Assembly (NCBI RefSeq): GCF_000215085.1
Contig: NC_015589.1
Span: 1,116,001 to 1,180,000, forward strand
DNA: 64,000 nucleotides
Direction: 5' to 3'
Origin: Desulforamulus ruminis DSM 2154
GTDB taxonomy: Bacteria > Bacillota > Desulfotomaculia > Desulfotomaculales > Desulfotomaculaceae
Shown: in pieces, positions 1 to 64,000 of the stretch
How positions within the stretch are numbered: the stretch's first letter is position 1
Layout: the number at the start of each line of letters is the position of its first letter
Made by a program: the position numbers and the translations under genes
The notes under the pieces: generated by a model
The model's database searches: none
The model's input: only the letters and a program-made list of their open reading frames with translations
What the model was told of the DNA's origin: nothing

Positions 1-1
1 G

Positions 2-1819
2 GAATCTTCCCGGGCTCAACAGGACCGCAAAAAACTGGCCGATAAGCAGGGGGATCCTCTGGCAAAGCCGGGGATCGTGGGGGCTTTCTGCCGAACCTAC
101 ACCATCCAGGACGCCATAGAAAACTTTCTTGGGGAGGTATACGGACCCTGCGGGGATGGGCGGTATACCTATTTATCAGGTTCTACTGCCGGCGGACTGG
201 TGGTGTATGACGGGGATACTTTTGCCTATTCTCACCACGGAACGGATCCGGTGAGTGGAAAGTTGGTGAATGCCTTTGATCTGGTCCGGCTGCATTTGTT
301 TGGGACCCGGGATGAAGAGGCGGAGCCGGGAACGCCCACTGTTAAGCTGCCTTCATACTTAGCCATGTTGGAATTTTGCCAGAATGACAATTTTGTAAAA
401 AGTACTATCACCGAAGAGCTTTTATCCAAAGCGCAAGAGGATTTTAAAAATGACGGTGAGTGGACAAAACACCTGGAGTTTAGTAAAAAAGGCGAGATAA
501 TACCCTCTTTGAGAAACCTTGTGTTAATTCTCCGGAATGATCCGAACCTGTGTGGGATAGCATACAACTCCCACCGGGGCGCTATCGTTCTGCTGGAGCC
601 GGTTCCCTGGCGCAAACCGGGGGAATGGAAAGGTCCGGACTGGAGCGATGATGACGATGCAGCCTTGCGGGTGTACCTGGAGAAGGTTTATAGGATATGG
701 ACCCCTTCAAAACTCAATGATGCCTTGGCCGCTGTGAGCCATGAAAGAACTTTTCATCCAATCCGTGAATATTTAGAGGGCCTTCCGGAATGGGACGGCA
801 TTCCGAGATTAGAGGAATTACTTATCGACTACTTGGGCGCGGAGGATTCCACCTATGTTCGGGCCGTGACTAAAAAGACACTAATAGCAGCCGTAGCTCG
901 AGTGATGCAGCCGGGTTGTAAATTCGACTATATGCTGGTGCTGGTAGGACGGCAGGGTCTTGGGAAAAGTACACTTTTTACCCGTCTTGCCGGGGATTGG
1001 TTCAATGACTCGCTTAGCATGAATGACATGAAAGATAAAACGGCTGCGGAGAAATTGCAAGGGTATTGGATTTTGGAGATTGGAGAATTGGCCGGATTTA
1101 AGAAAGCGGAAGTGGAGGCGGTTAAATCATTTTTAAGCAGGCAGCGGGATGTTTATAGGCCTTCATTTGGCCGCCGTACCGTGGAGCACCCACGGCAATG
1201 TATTATTGTAGGGAGCACAAATAACGACACAGGTTTCTTGCGGGACAGTACCGGGAACCGGCGTTTTTGGCCAGTCACGGTAACCGGTGTATCAGAGGAT
1301 AAGGCCTCCTGGACCCTCAACGACTATACAGTCAGTCAGATATGGGCCGAAGCTGTGGACGCCTGGAAAGCCGGAGAGAAACTTTTCCTGGAGGGAGAAG
1401 TTGCAGCAGAGGCCCAGGAACAGCAGAAGCTGGCCATGGAGAGCGACGAGCGCATAGGTATGATCAAAGAATATCTGGACAGACTGCTGCCGGAAGACTG
1501 GGAAAAAAAGAGCCTCAGTGAGCGGAGGGCATTTATCCACGGGGATGATTTTGGTCAGGAAGCAGTCGGTACAATGCAGCGTGACCGGGTTTGCATAGCT
1601 GAGATATGGTGTGAGCTGTTCCGGAAAGATTTAACAACCATCAAAAGGTTTGAAATAGATGAAATTCACGGGCTGATGCGGCAAATCGAAGCCTGGGAAA
1701 AGTACAGCGGAAACAAGGATGGAAAAATGAAATTCAGACTATACGGAGTGCAAAGAGCCTACACCAGAAAAGAATCTAATCAATTACCGGGGTTGCCAAT
1801 ACCGGTTGCCGACCTCTAA
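2..1819 (+). CDS. VapE-type phage primase-helicase (5' end outside window)
   Basis: Superfamily 3-like replication ATPase of the virulence-associated E family, expected to unwind prophage DNA at replication start. The reading frame is open to the left edge, so the N-terminal part, often a primase domain, lies outside. A GTG at 77 is only an internal codon. Visible motifs are a Walker A loop GRQGLGKST near 950, an acidic Walker B-like strand (ILEIGEL), a sensor STNN and the family's closing GNRRFWPV. The stop lies inside a cluster of GTTGCC repeats. The next genes are a VRR-NUC nuclease and an SNF2-like helicase, a common phage replication set. Family call is firm; the biochemical role is by homology. 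Confidence 0.9.
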   Translation, partial: ESSRAQQDRKKLADKQGDPLAKPGIVGAFCRTYTIQDAIENFLGEVYGPCGDGRYTYLSGSTAGGLVVYDGDTFAYSHHGTDPVSGKLVNAFDLVRLHLFGTRDEEAEPGTPTVKLPSYLAMLEFCQNDNFVKSTITEELLSKAQEDFKNDGEWTKHLEFSKKGEIIPSLRNLVLILRNDPNLCGIAYNSHRGAIVLLEPVPWRKPGEWKGPDWSDDDDAALRVYLEKVYRIWTPSKLNDALAAVSHERTFHPIREYLEGLPEWDGIPRLEELLIDYLGAEDSTYVRAVTKKTLIAAVARVMQPGCKFDYMLVLVGRQGLGKSTLFTRLAGDWFNDSLSMNDMKDKTAAEKLQGYWILEIGELAGFKKAEVEAVKSFLSRQRDVYRPSFGRRTVEHPRQCIIVGSTNNDTGFLRDSTGNRRFWPVTVTGVSEDKASWTLNDYTVSQIWAEAVDAWKAGEKLFLEGEVAAEAQEQQKLAMESDERIGMIKEYLDRLLPEDWEKKSLSERRAFIHGDDFGQEAVGTMQRDRVCIAEIWCELFRKDLTTIKRFEIDEIHGLMRQIEAWEKYSGNKDGKMKFRLYGVQRAYTRKESNQLPGLPIPVADL

Positions 1820-1966
1820 AAAGTTGCCAAGGTTGCCGAAGTTGCCAAATTTCCAAGGTTGCCAACAGTAGGCTTAAAAATAGAGATAGTTACCGAGATT
1901 GCCGACATCGGCAACCCTGAAAATACAGCAACGTCAAGAACTAAAGGTTAAATTGCCGAAGTTGCC
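1792..1966 (+). repeat. Cluster of GTTGCC repeats after vapE
   Basis: GTTGCC occurs at 1792, 1805, 1823, 1832, 1841, 1858 and 1961, with ATTGCC variants near 1900 and 1952 and the reverse complement GGCAAC at 1910 and 2052. Most copies read GTTGCCAA or GTTGCCGA. The first two lie in the last codons of the primase-helicase gene, the rest in the noncoding gap. The array resembles iterons, and its place beside the replication ATPase suggests an origin or initiator-binding site; that is inference. An AT-rich stretch (1975-2010) follows, as expected for an unwinding element. Confidence 0.6.
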
Positions 1967-2085
1967 GATAGCTTATAGAGATATATTAAATATAGAAATA
2001 TATACACATGTATGTTATGTGTAGGCGCGTGTAAGGAATTTTCGTCAACTTGGCAACCGCCAATAAAACGAGGGATGTTAAAGAT

Positions 2086-2364
2086 ATGAGCGAGGGACGA
2101 CTGGAACGACGTTTCAAACGAGAAGTAGAAAAGCGAGGCGGTTTAGCACTGAAATTTACCTCCCCAGGCAGGCGAGGGGTGCCGGACCGGATTGTACTTC
2201 TCCCGGGAGGCCGGACTCTATTCGTGGAGATGAAAGCCCCAGGGGGGCAGAGAGAGCCGCTGCAGCAGAAGTGCGCTAGAGATTTTCAAGCCATAGGCTT
2301 TTCCGTATATTGTTTGGACAGTGAAGAAGCGATAAACCGGTTTCTCAAGGAGGTGTTTGGTTAG
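2086..2364 (+). CDS. VRR-NUC domain nuclease
   Basis: Small phage nuclease of the VRR-NUC branch of the PD-(D/E)XK superfamily, probably acting on branched or nicked DNA during replication or recombination. The core GVPDRIVLLPGG then FVEMKAPGG supplies the catalytic D, E and K, and a conserved Q follows in the C-terminal helix. The protein is about 92 residues from ATG 2086, typical for stand-alone phage versions. A TTG at 2050 is in frame with a weak upstream AAGGA and would add 12 residues. It ends one base short of the ATG of the helicase gene, so the two are translationally close. Confidence 0.85.
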   Translation: MSEGRLERRFKREVEKRGGLALKFTSPGRRGVPDRIVLLPGGRTLFVEMKAPGGQREPLQQKCARDFQAIGFSVYCLDSEEAINRFLKEVFG

Positions 2365-2365
2365 G

Positions 2366-3820
2366 ATGCAGTACGTACCGTATCCCTATCAGGAATTTGC
2401 CACCCAGTACATTCTCGAAAAGCCTGGCGTAGGGCTGTTTTTCGATATGGGTATGCGGAAAACCGTTTGCACTCTTACAGCCGTTGAGGAACTTTTGTAT
2501 GACCGGTTTGAGGTTTCCCGGGTACTGGTGATCGGCCCTCTCCGGGTGGCGCAAGATGTTTGGATCCGCGAAGTGCGAAAATGGGATCACCTGCAGCAGC
2601 TTCGGGTTTCCAGAGTTTTAGGTTCACGGAAAGAACGTATCGCCGCTTTAAAAGCTCCCGCCGACATCTGGGTAATTAATCGCGAGAACGTGGAATGGCT
2701 GGTGAACTACTACGGCAAGGCCTGGCCCTTCGACATGGTGGTGATTGACGAACTTTCCAGTTTTCGGAATCCTTCAGCCCGACGATTTAAAGCCCTTCGG
2801 AAGATTCGACCATTGGTGAAACGTTGGGTCGGTCTTACCGGTACGCCAAGGCCGAAGAGTTTGTTGGATCTCTGGGCCCAGGTCTATCTGCTGGACGGTG
2901 GAGAGCGTTTGGGGAAAACCTATACCGGGTATCGAGAACGGTATTTCGAACCGGATCAACGGAACCGGACCACTATTTTCAGTTGGAAACCGAAGACTGG
3001 GGCCGAAGAAGCCATATACAAGATGATATCGGGTATTTGCATCAGTATGCCGGCTACCGGTTTACCGCCCATAGAACCCCGGATTGTAAAGATCCCCTTG
3101 CCGCCAGAGGCACGGCAGCGATACAACCAGTTAGAAAGAGACATGCTGCTTCCCTACGTGGACGGAGATGTGGTGGCCTTTACAGCTGCATCGCTGGGGA
3201 CGAAGCTTCTTCAGATGGCGAACGGTGCTGTGTATGACGAGCATAAACAGGTTCGGGAGATCCACGACGCTAAATTAAAAGCCTTGGAAGAGGTTTTGGA
3301 GGAATTCGGGGAGTGGCCTGTGATGGTGTTTTACGCCTACCAGCATGACCGGGACCGTATCTTACGGCACTTTCAGGGGAAGCGCATCCGGACTTTAGAC
3401 GACTCAAAGGATATTGACGACTGGAACACCGGGAAAATCTCTATTCTGCTGGCCCATCCCGCTTCTACGGGTCACGGGCTGAATCTCCAGGAAGGTGGTC
3501 ATGTAATCATCTGGTTTGGCTTGACGCAGGACTTGGAGCTGTACCAGCAGGGGAATGGACGATTGCGGCGACCGGGGCAGGAACACGATTGTGTCATTGT
3601 CGTTCACTTGGTGGTAGAAGGGACGCACGATGAGGATGTACTGCCTATCCTGGGCGGGAAAGCAAAAGGCCAGGACGCCCTTCTTACGGCAGTGAAAGCC
3701 CGAATTGAGAGGGTACAAAAAGGAGGACCACCTTTGTGCGGCAGCATGGAACCTGCTGGGCGCGATGTGGACAGAGGAAAAAGGGGGTGGAGACAATCGG
3801 CAAAAAACAAAGCACGGTGA
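2366..3820 (+). CDS. SNF2-like DEAD-box phage helicase
   Basis: Superfamily 2 helicase/translocase of the SNF2 type common in Firmicutes phages beside VRR-NUC. The start is ATG 2366 behind AAGGAGG at 2347; a TTG at 2357 is too close to that site. Motif I is DMGMRKT, where most relatives have DMGLGKT, so the loop glycine is replaced by arginine. Motif II is VVIDELSSF and motif III GLTGTP. The C-terminal lobe has STGHGLNLQ and a motif VI QGNGRLRRPGQ. After KARIERVQK, where relatives tend to stop, about 30 basic residues continue and overlap the next gene by 85 bases. Role in phage replication is inferred from position. Confidence 0.85.
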   Translation: MQYVPYPYQEFATQYILEKPGVGLFFDMGMRKTVCTLTAVEELLYDRFEVSRVLVIGPLRVAQDVWIREVRKWDHLQQLRVSRVLGSRKERIAALKAPADIWVINRENVEWLVNYYGKAWPFDMVVIDELSSFRNPSARRFKALRKIRPLVKRWVGLTGTPRPKSLLDLWAQVYLLDGGERLGKTYTGYRERYFEPDQRNRTTIFSWKPKTGAEEAIYKMISGICISMPATGLPPIEPRIVKIPLPPEARQRYNQLERDMLLPYVDGDVVAFTAASLGTKLLQMANGAVYDEHKQVREIHDAKLKALEEVLEEFGEWPVMVFYAYQHDRDRILRHFQGKRIRTLDDSKDIDDWNTGKISILLAHPASTGHGLNLQEGGHVIIWFGLTQDLELYQQGNGRLRRPGQEHDCVIVVHLVVEGTHDEDVLPILGGKAKGQDALLTAVKARIERVQKGGPPLCGSMEPAGRDVDRGKRGWRQSAKNKAR

Positions 3821-4323
3821 ACATACAGGATCTGGCCAGAGCTGCAGCCGTTGAGGCTGTGAGGCTTCAGAGAAACGAGGAACGGCAGCGAATCAAGCGA
3901 AGCCGATTCCAGAATACAGAACTACTTTTAAAGAATTACCTGAGCCTGCTGGAGCATTACGAGAATGCCAAGGATAAAGCCTCCGACATTATGGATCTGG
4001 ATGACCTGGACATGGACGAGGTAATCGTGAAGGCCATTAAGAGAAGCCGGATCCGGACGGCAATTATGATTAACCAGATTGATGTTTGTCTGGAGATACT
4101 ACGGCTTAGGATGTCGGCCAAAGGTCAGCCGGAGAAATACGAGGTTATCCATCGGCTGTATCTGGATGAGGCGAGGAGGCATATAGAATTAGGTGAATTG
4201 GTTAGGGTAATAGCTGAGGAATTGCATTGTGGCAAGGATTCTGTATATCGGTGGAAAAGGGAAATGATTACCGAATTGAGCATATTAATTTTTGGCGTAG
4301 ACGGTCTGAGGCTGGATATTTAA
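3736..4323 (+). CDS. ArpU-like phage late-gene regulator
   Basis: Likely DNA-binding regulator of prophage late genes. The middle is helical and acidic (MDLDDLDMDE), and the C-terminal third has a sigma region 4-like helix-turn-helix (LVRVIAEELHCGKDSVYRWK). GTG 3736 has a good AGGAGG nine bases upstream. An in-frame GTG at 3787, preceded by AGAGG, would give the more natural N-terminus (VETIGKKQST). The first 17 codons may therefore be untranslated, and the 85-base overlap with the helicase gene smaller than shown. Its position just before a consensus promoter and the terminase genes fits the ArpU/RinA type. The family call is moderate. Confidence 0.65.
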   Translation: MRQHGTCWARCGQRKKGVETIGKKQSTVNIQDLARAAAVEAVRLQRNEERQRIKRSRFQNTELLLKNYLSLLEHYENAKDKASDIMDLDDLDMDEVIVKAIKRSRIRTAIMINQIDVCLEILRLRMSAKGQPEKYEVIHRLYLDEARRHIELGELVRVIAEELHCGKDSVYRWKREMITELSILIFGVDGLRLDI

Positions 4324-4363
4324 AGCTTCAGGGGTTTGCGAATGGTGTGCGAAAAAGATGCGA

Positions 4364-4392
4364 TTTACACGCTAAAAGAACCGTGGTAAAAT
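4364..4392 (+). promoter_or_regulatory. Late promoter candidate after the ArpU-like gene
   Basis: TTTACA at 4364-4369, 17-base spacer, TAAAAT at 4387-4392: close to the sigma-A consensus. It lies in the 200-base gap between the regulator and the first late genes. A start near 4400 would place the hairpin at 4418-4444 about 20 bases into the transcript, so transcription may be tested for readthrough there. Confidence 0.6.
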
Positions 4393-4417
4393 GGTACTGT
4401 GAAATATTGCGTTTAGG

Positions 4418-4450
4418 AAAACCGTCCATTTCGTGGGCGGTTTTCTTTAT
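4418..4450 (+). terminator. Hairpin just after the late promoter
   Basis: An 11-base-pair stem (AAAACCGTCCA pairing with TGGGCGGTTTT, one G-T pair) has a 5-base loop and is followed by CTTTATT. It could end transcripts of the regulator gene or act as an attenuator or antitermination site for the late operon. The 3' T-run is broken by a C. Confidence 0.6.
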
Positions 4451-4525
4451 TCAGAAAATAACTTGTTAGCATGTACCAATATGATAAAATCATAACATGG
4501 GAAAGTAATTATAGGGGGGAAAAGG

Positions 4526-5005
4526 TTGAAGAATAAGTCGTTGAAGAATAAGTCAATAATAATGTTTGTTATTTTAATACTTATGGTATGCCAATTTTGG
4601 GATGCCGCAAAGGACTACATGGGGGCATTAGGTTTATTAGCAGGCTCGATAATTTCATGGCGTATCTCTGACCATTATTTCAACGAATCTAGTAAAAGTT
4701 TGCTAATAGAAACGGGACAGTTAAAAGATTTAAATAAAATGATGCTAGAATATGGTAAGGAGTTATCGGAAGAGAACAAAAAGTTAAAAGAACTAAGCAA
4801 AACAATGATAGCCTACAGTGAAGAGCTATTAAAAGAAAATAAAGAATTAAAATACTATAATAGATTGACATTAAAGTTCCTTGATGAATTGGATGAGAGT
4901 GGAGTAGGAGTTGCACTTGTTGAAGACCAAAACGGGAATTTGGTACTTGGCAGAAAATCAGCATCACAAATACCATGCTCTATACAGATTCCAGATAAAA
5001 ACTAA
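4526..5005 (+). CDS. Small membrane-anchored coiled-coil protein (accessory gene)
   Basis: No family is recognised. The 159 residues start with a basic tail (MKNKSLKNKS) and a hydrophobic segment (about 11-26), then a second weaker one (about 32-45). A Lys/Glu-rich stretch of about 60 residues (65-120) has leucine spacing that suggests a coiled coil. TTG 4526 follows GGGGGGAAAAGG. The gene is more AT-rich than its neighbours, has its own downstream terminator and sits alone between the regulator and terS, which is the profile of a phage moron. Its 3' border repeats at a second accessory gene near 16,575. A surface or exclusion role is possible but unproven. Confidence 0.6.
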   Translation: MKNKSLKNKSIIMFVILILMVCQFWDAAKDYMGALGLLAGSIISWRISDHYFNESSKSLLIETGQLKDLNKMMLEYGKELSEENKKLKELSKTMIAYSEELLKENKELKYYNRLTLKFLDELDESGVGVALVEDQNGNLVLGRKSASQIPCSIQIPDKN

Positions 5006-5027
5006 GAGCCCTAACCGGGCTCTTTTC
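5005..5027 (+). terminator. Terminator of the first accessory gene
   Basis: AGAGCCC at 5005-5011 pairs with GGGCTCT at 5017-5023 over a five-base loop, followed by TTTC. It begins at the stop codon of the coiled-coil protein gene. Confidence 0.75.
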
Positions 5028-5044
5028 TTATGCCTGAAAGGAGG
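5021..5044 (+). repeat. 24-base border repeat, copy 1
   Basis: These 24 bases, from the 3' arm of the terminator to the AGGAGG ribosome site of terS, are identical to 16,575-16,598. The second copy also lies between the terminator of an accessory gene and the ribosome site of a core virion gene. Confidence 0.8.
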
Positions 5045-5052
5045 GGTGCAAA

Positions 5053-5481
5053 GTGGCAGGAAGGCCAAGCAAATACAAAGAAGAATACGCCGAGCAAGCC
5101 TATAAACTCTGTTTGCTTGGCGCTACAGACAAAGAGCTTGCGGATTTTTTTAATACTTCGGAGCAGACGTTAAACACCTGGAAGAAAAAACATCCCGAAT
5201 TTCTTGAGTCCCTAAAAAAAGGCAAGATCGAAGCGGATGCCGTAATTGCCCAGAAACTATACCATCGCGCTAAAGGGTATTCGCATCCGTCTACAAAATT
5301 TGCAACCTATGAAGGCCAAATAACCGATCAGGTGGAATACACTGAACACTATCCGCCTGATACAGCCGCCGCTATCTTCTGGTTGAAAAATCGGCAGCCG
5401 TCCAAGTGGAGAGATAAGCAAGACGTAGAACACAGCGGCAGCATGGTTATTTTCAAGGGAGAGGATGCCCTTGAAGATTGA
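5053..5481 (+). CDS. Terminase small subunit
   Basis: DNA-recognition subunit of the packaging motor. The N-terminus MAGRPSKYKEEYAEQAYKLC and the helix-turn-helix LADFFNTSEQTLNTWKKKH are typical of Firmicutes small terminases. The later KLYHRAKGYSHP region and AAAIFWLKNRQPSKWRD fit the oligomerisation part. GTG 5053 follows AAAGGAGGGG. The gene overlaps the start of the large subunit by 17 bases, as is usual for this pair. Confidence 0.9.
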   Translation: MAGRPSKYKEEYAEQAYKLCLLGATDKELADFFNTSEQTLNTWKKKHPEFLESLKKGKIEADAVIAQKLYHRAKGYSHPSTKFATYEGQITDQVEYTEHYPPDTAAAIFWLKNRQPSKWRDKQDVEHSGSMVIFKGEDALED

Positions 5482-6820
5482 GGTAAATCTCCCTGAAGTC
5501 ATTGGCAAAGGCTATGCGTCTTTCTGGAAAACCAAAAAACGATACCGGGTTTTAAAGGGTGGCCGCGGATCAAAGAAATCCGCAACCACCGCCTTATGGT
5601 TTATTTACCACATCATGAAATACCCGCAGGCCAATGCGCTTGTGGTAAGAAAGACCTTTAACACCCACAAAGACAGCACCTTTGCCCAGTTGAAATGGGC
5701 GGCCAAACGGTTAGGGGTCTTTGATAAATGGCGCTTTACCGTCAATCCGTTAGAATGCACCTACATCCCAACCGGTCAAAAGATACTTTTCCGTGGTTTT
5801 GATGATCCCTTAAAGCTAACGTCAATTACCGTTGATGTTGGCTTTTTATGTTGGGTCTGGTTAGAAGAGGCTTACGAGATTGAGAATGAAGCAGATTTTG
5901 AAACCTTGGACGAAAGCATTCGCGGGGAAATGCCTCAAGGTCTGTGGAAGCAGCTAACACTAACTTATAATCCATGGGTTAATACCCATTGGACTAAAAG
6001 CCGTTTCTTTGACAAGGTAGACCCTCATGCCTTTACCTTAACCACTACTTTTCGGTGCAATGAATTTCTTGATGACGCCGACCGGCGATACATTGAGGAA
6101 TTGGAATATACCAACCCGGACCGTTACAAGGTTGTTGGCCTGGGTGAATATGGGATACCCGGTGGAACGTACTTCGATGAGTTTAGGACGGACATCCATG
6201 TGATTCAACCTTTTGTTATTCCTGAACATTGGCGTAGGTACACAACAAAGGACTATGGATTGGATATGCTGGCAAACTACTGGATAGCCGTAGACCCGCA
6301 AGGCAAAGCATACGTTTACAAAGAGCTTTACGAGAGCAATTTAATTATCTCCGCTGCCGCCAAACGCATTGCCGAGGTAAACGGTTCTGATGCAATTTAT
6401 CAAAAGTTTGCCCCGCCGGATCTGTGGAACAGAAGACAGGAAACCGGCAAAAGTGCTGCTGAAATCTTTATGGAATACGACGAATGGTTAACACAAGCCA
6501 ATAACGACAGAATTCAAGGGTGGTATAATCTAAAAGAGTGGTTAGCCCCTTATGAAGATGAACAGGGCATTAAGACGGCAAGCCTGGTTATATTTAAAAA
6601 CTGTGTCAACCTAATCCGGACTCTACCGCAACTCCAATGCGATGAAAAGGACCCCAATGACGTAGCGACAGAACCGCATGAGTTGACCCATGCCCCGGAT
6701 GCAATCCGCTATTTTGTAGCAGGCAGGCCGGCGCCGGCCATCATTAAGGCGAAGAAGAAGAACAGCCTACCCTTTGCTCTACAGACCCCCGAACCGAAAG
6801 GAGATTATCACGCATGGTAG
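5465..6820 (+). CDS. Terminase large subunit (PBSX-like)
   Basis: ATPase and nuclease that pumps phage DNA into the head. The Walker A-type loop is GGRGSKKS near residue 30, and the Walker B with catalytic glutamate is VWLEEAYEI near residue 138. The nuclease half shows its first acidic site in KDYGLDMLANYW and a late HAPDAIRYF. The 451-residue length is normal. The ATG lies inside the terS end, so the two subunits are likely coupled. The following gene starts before this one stops. Confidence 0.93.
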   Translation: MPLKIEVNLPEVIGKGYASFWKTKKRYRVLKGGRGSKKSATTALWFIYHIMKYPQANALVVRKTFNTHKDSTFAQLKWAAKRLGVFDKWRFTVNPLECTYIPTGQKILFRGFDDPLKLTSITVDVGFLCWVWLEEAYEIENEADFETLDESIRGEMPQGLWKQLTLTYNPWVNTHWTKSRFFDKVDPHAFTLTTTFRCNEFLDDADRRYIEELEYTNPDRYKVVGLGEYGIPGGTYFDEFRTDIHVIQPFVIPEHWRRYTTKDYGLDMLANYWIAVDPQGKAYVYKELYESNLIISAAAKRIAEVNGSDAIYQKFAPPDLWNRRQETGKSAAEIFMEYDEWLTQANNDRIQGWYNLKEWLAPYEDEQGIKTASLVIFKNCVNLIRTLPQLQCDEKDPNDVATEPHELTHAPDAIRYFVAGRPAPAIIKAKKKNSLPFALQTPEPKGDYHAW

Positions 6821-7038
6821 ACCTGATTGTCATTTTAATAGCCTTCCTCTTTGGCGCCCTGAGCGCCGTTTTTTGTGTCCGTTTGGGCCTGACCTGGGCG
6901 CGAATCCAGCGAGGGGAAGAACCAAAACACCTGCCTATTCTACCGGAGACGAAACCACCCCCCAAAGTAGAAGAACAGGAACCGAAACCGGATAAAACCC
7001 TGCAACACTGGTTCGTGGGGGGTGAAGAGAAACCATGA
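6814..7038 (+). CDS. Small single-span membrane protein
   Basis: A 74-residue protein with one hydrophobic segment (about residues 3-25) and a Pro/Glu-rich tail. ATG 6814 overlaps the terL end, and its stop overlaps the portal ATG, so it is embedded in the head operon. The AAAGGAG upstream supports translation. No family is recognised. It could be a head-completion or host-membrane factor. Confidence 0.65.
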   Translation: MVDLIVILIAFLFGALSAVFCVRLGLTWARIQRGEEPKHLPILPETKPPPKVEEQEPKPDKTLQHWFVGGEEKP

Positions 7039-8819
7039 GCATGATGGAAAAGGTTTTATCCTTCCTGCCGGGCAAGGAGGCGGCAGACTCGCCGGAGCCG
7101 GTGGCCGAGAAGATTTTGGAGCAGTTGCAGTCCTCCGTCTCCTGGAAGCGGGCTAGGGGATATTACGATGACTGGCCGGAATATGAACGATTCAAGCGTG
7201 GGGACCAGTGGCCGAAGCCAACCCAGGACACTGCCGTTTATCCCAGACCGGTGATCAACATCTTTGAGTCTATCATCGACCAGAAGGTATCCGCGGTGCT
7301 TCAGGAGGAGCCGGAGATTACCTTTCTGCCCCGGGAAGGAGCGCCGGCCAACGACCCTCTGACGGCCACGGACCCCACCCGGGCGGATGCGGAAGCGGCT
7401 CAGATGTTCAGCAAAGTAGCCAAGTACACCAGCGAGGAAACTAATAACGACGACCTGAACGAGCAGATAGCCGAAACTGCGGCCCTGCTGGGTACGGGCA
7501 TATCTTATTGGTATTGGGATCCCGGCAAGCGAGGCGGGAACCCGGAGCGCATGACCGCTTTTGAAGGGGATATTGCCGGGGATGAGATTGACCCGGCAGA
7601 CATCCATGTGGGCAACCCGAGGGAGCCGGATATTCAGAAACAGCCTTGGATAATCATCACTGCCCGGACCCCGCTCCAGGAATTCAGAGAGTTCTACAGG
7701 AAACACGCTGACCGGCTGGGTGTGGACGTGGCCAGTATCCGCGGCAGCAAGGAGCAGCAGCGGGACCAGCTTTACGACAGTGAGCGAAATGAAATCGACT
7801 CCACGGACTACGTGGACGAAATCCGCCGCTTCCGCAAAGTGATGAATCCGGAAACCGGGCATACCGAGGTTTGGTATGAAGTGGTGGCGGACAGCAAACT
7901 GGTCCGGGTGGAAAGGCCCCTCTTCCAGTACAGTGACCGCTATCCCCTGGCGGTGTTCCGCTGGAAGGATGTCCGGAACTGCTTTTTCGGGGAAGGGGAG
8001 GCCAGGAATATCATTGAGGCCCAGAAGTCGGTGAACCGGCTGTTGGGCCTGTCCATTTGGTCCGGGTATTTGACGGCCTGGCCCAAACTGTTGGCCGATG
8101 AGCAGCAGGTGGACCCCACTAGCATCACCAATCAGCCGGGGCAACTGGTCCGCAAACGCCCGGGAAACTGGCAGGGGAAGGCCCTGGAATACCTCCAGGC
8201 TCCTACCATCCCGGGGTACGTGCAGCAGCTTTTTTCCGAACTGCCGGAAATGGTGAAGACTGAGGCGGGCGTGCATGAGGCCATGGTGGGCCAGGCGCCC
8301 AGCGGGGAGCTAAACGCCCAGGCCATTATGATGCTGCAGAAGGCCGCGGGAATCCGGATATCGAAGATTAGCCGGAACTTTCGCCGCTATCTGAAGGAAG
8401 TGGCCCAGGTCTGGGAAGCCTTCTGGAAGGAGTTTTATTCCGAGCAGCGGTTGATCCGCATCACCGACGGCCAGGGGGGCCGGGAATACCTCTGGTTCCG
8501 CGGTACGGATTGGGTGGATTTTGACTTCGACGTGATGGTGAACAGCGTGCCCAGTACCCCCTACAGCGAAGCGGCCATGGTGGCAGAGCTGAAGGAACAT
8601 TTGAATGGGGGACGCATTGACTTCACCACCTACCTGGAAAACCTGCCGCCGAACTACCTGCCCCAGAAAGAGAAGATCATCGAACAGGTGAAGCAGGCCC
8701 AGGCTCAGCAGCAACAGCAGATCATCTCCCAACTACCGCCGGATCAGCAGGAGATGTTCATGCAGTTGTCGCCGGAGGAGCAGCAGGAAATGCTGAATCA
8801 AGTACAGGGAGCACCGTAG
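7035..8819 (+). CDS. Portal protein (P22-like)
   Basis: Dodecameric ring at the head vertex through which DNA passes. The 594-residue length fits the larger podovirus-type portals. Typical stretches are the early DDWPEYERFKRGDQWPKP and PRPVINIFESIIDQKV, then DVRNCFFGEGEARNII and the AIMMLQKAAGIRISKISRN region that forms the long helix. The C-terminus is Gln-rich (about 555-590), as often seen in portal barrels. It follows the terminase genes and precedes the scaffold gene. A terminator-like hairpin overlaps its stop. Confidence 0.9.
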   Translation: MSMMEKVLSFLPGKEAADSPEPVAEKILEQLQSSVSWKRARGYYDDWPEYERFKRGDQWPKPTQDTAVYPRPVINIFESIIDQKVSAVLQEEPEITFLPREGAPANDPLTATDPTRADAEAAQMFSKVAKYTSEETNNDDLNEQIAETAALLGTGISYWYWDPGKRGGNPERMTAFEGDIAGDEIDPADIHVGNPREPDIQKQPWIIITARTPLQEFREFYRKHADRLGVDVASIRGSKEQQRDQLYDSERNEIDSTDYVDEIRRFRKVMNPETGHTEVWYEVVADSKLVRVERPLFQYSDRYPLAVFRWKDVRNCFFGEGEARNIIEAQKSVNRLLGLSIWSGYLTAWPKLLADEQQVDPTSITNQPGQLVRKRPGNWQGKALEYLQAPTIPGYVQQLFSELPEMVKTEAGVHEAMVGQAPSGELNAQAIMMLQKAAGIRISKISRNFRRYLKEVAQVWEAFWKEFYSEQRLIRITDGQGGREYLWFRGTDWVDFDFDVMVNSVPSTPYSEAAMVAELKEHLNGGRIDFTTYLENLPPNYLPQKEKIIEQVKQAQAQQQQQIISQLPPDQQEMFMQLSPEEQQEMLNQVQGAP

Positions 8820-8835
8820 CAGGTGCTTTCTTTTT
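8810..8835 (+). terminator. Terminator-like hairpin over the portal stop codon
   Basis: AGCACC at 8810-8815 pairs with GGTGCT at 8822-8827, followed by TTCTTTTT. The stem includes the last portal codons, with the stop in the loop. Ribosomes finishing the portal gene should melt it, so termination may depend on translation. Confidence 0.55.
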
Positions 8836-8894
8836 ACCTAAAACTTACGGGCGTTAATCAGCCAGCGCCGCCGGCTGGTAAGGAGGAATAAACC

Positions 8895-9749
8895 ATGGAT
8901 GAATTTAGCCAAGTAGAAACCAGCGAAAGCATGGAAACGGGCGTAGAAACCCCTGGGGCCGCCGACCAGGGATATGTCGAGCAAGAAGAGACCCAAAACC
9001 CCCAAAACCCCCTTGAAACGGGCGAAGAGGATGCCGCCGCCGGGCAAGAGGAGGGGGAAACGCAGTCACCCGACCCCAAGGTGGAAACCGCCTTTGCCAA
9101 ACGGTTGGCTGCAGAGCGTGAAAAAATCCAACAGGAAGCCTATCAACGGGCTCAGCAGCAGCTGGCCCAGGAGTTGGGACCCTTGCTGAAGATGGCCCAA
9201 ACCGAGGCAGCCCGACACGGCATGACTCCGGTGCAATGGGCCCAGGCGGTAGAAGCCAGCCGGGAGCAGCAGTTCCGGAATCAGTTGGAACAGTATGCCG
9301 AAGCCCAGGGATTGAACCCCCGGGAAGTGGAACAGTTTGTGGAGAATCATCCCGCCATTATCCAGGCCAGACAACAGCAGCATTACCTTTCCCAGCAGCA
9401 AAAACAAATTGAATCCCAGCAGCGATTTAACCAGGAGGCGGCGGAGTTTATGGAACTCTTCCCGGATGCCAAGGCGGATCAAGTTCCGCCAGAGGTTTGG
9501 CAGATGCGGGAACAGCGGGGCATTCCCCTGGCCGCCGCCTACGCCATTGTGACCCACCGGACCGCCAAGGAACAGGCCAAAGCCCAGGGAGAGCAGGCGG
9601 CTATCGCAGCTATGCGCCAGCGGCAGCAGGCCGGTACCGGACCGGCCAAAGGGGGCGGGGCTACGGTGACTTCCGCTTGGGATTTGCCCAAGGATCAATT
9701 TGAAAAGCTCTTGGCCAAGGCGAAGAGCGGAGAACAAGTAACTTTTTAG
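8895..9749 (+). CDS. Capsid scaffold protein
   Basis: Predicted internal scaffold for head assembly, placed between portal and major capsid genes. The first 60 residues are acidic and low complexity (Glu/Gln/Thr). The middle is a long Gln/Ala/Glu-rich helix expected to form a coiled coil. The C-terminus (WDLPKDQFEKLLAKAKSGEQ) has the basic, amphipathic character that binds capsid protein in other scaffolds. ATG 8895 follows AAGGAGG. The call rests on position and composition, since scaffolds are poorly conserved in sequence. Confidence 0.8.
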   Translation: MDEFSQVETSESMETGVETPGAADQGYVEQEETQNPQNPLETGEEDAAAGQEEGETQSPDPKVETAFAKRLAAEREKIQQEAYQRAQQQLAQELGPLLKMAQTEAARHGMTPVQWAQAVEASREQQFRNQLEQYAEAQGLNPREVEQFVENHPAIIQARQQQHYLSQQQKQIESQQRFNQEAAEFMELFPDAKADQVPPEVWQMREQRGIPLAAAYAIVTHRTAKEQAKAQGEQAAIAAMRQRQQAGTGPAKGGGATVTSAWDLPKDQFEKLLAKAKSGEQVTF

Positions 9750-9760
9750 GAGTGATATAA

Positions 9761-10699
9761 ATGGCCAACGAAAACATTCAAACCTATGGCGGCCTAACCG
9801 CCCAGCAGAAAACCTTTTACGACCGGACCCTTTTAGAACGCCTGCTTCCGAAGCTGGTTTGGGGCAAATGGGCTCAAAAGAAATCCATGCCCAAACGGGA
9901 AGGGGATACGGTGAACTTCCGACGGTTCAACAGCCTGCCGGCAGCAACTACTCCCTTGACCGAAGGGGTTACCCCGGACGGTAGCAGCTTAGACATTACC
10001 GCCGTGACGGCTACCACCCAGCAGTATGGGGATTATGTGACGGTCAGTGATAAGCTGGATTTCCAGGGCATTGACCCGGTGATCACCGAAACCACCGAGC
10101 TATTAGGCGAACAGGGCGGGTTAACCATGGATACCTTAGCCCGAAATGTACTGACCGCGGGGACCAGTGTGCAGTACGCAAACGGGAAAACTGCCAGAAA
10201 CCAGCTAACCCCCGCCGATAAGGTGACAGGTCTGGAAATTCGGAAAGCAGTGCGCACCCTGCGGCGGAATAAAGTTCCCACCATTGCCAACGGCAAGTAT
10301 ATTGGTTTGATTACCGCTGATACGGAATTTGATTTGATGGACGATCCCATGTGGAAGGACGTGTCCACCTATTCCGCCAAAGAGCAGATTTTCTCCGGGG
10401 AGATCGGCAGCCTGTACGGCGTGAAATTTGTTCGTACGGACAACCCCAGGGTATTTCCCGCTGCCGGTGCAGAAGGAGCGGACGTCCACTGCGTTACCAT
10501 CTTCGGGAAACACTGGTATGGAGATGTGGACGTGAACGGCAGCAAAAAGCCGGAAACCATTGTGAAGTCTCACGGATCTTCCGGTACGGCAGACCCCTTG
10601 AACCAGCGGGCTACGGTGGGCTGGAAAGTCATGGCTTACACCTGCAAGATTCTCAATGAACTGTGCGGCGTGCGTATCGAGTGCGGTGCAACTCAGTAA
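9761..10699 (+). CDS. Major capsid protein (N4-gp56 type)
   Basis: Main shell protein. The N-terminus (QTYGGLTAQQKTFYDRTLLE), the KSMPKREGDTVNFRRF stretch and the closing TVGWKVMAYTCKILNE are characteristic of the N4-gp56 capsid family, an HK97-fold group found mostly with short-tailed or N4-like phages. The 312 residues match the family. A short gap with an SD (AGGAGTG) separates it from the scaffold. An 8-base-pair hairpin follows the stop. Confidence 0.92.
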   Translation: MANENIQTYGGLTAQQKTFYDRTLLERLLPKLVWGKWAQKKSMPKREGDTVNFRRFNSLPAATTPLTEGVTPDGSSLDITAVTATTQQYGDYVTVSDKLDFQGIDPVITETTELLGEQGGLTMDTLARNVLTAGTSVQYANGKTARNQLTPADKVTGLEIRKAVRTLRRNKVPTIANGKYIGLITADTEFDLMDDPMWKDVSTYSAKEQIFSGEIGSLYGVKFVRTDNPRVFPAAGAEGADVHCVTIFGKHWYGDVDVNGSKKPETIVKSHGSSGTADPLNQRATVGWKVMAYTCKILNELCGVRIECGATQ

Positions 10700-10702
10700 T
10701 TA

Positions 10703-10725
10703 GGGAGGGCGATAACAGCCCTCCC
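10703..10725 (+). promoter_or_regulatory. Stable hairpin after the capsid gene
   Basis: GGGAGGGC at 10703-10710 pairs perfectly with GCCCTCCC at 10718-10725 over a seven-base loop. No T-run follows, so it is more likely an mRNA-stabilising or processing structure for the abundant capsid message than a terminator. Confidence 0.5.
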
Positions 10726-10748
10726 AATCCATTTGGAGGAGGATACTA

Positions 10749-11084
10749 ATGACTAATCAGAAACAATCCAAGGTAACTACCCATGCGGAAATTTATGGTG
10801 GCACAGCTCCGACCGAAACCCCGGAAGAAAAGCAGAAACAGGCAAACAGCACCATTACCGACTCCGCTCTGGACCAAATGGCCAATGAAACCGGCAAGCA
10901 ACTGGCGGCCCAGGAGAAGGTTCGGATTATGGTCCCTGGAGACCCGCTGAATCCCAAGGACAACAGTGTCCCGGTCTGTATCAATGGCTATGTGTATCAG
11001 GTAAAACGAGGTGTCCGGGTAGAAGTCCCTGAGGCAGTAGCCCAGATCCTGGAGGATGCTGGATACCTGGGAGGTAGAAGGTAG
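10749..11084 (+). CDS. Head-region protein of unknown function
   Basis: A 111-residue protein. The N-terminal half is polar and rich in Thr, Glu and Gln. The C-terminal half (RIMVPGDPLNPKDNSVPVCI then VKRGVRVEVPEAVAQILEDAG) resembles a short conserved module found after capsid genes in related prophages. It follows GGAGGAGG and ends three bases before the adaptor gene. It could be a head decoration or connector accessory; this is not proven. Confidence 0.7.
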   Translation: MTNQKQSKVTTHAEIYGGTAPTETPEEKQKQANSTITDSALDQMANETGKQLAAQEKVRIMVPGDPLNPKDNSVPVCINGYVYQVKRGVRVEVPEAVAQILEDAGYLGGRR

Positions 11085-11087
11085 ATC

Positions 11088-11702
11088 ATGAACTGGGGAC
11101 AACTGAAAGCCCAGGTGTTTAAGCTGATGGACGAATACTCCAGCCGGGGAGTGGTTCAGTCCAAAGCCAAGACCCAGGACGTCACTTTTAAAGCCCAGGA
11201 CTTTGCTAGGGACACCATCCTGGAGTTGGCCAAGGTTGTGAAGAATCCCGGCGTTTTCACGGTTTCCCTATCGGATGAGAATTCTCCATTGCAGTACAAC
11301 CTGCCGGAGGATTGGCTGGAACTGAATTATGCCGGGTACACCCAAGGGCAACGGTTGGAGCAGGTTTTTCCGACGGGACTATTCCGCATTACGCCGGACC
11401 GCAGGTTAATTCTGGCGCCCAACCGGCACCCCTCGGAGATTCGTTTCTATTACGTGCGCCGACCGGTAGATCTGATATTCACCGGGGATGATGCCGCGGA
11501 CGAAGCGCAGACCATCGATTTACCGGAGGATGCAGCGCGAATTGCGGCTTACAATGTGGCCGGGCAGGTGCTGCTCAGTGAGGGGGAACTGACCAAAGGA
11601 ACCATGCTAATTAACCAGTATGAAGCCAAGAAAGAAAATCTGGTGATCCATGACGGCAAGCTGCCCGTTGAGATCACGGACGCTCTGGGGTGGTGGGCTT
11701 AA
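11088..11702 (+). CDS. Head-tail adaptor protein
   Basis: Likely connector that sits below the portal ring. The N-terminal helices (MNWGQLKAQVFKLMDE and the FKAQDFARDTILELAK stretch), the WLELNYAGYTQG segment and RPVDLIFTGDDAADEAQTID resemble the adaptor (gp4/gp6-like) family of short-tailed phages. The 204 residues are normal. The stop overlaps the next ATG (TAATG at 11700-11704), showing tight coupling to the hub gene. Confidence 0.75.
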   Translation: MNWGQLKAQVFKLMDEYSSRGVVQSKAKTQDVTFKAQDFARDTILELAKVVKNPGVFTVSLSDENSPLQYNLPEDWLELNYAGYTQGQRLEQVFPTGLFRITPDRRLILAPNRHPSEIRFYYVRRPVDLIFTGDDAADEAQTIDLPEDAARIAAYNVAGQVLLSEGELTKGTMLINQYEAKKENLVIHDGKLPVEITDALGWWA

Positions 11703-12004
11703 TGGTACGTTACAATGTTCCGGCGGAGCCGCCGAAACCGGCTCCTTTTGCTTTTCCGGATGGCTTCGCTGGTGGTATGAACATATCAGTCACCGCCGAC
11801 CAAATAGCCACAAACCAAAGCCCCGATATGCTCAATATGAACTATGATAACGGCGGGGTCCCGGGGAAGCGGTACGGGTTTACCCGGGAAACAGGGCTAG
11901 GAAGCCAACCCATCCGGGGACTGTATGAATTTCGGAAGGTGGGCCAGGAAAAGCCCATCTTACTGGTGGTTCAAGACGGCAAACTTTGGGAGATTGACGG
12001 TTAA
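11702..12004 (+). CDS. N-terminal fragment of a tail hub / stopper protein
   Basis: A 100-residue protein that reads like the first part of a larger beta-propeller hub: a proline-rich start, then GGMNISVTADQIATNQSPDM, the NMNYDNGGVPGKRYG turn and a first propeller strand pair ending LLVVQDGKLWEIDG. In whole relatives this point continues as propeller blades. Here a stop follows at once, and the missing continuation appears at about 12,855 inside the 657-residue ORF. The start is ATG 11702, overlapping the adaptor stop. Split rather than decayed is favoured because both parts keep ribosome sites and intact frames. Confidence 0.7.
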   Translation: MVRYNVPAEPPKPAPFAFPDGFAGGMNISVTADQIATNQSPDMLNMNYDNGGVPGKRYGFTRETGLGSQPIRGLYEFRKVGQEKPILLVVQDGKLWEIDG

Positions 12005-12019
12005 GGAGGGATTGAAACC

Positions 12020-12406
12020 ATGGCGAAGATGTCCAACTATCTTGAAAACGCACTGATTAATTGCACGCTTCGGGGAATCCCTTACACCCCACCCAGCGTT
12101 ATCTATGCTGCCCTATTTATTTCCGACCCCACGGACGCAGATACCGGGACGGAGGTTTCCGGAGGAGGCTACACCCGAAAACCGGTGACCTTTGACACGC
12201 CGGACAACGGGGCTGCGGTCAACAATGCGGACCTGGCTTTTCCGGTAGCTACCGGAAATTGGGGGACGGTGACGCACATTGGCCTTTATGATGCTGAAAC
12301 AGACGGCAATCTATTATTTTACGGGGATCTGAATACACCTCGAGCAATTAACATTGACAACCAGCTAATTATCCTCGAAGGGGGACTAATGGTCACGCTG
12401 GATTAA
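12020..12406 (+). CDS. Phage tail fibre-like protein (inserted within the hub gene)
   Basis: A 128-residue protein of the small phage tail-fibre family, recognised by LRGIPYTPPSVIYAALFISD, DADTGTEVSGGGYTRKPVTF, and FPVATGNWGTVTHIGLYD with a closing LYYG-like LFYGDL and final VTLD. Such proteins are expected to fold as a beta domain on the virion surface. ATG 12020 follows TTAAGGAGGG that overlaps the stop of the hub fragment. It lies between the two halves of the hub gene, an unusual position, and was probably inserted together with the repeat domain that follows. Confidence 0.8.
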   Translation: MAKMSNYLENALINCTLRGIPYTPPSVIYAALFISDPTDADTGTEVSGGGYTRKPVTFDTPDNGAAVNNADLAFPVATGNWGTVTHIGLYDAETDGNLLFYGDLNTPRAINIDNQLIILEGGLMVTLD

Positions 12407-12429
12407 CCCTCTGGGAAGGAGGGAAACTT

Positions 12430-14403
12430 TTGTATTTCTTCGGTTATGACTTTATTGACTACGGTGATTTCACTTATCGAAATATTAATCAGGCTTCCTT
12501 TACAGAGACCAGCTTGACGGGTATGGCAGAGCTACAGGTGGACGAAGAGATCCGGGTCCGCTCAGCAGTTCTGTCCGGGCACGCCGGGATTACTGTGGAT
12601 ACTCTACTGAAAATGTTTGCCCGAGTGGAAATGGCCAGTCAAGCGGAGGTGGTGGTCAATGGGGTTACAGCTTTTATAGGAATGGCGAGTTTGGAAACAT
12701 CGTCTTCTATACTGATAGAAACTGTGAAAGCCTATATAGGCAGGTCCGTTATGAAAAGCAGGGCCAAGGTGGATTGTGCAACCGTATTGGCATTTATGGG
12801 GCATTCGGTTATGCCTTCTACCGCGAAGCTTTCTTGCCGCTCCGCCAAGGCCCTGTTAACCGGCCTGGCTGACCGGCAAACGGCGTTTTTCACCATGGGC
12901 AACCGATGCTATATGATTAATGGCCAGGATTTTATTTGGACCGATGGGGCGAATTCGGGCCATGTTCGGGATATTGCCTATGTCCCTACGCTGACATTGG
13001 CGGGCAGCGCTGATGCACCCGGCGCTATTTATGAAACTTTGAATTATCTCTCCGACTCCTGGATAGATAGTTACAGCCCCGACGGGGAGGCGGTCACCTT
13101 CCCGGTGAGTTTTGCCCCTTCTGACGACGTATTGGTGACGGCGGAGGAGGATACTCCTGAAGGCGTGATCACCTATACGGAAGGGGTGGGGCTCACTGTG
13201 GACCGGACTGTCACCCATGCAAAACCCTTTGCCACGGTGACTTTCCCCGTGGCTCCGGCCAAGGGAACGGATACCCTGAGGATCCGCTGCACCAAAACCG
13301 GCATGATGGATCCGGGTCATATTTTGAACTGCACCCTGCCGGTGCTTTACGGAGGGATGGCGGACACCCGAGTCCATTTGGCCGGCCATCCGGAAGAGCC
13401 CAATATTCGCTACAGCAGCGGCCTGGAGGATCCTACCTATTGGCCGGAGGACGCCTGGGAACCCATTGGAGCGGACAACGAAGCCATTACGGGTTTTGGC
13501 AAGGTGGCAGACGCGTTGTTCACCTTCAAGGAGCGCAGCCGCTTTTATACCTGGATCGAGGGGCCGGACGATCAGGGGAAGATTACCTTCCCTACGCTGC
13601 CGGTCAATGATGAGTATGGCTGCATTGCGCCCCGGTCGGTTTGGCCGGCTCAGGACGGGTTGCTGGCCTTGGCCCGGGAAGGGGTGACCTGGAGCCAGCC
13701 CAACACGGTCCGGGGGCAGTGGAATACTTGGATGGTCTCGAAGAACATTAACGGCAAGAACGGCATTGGTATGGGAATTCTGGATCATTCACTGGAGGAA
13801 TTGAAACAGGCCCATGCCATTGTGTATGAGGATAAATACCTCTTGCACATTGGGGATCGGGTGTATGTGCTGGATTTACGCTATTCCAGCCTGCCAAATA
13901 TCGCCTGCTGGTATCCCTATGACGGGATACCGGGAAGAGCCGCCCAGTTTATGGAGCGGGGGGATGAACTGCTTTTGGGAGACCGATTTACCGGAGTAAT
14001 TTACCGATCTACCAAACGCCATTTGGACGATGACCAGCCCATTCCGGCTTACTGGACATCTCCTTTACTCTTTGTGGGGGGAAGGGATTGGATTAAGGAA
14101 TTTGAGCGGCTAAATCTGACCTTTGGCGGACAACCGGAAGGGAATCATGTTCTGACGGTGATGACCGACCAGGGATGGGAAGAGATTGGTTTGATTCTGG
14201 AGGCTCAGGGGGTCTTTGATTATGGCAGCATTTCCTACGATACATTTAGCTTTGGAACCTTACCGTACCCTTCCGCCCAAAGTGAAAAAATCGGCTACAA
14301 AGGGGAATACCTGCAGTGGCAGGTTGGAAATGCCCATCCGGATCAGGGCATTTCCCTGTTAGCCCAATCGTTGCAGTACAGTTTACGAAAAAAAGTGAAG
14401 TAG
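12430..14403 (+). CDS. Tail hub C-terminal part with an N-terminal repeat domain
   Basis: A 657-residue protein in two parts. Residues about 29-148 hold six imperfect 20-residue repeats with pattern A-x-(V/L)-x(6-8)-A-x-(I/M)-G-x-S-x-M. From about 149 (LADRQTAFFTMGNRCYMING) the sequence is the missing continuation of the hub propeller started at 11,702, with repeated blade motifs such as HIGDRVYVLD and GDRFTGVIYRSTKR. TTG 12430 follows AAGGAGGG. The C-terminal domain probably closes the portal and binds fibres. The fusion of a repeat domain to a hub lacking its own N-terminus is the odd point; the split-gene reading is inference. Confidence 0.75.
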   Translation: MYFFGYDFIDYGDFTYRNINQASFTETSLTGMAELQVDEEIRVRSAVLSGHAGITVDTLLKMFARVEMASQAEVVVNGVTAFIGMASLETSSSILIETVKAYIGRSVMKSRAKVDCATVLAFMGHSVMPSTAKLSCRSAKALLTGLADRQTAFFTMGNRCYMINGQDFIWTDGANSGHVRDIAYVPTLTLAGSADAPGAIYETLNYLSDSWIDSYSPDGEAVTFPVSFAPSDDVLVTAEEDTPEGVITYTEGVGLTVDRTVTHAKPFATVTFPVAPAKGTDTLRIRCTKTGMMDPGHILNCTLPVLYGGMADTRVHLAGHPEEPNIRYSSGLEDPTYWPEDAWEPIGADNEAITGFGKVADALFTFKERSRFYTWIEGPDDQGKITFPTLPVNDEYGCIAPRSVWPAQDGLLALAREGVTWSQPNTVRGQWNTWMVSKNINGKNGIGMGILDHSLEELKQAHAIVYEDKYLLHIGDRVYVLDLRYSSLPNIACWYPYDGIPGRAAQFMERGDELLLGDRFTGVIYRSTKRHLDDDQPIPAYWTSPLLFVGGRDWIKEFERLNLTFGGQPEGNHVLTVMTDQGWEEIGLILEAQGVFDYGSISYDTFSFGTLPYPSAQSEKIGYKGEYLQWQVGNAHPDQGISLLAQSLQYSLRKKVK

Positions 14404-14412
14404 GTGGTTTTT

Positions 14413-15693
14413 ATGGCGTTAAGCAGTATGCCAGACTTTACCTTCAAGCATATGGAACAGCCGGATAAGTTGGTGGATTCGCCGGCGGCTAATAAGGAGA
14501 AGTTTGATAGTCGAGGGAACGAAATCCGGAATTATATTAACAGCAGTTTGGTTCCGGAGATTCTTCAGGCGAAGCAGCAAATACAGCAAATAGATAATAA
14601 AGGTGCGGAGTCTATCCCTATTACAGATACAGGAAACCATTTCACCGCAACCAATGTGGAAGGAGCCCTGGAGGAGCTTTTTACCTCTGTCAGTGATGGG
14701 AAAAACCAGGTCGCTGCCGCCATCACTGACAAAGGGGTGCCCGCGAGTGGCAGCGACACTTTTGGTCAGCTAGCAGGGAAAATTGGAGAGATCAACACCG
14801 GGGTAACCCCTGCAGGAACGGCGGTGGTTGGGGATGTGCTCAGTGGGAAAACGTTCATCAATAGCACCGGCTCCACTTTGACCGGTACTATGCCCAATCG
14901 AGGGGCGGTTTCGATTACGCCCAGTGCGTCGGCACAGACCATCCAGGCAGGATACCACAATGGCAGCGGCCAGGTAGCGGCGGTCACCTTTGACGCTTCA
15001 AAGGTGCTGACCGGGAGCACTATTGCCGGGACGCCAGGCACCATGCCCAACCGGGGGGCAGTAAGCATTACGCCAGGAACGACGAACCAGACGATCCAGG
15101 CCGGATACCATTCTGGTAGCGGTGTTGTACAAGGTAGCCCGAATTTGTTACCGGCAAATATCCGGAATGGAGTTGACATTTTTGGTGTCATTGGTAATTT
15201 AGCCGGAGTAAAACTAAAAAGTATTCAGGTAATACCGGTTAGTAATTTGTTTGGGAGATACCAAACGGCTGCTGTTACAATTCCTACTGCCGTTGATACG
15301 ACAAAAGCATTTATCCTGAATAACGTTATTTCCTCCGAGCGTAGCGCCCCTCTGCATGGTTGTACAGCCTATTTTAGGGATTCCACTGTAATAGAGCTGG
15401 AAAGAGGGAGTATAGAAAATAGCATTTTTTATGGAACAGGTAACATTTATGTGGTTGAATTTTCCGAGGGCGTAACGGTGCAAAGCGGATACTCCACGAC
15501 AAACCCCACAATAACTGCTGTAGACACATCCAAATCTTTTATAATTACGTCAACGTGCGTAAAAGCAGGTAGTAGCCAAGTCAATACGGCGGACATTGAA
15601 TGTAATGCCTATTTTTATAGTCCTACTGAACTGCGTTTTGGTCGTTACAGCGAGCCATGGAAACGCGCGTGGTTTGTTGTTAGCTTTACCTAA
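14413..15693 (+). CDS. Tail fibre / receptor-binding protein
   Basis: A 426-residue virion protein. The N-terminal 70 residues likely anchor to the tail; a helical stretch (EILQAKQQIQQIDNKGAE) follows. Then comes a segment with two copies of TMPNRGAVSITP followed by QTIQAGYH, a repeat widespread in fibres of Firmicutes phages. The C-terminal half has two related beta modules beginning VDTTKAFIL and VDTSKSFII, suggesting an internal duplication of the receptor-facing domain. ATG 14413 sits behind TAGGTGG that overlaps the hub stop. Receptor identity cannot be seen. Confidence 0.8.
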   Translation: MALSSMPDFTFKHMEQPDKLVDSPAANKEKFDSRGNEIRNYINSSLVPEILQAKQQIQQIDNKGAESIPITDTGNHFTATNVEGALEELFTSVSDGKNQVAAAITDKGVPASGSDTFGQLAGKIGEINTGVTPAGTAVVGDVLSGKTFINSTGSTLTGTMPNRGAVSITPSASAQTIQAGYHNGSGQVAAVTFDASKVLTGSTIAGTPGTMPNRGAVSITPGTTNQTIQAGYHSGSGVVQGSPNLLPANIRNGVDIFGVIGNLAGVKLKSIQVIPVSNLFGRYQTAAVTIPTAVDTTKAFILNNVISSERSAPLHGCTAYFRDSTVIELERGSIENSIFYGTGNIYVVEFSEGVTVQSGYSTTNPTITAVDTSKSFIITSTCVKAGSSQVNTADIECNAYFYSPTELRFGRYSEPWKRAWFVVSFT

Positions 15694-15711
15694 TACTCTT
15701 AAAGGAGTTGT

Positions 15712-15876
15712 ATGATTGTGTATATATACGCTCAATTAGATGAACAAAATATTTGTGTTGGATTATCTAGGCTATCCGGTGTTACCGATCTCCCCTATAT
15801 GGTCCTTATAGAGGAATTTAATCCTGATTTACTGGGCAAGCAGTGGGACGGTGAAAAATTTTTAGATTCTGCATAA
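15712..15876 (+). CDS. Small fibre-associated protein (54 residues)
   Basis: A short ORF, MIVYIYAQLDEQNICVG to WDGEKFLDSA. ATG 15712 follows AAAGGAG. Short proteins with a similar YAQLD start and a WDG(E/K)xF end are common directly after tail fibre genes, where they may help fibre folding or attachment. The family is recognised only by this pattern and position. Confidence 0.65.
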   Translation: MIVYIYAQLDEQNICVGLSRLSGVTDLPYMVLIEEFNPDLLGKQWDGEKFLDSA

Positions 15877-15901
15877 AGGAAAATCCTGCACAATGCTGAA
15901 T

Positions 15902-15928
15902 ATACCTCCTAAGTAACGGAGGAGGTAT
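15902..15928 (+). promoter_or_regulatory. Hairpin that masks the ribosome site of the HExxH gene
   Basis: ATACCTCCT at 15902-15910 pairs over nine perfect bases with AGGAGGTAT at 15920-15928. The right arm is the Shine-Dalgarno sequence of the gene whose ATG is at 15934, so the folded RNA should block translation. A readthrough transcript would contain both arms, while one starting between them would not. Confidence 0.75.
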
Positions 15929-15933
15929 GTTTT

Positions 15934-16560
15934 ATGCGGAAGTTTTTATTGGCCATGGTATTGGTGCTGTCCTTTGCGTTGCCTTCCTGGGCGGGACCGG
16001 CGCTGATTATTAATGGAGCGTTGTATCCGAATGCTCAAACCATTGAGCAGGATGGAATGGTTTATGTTCCAGTTCAACCTACCGCTGAAGCAATAGGCTA
16101 CGAGGTTGGTTTTGAAGATGGTGCCGTGAAAATCTGGCAACAACTAAAAGAGCCGCAGATTATCGGGGATAGCCATTTTCAGGAGGTAGTAGGGCAGGCG
16201 ATAGGGTTATTAAGGGAAAATGAACCTGTGAGTTATGTGAATCTTTGCCAGTATGTAGATACTATAGAATTATCTGAACAGCAAGGCAGGGATGGTCACA
16301 ATAACGGTGGTAGGCAAGTGTACCTTACAAGAGAGCTTTATGACTCAGATAGGTTTATTCCTGTCTATGTTGCCGCTACTATAGTGCATGAAACGGTGCA
16401 TGCTATGCAGTTTGGGTGGGGGTTTAACCGCGTAATGACAGAGAATGCTTTAGAGTATGAAGCCTATGGTCACGATATAAACATACTTACGCAATTAAAT
16501 GCACCGCAATGGATGATTGATGGAATTGTTACGAGTCAAAATAAATATAAACCAAACTAA
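15934..16560 (+). CDS. Secreted HExxH metallopeptidase-like protein (accessory gene)
   Basis: A 208-residue exported protein. A signal peptide (MRKFLLAMVLVLSFALPSWA) is followed by a copper-amine-oxidase-like stalk domain (about 23-70; VYVPVQPTAEAIGY), then a helical domain with HETVH at about 152-156 and a downstream ENALEYEAYG that could give the third zinc ligand. This fits a small zincin acting outside the membrane. The lysis amidase at 23,810 carries a related stalk domain. The gene sits alone between fibre and internal-protein genes, has its own terminator and a masked ribosome site, and looks like a moron. The substrate is unknown; a role in the cell envelope or in exclusion of other phages is possible. 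Confidence 0.7.
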   Translation: MRKFLLAMVLVLSFALPSWAGPALIINGALYPNAQTIEQDGMVYVPVQPTAEAIGYEVGFEDGAVKIWQQLKEPQIIGDSHFQEVVGQAIGLLRENEPVSYVNLCQYVDTIELSEQQGRDGHNNGGRQVYLTRELYDSDRFIPVYVAATIVHETVHAMQFGWGFNRVMTENALEYEAYGHDINILTQLNAPQWMIDGIVTSQNKYKPN

Positions 16561-16582
16561 GAACCCTCCAGGGTTCTTTTCT
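16560..16582 (+). terminator. Terminator of the HExxH gene
   Basis: AGAACC pairs with GGTTCT around a short loop (16560-16577), followed by TTTC. It starts at the stop codon. Layout and flanking bases mirror the terminator at 5005. Confidence 0.7.
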
Positions 16583-16598
16583 TATGCCTGAAAGGAGG
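16575..16598 (+). repeat. 24-base border repeat, copy 2
   Basis: Identical to 5,021-5,044. It spans the end of the accessory-gene terminator and the ribosome site of the next virion gene. Confidence 0.8.
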
Positions 16599-16606
16599 AA
16601 TGAAGG

Positions 16607-17449
16607 ATGGCCTACACCCCGTTAACCCGGGACCAATATATTCAACAGCAAAATGAATACGCACAAAAGACCTACCAAAATCAATACGATGCCCAAAAAA
16701 CCGCACTGCAGCAGGCCTATGACCGGAACCGGTTAGGGTTTGATTCGAGCCGCACCAGTATCCAGAATGCCTATACCCAGGGTGGCAACCGCCTAAATGA
16801 GCTTCGGGATCAAGCCCAGGCAGACTATTCGGCAGGGGCCAACAGCATTAACGAGCAGAAAGCAGCCCAAACACCGCTCTATCAGCAGAGCCGGAACGCT
16901 GCCAGTGTGAACGCTGCTCAGTCTGCCCGAAAACTCAGTGAATTGATGGCCGCCAAGGGGCTTTCCCGGGGCGGTTCTTTTCTGTCCGGTCAGGCGGGAA
17001 TCCAAAACCAACGAGCGGCGGAAATCGGGGACGTAAATCGGCAGGAGGGGCTTTTTAACGCTCAGATGGCCAACCGGCTGGCGGAACTGGAGCAGGCCCG
17101 GGCCAATTCCCTGGGGGCCATTGGCAACCGGAGCGCCGAGCTGGAGCAGACGTACATGGGCGATTTAAATAACCTGACCAAACAGGAGCAGCTCTATGGA
17201 CAGCAGTACAGTGACAGCCAGAGGGCTTTGCAGGAGGCTCTGGCCAATCAAATTGCCGCTGCCGGGTTACAGGCCCCCCTACAGTATGAGGATTATTATA
17301 ATCAGCAGTTGCAAAATTCCTTAGCCTTGGCCGGTTTTGCCTGGGGCAACCTGTCCGATTATGCCGCCCAGACTGGGAACTTTGGCATGCCCAAAGACTA
17401 TAAACCCGGGGACTTTTTGAACCAGTTTTATAACCAATGGTATAAGTAG
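16607..17449 (+). CDS. Internal virion protein, Gln/Ala-rich helical
   Basis: A 280-residue protein dominated by Gln, Asn and Ala with long predicted helices (SARKLSELMAAKGLSRGG is one conserved patch). The SELMAAKGLSRGGSFLSGQ stretch recurs in proteins next to injected virion proteins of short-tailed phages. ATG 16607 follows AAAGGAGG. It is the first of three genes that probably encode the internal or ejected proteins. No enzyme motif is visible. Confidence 0.65.
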   Translation: MAYTPLTRDQYIQQQNEYAQKTYQNQYDAQKTALQQAYDRNRLGFDSSRTSIQNAYTQGGNRLNELRDQAQADYSAGANSINEQKAAQTPLYQQSRNAASVNAAQSARKLSELMAAKGLSRGGSFLSGQAGIQNQRAAEIGDVNRQEGLFNAQMANRLAELEQARANSLGAIGNRSAELEQTYMGDLNNLTKQEQLYGQQYSDSQRALQEALANQIAAAGLQAPLQYEDYYNQQLQNSLALAGFAWGNLSDYAAQTGNFGMPKDYKPGDFLNQFYNQWYK

Positions 17450-17460
17450 GAGGTGAGCCA

Positions 17461-18888
17461 ATGGCAGATCCATACGGTAGTGAAAAAGCCTTTCGGGAGG
17501 CTAATGGACTTTCCCCGAAGAAAAGCAGTTCCGGTTCCTCCTCCGGCTCCAGCGGTTCAGGCTCCAGCAGCAAATCCAAAAGCAGCGGCGGTTCCTCCGG
17601 CGGGGGAGGTAGTTCAGGGTATGCCTACAAGGACAAATACGGTTTTACTCATGTAGTTAGTGACTACAATACCGCGAAGCAATATAGTGGGGACGGGAAT
17701 GTCTACAGTTACAGCGGCAGTTATGGCGGCGGGTACGCTAAAGATGCAAAGGGGAACCGTTATAATTTACCTATCTCCGGGGCAACGCCCTTTGGCAATG
17801 GCAGCGGGGTTTCCGGTGGCGGTAGTTATCTGGGCGGCTTGATAACCGCTCCAACACCGGCAACACCAAAGACGGCCTATAGCAATTACGTTTACAATGC
17901 CAGTCCATCGGCTACCAATAGCTTAGCTAGTCAATATCCAACGGCGCCAACCTTACCTCAAAAAGCTGCCCCTACAGTCCCAACGATTAGTAAGACAACA
18001 CCAACTTTGCCAACGCTACCTTCAGTGAGTAATCTGCTGCCTTTGCGGGATACGTTTGAGTCTCGAGGATATGGGGTGCAATACGACAATGGCAATATCC
18101 ACGTATATGACAAGACAAATAACAATGTATTAGGGACGTTTAACAAGGATGCCTATTCTCTGCAAGGGGACAAAGCCTACTTTGACCCGAGCATAACCAA
18201 AAGGCTTATGGAATTGACTAGCGGTTCCACCCCGCAGTTAGATAAAACTTTTTCAATGCCAACTGTTTCACTCCCAGAGATTGAAACCAAATATCCTGAA
18301 GTGCCTGTACCCTACATTGATCCGCAAAACCTCTTCCAATACCAGCCCTTCCAGCAGATGCAGCCTAATTTCACCATTACCAGCGACGGAAACGAGACCT
18401 GGACCCCAACCCTGAACGCGGTGAATCAGTGGTACAGCCGGCAGGATCAACTGCGGAGCGATTATCTAAGCAACTGGTATCAGCAGCAGGCCCTAGCCCA
18501 GCAGCAGGCGGCTTTGGACTGGGAGAAGGAAATGTACAATTCACCTTATAACAAAGCTCTGCAGGATATGGATCTGGAATATAAGCGGGCTCAGATTGAG
18601 GCCCAACAGGCTTTAGAACTGCAGCGCATTGCGGCCGCCAACCGTCCGAGCAGCAGTCGAAGCAGCAGTACCACCACTAAAACCCCTTCAGCCTCTACGC
18701 AGGCGGACGCCATTATCCAGTCCCGCATGAGTTCTTTCATGCGCCCGGTTGATTTTGCGGCGCAGATTCAGCGAGAGGTCGAGAGCGGCCAGATCAGTGC
18801 CAGTGTGGGGAGTGCGGTGCTGGATAAGCTGTATAAGATGTACCCCACCGAAGAGGCGCTAATGCAAAATTTATCCACTTGGAAGTAG
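17461..18888 (+). CDS. Internal virion protein with Ser/Gly-rich linker
   Basis: A 475-residue protein. Residues about 18-60 are almost only Ser, Gly and Lys, a flexible linker. About 60-130 is Tyr/Gly-rich, followed by Pro/Thr-rich spacers. Residues 320-405 form a Gln/Ala-rich helix, and the last 70 are compact (DFAAQIQREVESGQIS). ATG 17461 follows AGGAGGTGAG. By position it is a companion of the polyvalent protein, probably carried in the head. No family is assigned. Confidence 0.65.
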   Translation: MADPYGSEKAFREANGLSPKKSSSGSSSGSSGSGSSSKSKSSGGSSGGGGSSGYAYKDKYGFTHVVSDYNTAKQYSGDGNVYSYSGSYGGGYAKDAKGNRYNLPISGATPFGNGSGVSGGGSYLGGLITAPTPATPKTAYSNYVYNASPSATNSLASQYPTAPTLPQKAAPTVPTISKTTPTLPTLPSVSNLLPLRDTFESRGYGVQYDNGNIHVYDKTNNNVLGTFNKDAYSLQGDKAYFDPSITKRLMELTSGSTPQLDKTFSMPTVSLPEIETKYPEVPVPYIDPQNLFQYQPFQQMQPNFTITSDGNETWTPTLNAVNQWYSRQDQLRSDYLSNWYQQQALAQQQAALDWEKEMYNSPYNKALQDMDLEYKRAQIEAQQALELQRIAAANRPSSSRSSSTTTKTPSASTQADAIIQSRMSSFMRPVDFAAQIQREVESGQISASVGSAVLDKLYKMYPTEEALMQNLSTWK

Positions 18889-18897
18889 GTGGCAAAG

Positions 18898-21800
18898 ATG
18901 TCCCTTTCAAAGAATGATTGGTTGACGTTAATTAATAGTGAGGCCGGTGTAGCAAACAAGGCGAAGAAAAAGAAGGAACAGCAGAAGGCCGCCCCCACTT
19001 CGGTGGCGGATTTTCGCAAACTGGACCAGGAGACCCAAAAGGAAATTCCCAATCCGGTGGCTCCGGGGCTCTCCCCGGAGTTCGCCAAGGCTCATCCGGT
19101 AGTGAATAAAGCCCTGTTTAATTTCCGAGTCCAGAGCGATACCCAGAAGCCGGACAATGCTCTCTACCGCGGCTTGGAGCAGTTTTATTCCGGATTTGAC
19201 GACGCCATTTCCTTTGGTCTGCTGCCAAGGTTTGACCGGTGGATGGGGCAGGCTGCACCGGAGCCGCAAACCCGAGCTCAGGGAATTATCCGAGGAGCCG
19301 GGGAGTTAAGCGGTAGTGTCCTGCCGGTATCTAAGCTGTATGGAGCCATGGGAAAGGTCACCGGGCGGCTGCCGGAGGCCACTAGTACGGTGGGGAGATT
19401 AGCCCAGACCGGTTTAACCGGCGGCTTGGCCGGGGGTGCCTATGGAGCCCTGGAGGGGTTGGGCAGCGGAATGTCTCCCAATGAGATTGCCCGGAATACC
19501 GCTCTGAATGCGGCGCTCTTTGCTGGTGGGGATGTGGCCTTAAAAGGAGCCGGCCTGGCCTATAATACCCTCAGCAAGGCCAACGCTATGGAAACCCTGC
19601 GAAATTTGGATCTTTCTCCTCCGTTGCCCGGGCAGCGCAGCGGGGCCTTAATCGAGCCCCCGAGACTGGAACCGATGCCGACGCCCAAGCTTCCAGAAAT
19701 TCAGGCCATGGTTAAGCCTACGGGCAGGGAGGATGTCAATCGGTTTATCGACGAGGCAATGGTAACACGGAAGGAAGCTAAAACCCTACCGCTAAGGAAA
19801 GTAACAGATGAAGAAGCAGCGAGAATAAAAGAGTTAACCGGTTTTGACGTTTCCGGGTATACCCATCAGTTAAGTAATCAGGATTTATGGCACGCTATTA
19901 AAAGGCACGGAAATGCAGCAGTAGAGGCTAAGCGGGGGCAAATCCCTGTTACGGATAAGGATCTAAAAGCGATTCCAGATATCATTAATAGTCCGGATGA
20001 TCTTTTACGGGGAAACGGGAAACCTTCTATTATTTATAGAAAACGAGTGAATGGCACGGTTTATTATGTGGAGGTAGTTTTCTCGAAGAACAAAATTTTA
20101 CAAGGTAAAACAATGTGGAAGAAGCCTTCTGCTACGGATTATAGTGATATTTCTACCACTCCGCTCCATACGTCCGAAACTGGCAGCAGCCTGACTTCTT
20201 CCAACTCCAATATAAAGCCTGGGTTAAAAGATGTCAACAACCCGGAGGGGGATCTTTTTAGAATTTCCCGGGGCGGCCCTGCTTACGGTTCATCCTCCCA
20301 GGGAGCCGTGAAGCGCAGCGATATTGTGAAGCTCCTCAAAGAAAAGCTGGAGGTGCCCATTCGTACTGGGCGTTATCCCACTGCCGGCGGCCAGGTCCTG
20401 GGCGTATTCAAGACCCGTCCCGAGGTCATCCGCAGCCGGACGGCCAACGACTTGCCTACCATTGCCCACGAGGTGGGGCACGTTCTGGATAAACGGCTGG
20501 GGCTGCAGAATCCAGCTCACGATGGGGAACTCATGAAGCTGGGCCGGGCTTCTTCCCGGTCCTCGTATACACCTGAGCAGGTCCGGGCTGAGGGTGTGGC
20601 GGAGTTTATGCGGCTGTACCTGACCGACACCGTTCAGGCGGCAAGATTGGCCCCTGGATATTACCGGGCCTTTGAAGAAGTGGTGGGGAAGAACAAGGAC
20701 ATTCAAAGGGTGCTGCTGCAGGCCCGAAAGGGTATTGAAACTTGGTATAACCAATCACCCGAGGCCCGGGTGGACGGCGTGATCTCTACCGGAGAGAAAA
20801 CCCTCCGGCAGCAGATCAGCGGATTAAAGAACGTCCCCGAGCAGGCAAAGAAACTTTATGCCGGCTTGGTGGATGACTTGGACCCGTTGCGCCGGGCGAC
20901 AAAAGAACTGAACCCGAATCTTTCAGCAGCGGAAAGTCCCTTTGAGTTGGCCAGAACGGCCCGGGGCTGGGTGGGAAAAGCGGAAACCCTCCTCAATTAT
21001 GGCGTGTTGGATGGGGCGGGGAATAAAGTAGGCAAGGGGCTCAAAGAAATCCTAAGACCGGTGGAGAAGGATTTAGCTGGCTTCCGCCGGTACATTGTAG
21101 CCAAGCATGCCCAGGAGATCAACGCCCAAAAAATGTCCACCGGGATTCGAAAAGAAGACGCCGATGCGGTGGTGGCCGGTGCTCCGCTCCAGTACCGGCA
21201 GGCATTGGAGGATTTAGTTAAATACCAGGATGCAGTCTTAAATCAATTGGTAGAGGCCGGAGTAATGACACCTCAGTCTGTGAAGGCCATGCGGGAGAAG
21301 TATCCCAACTATGTACCCTTTTACCGGGAGTTTCCGGAAAATCCGGAAGCGGCCCTGGGCTTTCTGACTGGGAAGGGGTATGCCAACCTAAAGAATCCCA
21401 TCAAACGGATGAAGGGCAGCCAAAGGGATATCATTGACCCCCTAGAGTCTATTGTGAAGAATACCTATCTGTTCACCCAGTTGGCGGAGAAAAACAAAGT
21501 AGGCCGGCAGTTGGCCGAACTGGCCGAGAAGCACGAAGGAATGGGCTGGCTGGCGGAGAAAGTGGGCGGCAACCGCTCCGCCAAGGAAAACGTGTTGACC
21601 ATCTACCGCAACGGCCAGCCGGAACAATATCAACTGCAGCCGGACCTCTACCGGGCCATGTTGGCCCTGGATACGGAGAGCATGAGCACGGTGGTAAAGC
21701 TGCTGTCCTTTCCAGCCAGTACCCTTCGGGCTGGGGCGGTGTTGTCGCCGGACTTCATCCCCCGGAACGTGGTCCGGGACCAGTTTTCCGCCTTTGTGAA

Positions 21801-23130
21801 TTCCAAATACGGCTTTGTCCCCGTGGTGGATACCCTCCGGGGACTTTTTCATGCAGTGAAAAAGGATGAAGTGTACTGGCAGTGGATGAATTCAGGAGGA
21901 GCTATGTCCACCTTGGTTAGTCTGGACCGAGAATATTTGCAAAGGAACCTCCGGCAGCTCATGCGAAAGAGCGCCAAGGATATAGCGGCCATGCCCTTTA
22001 ACCCCAAAACCTATTTAGATATGCTTCGAACCTTAACAGAATATGGAGAGCTGGGGACGCGCTTAGGCGAGTTCGGGAAGGGGATTAAGAAAGGGGCCAC
22101 CCCCATGGAAGCGGCTTTGGCTTCCCGGGAAGTGACCCTGGACTTTGGCCGGATGGGGTATCAGATGAAGAACTGGAACCGCATTACGGCTTTCCTCAAC
22201 GCCCAGGTTCAGGGCATGGATAAGGCCATTCGTCAGTTTAAGGCCAATCCGGTGGGAAGTACTATTAAGTCCTTGGTATCCATAACTTTACCGTCCGTTA
22301 TCCTTTATGAGAGAAATAAAGATGATCCTCGGTATCAGGAGTTGCCCCAGTGGCAGAAGGATCTCTTTTGGATCGTATTGACGGATGATCATGTATTACG
22401 CATTCCTAAACCGTTTGAACTAGGGGTTCTCTTCGGAACGCTTCCGGAGCGAATTTTAGCCCAGATGGACGGGAAGGAAGATGCCTTCAAGGGGTTTGGG
22501 GAAACCCTGAAGGATCTTCTTCCGGATGTGCGGCCTACGGCTTTGACTCCGGCCTATGAAGTGGCATCCAACTATTCCATGTTTACGGATCGGCCTATTG
22601 TGCCCCAGCGGGAACAGAACCTGGAGCCCTGGCAGCAGTATGGACCTTATACCACCGAGCTGGCCAAGGCCGTAGGGAAAGCCACCAACACCTCACCCCG
22701 GAAAGTGGAACATCTAATACAAGGTTATGGTGGGGGCTTAGGGCGATATGCTACGCAGCTAGTTAGCACAGGTATGGAAGGGGATGGTATCCCCAGGCCT
22801 AAGAAGGATATCACCGAATATCCGGGGATTAAGGCCTTTACCGTAACCCCTTATGCCGGCAGTCAGAGTATTGATGATTTTTACGACCGGTTAGGGGAAC
22901 TGGAGCGCAGTTACAGCACAGCCAGGCAGGCCGGGAAAGCCAAGACTCCGCCGGCGGAACTGAGCCGGCTGCGGCGGTTTAGTGAGCAATTGTCGGAACT
23001 CAGGAAGAAGGAAAGGGAGATTCAGAATAACCGCACCATGACGCCCGAGAGAAAACGGGCGGCCCTGGATGCGCTGGATAAACAGAGTGTGAATGTCGCC
23101 CGAAAGGCGTTAAAAAGAGAGGGGATTTAG
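18898..23130 (+). CDS. Large polyvalent virion protein with nuclease-like and HExxH domains
   Basis: A 1,411-residue protein likely packed in the head and injected with the DNA. After a basic start comes a Gly/Ala-rich membrane-active-looking stretch (about 120-225). Residues about 298-448 resemble a PBECR (barnase-EndoU-colicin-RelE-like) nuclease with LWHAIKRHGN and VYYVEVVFSKNK. At about 524-528 there is HEVGH with a downstream EFMRLYL, as in zincins. Residues about 945-1120 match the LPD38 region (LSPDFIPRNVVRDQFSAFVN). The C-terminus is a basic coiled coil. The ATG is at 18898 behind TAGGTGG; a GTG at 18889 is too close. Domain assignments are by eye. Confidence 0.8.
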   Translation: MSLSKNDWLTLINSEAGVANKAKKKKEQQKAAPTSVADFRKLDQETQKEIPNPVAPGLSPEFAKAHPVVNKALFNFRVQSDTQKPDNALYRGLEQFYSGFDDAISFGLLPRFDRWMGQAAPEPQTRAQGIIRGAGELSGSVLPVSKLYGAMGKVTGRLPEATSTVGRLAQTGLTGGLAGGAYGALEGLGSGMSPNEIARNTALNAALFAGGDVALKGAGLAYNTLSKANAMETLRNLDLSPPLPGQRSGALIEPPRLEPMPTPKLPEIQAMVKPTGREDVNRFIDEAMVTRKEAKTLPLRKVTDEEAARIKELTGFDVSGYTHQLSNQDLWHAIKRHGNAAVEAKRGQIPVTDKDLKAIPDIINSPDDLLRGNGKPSIIYRKRVNGTVYYVEVVFSKNKILQGKTMWKKPSATDYSDISTTPLHTSETGSSLTSSNSNIKPGLKDVNNPEGDLFRISRGGPAYGSSSQGAVKRSDIVKLLKEKLEVPIRTGRYPTAGGQVLGVFKTRPEVIRSRTANDLPTIAHEVGHVLDKRLGLQNPAHDGELMKLGRASSRSSYTPEQVRAEGVAEFMRLYLTDTVQAARLAPGYYRAFEEVVGKNKDIQRVLLQARKGIETWYNQSPEARVDGVISTGEKTLRQQISGLKNVPEQAKKLYAGLVDDLDPLRRATKELNPNLSAAESPFELARTARGWVGKAETLLNYGVLDGAGNKVGKGLKEILRPVEKDLAGFRRYIVAKHAQEINAQKMSTGIRKEDADAVVAGAPLQYRQALEDLVKYQDAVLNQLVEAGVMTPQSVKAMREKYPNYVPFYREFPENPEAALGFLTGKGYANLKNPIKRMKGSQRDIIDPLESIVKNTYLFTQLAEKNKVGRQLAELAEKHEGMGWLAEKVGGNRSAKENVLTIYRNGQPEQYQLQPDLYRAMLALDTESMSTVVKLLSFPASTLRAGAVLSPDFIPRNVVRDQFSAFVNSKYGFVPVVDTLRGLFHAVKKDEVYWQWMNSGGAMSTLVSLDREYLQRNLRQLMRKSAKDIAAMPFNPKTYLDMLRTLTEYGELGTRLGEFGKGIKKGATPMEAALASREVTLDFGRMGYQMKNWNRITAFLNAQVQGMDKAIRQFKANPVGSTIKSLVSITLPSVILYERNKDDPRYQELPQWQKDLFWIVLTDDHVLRIPKPFELGVLFGTLPERILAQMDGKEDAFKGFGETLKDLLPDVRPTALTPAYEVASNYSMFTDRPIVPQREQNLEPWQQYGPYTTELAKAVGKATNTSPRKVEHLIQGYGGGLGRYATQLVSTGMEGDGIPRPKKDITEYPGIKAFTVTPYAGSQSIDDFYDRLGELERSYSTARQAGKAKTPPAELSRLRRFSEQLSELRKKEREIQNNRTMTPERKRAALDALDKQSVNVARKALKREGI

Positions 23131-23131
23131 G

Positions 23132-23527
23132 ATGGATTGGGGTAATATCTGCAAGACGGTAGTAGCCATAGGTGGAGCAATTACAACCTATTTATATGGT
23201 GGGTGGACGTCTATTTTAGGCGTATTAGTTGCCTTTGTTGTAATTGATTATATTACCGGCCTAATGGCTGGGGCAGTCGGGGAGGGTCTGTCAAGTGCAG
23301 TAGGATTTAAAGGCATAGCAAAGAAAATTTGCCTATTTGCCGTTGTAGCTGTTGGCCACTTGGTGGACACGGCTATTGGTCAGGGGAATATAATCCGAGA
23401 TGCGGCGATTTTCTTCTATATGGCCAACGAATTGATTAGTATCTTAGAGAATTGCGGCAGGTTGGGCCTGCCTGTACCTAAAATCTTACAAGACGCCGGC
23501 ACCGTACTGAAGAAGAAAGGAGAATAG
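23132..23527 (+). CDS. Phage holin (phi29-like, holin 4 family)
   Basis: A membrane protein of 131 residues that opens the cytoplasmic membrane for the amidase. Hydrophobic segments lie at about 8-30, 33-55, 63-85 and 88-105, with the family's conserved VVIDYITGLMAG turn and AKKICLFAVVAVGHLVD. A short charged tail (LKKKGE) follows. The gene starts right after the polyvalent protein stop and ends two bases before the next gene. Confidence 0.88.
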   Translation: MDWGNICKTVVAIGGAITTYLYGGWTSILGVLVAFVVIDYITGLMAGAVGEGLSSAVGFKGIAKKICLFAVVAVGHLVDTAIGQGNIIRDAAIFFYMANELISILENCGRLGLPVPKILQDAGTVLKKKGE

Positions 23528-23529
23528 AC

Positions 23530-23817
23530 ATGCCTAAAAAATTCCGCAAGAAGCCAGTAGTAATTGAGGCTTTTCAATTTGGGATGCAAGAAAGATCTGA
23601 CTTACCGATATGGGCAAAAGAGGCCCTCCAAAGTGGGTCTATTAAAGCCTTTTCACAATATGGCGGAACCGTGAGGTGGGCCGAAATTGAAACCCTTGAG
23701 GGCGTTCACCGGGCAGAAGTTGGCGACTATATTATTAAAGGTGTCAAAGGCGAACTTTACCCATGCAAACCAGATATATTCCATATGACATACGAAGAGG
23801 TGGATAATCATGCCTAA
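23530..23817 (+). CDS. PGDYG-domain small phage protein
   Basis: A 95-residue protein with the pattern KKPVVIEAFQF, AEVGDYIIKGVKGELYPCKP and DIFHMTYEEV, typical of the PGDYG family found across phages and their hosts. Its function is not known. ATG 23530 follows AAAGGAGAATAG. Its last codons overlap the start of the amidase by eight bases, placing it in the lysis operon. Confidence 0.8.
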   Translation: MPKKFRKKPVVIEAFQFGMQERSDLPIWAKEALQSGSIKAFSQYGGTVRWAEIETLEGVHRAEVGDYIIKGVKGELYPCKPDIFHMTYEEVDNHA

Positions 23818-24538
23818 AATCGTCATGCTGGACCCCGGACACGGTGGCGTAGATCCTGGTGCTATTGGCCCTACCGGAGTACGGGAAAAAGATATCACTC
23901 TGGCCGTGGCACAGCGGGTGGCCAGCATCCTGTCTCCTGTGGTCGATGTCCGGCTAACCCGGGACACCGATACAAGCTACAGCCACGTCACTAGTACCGA
24001 CCTATCTATCAGGGCCAGGTTGGCCAACCAGGCCGGGGCAGACTGCTTTGTGTCCATCCACTGCAACAGTGCCACCAACAACACTGCCGGGGGAACGGAA
24101 ACCTATCACTACCCGGGAAGTATCCTGGGCAATACACTGGCCAAGGCAGTTCATACCTGTGTAATACCTGCTTTAGGCCGGGTGGACCGAGGCATCAAAA
24201 CCGCCAATTTTGCGGTGCTCCGGGAAACCAATATGCCCGCCTGCCTGGTGGAAATGGCGTTTATCAGTAATCCTACGGAAGAGGCTTTGCTGGGATCTGC
24301 GGCCTTTCAGGAAACAGCCGCCACGGCCATTGCCCAGGGAATCGCAGAATATCTGGGGCTGGATCTGCCGGAACCGGTTGAACCCGGAACCGTGCGGATT
24401 ATTGTAGGTGACGGTGACCAGGTGTTAACGGGTCTGCTGATTGACGACCGCTCCTACGCCCCAGTCAGGGATATGGCAGAAGCCCTGGGGTGGACGGTGG
24501 AGTGGGATGAGAGGAGTAAGACGGTAACGATCAAGTAA
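23810..24538 (+). CDS. N-acetylmuramoyl-L-alanine amidase (endolysin) with stalk domain
   Basis: Cell wall hydrolase that cleaves the bond between N-acetylmuramic acid and L-alanine, with zinc. The Amidase_3 domain spans about 3-180: LDPGHGG (zinc His), REKDITL (Glu), SIHCNS (His), and VEMAFISNP with the catalytic Glu. Residues 195-242 form a copper-amine-oxidase-like domain (YAPVRDMAEALGWTVEWD), which may bind the wall. A signal peptide is absent, as expected for a holin-dependent endolysin. A strong terminator follows and closes the late operon. Confidence 0.92.
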   Translation: MPKIVMLDPGHGGVDPGAIGPTGVREKDITLAVAQRVASILSPVVDVRLTRDTDTSYSHVTSTDLSIRARLANQAGADCFVSIHCNSATNNTAGGTETYHYPGSILGNTLAKAVHTCVIPALGRVDRGIKTANFAVLRETNMPACLVEMAFISNPTEEALLGSAAFQETAATAIAQGIAEYLGLDLPEPVEPGTVRIIVGDGDQVLTGLLIDDRSYAPVRDMAEALGWTVEWDERSKTVTIK

Positions 24539-24543
24539 TTATG

Positions 24544-24568
24544 GCCCCGGCTTTGGCTGGGGCTTTTC
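24544..24568 (+). terminator. Terminator of the prophage late operon
   Basis: GCCCCGGC at 24544-24551 pairs with GCTGGGGC at 24556-24563 (one G-T pair) over a four-base loop, then TTTTC. It lies just after the amidase stop. Confidence 0.85.
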
Positions 24569-24643
24569 ATTATATAGCCGGTCTAACTTAATTTAAAATT
24601 TCAAATATTGCTATTGCCTTTTTAATAAACCTGAATTAAAATA

Positions 24644-24672
24644 TTGACAAATACATGAAATTGTGGTAATTA
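24644..24672 (+). promoter_or_regulatory. Promoter candidate for the small membrane protein
   Basis: TTGACA at 24644-24649, 17-base spacer, TAATTA at 24667-24672. The -35 matches the consensus, the -10 is weaker. A further TATAAT-like sequence lies near 24,687. The surrounding 170-base gap is AT-rich and holds no other feature I can support. Confidence 0.5.
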
Positions 24673-24710
24673 TTAAATTTGTTCATATAATGTAGTGAGG
24701 AGGTTTTACT

Positions 24711-24953
24711 ATGATAAGTAAATATGAAAATAGTAGCCTTTTTCGTGAAATACTACATTATCTTTCGATTATTTTTGGCTTCTTGATGGTATGGAGCCCT
24801 ATAGCTATATTGTTTGCTGTGGTAACTAGCCTTATTCCGGGAGTGTGGGAAGTCAAGGTCTATGGGTTATCCTTGGCTCCTTGGCTAATTAGCGTAGTTG
24901 CTTGTTGGATTACTTTAAATTATTGTACTTTTCGTTCACCGTATAAAAAATAA
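24711..24953 (+). CDS. Small two-span membrane protein (accessory)
   Basis: An 80-residue protein with two hydrophobic segments (about 17-42 and 52-70) and a basic C-terminus. ATG 24711 follows GAGGAGG, and it has its own promoter and a shared bidirectional terminator. It lies outside the late operon and is AT-rich, like the neighbouring accessory genes. It could be a superinfection-exclusion protein or a partner of the convergent gene at 25,003; neither is shown. Confidence 0.55.
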   Translation: MISKYENSSLFREILHYLSIIFGFLMVWSPIAILFAVVTSLIPGVWEVKVYGLSLAPWLISVVACWITLNYCTFRSPYKK

Positions 24954-24976
24954 AATTTTAATAATAAACACAAGAA

Positions 24977-25003
24977 ATCCCTCCAGTACGGAGGGATAAT
25001 TTT
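24977..25003. terminator. Bidirectional terminator between convergent accessory genes
   Basis: ATCCCTCC pairs perfectly with GGAGGGAT (24977-24997), five-base loop, followed by AATTTTT on the plus strand and a TTTC-containing run on the minus strand. It serves the genes at 24,711 (+) and 25,003 (-). Confidence 0.8.
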
Positions 25004-25962
25004 TACTGTTCATTATTATCATTTAACTGTCTCGGTAGCTCTGCGTCCAGCCTTTCCATAGTCTCTTTAAGCTCTTGAGCTTGCCTCGCTTTAAATTCTT
25101 TATGCTTAAGTATAGCGTCTAAAATCCCCTGACCTTCTATTTTAAAATTAATACCTGTTGGCCCTATTTTCATTTCTGTTGTTCCGCCTAAAATATATTG
25201 CCGCAGGATGGCGGATAGAGCAAAAATTGCTGCGGCTCCTCCGATAAATTCAAATAGACCCGGAGACTGTACATTTATCCGTACATCGATTTCATCAGTG
25301 TTTACTAAAGGGCTTTCTGTAGGAGGTAGTTCTAGCAAAGATAAAACTCTATCAATTAACCGTGACATTTCTCTAGCAGAGATATTATTTTGTTTCTTGA
25401 CGTATATTGATAGGTGACCAATACCATCTTTTATATAAATTGGGTAAATCATTCTGTCAATAAAAGGTGCATATTCAGTTGCATCTGTAATTGTATTTAT
25501 AGCACACATAGGCTTAAATAAATAGGGATCTATTTCTGATTTTTTACTGTATTTATACCAGTTTACTTTTCTTCTTTTCCTATATGGACATTTCCCATTT
25601 TCTATATCCTGTTCAGAAATAGCATCTACAATTTCTGCATCGCTAGCTATAACACCAAAAGCTATATATTCAGAACCTTCAGATGGAATAAAAACAATAT
25701 CATCAATCTTCATCTGTTCAACAAACAGCTTCATTTGATTTACTGCTAACCCTGGTCGCTTTTCTTCCTTACATAATTCCTTAAAGTCACTTTTAAATTT
25801 TTCTTTTTCGGTTTCCTTAATATATTTTAAGTCTATAAATTCGTCCCAGCCATATGCTATAAAGTCTTCAAAATAAAATTGATCAAAGAAGCTTCCACCC
25901 TCAGTCCTAAAAAACCAATAATGGGTATCTTCAGATAATACAGGAATTCCTTCTGTAAACAT
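25003..25962 (-). CDS. EVE/PUA-like domain membrane protein, possible defence gene
   Basis: A 319-residue protein with no firm family. The N-terminal 120 residues (YWFFRTEGGSFFDQF, then DIVFIPSEGSEYIAFGVI) look like the EVE/PUA-type fold seen in modified-base or RNA sensors of defence proteins. The middle is mixed alpha/beta. A single hydrophobic segment lies near residues 240-257 (GGAAAIFALSAILRQYILGG), and the C-terminus is a charged helix. The start ATG has AAGGGGTGAC upstream. It is one of two minus-strand genes at the prophage right end and is AT-rich. A sensor plus membrane effector would fit abortive infection or superinfection exclusion, but the function is inferred only from architecture. 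Confidence 0.55.
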   Translation of the reverse strand: MFTEGIPVLSEDTHYWFFRTEGGSFFDQFYFEDFIAYGWDEFIDLKYIKETEKEKFKSDFKELCKEEKRPGLAVNQMKLFVEQMKIDDIVFIPSEGSEYIAFGVIASDAEIVDAISEQDIENGKCPYRKRRKVNWYKYSKKSEIDPYLFKPMCAINTITDATEYAPFIDRMIYPIYIKDGIGHLSIYVKKQNNISAREMSRLIDRVLSLLELPPTESPLVNTDEIDVRINVQSPGLFEFIGGAAAIFALSAILRQYILGGTTEMKIGPTGINFKIEGQGILDAILKHKEFKARQAQELKETMERLDAELPRQLNDNNEQ

Positions 25963-26126
25963 AGAGTCACCCCTTTTATTAATTATATTATTGATACGAT
26001 TATACTTTTTTGTGAATTTTTAATCAATTAATTAGTCCGGGTTATCGCAAATTTAATTACCTATTTTCTAAAACATTAATGAAAATACAGCGTTATAATA
26101 AAGTAAAAAACTGAGAGGAGACGACT

Positions 26127-26582
26127 ATGGAAGAAAAGATTTTGGGATTTTTTAATGCTGTACAAGACTTAAAAAAGGCCGGGATAATAAGATCAGATAA
26201 GTACCTAGGAGATATAGGGGAATATATCTGCGAACAGTTATACAAAATTAAATTAAGTGATTCTAAAAGGGAAAAAGGCTACGATGGGATAGCGGAGGGT
26301 AAAAAATATCAGGTTAAATTTCATAATTCCCAAACAAGAACCAATATTTATCTGGGTAAACCAAAGGAGTATGATATAGTGCTGGTAGTATTAGGACCGG
26401 AGAGCCTCCTGCGCAAAGGATTAAATTGTGTAGACTCCTTTATCGTATATAAATTTACTAGTAGCGAAGTGGAAAAATTTAAAAATAAATCAGGATACTC
26501 CTGTGGAAAGGCTCAATTTAAAGAAGACAATATTGATAAGAAATATAACATACCATCCCTACAACCCTGCCATCTACAATAG
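26127..26582 (+). CDS. PD-(D/E)XK-like small nuclease (accessory)
   Basis: A 151-residue protein. LGDIGEYICEQLYKIKL then GYDGIAEGKKYQVKFHNS gives an E, then D and (Q)xK in the spacing of the PD-(D/E)XK nuclease core. YDIVLVVLGPES would be the following strand. Similar small restriction-like proteins occur in accessory gene sets. ATG 26127 follows GAGAGGAG. It is divergent from the EVE-like gene with 164 bases between, so they may share control. A DNA-cutting role is likely if the core call is right; the target is unknown. Confidence 0.6.
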   Translation: MEEKILGFFNAVQDLKKAGIIRSDKYLGDIGEYICEQLYKIKLSDSKREKGYDGIAEGKKYQVKFHNSQTRTNIYLGKPKEYDIVLVVLGPESLLRKGLNCVDSFIVYKFTSSEVEKFKNKSGYSCGKAQFKEDNIDKKYNIPSLQPCHLQ

Positions 26583-26585
26583 TTT

Positions 26586-26626
26586 AAGAATAATAGCTCC
26601 GGGCCATAACCCGGGCTATTATTCTT
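26586..26626. terminator. Long bidirectional terminator
   Basis: A stem of 17 pairs with one bulged T joins 26586-26603 to 26610-26626 (arms AAGAATAATAG and CTATTATTCTT flanking CCGGG/CCCGGG). It separates the nuclease gene (+) from the small Cys-rich gene (-), whose stop codon lies in the right arm. Confidence 0.85.
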
Positions 26627-26822
26627 TCCGGACATATTTCCTACACCTCTGCACTGGCCTATCGAATATCCTTCCCATACCGAACCCAAGCAGCAGCGCC
26701 AGCCGTTCCCCGTCTATGGGCCTTTCCCAATCGCGGGGGATATGAATTCCCTCTAGACAGGCAGTGCGGTATCTGCGGCCCCATTGTACTTGGTATAGAT
26801 GCCGACAGCCATGGCAGTCCAT
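26619..26822 (-). CDS. Small Cys-rich (zinc-finger-like) protein
   Basis: A 67-residue basic protein starting MDCHGC, with cysteines near 3, 6, 22 and 59 and a nearby His, a set that could bind zinc. ATG at 26822 has GGGGTGATC five bases upstream; an upstream GTG at 26873 has no ribosome site. The stop lies in a strong terminator, which supports a real gene. No family is recognised. It could be a small DNA-binding regulator of the prophage. Confidence 0.5.
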   Translation of the reverse strand: MDCHGCRHLYQVQWGRRYRTACLEGIHIPRDWERPIDGERLALLLGFGMGRIFDRPVQRCRKYVRKE

Positions 26823-26853
26823 GAGATCACCCCATGGGGTAGTATGCCCAAGA

Positions 26854-26891
26854 GAAAAAAATAGCCCCGGCACTCATTAGAGTTGCCGGGG
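26854..26891 (-). terminator. Minus-strand terminator beside the CRISPR array
   Basis: CCCCGGCA at 26865-26872 pairs with TGCCGGGG at 26884-26891, with two further pairs toward the loop. On the minus strand it is followed by CTATTTTTT. It would stop leftward transcription coming from the integrase-like fragment or from the CRISPR array. Confidence 0.75.
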
Positions 26892-26895
26892 ATTA

Positions 26896-26934
26896 TTACT
26901 TTGCGGCGGTCCCCAATTTGTCCCCAAAAACAAA
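26896..26934 (-). pseudogene. Possible last codons of a phage integrase
   Basis: The minus strand reads FVFGDKLGTAAK then TAA, five bases before a terminator. A G(D/T)KLGT ending is often seen at the C-terminus of Firmicutes phage tyrosine recombinases. Twelve codons upstream there is an in-frame TAA, so nothing more of the gene remains; the CRISPR array begins about 70 bases away. The identification rests on a short motif and on the terminator, so it is tentative. Confidence 0.3.
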
Positions 26935-27002
26935 TTAGAGCAAAGTTTTTACAGAGCTAGGCTTTTGATTTTACTGGGATACAGCAGTTTCCATTATGGT
27001 AT

Positions 27003-27369
27003 GTTCTTACTCCTTATAGGTAGGCTAGAAACTCCCGTAAATCATAGGAAGCCAAAGCGTTACCAATGTTTCAAATCCTTATAGGTAGGCTAGAAACGTA
27101 ATTGCTCGTTTAGATCAAAGATTAGCAGCATTAGTTTCAAATCCTTATAGGTAGGCTAGAAACTCCCCTCCCAGATCACCTTCGCTTCGCCTTGTGCCCA
27201 CGTTTCAAATCCTTATAGGTAGGCTAGAAACTGGAACCACTAAAACCATGGATGTTTCTCCTGAAATAAGGTTTCAAATCCTTATAGGTAGGCTAGAAAC
27301 GAGCAATATCCAGGCATGACGGTCACGTTTAAAATTCAAGTTTCAAATCCTTATAGGTAGGCTAGAAAC
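27003..27369 (-). CRISPR. CRISPR array, six repeats, no cas genes nearby
   Basis: The 30-base repeat begins GTTTCAAATCC and ends GGCTAGAAAC on the plus strand. Copies lie at 27003 (5' part degenerate), 27068, 27134, 27202, 27271 and 27340; spacers are 35, 36, 38, 39 and 39 bases. The reverse complement ends TTTGAAAC, as do type I-B/III-like repeats, so the array is probably read on the minus strand. This puts the leader to the right (27,370-27,470) and the degenerate repeat at the trailer end. No cas gene occurs in the window. Spacer 5 has an open frame that looks protein-coding (PGMTVTFKIQ). I found no spacer match in this window by eye. Confidence 0.95.
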
Positions 27370-27616
27370 CCGTCCCGATGGGCTAAAATAAAGGCCTGGT
27401 GAAAAAGGCTGCCTGCCACTTTTGGTATCCTAAAATTTACCAAAACCTTAGTTTGCGCTCTTTACAGCGTTTCAAATTGTCGTCGATCCCCGGGGTTTTT
27501 TACCTTACCTATGATCGACGACAAATAATTTTAGATAACACCAATGAAAGAGAGTGAATTGATCTTTCTTAAAGAATATTCCCTTTTTCTTTTTTTGGCA
27601 ACTGGTTTTCCAGTTT
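27370..27616. other. CRISPR leader side and gap with a 12-base inverted repeat
   Basis: No gene is visible. 27,370-27,470 is the expected leader. GTTTCAAAT at 27469-27477 matches the first nine bases of the CRISPR repeat. It runs into an inverted repeat, TTGTCGTCGATC at 27477-27488 and GATCGACGACAA at 27523-27534. At 27,599-27,618 AACTGG pairs with CCAGTT ahead of a short T-run, a weak plus-strand terminator. Confidence 0.5.
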
Positions 27617-27940
27617 TTAGCGAGGCGTCCAAATAATGATTGCTGCTCCGATTAAAGCAATGGCCGATCCCGCCCAGTCGTAAAAATCCGGTTTTTTCTT
27701 GTCCACGCCCCAGCCCCAGAGCAGCGACAACAAGATAAATATCCCGCCATAGGCGGCATACACCCTGCCAAAGTGGGGATAATCCTGCAGGGTGGGAATT
27801 ATGCCATATAGGAAAAGGATTAGGCCCCCGGCGAAACCGAACAGGAAGGATTTTTTTTCACGCAGCCAGAGCCAGATGAAATAACCGCCGCCGATCTCGG
27901 CCAGACCTGCCAGTATAAATAAAAGGAAAGATTTTATCAT
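27617..27940 (-). CDS. YnfA/UPF0060 family membrane protein, copy 2
   Basis: A 107-residue protein with four membrane segments of the YnfA family, distant relatives of small multidrug resistance transporters. Key stretches are AGLAEIGGGYFIWLWLR, RVYAAYGGIFILLSLLWGW and a final WAGSAIALIGAAIIIW. The true start is the ATG at 27940, which overlaps the stop of the upstream paralogue (ATGA), so they are translationally coupled. The two may form a hetero-oligomer, like paired SMR proteins. The substrate is unknown. Confidence 0.85.
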   Translation of the reverse strand: MIKSFLLFILAGLAEIGGGYFIWLWLREKKSFLFGFAGGLILFLYGIIPTLQDYPHFGRVYAAYGGIFILLSLLWGWGVDKKKPDFYDWAGSAIALIGAAIIIWTPR

Positions 27941-28290
27941 TTCACCGCTTCCTTCCCCGGTTGTTTTCTGGGCGCCCATAGCATAAGGGTGGTGCCGCCA
28001 AGCACAATCAATGTACCCAGCCAATCAAAAAAATCCGGTTGGCTGCCGTCGATCCACCAGCCCCAGAAAATGGACAGGACCACAAAAACGCCGCCATAGG
28101 CAGCATAGATACGCCCAAAATTGGGGAAACGCTGAAAACAGGGAATAATGCCATAAAGCACCAAAACTACTGCGCCCAATACACCCCAAAGAAGAGTGGC
28201 GTCATAACGAAGCCAAATCCAGATAAAATATCCTCCTGCTATTTCCGACAATCCTGCCAGGAGGAAAAGTACGGTAGAACGGATAAACAT
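27937..28290 (-). CDS. YnfA/UPF0060 family membrane protein, copy 1
   Basis: A 117-residue paralogue of the gene downstream, with the same four segments: AGLSEIAGGYFIWIWLR, RIYAAYGGVFVVLSIFWGWW and a last hydrophobic stretch LIVLGGTTLMLW, then a basic tail. It is the first gene of the pair. The 5' region carries a minus-strand TATAAT and a Fur-like box, suggesting control by a metal- or peroxide-sensing Fur-family repressor. Transport of a metal or other toxic ion would fit but is inference. Confidence 0.85.
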   Translation of the reverse strand: MFIRSTVLFLLAGLSEIAGGYFIWIWLRYDATLLWGVLGAVVLVLYGIIPCFQRFPNFGRIYAAYGGVFVVLSIFWGWWIDGSQPDFFDWLGTLIVLGGTTLMLWAPRKQPGKEAVK

Positions 28291-28320
28291 CCATCCATCT
28301 CCTTAATCAGTGATGGCATT

Positions 28321-28349
28321 ATTATATCAAATAACGATTATCATTTTCA
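28321..28349 (-). promoter_or_regulatory. Promoter with Fur-like box upstream of the ynfA pair
   Basis: On the minus strand TATAAT (28321-28326) is preceded after 17 bases by TGAAAA. The spacer and -35 hold AAATAACGATTATCA (28329-28343, plus strand). Over 19 bases (28330-28348) the site agrees with the Fur consensus at 15 positions by my count. PerR, Zur and MntR boxes are alternatives. Confidence 0.5.
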
Positions 28350-28396
28350 TTATTTAGCATATAAAAACCGGATGGGAGAGTTTATAAATAAATTGG

Positions 28397-28427
28397 TTGA
28401 CTCTCGTCCAACACGAGGGTTTATGAT
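28397..28427 (+). promoter_or_regulatory. MerR-type promoter with 19-base spacer
   Basis: TTGACT at 28397-28402 and TATGAT at 28422-28427 are 19 bases apart. The spacer holds the dyad CTCGT-N5-ACGAG (28403-28417). A long spacer with a central dyad is the hallmark of MerR-controlled promoters and implies autoregulation of the gene downstream. Confidence 0.7.
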
Positions 28428-28468
28428 TACCCTGTAATCAAAATATGTGCACATAAAGGAGATTACAA

Positions 28469-29287
28469 ATGTTCAGGATCGGGGATTTTTCCAGACTGAA
28501 TAAAATATCCATTCATACCCTGAGGTACTATGACGAATTGGGTATTCTAAAGCCGGCAAAAATTGATGAGCAGACAGGCTATCGCTACTATTCCGCAGAA
28601 CAACTGCCAAGGCTGAATCGGATTTTGCTGCTAAAAGATGTGGGTTTTTCCTTGATGGATATTACAGGCATGATCGATCAAGAATTAACCACCCATAAAG
28701 TAGTGACTATGCTTAATCAAAAGGCTTTAGAGATGAAAGAAAAGATCGAGAGGCAACAGGAGAAATATTTACGTTTGCAAATACTGATCAATAAAATTAC
28801 TGAAGGAGTTCAGAACAAGATGTTTAATTATGATGTGGTTATAAAAGAAGTGACCGCTTTAAAGGTCGCTTCCATTAAGGAGTCCATTGAAGAGTTCAGC
28901 AAACAGGGGGATTTGTGGGAGGAGCTTATCACCTATCTTTATGATCATCATATAAAACCTACCGCCCCTTGTATTGCCATCTATTATGACGAAGATTACA
29001 AAGAGGACAACATCAATATTGAAGTTGCAGCATATATTACAGGAAATCTGCCCGAGACCGAGCGAATTAAAGTAAGGACTTTAGAGCCTGTAAAGGAGAT
29101 GGCTTGCGTGGTTCATAAAGGGAATAATGAAAATTTGGCAGAAGCTTATAATGAACTTCAAAAGTGGATTGAAAAAAATGGTTACCAAATGAATGGTCCC
29201 ATTCGGGAAGTTCATCTTGAAGGTTATTGGTCAAACCCAAACCCCAACGAGCATGTAACTGAAATCCAGATACCCGTGACCAGATAA
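28469..29287 (+). CDS. MerR family regulator with GyrI-like effector domain
   Basis: A 272-residue activator of the BmrR/BltR type. The N-terminal winged helix (RIGDFSRLNKISIHTLRYYD, then LGILKPA) binds DNA. A helix from about 75 to 118 forms the dimer coiled coil. The C-terminal half (from about 120) resembles the GyrI-like small-molecule-binding domain, ending HLEGYWSNPNPNEHVTEIQI. ATG 28469 follows AAAGGAG. It is expected to act on the dyad in its own promoter; no transporter gene follows, so its target, apart from itself, may be elsewhere. Confidence 0.85.
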   Translation: MFRIGDFSRLNKISIHTLRYYDELGILKPAKIDEQTGYRYYSAEQLPRLNRILLLKDVGFSLMDITGMIDQELTTHKVVTMLNQKALEMKEKIERQQEKYLRLQILINKITEGVQNKMFNYDVVIKEVTALKVASIKESIEEFSKQGDLWEELITYLYDHHIKPTAPCIAIYYDEDYKEDNINIEVAAYITGNLPETERIKVRTLEPVKEMACVVHKGNNENLAEAYNELQKWIEKNGYQMNGPIREVHLEGYWSNPNPNEHVTEIQIPVTR

Positions 29288-29328
29288 GAACAAGGGCTGA
29301 TCTTTGTTTTATAGTCTGTGTTTAGAGT

Positions 29329-29374
29329 CCGTGCCTAAGGGAGAAGAAATTCTGCTTTTAGCACGGCTTTTTTT
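29329..29374 (+). terminator. Terminator of the merR-type gene
   Basis: CCGTGC at 29329-29334 pairs with GCACGG at 29361-29366, followed by CTTTTTTT. The loop is long but the T-run is strong. Confidence 0.65.
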
Positions 29375-29445
29375 ACTGGAAGATGGCTGTGTTGGTTGAA
29401 TAGGGACGGCAGTTTAAAAGAAGCGAGAAAGTAGGAGGATAGGGT

Positions 29446-29517
29446 TTGTACATGAAAAAATGGTTTTTTAAAATACTAAAAAGAGTTAAGATATTATTTA
29501 GAAACAAGTGGAATTAA
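29446..29517 (+). CDS. Cationic 21-23 residue peptide ORF
   Basis: From ATG 29452 the peptide is MKKWFFKILKRVKILFRNKWN, given here in parts: MKKWFFKILK, then RVKILFRNKWN. A TTG at 29446 lies seven bases after AGGAGG. It would form an amphipathic helix with eight Lys/Arg and no acidic residues. It ends 18 bases before the cardiolipin synthase start. It could be a translated membrane-active peptide, a leader for the downstream gene, or chance. Confidence 0.35.
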   Translation: MYMKKWFFKILKRVKILFRNKWN

Positions 29518-29535
29518 GGTGTAAGGTGGTTGCTG

Positions 29536-30981
29536 ATGGAGTTTTTTGAAGTGATTTATCTTTTAATCTACCTTGTTAATATCCTGACGGCCGCAGTGGT
29601 CATTTTTATTGAAAGAAGAAATATTTCCACTACCTGGGCGTGGCTGTTCGTGCTCGTGTTCTTGCCTGTACTGGGTTTTTTTCTTTATATCATTATAGGC
29701 CAGAATTTAAGTAGACTGAAGTTGTATAAACTAAAGGGAAGAGACGTTTCCCTTATCCAGGAACTCAGGGAAGAACAGAAGCGGAAAATAAAAACCAGAG
29801 AAATCTATTTTAAGGATCTGGCAGTAGAGAGATATACCGATCTGATTTATCTGAACTTAACCAGCAGTAATGCCACATTTACTCAGGATAATTGTGTGAA
29901 GATATTTACAGACGGCCAAAGTAAGTTTGCCGCCCTCCTGGATAGCATTCAGCAGGCAAAGGATCACATTCATTTACTTTATTATATTTTGAGAAATGAC
30001 GAGTTGGGGAGAAAAATTGTTCAGGCTCTAATTGCTAAAGCCAAAGAGGGTGTAAAGGTTAAAGTTTTATACGACGACGTTGGCTCTCCTCGATTGGACA
30101 GAAAACTCTTGCGGCCGCTAAAGGAGGCAGGAGGAGAGATTGCCGCCTTTTTTCCGTCAAAAATTCCTTATGTGAACATCCGGTTAAACTATAGAAACCA
30201 CCGGAAGATTGTTATAATTGACGGTAAAGTGGGTTATATAGGCGGGTATAACATTGGCAACGAATATCTGGGCACCAATAAACAAATTGGTTCTTGGCGG
30301 GATACCCATCTAAAAATTACCGGCAGTGCTGTACAGTCTCTGCAGGCCCAATTTTGCCTGGATTGGAATCTAAGCTCTGCCTCGCAATTAACCTTTTGTC
30401 ACAGCAATTTTCCTTCCTTGGATATTCAGGGTGATGTAGGTCTGCAAATCGTTTCCAGCGGACCCAACAGTGAGCTGCAGCAAATTAAAGATGCCTACTT
30501 AAAGATGATTTATACCGCCCGGGAAAGTATTTACCTGCAAACGCCTTATTTTGTACCGGACGAGGGTTTTCTAACCGCCCTGAAAATTGCCGCCATGTCC
30601 GGTGTGGACGTTCGGATTATGATTCCTCAAAAGGCGGATCATCGCTTTATTACCTGGGCCTCCAGTTCTTATTTGGGTGAGTTGCTGAAAAGCGGGGTAA
30701 AATGTTATCTCTATAAAACAGGATTTTTACATGCCAAAACCATTGTGGTCGATAACAAAATCGCCTCGGTGGGCACAGCCAATATTGATATACGCAGTTT
30801 TAAGTTAAACTTTGAAATTAATGCTTTTATTTATGACTCCCGTACTTCCTCTCTTTTAAAAAATTCTTTTATGAAAGATATTGATAATTGCTTTGAATTA
30901 ACCTGGGAAACCTATCACAATCGTCCCATGAGACTTCGCCTGATGGAGTCTCTGATAAGGCTTTTATCTCCTCTTTTTTAA
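29536..30981 (+). CDS. cls: Cardiolipin synthase
   Basis: Membrane enzyme that joins two phosphatidylglycerol molecules to cardiolipin. Two N-terminal spans (about 5-25 and 33-56) precede two phospholipase D motifs: NHRKIVIIDGKVGYIGG near residue 222 and HAKTIVVDNKIASVGTAN near 398, each with the HxKxxxxD core. The 481-residue length is typical. ATG 29536 follows AAGGTGG; an in-frame TTG six bases earlier is too close to it. A terminator follows. The gene stands alone. Confidence 0.92.
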   Translation: MEFFEVIYLLIYLVNILTAAVVIFIERRNISTTWAWLFVLVFLPVLGFFLYIIIGQNLSRLKLYKLKGRDVSLIQELREEQKRKIKTREIYFKDLAVERYTDLIYLNLTSSNATFTQDNCVKIFTDGQSKFAALLDSIQQAKDHIHLLYYILRNDELGRKIVQALIAKAKEGVKVKVLYDDVGSPRLDRKLLRPLKEAGGEIAAFFPSKIPYVNIRLNYRNHRKIVIIDGKVGYIGGYNIGNEYLGTNKQIGSWRDTHLKITGSAVQSLQAQFCLDWNLSSASQLTFCHSNFPSLDIQGDVGLQIVSSGPNSELQQIKDAYLKMIYTARESIYLQTPYFVPDEGFLTALKIAAMSGVDVRIMIPQKADHRFITWASSSYLGELLKSGVKCYLYKTGFLHAKTIVVDNKIASVGTANIDIRSFKLNFEINAFIYDSRTSSLLKNSFMKDIDNCFELTWETYHNRPMRLRLMESLIRLLSPLF

Positions 30982-31012
30982 GAATGGTTGCTCATGGGCC
31001 AATATTCTTGGG

Positions 31013-31045
31013 AAATCGTACTGTTTAGTACGGTTTCTTTTTTTC
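31013..31045 (+). terminator. Terminator of cls
   Basis: AAATCGTAC at 31013-31021 pairs with GTACGGTTT at 31028-31036 (one G-T pair), followed by CTTTTTTT. Confidence 0.85.
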
Positions 31046-31163
31046 TCCTTTTTTGCTCTTTAGTTATTATTAAGGGTGTTTTTGAATAATAACTATGTTA
31101 AAGGCCGAATATGCACGGAAGCCGGCTGTAAAAGAAGCACCAATCCGTAGCGGGAGTGATCAT

Positions 31164-31772
31164 ATGCGGGAGGATGAACTTGTAGCCACCATTGTGGAAC
31201 GCAGAACCCAACAAAGTCCTTGTGTGGATATTGTCTATCCCCAGGTGGAGGGATTGCCCAATAAAAAGGTGCAAAGGGAAATTAACCAGTTGATTGAAAA
31301 GCAGGCGAACAAGCTATTTGCCGGGGAGGGGTGTGACGGGGTCACCGTTACCGGTAATTATGCCGTGAAGTTAAACCAGAAGAGCCTGCTGAGCATCCGG
31401 CTGGAGGCCTATCTCTATCGGCAGGGCGCTGCCCACGGCATGACCCTGGCCAATTCCCTCACCGTGGATCTTAAAACGGGCAAGGTTTATGGATTAAAGG
31501 ATCTTTTTAAAAGCAACAGTCACTATATATATAAAATTTCCGAAATGATTAAAGCACAAATCAAGGAAAGGGACCTTCCTCTTTTACGTGAATTTAACCG
31601 AATTACAGATCGCCAGGATTTCTATTTAACTAAGGACGCCCTGGTGATTTATTTTCAAATCTATGACTATACTCCTTATGTTGTGGGAATTCCCGAGTTT
31701 GTCATACCCCTGAGGCGAGTGGAACGATTGGCCAAGGAAGACAGTCCGATCCAAAGGCTTTTGGCCCGATAA
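31164..31772 (+). CDS. DUF3298/RsiV-like domain protein
   Basis: About 202 residues from ATG 31164, which follows GGGAGTGATC; an upstream ATG at 31095 has no clear ribosome site. The fold is the PdaC/RsiV type: an N-terminal beta segment (VDIVYPQVEGLPNKKVQREI), a GAAHGMT motif, then the DUF3298 part (DLKTGKVYGLKDLF and a closing FVIPL). No signal peptide or membrane span is visible, unusual for a family that mostly works outside the cell. It may be a cytoplasmic orphan of the group; its role is unknown. Confidence 0.75.
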   Translation: MREDELVATIVERRTQQSPCVDIVYPQVEGLPNKKVQREINQLIEKQANKLFAGEGCDGVTVTGNYAVKLNQKSLLSIRLEAYLYRQGAAHGMTLANSLTVDLKTGKVYGLKDLFKSNSHYIYKISEMIKAQIKERDLPLLREFNRITDRQDFYLTKDALVIYFQIYDYTPYVVGIPEFVIPLRRVERLAKEDSPIQRLLAR

Positions 31773-31825
31773 TAGCCCGAAAGGGGATGGTAGGAAGGCT
31801 CAATTCAATTGGGAGGGAACGCCTG

Positions 31826-32590
31826 TTGAAAAAAATTTGCTTCCAATGCAATATTTGCGGAGAAATCTGTGATAGCGATTTTTCACAACTAAGTCGTGAG
31901 GAAATCTCCTGTTTTCGCTGTGGTTCCACCGTCCGAATGCGCGCCATCATTCACCTGTTATCCATGAGCTTGTTTGGCAACAGCCTGGCCTTACCCCACT
32001 TTCCGGTAAACGATAAAATTAAAGGCCTGGGCATGAGTGACTGGGAGGGCTACGCCCTTCCTTTGGCTCAAAAGTTCAACTATGTCAATACCTTTTATCA
32101 TCAGGAACCGAGGCTGGATATCGTAAAGGTGGAGCCTAAATGGCATAATCAATTTGATTTCATCATCTCCAGCGATGTCTTTGAACATGTTCCTCCGCCG
32201 GTTCACATTGCTTTTGAGAATGTCCGAAAAATGCTTAAACCCGGGGGGACCTTCATTTTTACGGTGCCTTACAGCAAACTGTCCCAAACCACGGAACATT
32301 TCCCCGATTTATTTGATTATGAAATAATCGTTGAGAAAGAGCAAAAGAAATTAATCAATGTTACCCGAGACGGCCATAAGCAGGTTTACGAAAATCTGAT
32401 TTTTCATGGCGGATCCGGTGCTACTTTGGAAATGCGAGTTTTCTCGGAAGCGTCTCTATTAGTTCATTTCCAGGAAGCGGGATTCCCGATCGTGAAGATC
32501 CACGGCCAATCCAATTTGAAATATGGCATCCATTGGGAACAACAGTGGTCTCTGCCCATTACGGCCCGGGTTGGGGATTTAAGCCTCTGA
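31826..32590 (+). CDS. SAM methyltransferase with N-terminal zinc-binding motif
   Basis: About 254 residues. The N-terminus holds CFQCNICGEICDSD and later CFRC, a four-cysteine set typical of zinc knuckles in glycan-linked methyltransferases. A class I core follows: FDFIISSDVFEHV (motif IV), VRKMLKPGGTFIFTVPYS (post-motif region). The favoured start is TTG 31826, eight bases after GGGAGGG; ATG 31787 sits directly on a G-rich run. It opens the glycan cluster. The acceptor is unknown. Confidence 0.75.
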   Translation: MKKICFQCNICGEICDSDFSQLSREEISCFRCGSTVRMRAIIHLLSMSLFGNSLALPHFPVNDKIKGLGMSDWEGYALPLAQKFNYVNTFYHQEPRLDIVKVEPKWHNQFDFIISSDVFEHVPPPVHIAFENVRKMLKPGGTFIFTVPYSKLSQTTEHFPDLFDYEIIVEKEQKKLINVTRDGHKQVYENLIFHGGSGATLEMRVFSEASLLVHFQEAGFPIVKIHGQSNLKYGIHWEQQWSLPITARVGDLSL

Positions 32591-32621
32591 TTGGCAGATA
32601 CTAGTCATTTTAACCGTAAAC

Positions 32622-32670
32622 GAATTTATAAAACCTTGTGAACATATATTGCACAAGGTTTTATAAATTC
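32622..32670. repeat. Perfect 19-base inverted repeat
   Basis: The bases at 32622-32640 and 32652-32670 are exact reverse complements (arms beginning GAATTTATAAAACC and ending GGTTTTATAAATTC), with an 11-base loop. It lies between the methyltransferase and sulfotransferase genes. No T-run follows. It may be a bidirectional terminator using the Ts in its arm, or the remains of a small mobile element. Confidence 0.8.
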
Positions 32671-32747
32671 CATCCCATTACCAGCACCGGCGCATATAAT
32701 AATTTACCTGGGTTTTTATAAAAATTTCCGGAGGTGTCTGTTTAAAG

Positions 32748-33530
32748 ATGTACGCTGAAAATAGCAGGACCCAAAGAAAGGTAATTCTTCATATTCATTT
32801 TTTTAAAAATGCCGGAACCACCATCGACAGCATTTTAGAAAAAAATTTTGGTCAATCTCTGGCCTATCTGGAAGGGGATTCGGCAACGGACAAGGTTTCC
32901 GGTGAGCGGATCATCCGGTTTTTAGGGGAGCACCCCGAGATTAAGGCCGTCTCTTCGCATCAGGCCGAGTATTTCTTGCCGGATGACCTCAATTATATGA
33001 TATATCCTATCTTTTTTCTCCGGCACCCGTTGGACCGGGTGGGATCGGTTTACAGTTTTGTACGCAGAATGAATCTGGAATCCAAGGAAACACAATGGGC
33101 CAGAAAAGAGATACGGGACTTTGTTACTTTTTTTCTGAGCGATGAAGGGGGCCTGATTATCAAAAACTTTCATGTGGCCCGCATTTTAAATATTTCATCT
33201 ATGCCGGGAGATGCCCTGAATTACCTTGAGCAAGCCAAACAATGCCTGCACAGGAGCCCCTTTTTTGGTATTGTTGAAAGATTTAATGATAGCCTCCTTT
33301 TGTTGCAAAAGATGCTGAATCAACCTTTTCCCGGCTTGGATTTTTCTTATAAAAGGCAAAATGTCAGCATCGAACGGGAGACGACGTTGCAGGAGCGCCT
33401 GCAATCCCTGGAAGAACGTCTGGGGCAAGACGTGTTCCGGCAACTGGTAACAGGCAATTCCCTGGATCTTGAACTTTATGATTATGCCCTTCGGTTGTTT
33501 GATGAAAGGTTTAAGGCCATGACCCGATAA
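32748..33530 (+). CDS. PAPS-dependent sulfotransferase
   Basis: Predicted to move sulfate from 3'-phosphoadenosine-5'-phosphosulfate (PAPS) to a sugar. The 5'-phosphosulfate loop is HIHFFKNAGTTIDS (about 16-29), the 3'-phosphate site RHPLDRVGSVYSF (from about 92), and the C-terminal half is helical, as in the sulfotransferase family 2 type. The 260 residues are normal. ATG 32748 is preceded by GGAGGTG at some distance. Its neighbours are methyltransferases, a fusion glycosyltransferase and an APS kinase that could make PAPS. The acceptor glycan is inferred from context. Confidence 0.8.
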   Translation: MYAENSRTQRKVILHIHFFKNAGTTIDSILEKNFGQSLAYLEGDSATDKVSGERIIRFLGEHPEIKAVSSHQAEYFLPDDLNYMIYPIFFLRHPLDRVGSVYSFVRRMNLESKETQWARKEIRDFVTFFLSDEGGLIIKNFHVARILNISSMPGDALNYLEQAKQCLHRSPFFGIVERFNDSLLLLQKMLNQPFPGLDFSYKRQNVSIERETTLQERLQSLEERLGQDVFRQLVTGNSLDLELYDYALRLFDERFKAMTR

Positions 33531-33644
33531 AAGCCTTGGTTTACAGGACTTGTTTTCGGGAAAGGAAAAAGAGTCCGCCTGAATATCGATCAATCGTTTT
33601 TTAGACAGCAATGGTTTCTATCAGGAAGATTGGAGTGAATACTT

Positions 33645-36551
33645 TTGGTATTAAATCCCTTAACCCTTCCCTTTGACCAATATCAAAGATACAGGATGGT
33701 GGCAGACATCATCGGAGCCTTGAAAGGTGCTGAGCCGTGCAGCATCCTGGATATCGGCGGCTATCCGGGCACCATTAAAGCATTTCTGCCCCAGGAGCAG
33801 ATTACCATCGCCGATCTGACGGAGGAGGAAGAAGAGGGCCTGGTACAGGCTGACGGCAGAAATTTACCCTTTGCCGATGCCGCCTTTGATTATGTTATTT
33901 CCTGTGACACCTTGGAACACGTCCCTGCCAGCGACCGCAATGGTTTTGTGAAAGAGATGATTCGCACCGGAAAAAAGTACTTGATTATTGCCGCTCCTTT
34001 TGATTCGCCCGGAGTGACCCAGGCGGAGGATTTTTTTTCCGGCCTTTTTAAAGCCCGTTACGGTGACGGCTATTATTTTATGGAAGAACACATCGCCTAC
34101 GGACTTCCCAACCTGGACCGGACGACCCGGTATCTTCAGGAGGCAGGCTTAAAAACCCTGGTTCTGCCCAACGGTTTTCTCCCCAGATGGCTAATCGGCA
34201 TTTCCCTTTTCTTTTTGTTGCAATGGAAGTTTCAGGATCAGGAACTCTTAAACCAGTTTAACACCTATTATAATTCAAATTTTTATCTGTTGGATAACTG
34301 TGAGCCCAGCTATCGCAAAGTGATTATCGCTACCAAAGATCCTGCAGACCCGGCTTTTAAGCGACTGGCGGAAAGCGTCAAGGAGATTTTTGAGGCTCCC
34401 AAAGATTCAATGGACATGAATCAGGCCCTTGAAATGATCAATATCTTTATACAGATTATTTCTGACGAATGGTCCGAGCGAGCCCTAGACGCTGAAGAAA
34501 CCCAAGAGATATTGACTTTGGAAGTGGAGGAGTTAAAGAAACAACTTAAGCTTTGCCAGGAATCCCTGATAAAAAGTCAAAGAAAAAACCTATTACGCAG
34601 CCGTCTAAAAAATGAAGTGAAAAAATTAGTTCTCCGAAATAATCAAACGCTCTACAGAGTATTCCGGGAAAAATCCCGGCAGCGTGTAAAATATGACGTC
34701 ATTGTATTCCCCATTATTGACTGGGATTTTCGTTTTCAACGTCCCCAACAAATGGCTTCTCAGTTTGCCAAAAACGATCACCGGGTATTTTACATCAGCA
34801 CCGGTTTTATTCAAGGACCTTCCTATAAATATTTTTCCAAAGGGAAGAACATTTATCAAGTGCAGTTGGCCGGTACTCCGGAAGTCAACATCTACACCGA
34901 TGAGATCAAAGACTATGTTGAAGAATTGTACCAGTCCTTCGAACAGCTGATTGCGGAAAAGGAGATCAGGAACGCGGTTCTTCTGGTGCAACTGCCCTTT
35001 TGGAAAGATCTTGCCCTGGCTTTACGGGAAAAGTACCGTTTCAAAGTGGTTTATGACTGCATGGATAAACATTCAGGTTTTTCTACCAATAAAAACAGTA
35101 TGTTGAACCAGGAAGAGGATTTAAGCAAACAGAGCGATCTGGTTATAACTACCTCCCTTGATTTGTTTAATGAGCATAGGAAGTTAAACAAAAATTGCAT
35201 TTTAAACAATAACGCCACTAACTTCAATCATTTTTGTTCGCCCATTAACGGCATAGCGGGACAAATCGCTCATCTGCCTCCACCCATTATCGGGTATTAC
35301 GGCGCCATTTCGGACTGGTTTGATACCCAACTGGTGGCGGAAATGGCCAAGAAACAAACGAACTGGACCTTTGTACTGATTGGCAGCACCTTCGGGGCGG
35401 ATTTATCGCCTCTGGCCGGAATAAACAACATAAAACTGTTGGGAGAACAAAGCTATGCCAGCCTGCCGGGATTTCTGCATGCCTTTGATGTTTGCATTAT
35501 TCCTTTTAAAGTGCTGCCTCTAACCAACGCCACCAATCCGGTTAAATTCTTTGAGTATTTAAGTGCGGGAAAACCGGTTGTTTCAGTGGCCTTACCGGAA
35601 TTACTTCCCTATGAACAAGAGGAACTGGTTTATATCGCCGGTGACAGTGAACAGTTCATTGAAAAAATAAAGCAGGCACTGGATACCAATAGTCATACCC
35701 GCAGGGTGGCTAGGATGAATTTTGCCCAAAAGCATACCTGGGAAGCCCGGTTTTTAGAAATCAGCCTTGCCCTGCAAGGTCTCTATAAAAAAGTAAGCAT
35801 TGTTATCATTACCTACAACAATCTCCATCTCACTCAACTGTGTCTGGAGAGTATCTTTAAATGCACCCATTATCCCAACTATGAACTGATTATCGTGGAT
35901 AATCATTCCTTTGACGGCACGGTGAAATACCTGAAGGACCTTAAAAAGAAGCGCTCTGATGTAAAAATAAAGCTTAACAACCGCAATGAGGGCTTTGCCA
36001 AGGCCAATAATCAAGGGATGCAAATGGCTGAAGGGGAATACATCGTTCTTCTGAATAATGACACCATTGTAACTTCCCACTGGCTTACCAAACTGATCGG
36101 TTATCTGGAGAAATATTCCGAGGTGGGGATGGTAGGGCCGGTAACCAACTGCTCCGGCAATGAGTCCAAAATTGACGTGACCTATACCTCCATCGAGGAC
36201 ATTGAGGAATTTGCCCGGCAATATACCGAAGATCATGAGGGCTGTTTTTTTGAAATAAAAATGCTGGCCATGTTTTGTGTTGCTTTCAGAAGAACCTTGT
36301 TGGATGAGGTTGGCCTGCTGGATGAGCAGTTTGGCATCGGCATGTTTGAAGACGATGATTTTGCCCTGCGGGTGAAAGAAAGGGGTTATAAATTGATCTG
36401 TGCGGAAGATATTTTTGTGCATCACTTCCTCAATGCTTCCTTTAAGCTGCTGGGACAGCAAAAATATTTGGAGATATTTCAGGAAAACAAGAAGAAGTTT
36501 GAAAAAAAATGGGGCATATCCTGGCAGCCTCATTGCTACCGGGAGAAATAG
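33645..36551 (+). CDS. Three-domain methyltransferase / GT1 / GT2 fusion
   Basis: A 968-residue protein. Residues about 1-230 are a class I methyltransferase (LDIGGYPG, then FDYVISCDTLEHVP). About 275-340 is a charged coiled-coil linker. About 350-710 is a GT-B glycosyltransferase (FRFQRPQQMASQFAK, late NPVKFFEYLSAGKPVVS). From about 717 a GT-A family 2 domain follows (VSIVIITYNN, NNDTIVT, then FEDDDFALRVKERGYK). It could add and modify successive sugars of one chain. TTG 33645 follows GGAGTGA. Fusions of this kind are found in O-antigen and S-layer glycan clusters. The sugars are unknown. Confidence 0.88.
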   Translation: MVLNPLTLPFDQYQRYRMVADIIGALKGAEPCSILDIGGYPGTIKAFLPQEQITIADLTEEEEEGLVQADGRNLPFADAAFDYVISCDTLEHVPASDRNGFVKEMIRTGKKYLIIAAPFDSPGVTQAEDFFSGLFKARYGDGYYFMEEHIAYGLPNLDRTTRYLQEAGLKTLVLPNGFLPRWLIGISLFFLLQWKFQDQELLNQFNTYYNSNFYLLDNCEPSYRKVIIATKDPADPAFKRLAESVKEIFEAPKDSMDMNQALEMINIFIQIISDEWSERALDAEETQEILTLEVEELKKQLKLCQESLIKSQRKNLLRSRLKNEVKKLVLRNNQTLYRVFREKSRQRVKYDVIVFPIIDWDFRFQRPQQMASQFAKNDHRVFYISTGFIQGPSYKYFSKGKNIYQVQLAGTPEVNIYTDEIKDYVEELYQSFEQLIAEKEIRNAVLLVQLPFWKDLALALREKYRFKVVYDCMDKHSGFSTNKNSMLNQEEDLSKQSDLVITTSLDLFNEHRKLNKNCILNNNATNFNHFCSPINGIAGQIAHLPPPIIGYYGAISDWFDTQLVAEMAKKQTNWTFVLIGSTFGADLSPLAGINNIKLLGEQSYASLPGFLHAFDVCIIPFKVLPLTNATNPVKFFEYLSAGKPVVSVALPELLPYEQEELVYIAGDSEQFIEKIKQALDTNSHTRRVARMNFAQKHTWEARFLEISLALQGLYKKVSIVIITYNNLHLTQLCLESIFKCTHYPNYELIIVDNHSFDGTVKYLKDLKKKRSDVKIKLNNRNEGFAKANNQGMQMAEGEYIVLLNNDTIVTSHWLTKLIGYLEKYSEVGMVGPVTNCSGNESKIDVTYTSIEDIEEFARQYTEDHEGCFFEIKMLAMFCVAFRRTLLDEVGLLDEQFGIGMFEDDDFALRVKERGYKLICAEDIFVHHFLNASFKLLGQQKYLEIFQENKKKFEKKWGISWQPHCYREK

Positions 36552-36566
36552 TCTGGCACAGGAGGA

Positions 36567-37097
36567 ATGACAGAAGCTATGTTTACCATATGGTTGACCG
36601 GATTATCCGGGGCGGGAAAAACCACTCTTTCAGCTTTGCTGGCAGAGGAGCTCTGCCGGAAAGGCTATAAATTGGAACTGTTGGACGGAGACCAACTAAG
36701 AGGCGGTATCAGCCGGGATTTAGGCTATGGTAAGGAAGACCGCATCAAACAAGTGCAGCGGGTGGGATATCTTTGTGAACTGCTCAATAAACACGGAGTT
36801 GTAACCATTGTTTCTTTAATTTCCCCTTACCGGGATTCCAGAGAAGTATTGCGGACTAAAATAAAGCATTTTGTAGAAGTTTATATGAAATGTCCCCTGG
36901 AGACCTTGCTGGGCAGGGATCCCAAAGGGCTGTATAAAAAGGCCCTGGCGGGAGAAATAAAAAGCTTTACCGGCATATCCGATCCCTATGAAGAACCTCT
37001 CCGGCCCGAAATAACCGTTTTTTCAGATCAGGAAACCCCGCACCAAGGCTGTGAGAAAGTTTTACAAAGATTGCTTGAACTAGAATTAATTGATTAG
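36567..37097 (+). CDS. Adenylylsulfate (APS) kinase
   Basis: Phosphorylates APS to PAPS, the donor for sulfotransferases. The P-loop is GLSGAGKTT; DGDQLRGGISRDLGYGKEDR is the substrate region, and RDPKGLYKKALAGEIKSFTG the lid. Compared with the usual DGDNxRHGL and ENIRR, this protein has Gln for Asn, Gly for His and KQVQR, so its activity may differ. ATG 36567 is one base after GGAGG; ATG 36579 is an alternative. No ATP sulfurylase is in the window, so APS must come from elsewhere. Pairing with the sulfotransferase at 32,748 is inferred. Confidence 0.85.
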   Translation: MTEAMFTIWLTGLSGAGKTTLSALLAEELCRKGYKLELLDGDQLRGGISRDLGYGKEDRIKQVQRVGYLCELLNKHGVVTIVSLISPYRDSREVLRTKIKHFVEVYMKCPLETLLGRDPKGLYKKALAGEIKSFTGISDPYEEPLRPEITVFSDQETPHQGCEKVLQRLLELELID

Positions 37098-37129
37098 TTT
37101 ATATAAATCCCAGGCAGGAGGTGTATTTT

Positions 37130-38185
37130 TTGAAGGACATAAAGGAGTTTTTTTCTTTACTCTTTTCTCAGGAGGCAAAGGAGGCCTGGCAGGAATATTT
37201 ACAGCAGTTTGAAGGCAATTATGAAGTCTTTTGGCATCAAATGGAAAGGAATCTCAGTGAAGAGGAACTCATGAGAATGTTCCGGATCATGTTAATGATC
37301 ACCGGGAAAGGGCTCTTTCCTTTTGAAAGGAGGGTAAGGTTATTTGAACTGGCGGAATCCATGGGCATGCATATCATGCCGGATCATTTTTATGAGCCGG
37401 TGCCCAACACGTTGGCTTTAAATCAGGAGGCTTGGCAAGTCTACGATGCACGGGGAATGGAACTGGACGGAGAAAAACAGCTCGATTTACTGCAGGAAAT
37501 GGCGGAATTTATCCGGGAGATGGAAGATACGCCCCATGAAATGCCGGCCGCCGGATGTCAATATTATTTTAACAGCCCATCCTTTTGCCCTACGGATGCC
37601 GTTTTTTACTATGCCGTCCTAAGATATTTTAGGCCCCAAAGGGTCTTTGAGATCGGCTGCGGTCATTCCACCCTGGTGGCGGCTCGAGCTGCGGCCAAGA
37701 ACGGCGGGATGGAACTGACCTGTGTGGAACCTTACCCGGCGGAATATCTGAAAAAGGACTTGGGTATTTCCTGCCGGTTAATCATTAAAAAGGTCCAGGA
37801 ACTGCCCCTGGACACGTTTCAACAACTGCAGGCCAATGACGTGCTTTTCATTGACAGTTCCCATGTTTCTAAAATTGGTTCCGATGTAAATTACCTTCTT
37901 TTGCGGGTGTTGCCTCTGCTGAATCCGGGGGTGATTGTTCATTTTCATGATATCTTCCTGCCGGATGAATATCCGGAACACTGGATTAAAGAGAAAAAAA
38001 TATTCTGGAACGAGCAGTATCTGCTGCATGCTTTCATGTTGTTTAACGCGGATTATGAAGTGCTGCTGGCGAACCATTACCTGGGCAAATACCACAAACC
38101 CCAACTGCAGCGTTTGATGCCCAAGGCTCCCAGCCACGGGGGAGGAAGTTTCTGGATCAGAAGAAAGGTAAAAGCCCGCCAATAA
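37130..38185 (+). CDS. Class I methyltransferase (Methyltransf_24-like)
   Basis: About 351 residues. The first 150 are helical and acidic with no recognised family. The C-terminal half has the SAM site VFEIGCGHST, an acidic strand LTCVEPYP, then VLFIDSSHVSKIGSDVNY, a pattern of the Methyltransf_24 group, and a late VHFHDIFLPDEYP typical of sugar-modifying enzymes. TTG 37130 is seven bases after AGGAGG; a GTG at 37121 overlaps that site. It is probably cotranscribed with the fusion gene and the APS kinase gene. Confidence 0.75.
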   Translation: MKDIKEFFSLLFSQEAKEAWQEYLQQFEGNYEVFWHQMERNLSEEELMRMFRIMLMITGKGLFPFERRVRLFELAESMGMHIMPDHFYEPVPNTLALNQEAWQVYDARGMELDGEKQLDLLQEMAEFIREMEDTPHEMPAAGCQYYFNSPSFCPTDAVFYYAVLRYFRPQRVFEIGCGHSTLVAARAAAKNGGMELTCVEPYPAEYLKKDLGISCRLIIKKVQELPLDTFQQLQANDVLFIDSSHVSKIGSDVNYLLLRVLPLLNPGVIVHFHDIFLPDEYPEHWIKEKKIFWNEQYLLHAFMLFNADYEVLLANHYLGKYHKPQLQRLMPKAPSHGGGSFWIRRKVKARQ

Positions 38186-38236
38186 TATGAAGTTTAGCCA
38201 GAAAACCCGGAAGGTTTGGGGAAGGGGATTTTTGCT

Positions 38237-39157
38237 ATGTTAAGCTATGAAGATAAATTAAAAAATGAAATTTGTTTTTATGAGAACGCTTTTAAGGGGC
38301 GCATGGGCGCTTCAGCCCCGGAAATCTGGGCCCGGGTTGAAGAACATTTCGCCAATGCGGTTGAGGCCGTCACAGGGGTTAGGAACCTTTATCAATACGT
38401 AGCCCGCCATGTCCAGGGGAAAGCGGCGGTCTCCATTTTAGGACTGGGCTCCGGGGCTTGTGGTAATGAGCTGGACGGCATTGCTCCTCTTTTAAAGAAT
38501 CAGAACTGCAAAGTGGAATTGACCTGTGTGGATATTAACGAAAAGATTCTTCAGCAGGCCGCCGAAGAGGCGGCTAAACGACAGGTGGATTTTCAGCCCT
38601 TAACGTCGGATATTAATCAAATTCAATTGAAGCCGGAGCGATATGATGTCATTGTAGCCTATGCTTCTTTGCATCATTTTGTGGAACTGGACCATATCGC
38701 CGAGCAGGTGAATAAAGCCTTGCGACCGGATGGCATCTTTGTTACGGTGGATATTCCCACTTGTAACGGCTACCTTATGTGGGATGAAACCTACGAAGTG
38801 GTAAACGCCCTCTGGAAGATCCTTCCCGTTCAATATAAAATTGATCATAACGGATATCGCAATCCAGTTTACGTGGATGTTTATCCCAATGTGGATTATT
38901 CGGAATACCGTTTTGAATGCATTAATTCTGAAGCCATTTTGCCGGCCTTAAGAAAACATCTGGTGGAAGTGGATTATGTTCCGGCACTGTCCATTACCAG
39001 ACGCTTTTTTGACGGGAAGTTTGGCCCTAATTTTGATTTGTCCCGCCCGCTGGATGCAACAATTTTTGATTTTATTACCCGTTTAGATACCCATTACATT
39101 GAAACCGGTCTTTTACAGCCGGAAACCTTTTTTGGGGCCTATGGTAAAAAACGTTAA
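38237..39157 (+). CDS. Class I SAM methyltransferase
   Basis: A 306-residue enzyme. Motif I is ILGLGSGACGNE, motif II VDINEK, motif IV VIVAYASLHHFVELDHI, and NKALRPDGIFVTVDIP marks the strand after. The C-terminal 120 residues carry an extra helical cap. ATG 38237 follows GGAAGGGG. It is the last plus-strand gene of the glycan cluster. It is followed by a 183-base gap with an intergenic repeat. Acceptor unknown. Confidence 0.75.
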   Translation: MLSYEDKLKNEICFYENAFKGRMGASAPEIWARVEEHFANAVEAVTGVRNLYQYVARHVQGKAAVSILGLGSGACGNELDGIAPLLKNQNCKVELTCVDINEKILQQAAEEAAKRQVDFQPLTSDINQIQLKPERYDVIVAYASLHHFVELDHIAEQVNKALRPDGIFVTVDIPTCNGYLMWDETYEVVNALWKILPVQYKIDHNGYRNPVYVDVYPNVDYSEYRFECINSEAILPALRKHLVEVDYVPALSITRRFFDGKFGPNFDLSRPLDATIFDFITRLDTHYIETGLLQPETFFGAYGKKR

Positions 39158-39228
39158 AGGCAATGTCGTAAGACAACTACTTTTAAAAAGCGCACTCTCA
39201 GATAAAATAACGGATAACGAGAGAAAAA

Positions 39229-39333
39229 AATAGAACGCGGATTGAACGATGATACGGATTTATGCGGATTTTTAAAATAAAGATTAAAAAATCCGTGATA
39301 ATCCGCGGAAATCCGTAAAATCGGCGTTCTATT
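39229..39333. repeat. Intergenic repeat with AATAGAACGC ends, copy 1
   Basis: Starts AATAGAACGC and ends with the exact reverse complement GCGTTCTATT. Inside are several ATCCG(T/C)-type units on both strands. A related element with different interior lies at 47,740-47,943. It fills most of the gap between the convergent methyltransferase and rmlD genes. Confidence 0.75.
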
Positions 39334-39340
39334 TATTTCC

Positions 39341-40189
39341 TCAATTCTTTTTGTGCTCCCTTAAATAACGTTGCAAAGCGTCCTGCCAGCCGGGCATTTC
39401 CCTGCCGGTAACGGCCTGCAGGGGAAAGGGGTCCAGAACGGAGTAGGCGGGTCTGGGAGCGGGCCTGGGAAATTCCGCGGTAGTGCAGGGGTCGATGGGG
39501 ATAGCAAGGTTCATGATCTTTTTAATCTCCAGGGCTAGGCCATACCAGGTGGTTTGGCCGGTATTGGTGAGGTGATAGGTTCCGAAAATACCGGTTTGCG
39601 CCAGTTTCATAAGGCCTTGGGCCAGGTCGACGGTATAGGTTGGACAACCGGTCTGGTCATTGGCAATTTCCAAGCGGTTTTTTTCTGAGGCCAGTTTTAA
39701 GACGGTATCCACAAAATTTTTGCCTCCGGGACCAAAAAGCCAACTGGTCCGGACAATAAAAAAACGGTCCAGGGTTTCCCGGATAGCCATTTCTCCATAA
39801 AGCTTGCTTAGGCCGTATACATTGATAGGGTCCGGGGAGGCATAAACGGGATAGGGCAGACGGGACTCGCCGTTAAAAACATAATCTGTACTGAGATGCA
39901 TGAGGGCGGCATGGATTTCCCGGCATAAACAGGCCAGATAGCGGGGTCCCAGGCTGTTAATGGCAAAGGCTTCTTTACGGCATTCCTCCGCCCGGTCTAC
40001 CTGGGTATAGGCCGCACAGTTTATCACCAAAGTAGGTTTAAGAAAATGCAAGACGTGTTTTAAAGTGGAAAAATCCGTAACATCCAGTTCAGCTTTCTTA
40101 AAGGGATAGACTTCCGCTCCGGACTCGTGACAGGCTTTGCTGATCTGGCTCCCCAGCATACCGCCCGCGCCGGTAATTAAAATTTTCAA
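39341..40189 (-). CDS. rmlD: dTDP-4-dehydrorhamnose reductase
   Basis: Last step of dTDP-L-rhamnose synthesis: reduces dTDP-4-dehydro-L-rhamnose with NAD(P)H. Short-chain dehydrogenase fold with ITGAGGMLGSQ at the N-terminus, CAAYTQVDRAE, the catalytic STDYVF serine/tyrosine set and YGLSKLYGE (YxxxK). The 282 residues are normal. Its ATG overlaps the rmlC stop by four bases. Part of the minus-strand rmlA-rmlC-rmlD operon. Confidence 0.93.
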   Translation of the reverse strand: MKILITGAGGMLGSQISKACHESGAEVYPFKKAELDVTDFSTLKHVLHFLKPTLVINCAAYTQVDRAEECRKEAFAINSLGPRYLACLCREIHAALMHLSTDYVFNGESRLPYPVYASPDPINVYGLSKLYGEMAIRETLDRFFIVRTSWLFGPGGKNFVDTVLKLASEKNRLEIANDQTGCPTYTVDLAQGLMKLAQTGIFGTYHLTNTGQTTWYGLALEIKKIMNLAIPIDPCTTAEFPRPAPRPAYSVLDPFPLQAVTGREMPGWQDALQRYLREHKKN

Positions 40190-40647
40190 CCGTGTTTTAC
40201 CTCCCAGTCATAGGGTATGCCAGGCGTGTTATAAGGCAGCCGGTGTTCGTCCGGCTCCTGGTAGTTGTACAGTTCCGTGGGGAAATTCACGATGAGGGCC
40301 GGCTGATTGCCTGCGGTTGTGAAGCCGTGGTAAACCAGCGGAGGAATCCGCAGAAGCAGAGGATTTAAATTGCCCAGATGAAAGACGTTGACCGTTCCCC
40401 GGGTGGGACTGCCTTCCCGGTCATCGTACAGGACCACCTTGGCCATTCCGGATAGGCATACAAAATGGTCCCATTGTTTTTGGTGATAATGCCAGGCCTT
40501 AATGATATGAGGGTAACAGGCCGTGACATAGGCCTGGGAGAAATTCATAAATTCAGGCCAGTCCGCCCGCAGCATTTCCATTAAATAACCGCGGTCATCC
40601 GGAATCACTTGCAGTTTTTTTGTTAGCACGTCTTTAATTAAAAGCAC
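40186..40647 (-). CDS. rmlC: dTDP-4-dehydrorhamnose 3,5-epimerase-like protein
   Basis: Cupin enzyme that inverts C3 and C5 of the dehydro sugar. It shows IPDDRGYLMEMLR, the AYVTACYPHIIKAWHYHQKQ stretch with the catalytic His, WDHFVCLSG and LVYHGFTT. At 153 residues it is shorter than the classic 180-residue RmlC, like versions found in many Gram-positive and archaeal clusters. Coupled to rmlD by overlap. Confidence 0.85.
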   Translation of the reverse strand: MLLIKDVLTKKLQVIPDDRGYLMEMLRADWPEFMNFSQAYVTACYPHIIKAWHYHQKQWDHFVCLSGMAKVVLYDDREGSPTRGTVNVFHLGNLNPLLLRIPPLVYHGFTTAGNQPALIVNFPTELYNYQEPDEHRLPYNTPGIPYDWEVKHG

Positions 40648-40668
40648 AGAAAGACCTCCTTGGCAAAT

Positions 40669-41736
40669 TTATAAAATAACCTCTCCGTGGTCACCCAGAA
40701 ACAATTTTAAAGGACTATGGCCGGATTTTCCCTTGACCACTCTGGCGTGACTGCCCAGAAGACTGTCTTCCAAGCCGGGCACCGATTGCAGCAGACAGTT
40801 CTCCAGGATTACCGAGTGCTCAATACGAACCTGTTCCAGAACCGTATTGTCACCAATGGCCGTAAAGGGGCCCACAAAAGAATTGCCAATCCGGCAGTTG
40901 ACTCCGATGACCACGGGACCCCGGAGGGTGCTTTCGATAATCTGTGTTCCGGCGCCCACCTGGACCCTGCCGTAAATTTTGCTTTTTTCATCCAGGGTTC
41001 CCTCATTGCTCAGGGCGGCGTATTCATCCAGAACCACCCGGTTGGCCTCCAAAATATCGTCTTTCTTTCCCGTATCCAGCCACCAGCCTTTGAGTTTTCT
41101 GGCTGCAATATTCTTTTGACCCTCAATCAGCTTTTGAATGGCATCGGTGATCTCCAGTTCCCCCCGCCAGGAGGGGCTGATTTTTTCGATGGCCTGATGG
41201 ATCTCCGGGCTAAACAAATAAACGCCAACCAAGGCCAAGCTGCTGGGCGGGTCCTTGGGTTTTTCAATCAATTGTTTTACCCGGTGGTTGGCGTCAATCA
41301 CCGCCACGCCGAAGGCGGTGGGATCGGGAACTTCCTTGAGCAAAATCAGGGCGTCCGGTTTTTCCCGCTGGAATTCCCGTACCACTTCTTCCACGCCGCC
41401 CTGCACCAGGTTATCGCCAAGAAACATCAGGAAAGGCTGGTTTTGCAGAAAAGGACGGGCGGTTTGAACCGCGTGGGCCAGGCCGGCGGGTCTGTCCTGC
41501 AAAAGATAGGTAATTTCAACACCCCACTGCCGGCCCGAACCCAGGGATTGTTTAATCTGAGGACCGGTTTCCGGGGAGATAATCACGCCGATTTCCCGAA
41601 TGCCTGAACCGGCAATTTGTTCCATGACAAAATGCAGGATGGGTTTGTTGGCCACCGGCACCAATTGTTTAGCCAGTGTATGGGTCAGGGGTCGCAGGCG
41701 GCTGCCGGTGCCTCCTGCCAAAATCAAGGCTTTCAT
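40669..41736 (-). CDS. rmlA: Glucose-1-phosphate thymidylyltransferase, long form
   Basis: Makes dTDP-glucose from dTTP and glucose 1-phosphate. Nucleotide-binding [28 protein letters not shown] and [18 protein letters not shown] are clear. The C-terminal 110 residues form a left-handed beta-helix (hexapeptide-like repeats), so this is the long, StrD-like form. Start is ATG 41736 behind GGAG; an upstream in-frame GTG is less likely. First gene of the minus-strand rml operon, divergent from rmlB. Confidence 0.92.
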
Positions 41737-41875
41737 GCGAAACACGCTCCAACGGGCAAGATTCTTGCCGCGGCTTTGCCATTGTACCGCGGACTACTAA
41801 TAAATCAAGTCTGGCACGAATAAAATAGATCAACCTTACAGGTTTATAACAAGGTATGCGTTGGGAGGTTTGGAT

Positions 41876-42865
41876 ATGAACATTGTGGTTACAGGCGGGG
41901 CCGGCTTCATTGGGTGTAATTTTTTACGCTGGATGGTTGGGCGGTATCCGGAGGATCGTTTTATCAATATCGACGCCCTGACTTACGCCGGGAATCTTAA
42001 AAGCCTGGAAGACCTGGAGGGCAAGAGGAATTATTCCTTTTATCAAGTGGACATCTGCCATCGGGAGAGCTTAATTTCCCTGTTTCAAAAGGAAAAACCC
42101 CAGGCCATCGTACATTTTGCCGCAGAGTCCCATGTGGACCGGAGTATTGCCAGTCCCCTGGGCTTTGTGGAAACCAATGTCCTGGGAACCATGCAACTGC
42201 TGGATCTGACCCGGAGCTTTGGCGTTGAGCGTTTTGTGCAGATTTCCACCGATGAGGTATACGGGTCCCTGGGTCCCCAAGGCTTGTTTTCCGAGGGCTC
42301 CCCCCTGCAGCCCAACAGTCCCTATGCGGCCAGTAAGGCTTCGGCGGACTTATTGGTCCAGGCGGCGGCGGAAACCTACGGCATGAATACCTTGATTACC
42401 CGCTGCTCTAATAATTACGGCCCCTATCAATTTCCGGAGAAATTAATCCCCAAAATGATTCGCCGGGCCCTGGATGACCTGCCCCTGCCGGTATATGGGG
42501 ACGGGTTAAATATCCGGGACTGGCTTTATGTGGAGGACCATTGCCGGGCCATCGATCTGGTATTGAGAAAGGGCCGGCCCGGCCAGGTCTATAATATTGG
42601 AGGCAGCAACGAGTACACCAATCTGCAAATTGTTCAGATGATTTTAAGCATTTTAGGCAAACCCATGGATTTGATCCAATTTGTTCCGGATCGGCCGGGG
42701 CATGACCGGCGTTATGCCATGGATGCGGATAAAATTTCCCGGGAACTGGGGTGGCTGCCGGCAACCGGATTTGAAGAGGGGCTGCGGCAGACTGTGGACT
42801 GGTATAGGCAAAATGAGTTCTGGTGGAGGGAACTGGTAGCGAAAGAGATGCCGGATTATTTGTAA
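41876..42865 (+). CDS. rmlB: dTDP-glucose 4,6-dehydratase
   Basis: Second step of dTDP-rhamnose synthesis. NAD site TGGAGFIG at the N-terminus, AAESHVDRSI, STDEVYGSLG with catalytic Thr-Asp-Glu, YAASKASADLLV (YxxxK), and RCSNNYGPYQFPEKLIP. Start ATG 41876 is seven bases after GGGAGG. It is divergent from rmlA; the 139-base gap presumably holds both promoters, though none is convincing to me. Confidence 0.93.
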   Translation: MNIVVTGGAGFIGCNFLRWMVGRYPEDRFINIDALTYAGNLKSLEDLEGKRNYSFYQVDICHRESLISLFQKEKPQAIVHFAAESHVDRSIASPLGFVETNVLGTMQLLDLTRSFGVERFVQISTDEVYGSLGPQGLFSEGSPLQPNSPYAASKASADLLVQAAAETYGMNTLITRCSNNYGPYQFPEKLIPKMIRRALDDLPLPVYGDGLNIRDWLYVEDHCRAIDLVLRKGRPGQVYNIGGSNEYTNLQIVQMILSILGKPMDLIQFVPDRPGHDRRYAMDADKISRELGWLPATGFEEGLRQTVDWYRQNEFWWRELVAKEMPDYL

Positions 42866-42877
42866 GGGGGCTTATTT

Positions 42878-43666
42878 TTACTGAAAGGGACTGAGATCCG
42901 GACAGGGCTGCATGACGCCATCCTGTAATTGGAATACCGCCTTGCTGATGGGGTAGGGATTATTAATAAAACTACTTTGACCGATCATCATAGACTGCCG
43001 TAATAGGGCCTTCTCAACCGGCTGAAAAAATAAAACCACATCCCGGTTGGGCACCATCACCAGCAATTTCCTGCGGGTGCGTAATCCCTGTTCTTCCGGT
43101 TTCAGAATGAAAGACAGCAAACGGCTGGTGTCATAGGAATCGCCATAGTTAAAGCCAAAAATTTTACGTTTGGCATCCAATAATTGCAGTGGTTTTATCA
43201 GATCCCGGTCCAGGTTGGCCAAGGCAATGCGGTTTAATTTTTCCAGGGGCCAGTTTAATTGCAGCAGGGTTGGCGGATCCAGGAAGAAAATCCTCATCCC
43301 TTCATCCAGAACATAGGCTACATGTAAATCGCCCAACAGGCGGGTGCTCACAATGCCCTGTATATCATGGGCGCCCACCAGCAAGGGGTAGATTTTATCC
43401 TGGTTGTTCAGTACATCCCGGTAGTTCATTCCGCCTTCCCTTTTAAGATCTTTAATAAAGGGAGCCAATACCTCGGAAAAATATTGATCTCGCAAGATCG
43501 GGTCCTGACGGCAGTAGCCCTGGTAAAAATTGTCCAGAGCCAAATCCAGCCAGTATTCGCCCTTTTTCATACGAATGCCGAAGCTTTCTAGCTGATAAAC
43601 CAGGGATTGTGGCACTTCGCTTAGGATAAAGGCGGCTACCTTCTTGCGGAATGTTTGTTTATCCAT
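42878..43666 (-). CDS. DUF1444 family protein (YtpQ-like)
   Basis: A 262-residue soluble protein with the DUF1444 pattern: LDLALDNFYQGYC, DIYPLLV-like IYPLLVGAHD, LLGDLHVAYVLDEG, MRIFFL, and LLVMVPNRDVVLFFQP. The function of the family is unknown; members are common in Firmicutes. The gene is convergent with rmlB and ends 12 bases from it. A GGAGG lies 13 bases before the ATG. Confidence 0.8.
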   Translation of the reverse strand: MDKQTFRKKVAAFILSEVPQSLVYQLESFGIRMKKGEYWLDLALDNFYQGYCRQDPILRDQYFSEVLAPFIKDLKREGGMNYRDVLNNQDKIYPLLVGAHDIQGIVSTRLLGDLHVAYVLDEGMRIFFLDPPTLLQLNWPLEKLNRIALANLDRDLIKPLQLLDAKRKIFGFNYGDSYDTSRLLSFILKPEEQGLRTRRKLLVMVPNRDVVLFFQPVEKALLRQSMMIGQSSFINNPYPISKAVFQLQDGVMQPCPDLSPFQ

Positions 43667-43722
43667 CCGTTCATCCCAACCTCCGCCAAGATTTATTTTA
43701 CAATTTATTACTATGAATTGGT

Positions 43723-43752
43723 TTGTGATTGGTATGTCAACTGAGATATAAT
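43723..43752 (+). promoter_or_regulatory. Promoter for the thiamine-binding protein and holA
   Basis: TTGTGA at 43723-43728, 18-base spacer, TATAAT at 43747-43752. It lies 31 bases before the ATG at 43783. Confidence 0.7.
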
Positions 43753-43782
43753 AACTTCAGTAAAAATTTGTGAGGTGAAGCA

Positions 43783-44106
43783 ATGATGGCCTTAGTGGAG
43801 GTTACCGTGATGCCCCTGGGGACCCAGTCCACCAGCCTGAGCAGGTTTGTGGCCGGCTGCCTGGAAATTCTGCAGCAGGCTGAAGATATTCAATTCCAGT
43901 TAACCCCTATGGGAACCGTCATCGAGGGGGATTTAAACAGGGTTTTGGAATTGGTCCGCAGAATGCACGAGCAGCCCTTTTTGGCCGGGGCTTCCAGGGT
44001 TAATACATCCATTCGCATTGACGACCGCCGGGATAAACAGGGAACCATGGCCGGAAAAATGGCGGCCGTGGAGGAAAAATTAACCAAACCGGGCGGTACC
44101 GATTAA
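43783..44106 (+). CDS. Thiamine-binding protein (MTH1187/YqgV-like)
   Basis: A 107-residue ferredoxin-like protein of the family that binds thiamine-type ligands. VEVTVMPLGT opens it, YQLTPMGT-like FQLTPMGTVIEGD is the family signature, and VRRMHE with RVNTSIRIDDRRD closes the second half. It is followed directly by holA, whose ATG starts right after its stop, so they form an operon by position and not by function. Confidence 0.85.
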   Translation: MMALVEVTVMPLGTQSTSLSRFVAGCLEILQQAEDIQFQLTPMGTVIEGDLNRVLELVRRMHEQPFLAGASRVNTSIRIDDRRDKQGTMAGKMAAVEEKLTKPGGTD

Positions 44107-45159
44107 ATGGAATACTTTAAGGGTTTAATGAACAGCCTGGAGCGGGGGACGGTGGCGCCGGTTTACCTGTTTTACGGTCCGGAAGAATATCTAAAGGAAA
44201 AGGCCCTGGAGAAGTTTAAGGAGGTTTTACTTCCCCAGGCAGCGGATTTTAATTTGGATGTGCTGGACGGGGAGGAAACAGACCCTTCCAGCTTGGTGGC
44301 TCTGGCGGAGAACCTGCCCTTTATGGTTGAGAAAAGACTGATCATCGTAAAAAACTGCCCTTGGTTTAAAGGAAAAAATAAGGGCAAGTCGGAGGAGGAT
44401 GAAGAGGGAAAAGCATCGGGCAAAGAGAGTTCCCTGCTGCGTTATCTGAAGAATCCCGCTCCCTCCACTTGCCTGGTTTTTGTGGCCGGGGATGCGGTGG
44501 ACCGACGGAAAAAACTGTACAAGTCCGTTGAGGCCGCAGGAAAAGCCATTGATTTTAAACTCCCCAGAGATGCGGAAAGCATCGCCTGGGTGGTGGGCAG
44601 AATGAAAGCGGCGGGTAAAAAGATTGAGACAGCCGCGGCCAGGGCTCTGGTGGGAGGCAATGGAAATTTGGGTCTGTTGAATCTTTATCATGAAACCGAG
44701 AAGCTCATCACTTTTGCCGGAGAAGCCGGAGAGGTTTCATTAGAGGATGTTCGGCAAATTTCCGTAACCAATGTGGAAGAAAATATATTTGCGGTGGTGG
44801 ATGAAACCGTTGGCGGCAATCCCGTAAAAGCTTTAGCCGGCGTGAAGGACCTGCTGGCCCGCAAGGAACAGCCGGTAAAGATCCTGGCCCTGCTGGCCCG
44901 TCAGGTGCGTCTGGCCTTGCAGGTGGACGCCTTATTGCAGGAGGGCTGTCCGGAAAGGGAAGTTTCAAAAAAGTTGGGTCTTCAGGATTTTGTTGCCCGC
45001 AAGGCCATGAATCAGGCCAGAAAAAGTCATCCGCGAAAGCTGCAATGGGCCTTGGAGCAGTTGGCCGCAATGGATGTGGCCATAAAAAAAGGCCAGCAGG
45101 ATTTTCTGCCGGCCCTGGAAAACATGTTGATTCAATTTCAGCTTAGTAAAGAATATTAA
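44107..45159 (+). CDS. holA: DNA polymerase III delta subunit
   Basis: Clamp loader subunit that opens the beta clamp. VAPVYLFYGPEEYLKEKALE is the family's N-terminal loop, followed by PFMVEKRLIIVKNC and LVFVAGDAVDRRKKLYK. The C-terminal collar has LNLYHETEKLITF and LLARQVRLALQ. The 350 residues are usual. A Glu/Lys-rich loop (about 82-102) is long. Location just before rpsT is conserved in Firmicutes. Confidence 0.92.
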   Translation: MEYFKGLMNSLERGTVAPVYLFYGPEEYLKEKALEKFKEVLLPQAADFNLDVLDGEETDPSSLVALAENLPFMVEKRLIIVKNCPWFKGKNKGKSEEDEEGKASGKESSLLRYLKNPAPSTCLVFVAGDAVDRRKKLYKSVEAAGKAIDFKLPRDAESIAWVVGRMKAAGKKIETAAARALVGGNGNLGLLNLYHETEKLITFAGEAGEVSLEDVRQISVTNVEENIFAVVDETVGGNPVKALAGVKDLLARKEQPVKILALLARQVRLALQVDALLQEGCPEREVSKKLGLQDFVARKAMNQARKSHPRKLQWALEQLAAMDVAIKKGQQDFLPALENMLIQFQLSKEY

Positions 45160-45164
45160 AAAAA

Positions 45165-45185
45165 CAACCACCCGCAAGGGTGGTT
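45165..45185. terminator. Bidirectional terminator, holA / rpsT
   Basis: AACCACCC pairs perfectly with GGGTGGTT over a GCAA loop, between the converging holA and rpsT genes. An A-run precedes it on the plus strand, giving Ts for the minus strand. Confidence 0.85.
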
Positions 45186-45187
45186 GA

Positions 45188-45454
45188 TTAGCCTGCAATT
45201 TTGTTAAAACGCTTGGTTAGGCGAGATTTTTTTCTGGCTACGGCATTTTTATGTAAAACGCCTTTGGTTACGGCTTTATCAAGAGCGACCAAAGCCTTAC
45301 GCAGAGTGGTTTGGGCCACATCTTTACTCTCAGATTTTAACGCCTCTTCATATTTACGAATGGCGGTTTTTACAGCAGATTTAATACGGGCGTTGCGAAG
45401 TGTACGTTTTAAAGTAATTTCCACCCGTTTCGAAGCAGATTTAATATTAGGCAA
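45188..45454 (-). CDS. rpsT: 30S ribosomal protein S20
   Basis: An 88-residue basic, helical protein that binds 16S rRNA early in 30S assembly. MPNIKSASKRVEITLKRTLRN, then TLRKALVALDKAVTKGVLHKN and ARKKSRLTKRFNK are hallmark stretches. The ATG is preceded by GGGGAGGTGAG on the minus strand. It is convergent with holA, as in Bacillus. Confidence 0.96.
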   Translation of the reverse strand: MPNIKSASKRVEITLKRTLRNARIKSAVKTAIRKYEEALKSESKDVAQTTLRKALVALDKAVTKGVLHKNAVARKKSRLTKRFNKIAG

Positions 45455-45583
45455 ATTTTCTCACCTCCCCAACAACGAACATTTTACCACGGGCAAAATC
45501 AAAATGCAAGCTTACTTTTCGTATATCTTGACCGGATTTTGTTAATCCTATTTTTAGATTCAAAAAAATAGGAGGTGATGATG

Positions 45584-45916
45584 ATGCTGGGTATGGTCAT
45601 TCGTTTCATTGTATCAGCCCTGGTATTATTAGTTGTTAGCTGGCTCTCGCCGGGTTTTGTGGTTAAAGGCGGTTTCATCGGAGCACTGATCGCCGCAGTG
45701 GTTATTGCCGTACTAGGCTATATTGCCGAAAGCCTGCTGGGTGACCGCATATCTCCCCAGAGACGGGGTTTGGTGGGGTTTGTAACTGCCGCAGTGGTTA
45801 TTTACCTGGCCCAATTTATTATTCCCAATTTACTTAGTGTAAGCCTGTTAGGCGCCTTGATTTCAGCATTCATTATTGGTTTAATCGACGCCTTTGTTCC
45901 CACGGTGATTCGATAA
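45584..45916 (+). CDS. Phage holin family 4-like small membrane protein (YvlD-like)
   Basis: About 110 residues, four membrane segments (about 3-24, 30-50, 68-88 and 93-108) with short turns, of the superfamily IV holin/YvlD type. These are mostly chromosomal proteins of unknown role, so the name does not imply a phage. Three ATGs and a GTG lie in a row (45575-45584) after GGAGG; ATG 45584 has the best spacing. In Bacillus the spore protease gene gpr occupies this place; none is seen here. Confidence 0.75.
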   Translation: MLGMVIRFIVSALVLLVVSWLSPGFVVKGGFIGALIAAVVIAVLGYIAESLLGDRISPQRRGLVGFVTAAVVIYLAQFIIPNLLSVSLLGALISAFIIGLIDAFVPTVIR

Positions 45917-45931
45917 ATAAAATGAGCCTTT

Positions 45932-45958
45932 AAAAAGCCCGCCGACCCGGGCTTTTTT
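45932..45958 (+). terminator. Terminator after the small membrane protein
   Basis: AAAAAGCCCG at 45932-45941 pairs with CGGGCTTTTT at 45948-45957 over a six-base loop and continues in T. Confidence 0.85.
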
Positions 45959-46085
45959 CATTTCGCACCGGTGCCAAGGCTCCTTATCTGAGATAAAGAA
46001 TAAGCCCCTTTATGATTTGGTCTCATACCCTTTCCTGAGCAGGCATATCAATTTATTAATAGACCCCACCGGGAGGGGTGATTTT

Positions 46086-47240
46086 ATTTTAAGATTTTAT
46101 TGGCGAGAGTTAAAAAGAAAGTCTTTCTTTAACAGGGCTGCTGTGTTATTGCTTTGTTTTGTTTTTTTCTGGTATCTCTTTGCTCAGAACTGGGACAGAG
46201 AACCGGATCGTTTTTTAGAGCAATCCTTTCAATGGTTGATGAAAGCAACGCTCCAGGACCCCAGGGAGGTTTTATTAACCTCCATGCCCGCCCTGGCCGG
46301 GCAGGATACTCCTGAGGAAATGGAGAGCCCCGCCCGTGTCATGAGCTCATGGGTGACGGGTCTGGTGGGAGTGGATCTGAGTCCCAAGGGGATCCTGATG
46401 GCGCAAATCCCTCTGCTGGCGGAAATATCTCCGCCCGCTGCACCGGTGGTTACGGTAACATCCCGGGATTCCGAAAAGATTGGGGACCTTTCCGCAAAAC
46501 CGAACCTCAGCAAGGATACGCTGGTGGGCATTTATAACACTCATACCGGCGAGTCCTATGCCTTTAACGGTGGAACCGAGCGTGTGGAGGGGGGCCGGGG
46601 CGGCGTGGTTGGCGTAGCCCGGGAAGTACAGGAAGTATTGGAGCAGGAGTTCGCCATACGGGTAAGCCTGTCGGATAAAATTCATGATAAGCAATACGCC
46701 ACTTCTTATCTGGAGTCGGAAAAGACCGTCCAGGAGTTAGTGGAGCAAAATCCTAAACTAATGGCCTTAATTGATATACACAGGGATGCGGGACGATCCC
46801 GGGAAGCCAGTTTAGTTGAAGTCAATGGCAAAAAAACCGCTTCGATTTTAATAATTATCGGCTCGGATGCCCGGAGTCCCTTTCCCGAATGGAGGAAAAA
46901 CTATCAGTTTGCCTGCCGTCTGGCTGAAAAAATGGATGAAATGTATCCGGGGTTATGCCTGGGTGTACGGGTCAAGGACGGACGATACAATCAGTTTTTA
47001 CATGAGCGGGCCATTTTAGTTGAGGTTGGGACCACCAATAATTCACTGGAAGAAGCAAAAGCCAGCGGAGCCATGTTTGCCAAAGCCCTGGCCCAAGTGA
47101 TTGAAGAGGATTTAAAGGAGACAAAGCCAACCACTTCTTCCGATAAAGAAATTCCAGGCGGCCTGATCGAACCGGAAACACCATCGGAAGCAAAAGAGAA
47201 CCAGGGAAAAACGGTGGCGGCTCCCCTGAAAAGCCTGTAA
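46086..47240 (+). CDS. spoIIP: Stage II sporulation protein P, possible ATT start
   Basis: Peptidoglycan amidase/endopeptidase of the forespore engulfment complex with SpoIID and SpoIIM. One membrane span (FFNRAAVLLLCFVFFWYLF) follows a basic start. The catalytic domain has VGIYNTHTGESY, ALIDIHRDAGR and HERAILVEVGTTNNSLEEA, covering the zinc His and Glu residues. The tail is Pro/Glu-rich. The frame is open from a TTG at 46017 with no ribosome site. GGGAGGGGTG at 46071-46080 sits nine bases before an in-frame ATT at 46086, with no ATG, GTG or TTG nearby in frame. I therefore favour ATT. Confidence 0.88.
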   Translation: MLRFYWRELKRKSFFNRAAVLLLCFVFFWYLFAQNWDREPDRFLEQSFQWLMKATLQDPREVLLTSMPALAGQDTPEEMESPARVMSSWVTGLVGVDLSPKGILMAQIPLLAEISPPAAPVVTVTSRDSEKIGDLSAKPNLSKDTLVGIYNTHTGESYAFNGGTERVEGGRGGVVGVAREVQEVLEQEFAIRVSLSDKIHDKQYATSYLESEKTVQELVEQNPKLMALIDIHRDAGRSREASLVEVNGKKTASILIIIGSDARSPFPEWRKNYQFACRLAEKMDEMYPGLCLGVRVKDGRYNQFLHERAILVEVGTTNNSLEEAKASGAMFAKALAQVIEEDLKETKPTTSSDKEIPGGLIEPETPSEAKENQGKTVAAPLKSL

Positions 47241-47313
47241 AATGGCGGTTTCTGAAGTATTGATGTATGGATTTATCTTCTGAGGCACATCCTTTAGAAA
47301 GGAGGTGCCTTTA

Positions 47314-47694
47314 TTGTTTAGGTTGTGGTTTATGGTGGTTCTATGTGCCTTTATCGCCCTGGTGGGGTGGGGAGTTCAGCAGACCGCGGAACAATTTAAC
47401 CGGATGGTGCGTCCTTCAGAGCCGATTAAAGCTTTTGCTGTTCAGCGCACCAAGGAAGATCAAATGCAGATTGAGATTGCCGGAGAGAAAATGGTCATCG
47501 ATCAAGGGACCATTGAAAATAAGCTGGCCGCCTCCCTGGACCAGATGGAACAAAAGTGGTCGGAATTCAGGGATAGCGCCCGGCTGAACGGGGCTTTGGC
47601 CGCGGTTGTGGGAGAAACCCGCAAGCAGTGGGAGCAACTGATGGCGTCCGAACGGGTTCAGGCCGTGAATCTGTGGGTCCGGGAACGGATATAA
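47314..47694 (+). CDS. yqxA: DUF3679 family protein (YqxA-like)
   Basis: About 126 residues: one N-terminal membrane span (LWFMVVLCAFIALVGWGV), then a charged helical domain, probably outside. In Bacillus yqxA lies between spoIIP and lepA, exactly as here. TTG 47314 follows AAAGGAGG with eight bases spacing; a GTG at 47305 overlaps it. Function unknown, likely sporulation-linked by position. Confidence 0.75.
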   Translation: MFRLWFMVVLCAFIALVGWGVQQTAEQFNRMVRPSEPIKAFAVQRTKEDQMQIEIAGEKMVIDQGTIENKLAASLDQMEQKWSEFRDSARLNGALAAVVGETRKQWEQLMASERVQAVNLWVRERI

Positions 47695-47739
47695 AATAGC
47701 ACTCCCGGCAAAAGAGCCTTTGCTTAAAGAAAGAAGGCG

Positions 47740-47943
47740 AATAGAACGCGGATTTTATACTTCTCCTATACAATAACCCTGGAGGAAACTATAAAGAATG
47801 AATGAAAATGGAAAATTGTTTTTCTCAATTTCGTTCATTTCATTTTCAAAATTTAATTCTCTGTTTTCAATTTGAAAACCTTTCTAATTTAAATTAATTA
47901 AAATTTAAATCCGTGCTAATCCGTTAAATCCGCGTTCCATTAG
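47740..47943. repeat. Intergenic repeat with AATAGAACGCGGAT start, copy 2
   Basis: Begins AATAGAACGCGGAT and ends near GCGTTCCATT, matching the ends of the element at 39,229-39,333; the right part (AATCCGTGCTAATCCG) also matches. The interior is longer and AT-rich (AATTT-type runs), so this copy has an insertion or a different core. It fills the 331-base gap between yqxA and lepA. Confidence 0.65.
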
Positions 47944-47957
47944 ACCCAAAAGATAGA

Positions 47958-47986
47958 TTGAAGAGACTTTCATCCGGTGCTATAAT
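47958..47986 (+). promoter_or_regulatory. Promoter for lepA
   Basis: TTGAAG at 47958-47963, 17-base spacer, TATAAT at 47981-47986, 39 bases before the lepA ATG. Confidence 0.8.
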
Positions 47987-48025
47987 AAAAGGGTATGTCG
48001 TTTTTGGGATTAGGAGGAATTATTC

Positions 48026-49834
48026 ATGTCAATACCCCAAAACCGTATCCGAAATTTCTGCATCATAGCCCACATCGATCATGGCAAATCTACTCTGGCC
48101 GACCGGCTTCTGGAAATTACCGGCGCCCTCAGCCAGCGGGAAATGACCGAACAGGTTCTGGATAAAATGGACCTGGAGCGTGAGCGGGGCATTACCATTA
48201 AATTGCAGGCAGTACGGTTGTTTTATACCGCCGCGGACGGTCAGGAATACCAGTTGAATTTAATTGATACTCCCGGTCATGTGGACTTTACCTATGAGGT
48301 CTCCCGCAGTTTGGCCGCCTGTGAAGGGGCCCTGCTGGTGGTGGACGCCTCCCAGGGCATTGAGGCGCAAACCCTGGCCAACGTTTATCTGGCCCTGGAA
48401 AATGACCTGGAGATTATTCCCGTCATTAATAAAATTGATCTGCCCAGTGCTGAACCGGAGCGGGTGAAACAGGAAATTGAAGACGTAATTGGTTTAGACA
48501 CTTCCGAGGCAGTACTGGCTTCAGCCAAAAGCGGCATTGGTGTGCCAGAAATATTAGAGCAGGCGGTAGCCAAAATTCCGCCGCCCCAGGGAGATCCCGC
48601 CGCCCCGCTGCAGGCGCTGATCTTTGACTCGCACTACGATGCTTACCGGGGAGTCATTGCCTACATACGGATTGTTCAAGGAACGCTCAAGCCCGGTATG
48701 CGCATTCGCATGATGGCTACCAAAAAAGAATTTGAAGTGGATGAGGTAGGGGTGTTCAGTCCTACCATGACCTTTATTGATGAACTGAGCACCGGAGAAG
48801 TGGGTTTTGTCTGTGCCAGCATGAAGAATGTCCAGGATGTGCGGGTAGGTGATACTATTACCGATGCCAAAAACCCGGCGCCGGCACCCCTGCCGGGCTA
48901 TCGCAAGGTAACGCCCATGGTGTTTTGCGGCCTGTATCCGGTAGAAACCGTTGAATATGAAGATTTAAGAGATGCCTTGGACAAGCTGAAATTGAACGAT
49001 GCTTCCTTAATATATGAGCCGGAGACTTCGGAAGCCCTGGGTTTTGGTTTCCGCTGCGGATTCCTGGGCCTGCTGCATATGGAAATCATTCAGGAACGCC
49101 TGGAACGGGAATACGGCCTCGGCCTTATTACCACCGCACCCAGCGTGGTGTACCGGGTTACCAGCACCAAGGGTGAAATGCTGGAAATTGATAATCCCAG
49201 CAATCTTCCCCCGGTGAACAATATTGAAAAAATTGAAGAGCCCTTTGTTAAGGCCACCATCATGGTACCCAAGGATTTTGTGGGTACGGTGATGGAACTG
49301 TGTCAGAACAAACGGGGCATTTACAGCAACATGGAATATATGGGCGTTAACCGGGTAATGTTAACCTACGATATTCCCTTATCGGAAATTATCTTTGATT
49401 TTTTTGATCAATTAAAATCCCGCACCAAGGGATATGCTTCCTTGGATTACGAATTAACCGGTTACCGGGAGTCCGATCTGGTAAAAATGGACATCCTGCT
49501 CAACGGGGAACCCCTGGATGCCCTATCCTGCATCATTCATAAGGAAAAGGCCTACGCCCGGGGCCGGGGTCTGGTGGAAAAACTTCGTTCGCTGATCCCC
49601 CGGCATATGTTCGAGATTCCCGTTCAAGCAGCCATTGGCAATAAAATTATTGCCCGGGAAACCATCAAGGCCCAGCGTAAAGACGTTTTAGCCAAATGTT
49701 ACGGCGGCGATATTTCCCGTAAGCGAAAGCTTCTGGAGAAGCAAAAAGAGGGCAAGCGGCGGATGAAACAGGTGGGCAATGTGGAAATTCCCCAGGAAGC
49801 CTTTATGGCGGTGCTAAGTATTGAAGAAAAATAA
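48026..49834 (+). CDS. lepA: Elongation factor 4 (LepA)
   Basis: Ribosome-bound GTPase that remodels stalled or mis-translocated ribosomes. G1 AHIDHGKST, switch region RGITIK, G3 DTPGHVDF, G4 NKIDLP, then domains like EF-G. The C-terminal LepA-specific part has [17 protein letters not shown] and [19 protein letters not shown]. The 602 residues are normal. ATG follows TAGGAGGAA. hemW starts 16 bases after its stop, an operon conserved in Firmicutes. Confidence 0.97.
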
Positions 49835-49849
49835 CGGGTGGGTGCAGGA

Positions 49850-51010
49850 ATGCCTTTAGGATTATATATTCACGTGCCCTTTTGCCTGCGCAAGTGCCTT
49901 TATTGTGACTTCACATCCTATCCTTACCAACAGGATCTGCTGGAGAAGTACCTGGAAGGCCTTTGGCTGGAAATGGAGTATTATAGACAAGAACTGTCCC
50001 CGGAGCATAAACAAATAGCTACAATTTTTGTGGGCGGTGGTACGCCCACTTGTCTTGTCTCCGGGCAGTTGACCGAGATGCTGGAACAGGTGGGTAAAAG
50101 ATTTCAGATACTGCCGGATGCGGAAATAACCGTGGAAGCCAACCCTGGAACAGTATCCCTGACTTCCCTGAAAGAGCTGAAGGCGGCCGGTTTTAACCGT
50201 TTGAGCCTGGGAATTCAATCCACCCATGCGGAGCTTTTAAAGCGGCTGGGCCGCATTCATACGGTGGAGCAGGCCAAAGAGGCGGTGGATTTTGCCGGAA
50301 AGGCCGGTTTTAACAATATTAACCTGGATTTAATCTTTGGCCTGCCCGGCCAGACCGTGGAGCAATGGCAGCAATCCTTGTCCCAGGTTTTAGCCCTTTC
50401 CCCGCAACACCTCTCCTGTTATGGTCTGCAATTGGAAGAAGGAACCCCCCTCTGCCGGTCGGTGGATAAGGGGGAACTGGAAGCCTGCCCCGAAGAATGG
50501 GAATTAACCATGTACCGGACCGCCATAGAGACCTTGGCGGCCGCCGGCTACCGGCATTATGAAATATCCAATTTCTCCAGGGACGGCTACCGCTGCAGGC
50601 ACAACCTGAACTACTGGCAGAACGGCCAGTATCTGGGATTCGGCCCCGCGGCCCACTCCCACCTGGGAGGAACACGCTGGGGAAATACAGAGAATATCAT
50701 GAACTATGTCCGGCTGTTGCAGGAAGGGCAGAGGCCGATCCTGGAGATTAAGAAACTGTCAAAAGGGGAACAAATGGAAGAGACGGCTTTTCTTGGTCTG
50801 CGGCTGATGGAAGGCCTTTCTTTGGATGCTTTTAAACAAAGATACGGGCGGGAATTTCTGGAGGTCTTTGGCCAACAGGTTCACGATTTGCAAAAAAAGG
50901 GCCTGGTTCAATTGGAGGCAGGCCATCTGAAGTTAACCTCCCAGGGCTTGCCGGTAGCCAACCGGGTTTTTGCCGAGTTTATCCAGGTGGTGGAGGAATT
51001 TTCGCAGTAG
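49850..51010 (+). CDS. hemW: Heme chaperone HemW (radical SAM)
   Basis: Radical SAM protein related to oxygen-independent coproporphyrinogen oxidase, now thought to deliver heme. The cluster site CLRKCLYCDF has the CxxxCxxC pattern. IFVGGGTPTCL, SLGIQSTHAELLKRLGR and DLIFGLPGQT are typical. HemN-specific N-terminal extension is absent, which supports HemW. Start ATG 49850; an in-frame GTG at 49838 is also possible. It precedes hrcA, as in Bacillus. Confidence 0.92.
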   Translation: MPLGLYIHVPFCLRKCLYCDFTSYPYQQDLLEKYLEGLWLEMEYYRQELSPEHKQIATIFVGGGTPTCLVSGQLTEMLEQVGKRFQILPDAEITVEANPGTVSLTSLKELKAAGFNRLSLGIQSTHAELLKRLGRIHTVEQAKEAVDFAGKAGFNNINLDLIFGLPGQTVEQWQQSLSQVLALSPQHLSCYGLQLEEGTPLCRSVDKGELEACPEEWELTMYRTAIETLAAAGYRHYEISNFSRDGYRCRHNLNYWQNGQYLGFGPAAHSHLGGTRWGNTENIMNYVRLLQEGQRPILEIKKLSKGEQMEETAFLGLRLMEGLSLDAFKQRYGREFLEVFGQQVHDLQKKGLVQLEAGHLKLTSQGLPVANRVFAEFIQVVEEFSQ

Positions 51011-51048
51011 GATGCAACGGTATTTTCCATTTACAGCAAGGAGATTGC

Positions 51049-51114
51049 TTGACAAACGAAGGCCTATTTGCTAAATTTTATTTAGAATTAGCACTCAATA
51101 AGATAGAGTGCTAA
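51049..51114 (+). promoter_or_regulatory. Heat-shock promoter with CIRCE operator
   Basis: TTGACA at 51049-51054, 17-base spacer, TAAATT at 51072-51077. A perfect CIRCE, TTAGCACTC-N9-GAGTGCTAA, lies at 51088-51114 where HrcA would block the early transcript. It controls hrcA and, by position, the chaperonin, grpE, dnaK and dnaJ. Confidence 0.95.
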
Positions 51115-51132
51115 CAAGGGGGGTGCTCCGAT

Positions 51133-52179
51133 GTGAAAATGGATGAACGAAAACAGCAGATCCTTTTAGCCATTATTAAGGATTACATTTCCACGGCGGA
51201 ACCCGTTGGTTCACGAACCATCTCCCGAAAATATGATTTAGGCGTGAGTCCGGCAACCATTCGCAATGAAATGTCGGATCTGGAGGAAATGGGCTTTATT
51301 GAACAGCCCCATACTTCTGCCGGTCGAATTCCGTCCAATTTAGGCTATCGCTATTATGTGGACTGTTTAATGCAGCGGGAAGAACTGACCCGGGAAGAGG
51401 AGGAAACCATTCTCCAGGGTTATGAAAAAAAGGTGCGGGAAGTAGGCGAGGTGATTAGCCGAACCGGCCGAATGATGGCCCGGATGACCAATTACACCGC
51501 TTTGGTAAGGACGCCTCAACTAAGCAAAAGCACCTATAAACATATTCAACTGGTATTAATGGCACCCTCCCAGGCTCTGTTGATTGTGGTTATGGATATG
51601 GGGGCGGTTCACCACCAGATGATGACAGTCCCTGAAAATATAACTCAGGAGGATCTGGAGCAAATTTCTTCGGTTTTAAACGCCAAACTTCAGGGCCGCA
51701 CCATGGACAGCATCCGGCTTACCCTAATTAAAGAAATTTATTTTGAACTTTCCAAACATCGGAATATACTAGATATAGCTTTCCAGTTAATGCAGGATCA
51801 ACTGCATCTGGAAAAGGAAGATAAAGTTCATCTGGAAGGGGTATTTAATATCCTCAACCAGCCGGAGTTTCACAACGTGGACCGGGTCAAGGTCATGTTA
51901 TCCCTGCTGGAGCAGGAAGAATCCCTTTCGCAGTTGCTGATGCCTTTTGAAGACAGCCGGGACGTAACCGTGCGCATTGGCAGCGAAAACCCCAGGCAGG
52001 AAATGCAGAATTGCAGCGTGGTTACGGCAACCTACAAGGTAGGCAACCAAGTGCTGGGAACCGTGGGCGTCCTGGGACCCACACGGATGGATTATGCCAA
52101 GGTCATTACCGTGGTTGATTATATGACAAAAAACCTTTCTCGGGTGCTGGAAGAAATGATGAAGGGTCATTACAAGTAA
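51133..52179 (+). CDS. hrcA: Heat-inducible repressor HrcA
   Basis: Binds CIRCE and represses class I heat-shock genes; its folding depends on GroEL in Bacillus. The N-terminal winged helix has QILLAIIKDYISTAEPVGSR and SPATIRNEMSDLEEMGFIEQ, then HTSAGRIPSNLGYRYYVD. The C-terminal domain ends GTVGVLGPTRMDYAKVI. The 348 residues are normal. GTG 51133 is eight bases after AAGGGGGGTG. It is followed after 15 bases by the chaperonin gene, an unusual neighbour. Confidence 0.95.
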   Translation: MKMDERKQQILLAIIKDYISTAEPVGSRTISRKYDLGVSPATIRNEMSDLEEMGFIEQPHTSAGRIPSNLGYRYYVDCLMQREELTREEEETILQGYEKKVREVGEVISRTGRMMARMTNYTALVRTPQLSKSTYKHIQLVLMAPSQALLIVVMDMGAVHHQMMTVPENITQEDLEQISSVLNAKLQGRTMDSIRLTLIKEIYFELSKHRNILDIAFQLMQDQLHLEKEDKVHLEGVFNILNQPEFHNVDRVKVMLSLLEQEESLSQLLMPFEDSRDVTVRIGSENPRQEMQNCSVVTATYKVGNQVLGTVGVLGPTRMDYAKVITVVDYMTKNLSRVLEEMMKGHYK

Positions 52180-52194
52180 GGAGGAACCCCCACA

Positions 52195-53760
52195 TTGAGT
52201 CTCAAACAGCAGGCCAGTCAGGGCGCTGAAGTGAATGAGAAATTAGCGGCGCTGATGACAAATTCCAATGCGGTTCGGGCCATTGCCTCAGCCGTTGAGG
52301 GGACCCTGGGGCCAAAGGGTCTGGACACCATGCTGGTAGATAAATTTGGTGAGGTGGTTATTACCAATGACGGTGTGACCATCCTCACCATGATGGAAGC
52401 AAACCATCCTGCCGCCCGGATGGTGATTAATATTGCCCGGGCTCAGCAGGAAGAAATCGGCGACGGTACCACCACCGCCACCGTCATGGCCGGGTCCCTG
52501 GTGGGAGCCGGGGTGGAGCAGGTGGCCAAGGGAGTCCCGGTGGCCCGGGTGATTGAAGGTTTCAGGGCCGGTATCCGACGGGCCCTTGAGGCCATCGGGG
52601 AACACAGCCTGCCTCTGGAGGACTTAAATCATCCCCAGGTGCGCCAGGTGGCGCTGGTGGCCGGCAGGGAACATCAGGATATTGCCGATCTGGTGGTGGA
52701 GGCAGCCCGGTTAATTGGCCGGGAGAAACTACTGGACCCCAACTTTAAGCTCTCGGATACGGTGGTTTCCGAAGAAGGGGCTGCCAATCAGGTGTTTATG
52801 GGGGTCATTATTAATAAGGAGACCATGAATAGACAAATGCCCGGGGTGCTGGAGCAGGTTAAAATTATGGTCATTGACGATGCCCTGGAACCGGAAGAGA
52901 TTGAAGATGAAGCCCTGGGGACCGAGGCGGGTTTTGCCCGCTACCTGGAACTGCAGGCGGAGTTCCGGGCGAACATACAAAAGATCATTGACCTGGGAAC
53001 CGGACTGGTTCTAGTGGACCGGGGCGTTCACGATACGGCGGAGGAACTGCTGACCGATGCAGGCGTTATGGTGGTCCAACGAGTATTGAACAAGGAACTT
53101 CAGCGGGCGGCGGAGCATACCGGAGCCCGGGCCATCAAGCGTACCGGATTAAAGAAAAGCCCGCAGGAATTAGAAAAATACCTGGGCCAGGCCGGAAAAG
53201 TCATACAGGATGATCGACTGGAGCAGGTTTGGGTTTTAGCCGGGGAAGGAAAACCCATGGCCACTATTCTGGTGGGAGCAGCCACCGAAGAAGTGGTGGG
53301 GGAGCGGGCCCGGATTGCTAAAGATGCTGCCAGTTCCATTCAAGCCGCCGTTAAAGGCGGTATTGTACCCGGAGGAGGCGCCCTGGAACTGGCTGTTTCC
53401 CGGGAGGTGGAGAAAGTCCGGGAAAGTATCCGGGGGATGGCTGCCTACGGAGTGGACTGTGTGGTGGAGGCCCTGCGCCGCCCCATGGCGCAGATTATTG
53501 CCAACGCCGGTTTTAATCCCCTGGAAAAAATCGGGGATGCCTTAGCGGCCCAGGCCGAGCAAAATAAAATTTCCCTGGCGGTAGATTGTGATACCGGGGA
53601 AATCGTGGATATGCTGGAAGCGGGTGTGCTGGACCCGGCATTGGTTAAGCTTCATGCCCTGCGGGCTGCCGGGGAGATTGCCGAGGCCATTTTGCGGATA
53701 GACACCATTATAAAAATGAAAGACTATAAACAACCTTCCGGAGAAGGTTTTGAACAATGA
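52195..53760 (+). CDS. Group II-like (group III) chaperonin
   Basis: A 521-residue chaperonin closer to archaeal thermosomes and CCT than to GroEL. Signatures are [27 protein letters not shown], the ATP site [12 protein letters not shown], and [19 protein letters not shown]. The middle holds the apical part without a GroES-type mobile-loop partner in sight, as expected for a built-in lid. TTG 52195 follows AAGGAGG. Such genes were described in Carboxydothermus and relatives as group III chaperonins in the dnaK operon. Placement between hrcA and grpE puts it under CIRCE control. The classical groEL/groES pair is not in this window. Confidence 0.9.
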
Positions 53761-53780
53761 ACCGATTGAGGGGTGATGAA

Positions 53781-56265
<2,485 letters not shown>

Positions 56266-56295
56266 AGCTGCATACCATAGTGAGCAAATATCATT

Positions 56296-56325
56296 ATAAC
56301 AGGGGAATCCGTATTCCCCTGTTAT
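56296..56325 (+). terminator. 13-base-pair hairpin between dnaK and dnaJ
   Basis: ATAACAGGGGAAT at 56296-56308 pairs perfectly with ATTCCCCTGTTAT at 56313-56325 over a CCGT loop. No T-run follows. It may lower or process the message for the genes after dnaK. Confidence 0.65.
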
Positions 56326-56348
56326 TCATGAAATGTAGGTGGTGAGTC

Positions 56349-57479
56349 ATGGCTAAGCGCGACTATTATGAGGTGCTGGGGGTCTCCCGGGATGCCTCGG
56401 CGGACGAAATAAAGAAAGCCTACCGGAAACTGGCCCGCCAGTTCCACCCGGATGCCAATAAAGAAGATAAGGAGACCGCGGAAGCCCGGTTTAAAGAAAT
56501 TGCTGAAGCCTATGCTGTATTAAACGACCCTGATAAAAGAGCAGCCTATGATCAGTTTGGTCATGCGGCGGCCGACGGCCAGGGTTTTAACGGTTTCGGC
56601 GGCTTTGGCGGGGCGGATTTCGGCGGACTCGGGGATATTTTTGAAATGTTCTTTGGCGGTATGGGCGGACGTCAACGGGGCGGCCCCCAAAAGGGCGGCG
56701 ACCTGCGGGTAAATATGGAAATCTCCTTTAAGGAAGCGGCTTTCGGCGTGGAGCGGGATATCCAGGTACCCCGGACGGAAATCTGCGATACTTGCGGCGG
56801 CAGCGGGGCGGCGCCGGGCAGCAGCTCGAAAACCTGCGGCACCTGCCATGGAACGGGACAGGTGCAGTATGCTCAGACAACCCCCTTTGGCCGAATTGTT
56901 CAAAGCCGTACCTGTGAAAGCTGCCGGGGAGCCGGTAAAGTGATTGAAAGACCCTGTCCCACCTGCCGGGGTGGAGGTCAAGTCAGAAAATCCAAGACCA
57001 TCCACGTGAAAATTCCCGCCGGGGTGGACGACGGCTCCCGGCTGCGCCTGAGCGGTGAAGGAGAGGCCGGTCTGAGAGGAGGCCCCCCGGGGGACCTTTA
57101 CGTGTATATTGTGGTGCGTCCGCACAAATCCTTTATAAGGGACGGCAACGATGTTATTTATGATATGAACATTAGTTTTGCCCAGGCAGCCTTGGGGGAT
57201 GTGGTGGAGGTGCCCACTTTGGATGGTACGGCCAGTCTGAAAATACCTGAAGGAACCCAAACCGGCACGATCTTCCGTATTAGGGGTAAAGGAATTCCTT
57301 ACTTAAATGGAAGCGGTCGTGGGGATCAGCACGTCCGGGTGAAAATTGTGACACCAACCCGGTTAACTGACAAACAGAAGGAACTGCTGCAGGAGTTTGC
57401 CAAGATCGGCGGCGGCGAAAGCCCTCAGGGAGGATCTAAAAATATTTTTGAGAAAGTAAAGGATGCGCTGAGGGGCTAG
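56349..57479 (+). CDS. dnaJ: Molecular chaperone DnaJ
   Basis: Hsp40 that loads DnaK. J domain at 1-70 with the HPD motif in [10 protein letters not shown], a Gly/Phe linker ([15 protein letters not shown]), four zinc repeats ([32 protein letters not shown]), then the substrate domains. The 376 residues are normal for a type I DnaJ. ATG follows GGTGGTGAG. A repeat-rich gap separates it from prmA. Confidence 0.97.
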
Positions 57480-57483
57480 ACTC

Positions 57484-57668
57484 AGCCTTAAGGGTACGTT
57501 AGCCTTAAGGGTTGTGCTTGGGGGTCCTGTTGCTAGACTCATAAGTTTTTCTCCGGGGTCCTGTTGTTAGTATTAAGTATGTTCATCAGGCATTTGCTTA
57601 AAACCAGTAAGAAATGCTTCCACTCACACAGGACCTTAAAGGAATCCCCTTAAGGCCAGCAACAGGAC
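57484..57668. repeat. Inverted- and direct-repeat region between dnaJ and prmA
   Basis: The 253-base gap holds AGCCTTAAGGGT twice (57484 and 57501), GGGGTCCTGTTG twice (57521 and 57555), and inverted copies later: CCTTAAGG near 57,649 and AGCAACAGGAC at 57658-57668, which pairs with GTCCTGTTGCT at 57523-57533. It could fold into one large structure. No gene is visible here. Confidence 0.65.
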
Positions 57669-57732
57669 TCAAAAGAAATACCCTCAAGTCTGGACCCTTC
57701 AGGAATACCCCATACAAGAAAGAGGCGTTTGA

Positions 57733-58659
57733 ATGAACTGGCTTGAAATCACGGTCCATGTTTCCCATGAGGGAATTGACATGGTCAGCAACATTTTTGA
57801 TGAAATGGGAGCCGGCGGGGTTGTCATTGAGGACCCCGCTTTAATTTCCAAGTATATTGCCGCCAACATCTGGGACCATTACGAATTTTCCCCGGAGGTG
57901 CTGAACCGGCCGCTGCCGCTGGTAAAGGCTTACTTCCCCCAGGGCCCGGGACTGGAAGACCGTTTGGTTATCCTGCAGGACCGTCTGGCCGGTTTAGACC
58001 TGCCGGAACTCCCCAGGGTTGAAACAAAGGCGGTAGCTGACGAGGACTGGGCCACCTCCTGGATGGCCTATTATAAGCCGATGGAGATTGGCCACCGGTT
58101 GGCTGTGAAGCCCAGTTGGGAAGAGTACACGCCGCCGGCCGGCCGGATCCTTCTGGAACTGGACCCCGGCATGGCCTTTGGCTGCGGCAATCACCCCACC
58201 ACCACCATGTGCATGGAATACCTGGAAAAGATCATCCAGGGCGGCGAGGTGGTGGCGGATGTAGGCACCGGTACCGGTATTCTGGCCATTACGTCGGCCA
58301 AGCTGGGGGCTTCCAGGGTGTCTGCCGTGGACCTGGATGAGGTGGCGGTCAAGGTTGCCGCTGAAAACGTGCAGTTAAATCAGGTTGCAGACAGGGTGGA
58401 AGTTTTGCAGGGAAATCTGCTGGATAAGGTAAAACCGCCGGTGGATGTGCTGATTGCCAATATTGTGGCCAATGTGATCCTGATGCTGGCCCCTGCCGTG
58501 CCGGAGATATTGAAGCCCGGAGGTTACTTTATTACTTCCGGCATTATCCGCTTCCGGGCGGAGGAAGTCCGGGAGAAGCTGCAGCAGGCCGGTTTTGCCG
58601 TACTGGAAAAAAAGGAAGACGGAGAATGGATTTCTTACCTGTGCGTCCTGGAGGGATAA
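57733..58659 (+). CDS. prmA: Ribosomal protein L11 methyltransferase
   Basis: Adds methyl groups to L11 from SAM. MNWLEITVHVSHEGIDMVSN is the N-terminal substrate domain; the core has LLELDPGMAFGCGNHPTT, then VVADVGTGTGILAI (motif I), AVDLDEVAV (motif II) and VLIANIVANVI (motif IV). The 308 residues are typical. The gene after dnaJ is prmA in most Firmicutes. Confidence 0.95.
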   Translation: MNWLEITVHVSHEGIDMVSNIFDEMGAGGVVIEDPALISKYIAANIWDHYEFSPEVLNRPLPLVKAYFPQGPGLEDRLVILQDRLAGLDLPELPRVETKAVADEDWATSWMAYYKPMEIGHRLAVKPSWEEYTPPAGRILLELDPGMAFGCGNHPTTTMCMEYLEKIIQGGEVVADVGTGTGILAITSAKLGASRVSAVDLDEVAVKVAAENVQLNQVADRVEVLQGNLLDKVKPPVDVLIANIVANVILMLAPAVPEILKPGGYFITSGIIRFRAEEVREKLQQAGFAVLEKKEDGEWISYLCVLEG

Positions 58660-58660
58660 C

Positions 58661-59401
58661 ATGGCCCGTTTCTTTGTAGAGCCCCGGCAAATTAAAGAAG
58701 ATACCGCCGTGGTATACGGACCGGATGTAAAACATATCAGCAAGGTGTTACGCATGGACGTGGGAGAAATCCTTACCCTGCTGGATGGCTCCGGTACCCT
58801 ATACCGGGCTGAAATAAGCGAAATAAGTAAAGAGGAAATCCGCTGCCGCATACTGCAACGGGAACAATCCAGCTCGGAACCCCGGCTGAAGGTAACCCTG
58901 GTACAGGGATTACCCAAGGGGGACAAAATGGAAACCATCATCCAAAAATGCACCGAACTGGGGATTGATCAAATTATCCCTTTGGCTGCGGAGCGTTCGG
59001 TGGTAAAATTGGATGCCAAGAAGTCGGCGGAACGGCAGGAACGGTGGCAGAGGGTGGCCATGGAAGCGGCCAAACAATGCCGCAGATCGGCCGTTCCCAG
59101 AATACATAAGCTTTGCCGGTGGGAGGAATTAGCGGAGAAAATCCCACTGGGCGCCCGGGGACTGATCCCCTGGGAAGATGAAAAAAAGCAGTCCTTAAAG
59201 CAAGTTCTGGAGGGTATGGAGCATCCCGGAGAAGTCTATATCTTGATTGGACCGGAAGGGGGGCTTGAGGTCCAGGAGGTTGCCCGGGCCTGTGCCCAGG
59301 GGTTCCGTCCGGTTACCCTGGGACCGCGCATCCTGCGTACCGAGACAGCCGGTCCCGCCGTGCTGACCATGGTTTTATACCATTTTGGGGAATTGGGATA
59401 A
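58661..59401 (+). CDS. rsmE: 16S rRNA m3U1498 methyltransferase
   Basis: SPOUT enzyme that methylates U1498 of 16S rRNA. MARFFVEP opens it; HISKVLRMDVGEI, LVQGLPKGDKMETIIQKCTE, and the knot region IGPEGGLEVQEV with LGPRILRTETA are clear. ATG 58661 follows GGAGGG at the prmA stop; the longer frame upstream lies in prmA. 246 residues, as expected. Confidence 0.95.
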   Translation: MARFFVEPRQIKEDTAVVYGPDVKHISKVLRMDVGEILTLLDGSGTLYRAEISEISKEEIRCRILQREQSSSEPRLKVTLVQGLPKGDKMETIIQKCTELGIDQIIPLAAERSVVKLDAKKSAERQERWQRVAMEAAKQCRRSAVPRIHKLCRWEELAEKIPLGARGLIPWEDEKKQSLKQVLEGMEHPGEVYILIGPEGGLEVQEVARACAQGFRPVTLGPRILRTETAGPAVLTMVLYHFGELG

Positions 59402-59413
59402 GGAGGTTTTTTC

Positions 59414-60724
59414 GTGGTCAAAACCGCCGCCATATACACCCTTGGCTGCAAGGTAAACCAATATGAATCCTCGTCCATTGGCGACCTGTTTCGCCGGGCC
59501 GGGTACCAGCTTCTGAACTTTGACCGGCCGGCAGATGTTTATGTCATCAATACCTGTACCGTAACCCATCTGGGAGACCGCAAATCCAGGCAAATGATCC
59601 GGCGCGCCATTAAACAAAATCCCCAGGCAGTCATCGCCGTAACGGGATGCTACGCGCAAACCGCCCCGGGCAAAGTGCTGGAGATACCGGGGGTTGATTT
59701 GGTCATTGGCACCCGGGACCGCGGCAGCATTGTCACACTGGTGGAGTCCTGCCGGAAAGGCGGGAAACCGGTCAATGCGGTGCAGGATATCATGCAAAGG
59801 GCGGATTTTGAGGAGTTGCCCATTCCAGTGGATCAGGGCAAAACCAGGGCCTTCCTGAAGATTCAGGAGGGATGCAACAGCTATTGCTCCTACTGCATTA
59901 TTCCCTATGCCCGGGGCCCCGTACGAAGCCGCCTGCCGGAAAATGTTTTGTCTTCGGCCCGGGAACTGATTGAACAGGGCTTCCGGGAAATTGTGCTGAC
60001 GGGAATTCATATTGGGGCCTACGGCCAGGATTTTGCAGAGCGGCAGAAGGATTTGGCCTGGCTGGTGGAGCAGTTGGCGGTGATTCCAGGACTCCGGAGA
60101 CTGAGGTTAGGCTCTGTGGAACCCCATGACATCAACTTTGCCCTTATTCAAGCCGTGGCTGCTCACCCCAATGTTTGCCGCCATCTGCACATCCCCCTGC
60201 AAAGCGGGGATGACCGTATTCTGAACCGGATGAAACGGCGGTATAATTCCCATGAATTTGAACGGTTGATTACGGTGATTTACGATAATATTGAGGGAGT
60301 AGCCATTACCAGCGATGTGATTGTGGGATTTCCCGGCGAGACGGAAAAAAACTATCAAAACACCCTGAGAATGGTCACCAGGGCCAAGTTTGCGGGGATT
60401 CATGTGTTTAAATATTCACCCCGCCAGGGAACGCCGGCGGCGGAATTCGACGATCAGGTCTCCCCGGAGGAAAAGGAAGAGCGCAGCCGGCGGCTGATCC
60501 GGTTGGGTCAGAGTCTGGCGGCTGAATTTGCTGCCGGGCAGATTGACAAGGACCTGGAGGTACTGGTAGAACAGCCCTTTGAACAGGATGACCGTTTATT
60601 GGAGGGGCATACCGATACCTATTTAAAAGTTCTTTTTCCGGGCAGCCCTTCTTTAAAGGGTGAGATGGTTAAAGTACATATTCTAGGGACGGACGGAGCC
60701 ATACTAAAGGGTACAATTATTTAA
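59414..60724 (+). CDS. mtaB: tRNA t6A37 methylthiotransferase MtaB
   Basis: Radical SAM enzyme that turns t6A37 into ms2t6A37 in tRNA. The N-terminal domain binds a first cluster (TLGCKVNQYESS, VINTCTVTHLGDRKSRQMIR and TGCYAQ). The radical SAM site is EGCNSYCSYCIIPYARGP. A C-terminal TRAM domain (EVLVEQPF to KVHILGTDG) binds RNA. The 436 residues and place after rsmE match Bacillus yqeV. Confidence 0.95.
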   Translation: MVKTAAIYTLGCKVNQYESSSIGDLFRRAGYQLLNFDRPADVYVINTCTVTHLGDRKSRQMIRRAIKQNPQAVIAVTGCYAQTAPGKVLEIPGVDLVIGTRDRGSIVTLVESCRKGGKPVNAVQDIMQRADFEELPIPVDQGKTRAFLKIQEGCNSYCSYCIIPYARGPVRSRLPENVLSSARELIEQGFREIVLTGIHIGAYGQDFAERQKDLAWLVEQLAVIPGLRRLRLGSVEPHDINFALIQAVAAHPNVCRHLHIPLQSGDDRILNRMKRRYNSHEFERLITVIYDNIEGVAITSDVIVGFPGETEKNYQNTLRMVTRAKFAGIHVFKYSPRQGTPAAEFDDQVSPEEKEERSRRLIRLGQSLAAEFAAGQIDKDLEVLVEQPFEQDDRLLEGHTDTYLKVLFPGSPSLKGEMVKVHILGTDGAILKGTII

Positions 60725-60831
60725 TCGGAAAGCAGGATAATATTCATAGTGTGTTGAATACATTTTTAGGAAAGACTATGCACATAGAAATTATTGTCCT
60801 TCTTTAAAGCTCCCGAGGGGAGGTGTTTTTT

Positions 60832-61176
60832 GTGCAAGATTGTCTCTTTTGTAAAATTATTTCCAAGGAAATACCGGCTGAAATTGTTTATGAGGATGAT
60901 CGGACGCTGGCTTTTAAGGATATTCGTCCCGCCGCTCCCGCTCATATTTTGGTCATTCCCAAAAAACATATACCCACTCTGGTGGATTTACAAGCTGAGG
61001 ACGTTGAGCTTATGGGTCATATTGTGTTGACTGCTTCCAGGTTGGCCGATAAATTGGGTGTAAGCGAAGAAGGTTTCCGTTTGGTTTCCAATTGCAAAGA
61101 AGCGGGGGGGCAAACGGTATTCCATATTCACTTTCACTTGATCGGGGGAAGGCAAATGCAATGGCCCCCGGGTTAG
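60832..61176 (+). CDS. hinT: HIT family nucleotide hydrolase
   Basis: Histidine triad protein of the HinT branch, a purine nucleoside phosphoramidase. DCLFCKIISKEIPAEIVYED at the start and the active-site triad in VFHIHFHLIGGRQ near the end. 114 residues from GTG 60832, which follows GGGAGG; an upstream GTG at 60823 overlaps that site. A 107-base gap separates it from mtaB, so it may have its own promoter. Confidence 0.93.
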   Translation: MQDCLFCKIISKEIPAEIVYEDDRTLAFKDIRPAAPAHILVIPKKHIPTLVDLQAEDVELMGHIVLTASRLADKLGVSEEGFRLVSNCKEAGGQTVFHIHFHLIGGRQMQWPPG

Positions 61177-61180
61177 ACGG

Positions 61181-61209
61181 TTGACTGAAAACCGCTGCCA
61201 TTGTATAAT
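61181..61209 (+). promoter_or_regulatory. Promoter for rpsU
   Basis: TTGACT at 61181-61186, 17-base spacer, TATAAT at 61204-61209. It lies just after hinT and 90 bases before the rpsU start. Confidence 0.85.
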
Positions 61210-61299
61210 AAGATGGTGTTGTAATTTTTGGAGTTTTTTGCCTGATATAGATTTGGTTGCAGATTTGTTTTATGGTATGGCGGAGGGAGGGAAATATTA

Positions 61300-61479
61300 G
61301 TGGCGGAAGTTAAAGTAGGCAAAAACGAGACACTGGACAGTGCCCTCCGGCGCTTTAAGCGGACCTGCCAAAAGGCTGGCGTTTTGGCTGAGGCACGCAA
61401 ACACGAACATTATGAAAAACCCAGTGTAAAAAGAAAGAAAAAGTCCGAGGCTGCCCGTAAGCGTAAAAGTTTTAAATAA
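61300..61479 (+). CDS. rpsU: 30S ribosomal protein S21
   Basis: A 59-residue basic protein that helps 30S subunits start translation. It runs [20 protein letters not shown], then [20 protein letters not shown] and a Lys/Arg-rich tail. GTG 61300 follows GGAGGG. Place between hinT and the nfeD-floA pair is normal; the yqeY gene often found next is missing here. Confidence 0.96.
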
Positions 61480-61498
61480 TTAAATGCGAAAATCTCAG

Positions 61499-61535
61499 AA
61501 ATGCTTGGCATGCAAAAATGTCAAGCATTTTTAAA
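61499..61535 (+). terminator. Terminator of rpsU
   Basis: AAATGCTTG at 61499-61507 pairs with CAAGCATTT at 61522-61530, extended by three further pairs inward, then TTAAATTATT. Confidence 0.85.
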
Positions 61536-61625
61536 TTATTATTCAAATCGGGGACGGTATGGGTAATAATAGAGGCAGGATGGAGAAAAGTAAAACCAGA
61601 CTTGTTGAATATGGAGGTGATCACC

Positions 61626-62135
61626 TTGTTGTTTTTGGCGGAAATGTCCGGTTGGCTGGCCACTCTGGCCTTTGTTTTGGGGATTATGGCCCTTTGTATA
61701 GAAATTTTCATCGCTCCCGGTTTTGGAGTGGCGGGAGTAGTGGGAGTTATTTTGCTGGGGTGGGGAGTCCTGCTGATTTCAGTGGATATCTTTCATGCCA
61801 CCCAAGCGTTGACGGTGGCCCTGATCATTACGCTGTTGCTGCTCTTCGGGGGGATCTGGCTGGCAGGCAAGTTTAATTTCTGGCATAGGATGGCCCTGGG
61901 AAGCCGTCAAAATAAAGAAGGGGGTTACGTAGCTCCGCGGCGGGACATGGAAAAATGGATCGGCGTCCAGGGGCTGGCGGCTACGCCTCTAAGGCCGGCG
62001 GGGACCGCACTGATCAATGGTGAGCGGATTGATGTGGTTACCGAGGGCGAATTTATCGCCCCGGGCACCCCGGTGCTGGTGGTTAAAGTGGAAGGAACCC
62101 GGGTGGTTGTAAAGGCAGCAGCGAAAGAGGTTTAA
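61626..62135 (+). CDS. NfeD-like membrane protein
   Basis: About 169 residues. Two to three membrane segments (LATLAFVLGIMALCIEIFIA, then VVGVILLGWGVLLISVDIF, and VALIITLLLLFGGIWLAG) lead to a C-terminal OB-fold domain (GVQGLAATPLRPAGTALING to VLVVKVEGTRVVVK). NfeD proteins partner with flotillins, and floA follows after 33 bases. TTG 61626 sits behind the full SD GGAGGTGATC; in-frame ATGs upstream lack one. This is the short form without the N-terminal protease. Confidence 0.88.
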   Translation: MLFLAEMSGWLATLAFVLGIMALCIEIFIAPGFGVAGVVGVILLGWGVLLISVDIFHATQALTVALIITLLLLFGGIWLAGKFNFWHRMALGSRQNKEGGYVAPRRDMEKWIGVQGLAATPLRPAGTALINGERIDVVTEGEFIAPGTPVLVVKVEGTRVVVKAAAKEV

Positions 62136-62168
62136 ATAACCCAAAATCATATAAAGGAGGAATTGCGT

Positions 62169-63173
62169 GTGTTGGGTACCGGTAGTCTTGCTTTTTTATT
62201 GGTAGTCATGCTGTGTATCGTTTTTCTGGTGGTGCTTTTGAGTTTTATCCCGGTGGGCTTGTGGATTTCGGCCCTGGCCGCAGGAGTCAGGGTAGGGATT
62301 GTTACGCTGATCGGTATGAGGCTGCGCAGGGTGCCCCCGGCATTAATTGTTAATCCCCTGATTAAAGCCGATAAAGCAGGGATTGATATTACGGTGGATC
62401 AACTGGAGGCCCATTATCTGGCCGGGGGCAATGTAGACCGGGTGGTGGATGCTTTAATCGCCGCGGAGCGGGCCAATATTCCCCTGCAGTTTGAGCGGGC
62501 CGCGGCCATTGATTTGGCCGGCCGGAATGTTTTGGAAGCGGTGCAGATGAGCGTAAATCCAAAGGTCATCGAAACCCCTGTAATTAGTGCGGTGGCCAAG
62601 GACGGTATTGAACTGAAGACGGTGGCACGAGTTACCGTAAGGGCCAATATTGACCGTCTGGTGGGCGGCGCCGGGGAAGAAACCATCATTGCCAGGGTTG
62701 GTGAGGGGGTTGTGACCAGTTGCGGTTCTACTTCCAGCCACAAGCAGGTTTTAGAAAATCCCGATAATATTTCCAAAACGGTTTTGTCCAAGGGCCTGGA
62801 TGCGGGAACGGCCTTTGAGATCCTTTCCATTGATATTGCCGATGTGGACATTGGACGCAACATCGGAGCGCAACTGCAGACCGATCAGGCGGAGGCCGAT
62901 AAAAATATTGCCCAGGCCAAGGCCGAAGAGCGCCGGGCCATGGCAGTGGCCCAGGAACAGGAAATGAAGGCCAGGGTGCAGGAAATGAGGGCCAAGGTGG
63001 TAGAGGCGGAGTCCGAGGTGCCCAGGGCCATGGCCGAGGCTTTCCGCTCCGGCAGGCTGGGTGTCATGGATTATTATAATATGCAAAATATCCTGGCCGA
63101 CACCAAGATGAGGGAATCCATTTCTTCCGGGCCCCAGCAGAACCCGATGAATCGTAAGCAAGATACAGAGTAA
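62169..63173 (+). CDS. floA: Flotillin-like protein FloA
   Basis: Membrane-microdomain scaffold. An N-terminal hydrophobic stretch (about 5-50) is followed by the PHB/SPFH domain ([40 protein letters not shown]) and a Glu/Ala/Lys-rich coiled coil ([20 protein letters not shown]). The C-terminus ends [23 protein letters not shown] 62169 is eight bases after GGAGG; a TTG at 62163 is too close. The length of about 334 is typical of YqfA. Confidence 0.93.
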
Positions 63174-63187
63174 GGAAGTGATGCTTC

Positions 63188-63616
63188 ATGAATACCCTAA
63201 TACTGATATTGATCCTCTGGAGCATCTTTAAGGCCTTATCCGGCCGTGACAAGCCGGGAATACCCCCTGAAGGGGATACTGAGGAAATTCCGCAGTACCG
63301 TCTGCCGCCGGACCTCCGAGGTAAATGGGGGCCGCCGGAAGAAAAGAAGAAGCCCGGGAATGTGGTTTTAGCCCCTCCCGCGGCAGCCCCTGCGGAATAT
63401 AAGCTGCAAGAAAAGCCGGCGCCAAAGAGAGCGGTCAAAAACCGACCTCTGCCTGCTTTAAAAGATCCGGTCTGTGCAGAAGGCAGTGGCGTTGTTTCGC
63501 TGGAACAACGGCTGCAAGAGGGGGAAATAACCCCCGGCATGCTGAAAAGCGGTATTATCCTTTCCGAGATTTTGGGGCCTCCCCTGGCCCGCCGCAGTAG
63601 AAACAGATACCATTAA
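63188..63616 (+). CDS. Hypothetical membrane-anchored protein
   Basis: A 142-residue protein with a short N-terminal membrane segment (TLILILILWSIFKAL) and a Pro/Lys/Glu-rich, mostly unstructured body. The last 40 residues (SLEQRLQEGEITPGMLKSGI) look folded. ATG 63188 follows AAGGAAGTG. It sits where yqfB lies in Bacillus but I see no real similarity. Likely part of the floA operon. Confidence 0.7.
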   Translation: MNTLILILILWSIFKALSGRDKPGIPPEGDTEEIPQYRLPPDLRGKWGPPEEKKKPGNVVLAPPAAAPAEYKLQEKPAPKRAVKNRPLPALKDPVCAEGSGVVSLEQRLQEGEITPGMLKSGIILSEILGPPLARRSRNRYH

Positions 63617-63671
63617 TTAGTAATTTTCCCTTCCCGGAGTGCATAAAGTTATTCCGAGGAGGGGATTTTTT

Positions 63672-63971
63672 ATGTCCTTACGGGATTTGCAGAAAAGGTT
63701 AAAAAAACAGGTTTCTGATTTTTTAGAAATTCCCAGCGATATTATGTTGGACTTGCCTAAGATTGTTTTGGTGGGCAATATGCAGGTTTTTATTGAAAAC
63801 CACAGGGGGATTGTGGAATATACCTCCGACAAGGTGCGGGTTAAAGTTGGCGAAGGGGAAGTGGGTATTTCCGGCGCAACCTTGATGCTCCGCAATATAA
63901 AAACCGATGAAATTTGTGTGGAAGGCCGGATCAAAGCCCTTGCTTTTCTTGAGCCCGGGGAGGTGTGGTAA
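63672..63971 (+). CDS. yqfC: Sporulation protein YqfC
   Basis: About 99 residues of the YqfC/YabP family: LRDLQKRLKKQVSDFLEIPS, then LVGNMQVFIENHRGIVEYTS and VRVKVGEGEVGISGATLML. These are expressed in the mother cell under sigma-E in Bacillus. ATG 63672 follows GAGGAGGGG; the longer frame upstream has no ribosome site. The stop overlaps the next ATG (TAATG). Confidence 0.9.
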   Translation: MSLRDLQKRLKKQVSDFLEIPSDIMLDLPKIVLVGNMQVFIENHRGIVEYTSDKVRVKVGEGEVGISGATLMLRNIKTDEICVEGRIKALAFLEPGEVW

Positions 63972-64000
63972 TGATACGGATTAAATTACTTTCTCTTTTA
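63971..64000 (+). CDS. yqfD: Start of a likely yqfD gene (truncated by window)
   Basis: Ten codons, MIRIKLLSLL, open at the right edge. The ATG overlaps the yqfC stop and is preceded by GGAGGTG. In Bacillus and Clostridia yqfD follows yqfC in the same operon, so this identity is by position. Confidence 0.6.
   Translation, partial: MIRIKLLSLL

Follow-up and report, generated by a model that had tools for sequence, protein, structure and literature searches.

A podophage tail hub gene in the window, the whole stretch of 64,000 nucleotides that was analysed, is divided between two cistrons by a gene for a Gp80 fibre protein and by a repeat domain. It is very probable that this bead-on-rope cassette splits the hub into two chains that assemble with one another, and that the repeat domain, or rope, anchors Gp80. 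The head-to-tail adaptor gene (11088..11702), which resembles SU10_adaptor with a score of 24.5 bits, below the cut-off of 27, and is matched by PHROG 13046, lies upstream of the hub and is followed by the first hub chain, hub N (11702..12004), which ends at LWEIDG in a hairpin turn and has 100 residues counted from the ATG, or 104 if an upstream GTG is the start. Next comes the gene for the 128-residue Gp80 fibre protein (12020..12406) and then a third ORF of 657 residues with a TTG start (12430..14403), in which the repeat domain (12430..12837), made of a short N-terminal stretch and about five 20-residue repeats, stands in frame with the remaining hub, hub C (12838..14400). All of these lie on the forward strand with every frame open and with tight spacing, and the three intact frames of the original prediction, 11702-12004, 12020-12406 and 12430-14403, are present as claimed. 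The good ribosome sites ascribed to all three ORFs are found at two of them: the same Shine-Dalgarno site, AAGGAGGG, precedes the gp80 gene (12003..12010, overlapping the stop codon of hub N) and the third ORF (12416..12423), but at 11702, where the hub N start overlaps the adaptor stop (TAATG), the site is weaker. An assembly artefact is ruled out, given that the genome is a single contig of 3,969,014 bases and that the split recurs elsewhere, and stop-codon readthrough is ruled out because a whole gene stands between the hub parts.

That the two flanking pieces derive from one hub gene, as had been proposed, is confirmed by unbroken homologues that align across both ORFs. Bacillus phage Page gp15, a single chain of 594 residues, matches residues 26-99 of ORF1 (record positions 14645-14869, 4e-6) and the last ~513 residues of ORF3 (record positions 14912-16363, 1e-57). 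Against a 610-position profile built from 12 intact hubs, ORF1 matches at 21-97 (5.8e-18) and ORF3 at 104-610 (1.6e-100), with about six positions unaccounted for between the parts, and PHROG 3287 likewise matches in two parts, at 13-87 and then at 160-351. The near-full-length homology (21-97 plus 104-610 of 610 positions) places the protein among the podophage hubs, although it is not encoded as a single uninterrupted chain but by two cistrons on either side of another gene. Unbroken relatives were also found in further prophages and contigs, and separate ORFs are not the rule in the family: in the loci examined, a non-random sample, 21 hub ORFs are single-frame (from profile position 21 or lower to at least 604; some come from near-identical phages), the remaining hub ORFs being those of four phages split at the hairpin site, five partial matches and one, L246, broken elsewhere. 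At the junction the intact viral contig L160 has KLYLIPDNGLQPISLYTGLADQQVSFF and the window has KLWEIDG, the cassette and then KALLTGLADRQTAFF. The hub continuation does lie behind the repeat domain in ORF3 but resumes at about residue 137-142, and not at 149 as first placed. In a further relative, L158, about 35 extra residues occur at the same turn of what is still one chain, which indicates that the hairpin site tolerates inserts.

The position of the break within the fold was read from an AlphaFold2 model of the intact relative L242, not of the window chains, built from a nine-row alignment; it replaced an earlier, poor model (mean pLDDT 46.7). The L242 model has a mean pLDDT of 63.4 and a pTM of 0.64, with pLDDT values of 88-92 near the break site. 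In this model residues 69-105 hold four strands, which on our own reading would make up one blade, and the break falls in the turn that joins the third (91-95) to the fourth (102-105). The best 27 PDB matches of L242 in Foldseek all belong to phage tail complexes; they include P22 gp10, the T7 nozzle gp12 and tail chains of GP4 and SU10, with TM-scores of 0.37-0.55 by query length, and unrelated proteins appear from rank 28. The model, itself of moderate confidence, predicts a nozzle-like fold for the intact relative.

Three phages besides the one in the window have a hub split at the same hairpin. L035, from another family of the same taxonomic order, has the same sequence of genes: adaptor, a hub N of 167 residues, gp80 and an ORF of 1447 residues with period-20 repeats and hub C at its end. 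Its profile limits (N, 10-103; C, 91-167 and 278-520) correspond to the same break as in the window, and its cassette may lie within a further adhesion domain; as tblastn with the joined flanking pieces of L035 found nothing, the claim for this phage is limited to the hub split. In L244 and L245, viral contigs related to L160, the N match extends to 115-116 and the C match starts from 105, again the same place (the N part of L244 is truncated by the start of the locus), and the halves are separated by a gene of ~677 residues, and gp80 and repeats are both absent. Between the two contigs, identity is 70% for the hub C parts and 26% for the intervening genes; the latter are putative fibre genes, that of L245 with a polysaccharide deacetylase domain and that of L244 with no Pfam match at E 0.01. 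Gp80 together with repeats is therefore found in two of the split nozzles only, those of the window and L035, and a nozzle split does not need that cassette. Accidental hub breaks happen too: in L246 a simple frame change, and no insert, interrupts the hub. Viral scans using the hubs of L006 and L013, and a scan of genome contigs, were unproductive.

The gene at 12020-12406 is the complete tail-fibre gene that it was thought to be. Its product scores 155.2 bits against the PF23140 cut-off of 27 (E 1.4e-45), which makes it a member of that family, Gp80, and it has a homologue in chain a of PDB 8jou (E 2.5e-10), which we take to come from Ralstonia phage GP4. Fibre I of GP4 reportedly consists of Gp80 dimers connected through an elongated rope protein. 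8JOU_g is described as a fibril with a dimeric structure that joins an adhesin to the GP4 nozzle collar (PMC13243795). The repeat domain expected in front of the hub continuation is real: it takes up ~140 residues, and the best period of ORF3 is 20 (z = 11.1 against shuffles), so the window has a candidate period-20 partner next to gp80. It is possible that these repeats have nothing to do with Gp80 and are an independent adhesin or spacer that was fused to the hub by chance. The hubs of L244 and L245, split with no such repeats, would fit this, as would the gp80 survey, which drew on the best 80 of at least 600 stretches from a viral scan with the L035 gp80 and tilts to one kind of podophage: among the matches listed, 46 of 84 distinct cases show no period 20 in the first three ORFs after gp80, against 38 of 84 that show it in any of the three. 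Against a chance fusion, the first ORF after gp80 has period 20 in 35 of these 84 cases and only 15 of the 502 background ORFs have it, which gives an odds ratio of 23 among the matches listed, and period 20 is seen behind gp80 whether the locus is of the podophage, siphophage or myophage type. In the podophages ct2t2046, C72C1, JC1 and OH the best period of the following ORF is 20 or double that, while it is not 20 in others, such as phages Venkman and DB2. In the myophage-type loci the ORF after gp80 begins with an N-terminal period-20 stretch, clear for L011 and weaker for L033 and L009, and continues into a Mu Gp48-like domain. A chance fusion is thus given a low probability, and because period 20 follows gp80 across phage types the repeats of the window are best read, from their sequence, as the partner of Gp80, a rope that would carry Gp80 beads, with Gp80 presumably binding the repeats. 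A tblastn search with the window repeat domain against phages gave nothing useful, and the repeat proteins had no convincing match in the PDB.

The same arrangement is found with a second hub protein, the siphophage Dit. In the first three cases, L058, L059 and L061, gp80 follows the first ORF, and L074 is a fourth. PHROG 33 (Dit) matches the first ORFs of L058, L059 and L061 at columns 38-217, 33-218 and 41-206, and their repeat-bearing ORFs at 221-280, 215-279 and 215-279, respectively, although the C part of L059 matches Dit weakly (PHROG 33 E 0.059, Pfam below the cut-off). In one bacterial family gp80 is present in 39 of 295 genomes, and a Dit N part (Dit-N) of ~183 residues stands directly upstream of it in 26 of the 30 loci among those listed (176-189 residues in all 26); a later Dit-N search added G598 as a 27th, and the other three have another gene in this place. 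Twenty of these 27 loci, together with L058, L059, L061, L074 and L225, made up a set of 25 selected on the presence of both Dit-N and gp80. The 24 that reach far enough all carry Dit-N, gp80 and the repeats fused to the Dit C part (repeats::Dit-C) in this order on one strand, a count that tests solely whether Dit-C follows, given the way the loci were preselected, and between gp80 and repeats::Dit-C there are 0 to 6 kb of further genes. The Dit-C model used, ditC2, was partly built on the counted loci; an earlier four-locus model had already found Dit-C in 18. On a 272-position profile made from seven intact Dits, the match of the N parts is clear up to ~131-145, with a second, weak match at ~151-192 in 13 of the 24 split-Dit loci, and that of the C parts starts at 192-210 and ends at 257-272. 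Of the 24, 17 have 20 as their best repeat period and the other seven do not. Tblastn searches in phages with repeats::Dit-C of L061 and L058 were unproductive. PHROG 31951 (173 residues) matches repeats::Dit-C of L061 (7.4e-52) and the window repeats weakly (E 0.45), so that its sequence suggests a family made of the rope and the C-terminal part of a split Dit.

Whether gp80 accompanies the split can be read from a search for Dit-N in 118 genomes from the same bacterial family, which gave 33 matches and 30 listed loci: 14 with a split Dit, nine with an intact one and seven (L234-L240) that are unclassifiable and were left out of the comparison. Gp80 is adjacent in all 14 split Dits and in none of the nine intact ones (Fisher p = 1.2e-6); ancestry is ignored in this p value and in all the counts. 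The intact Dits have 259-280 residues, with both parts in one ORF and no gp80 within the locus; in two of the nine the Dit-C matches are weak (L232, 0.00036; L233, 0.021). This comparison is to be read with the Dit-N profile in mind (A3), which was made from split forms and favours them; ten of the 14 split Dits come from genomes shared with the 25 chosen loci, and Dit-C is visible within the locus for L225 alone.

Given that the window hub belongs to a prophage in one genome and that the search for close relatives split in the identical way found none, it is possible that an insertion broke the gene and that the pieces are expressed yet useless. This is very unlikely for several reasons: first, the frames are open throughout and strong ribosome sites stand at 12020 and 12430; second, the three further phages L035, L244 and L245 are split at that very hairpin; and third, many genomes of one bacterial family carry parallel split Dits, whose dN/dS is low in the readable pairs. 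As the window hub has no close split relative, the dN/dS values come from the split-Dit loci: among pairs with dS below 1, Dit-N gives 0.15 and 0.04 (two pairs), gp80 0.04 and repeats::Dit-C 0.11 (one pair each), and the values for listed pairs of larger dS lie at 0.04-0.16. Most dS values are saturated. The shared hairpin, the 24 split-Dit loci and the low dN/dS uphold the earlier view of a working split over decay. It could also be argued that ORF1 is a vestige, that ORF3, which holds ~500 of the ~600 hub profile positions, makes the hub alone, and that the rope substitutes for the missing first strands. This is most improbable, since ORF1 retains its match to the hub profile (5.8e-18), each of the four split nozzles has a hub N part ahead of its cassette, and in the split Dits the N part keeps to 176-189 residues in 26 of 26 loci, with the two readable pairs at dN/dS 0.15 and 0.04.

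It is suggested instead that a cassette of Gp80 beads and a rope of 20-residue repeats sits inside the nozzle gene and turns it into two cistrons at the hairpin of a propeller blade. The first chain would stop past the third strand of the blade, and the second would begin with the rope and continue with the last strand of the blade and the remaining hub. The hub N and hub C chains would then co-fold, meeting in one propeller blade to give a single hub subunit, and every hub subunit would display a rope with a free N-terminus and Gp80 along it. In the split Dits the same logic would apply inside the C-terminal domain. A role of the cassette in host attachment or host range is presumed. In a wider sense, and on balance probably, nozzle and Dit, which are unrelated folds, have repeatedly become two-chain hubs, the hairpin being a landing site for varied fibre cassettes; strand complementation would rebuild the hub, and the rope or fibre would be grown from an internal strand with its other end free. 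If the chains do assemble, essential ring-forming hubs can work though cut by a fibre gene, in two unrelated families. If true, this would account for the short 'orphan' Dit and hub genes seen in annotations, point to a role for PHROG 31951, reveal where phages keep swappable fibre genes, provide natural split sites for protein display on tail hubs, and predict how Gp80 fibres are attached to the tail in phages besides GP4.

To our knowledge, the nozzles of podophages are single chains, whereas that of the window is encoded by two cistrons. In other respects the window resembles the podophage nozzles P22 gp10 and T7 gp12, both matched by the L242 model, in having the adaptor followed by the hub, and it resembles fibre I of Ralstonia phage GP4 (Gp80, PF23140, PDB 8jou) in having a homologous Gp80. 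Burkholderia phage JC1 has a Gp80 that shares 64.9% identity with the PDB chain, with a period-20 protein after gp80, and in ct2t2046 a separate repeat gene is followed by an unbroken hub gene, whereas in the window the repeats are fused into the split hub. PHROG 31951, a family with no assigned function, is linked to this group by its match to repeats::Dit-C of L061. No report of split Dits or hubs was found in the open-access library that was searched. A precedent lies in the evolved Dits of siphophages, in which carbohydrate-binding modules are inserted in Dit (PMC7291167, PMC8540738, PMC8878798). The likeness to the window lies in the extra binding modules carried on a hub protein. In the evolved Dits the inserts are described as lying inside one chain, whereas the Dit halves of the loci analysed here are separate chains with another gene placed between them; in the window, too, the module does not sit within a continuous hub chain, which is broken off ahead of the cassette. 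That hubs can carry in-line modules is thus already known, and it is the recurrence of the split across two unrelated hubs that is surprising.

In two relatives whose hub is intact, additional residues lie in line within the chain: about 35 at the same hairpin at which the window hub is cut (L158, 6001-7875), and a repeat-like insert of about 75 residues (L160, 6001-7995). Within L035 (7850-13096), the locus in which the nozzle is split at this hairpin with both gp80 and the repeats, the N-terminal hub chain carries approximately 60 additional residues and in the third ORF the C-terminal hub part is preceded by some 900 residues, among which lies a weak laminin-G-like match. The cassette of this locus may be nested inside a further adhesion domain. 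In L245, a viral contig with a putative fibre gene between the hub halves, a terminator-like hairpin with a T run (2874-2961) separates the inserted gene from the C-terminal hub part, which, past this hairpin, has a strong ribosome site of its own. A further relative, L246, has a hub (1527-3451) that is broken by a frame change at position 234 of the intact-hub profile; the insert is absent, and the frame change may reflect either an error in sequencing or genuine decay.

Downstream of the hub in the window, an ORF at 15934-16560 is neighboured by phage structural genes. Its product contains a HETVHA motif and weakly matches a copper amine oxidase N-terminal-like domain (E 0.0011, under the cut-off); we read this product as signal-peptide-like.

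Gp80 occurs in other arrangements elsewhere. At one split-Dit locus (L074, 6989-7813), we read the translation of a single 274-residue ORF as two Gp80 domains fused in tandem. In three myophage-type loci, the ORF that follows gp80 (L033, 679-1479; L009, 6403-7323; L011, 6402-7424) has a Mu Gp48-like domain and, N-terminal to it, a period-20 stretch that is clear in L011 and weaker in L033 and L009. We interpret this combination of the period-20 stretch with the Mu Gp48-like domain as a third mode of attachment.
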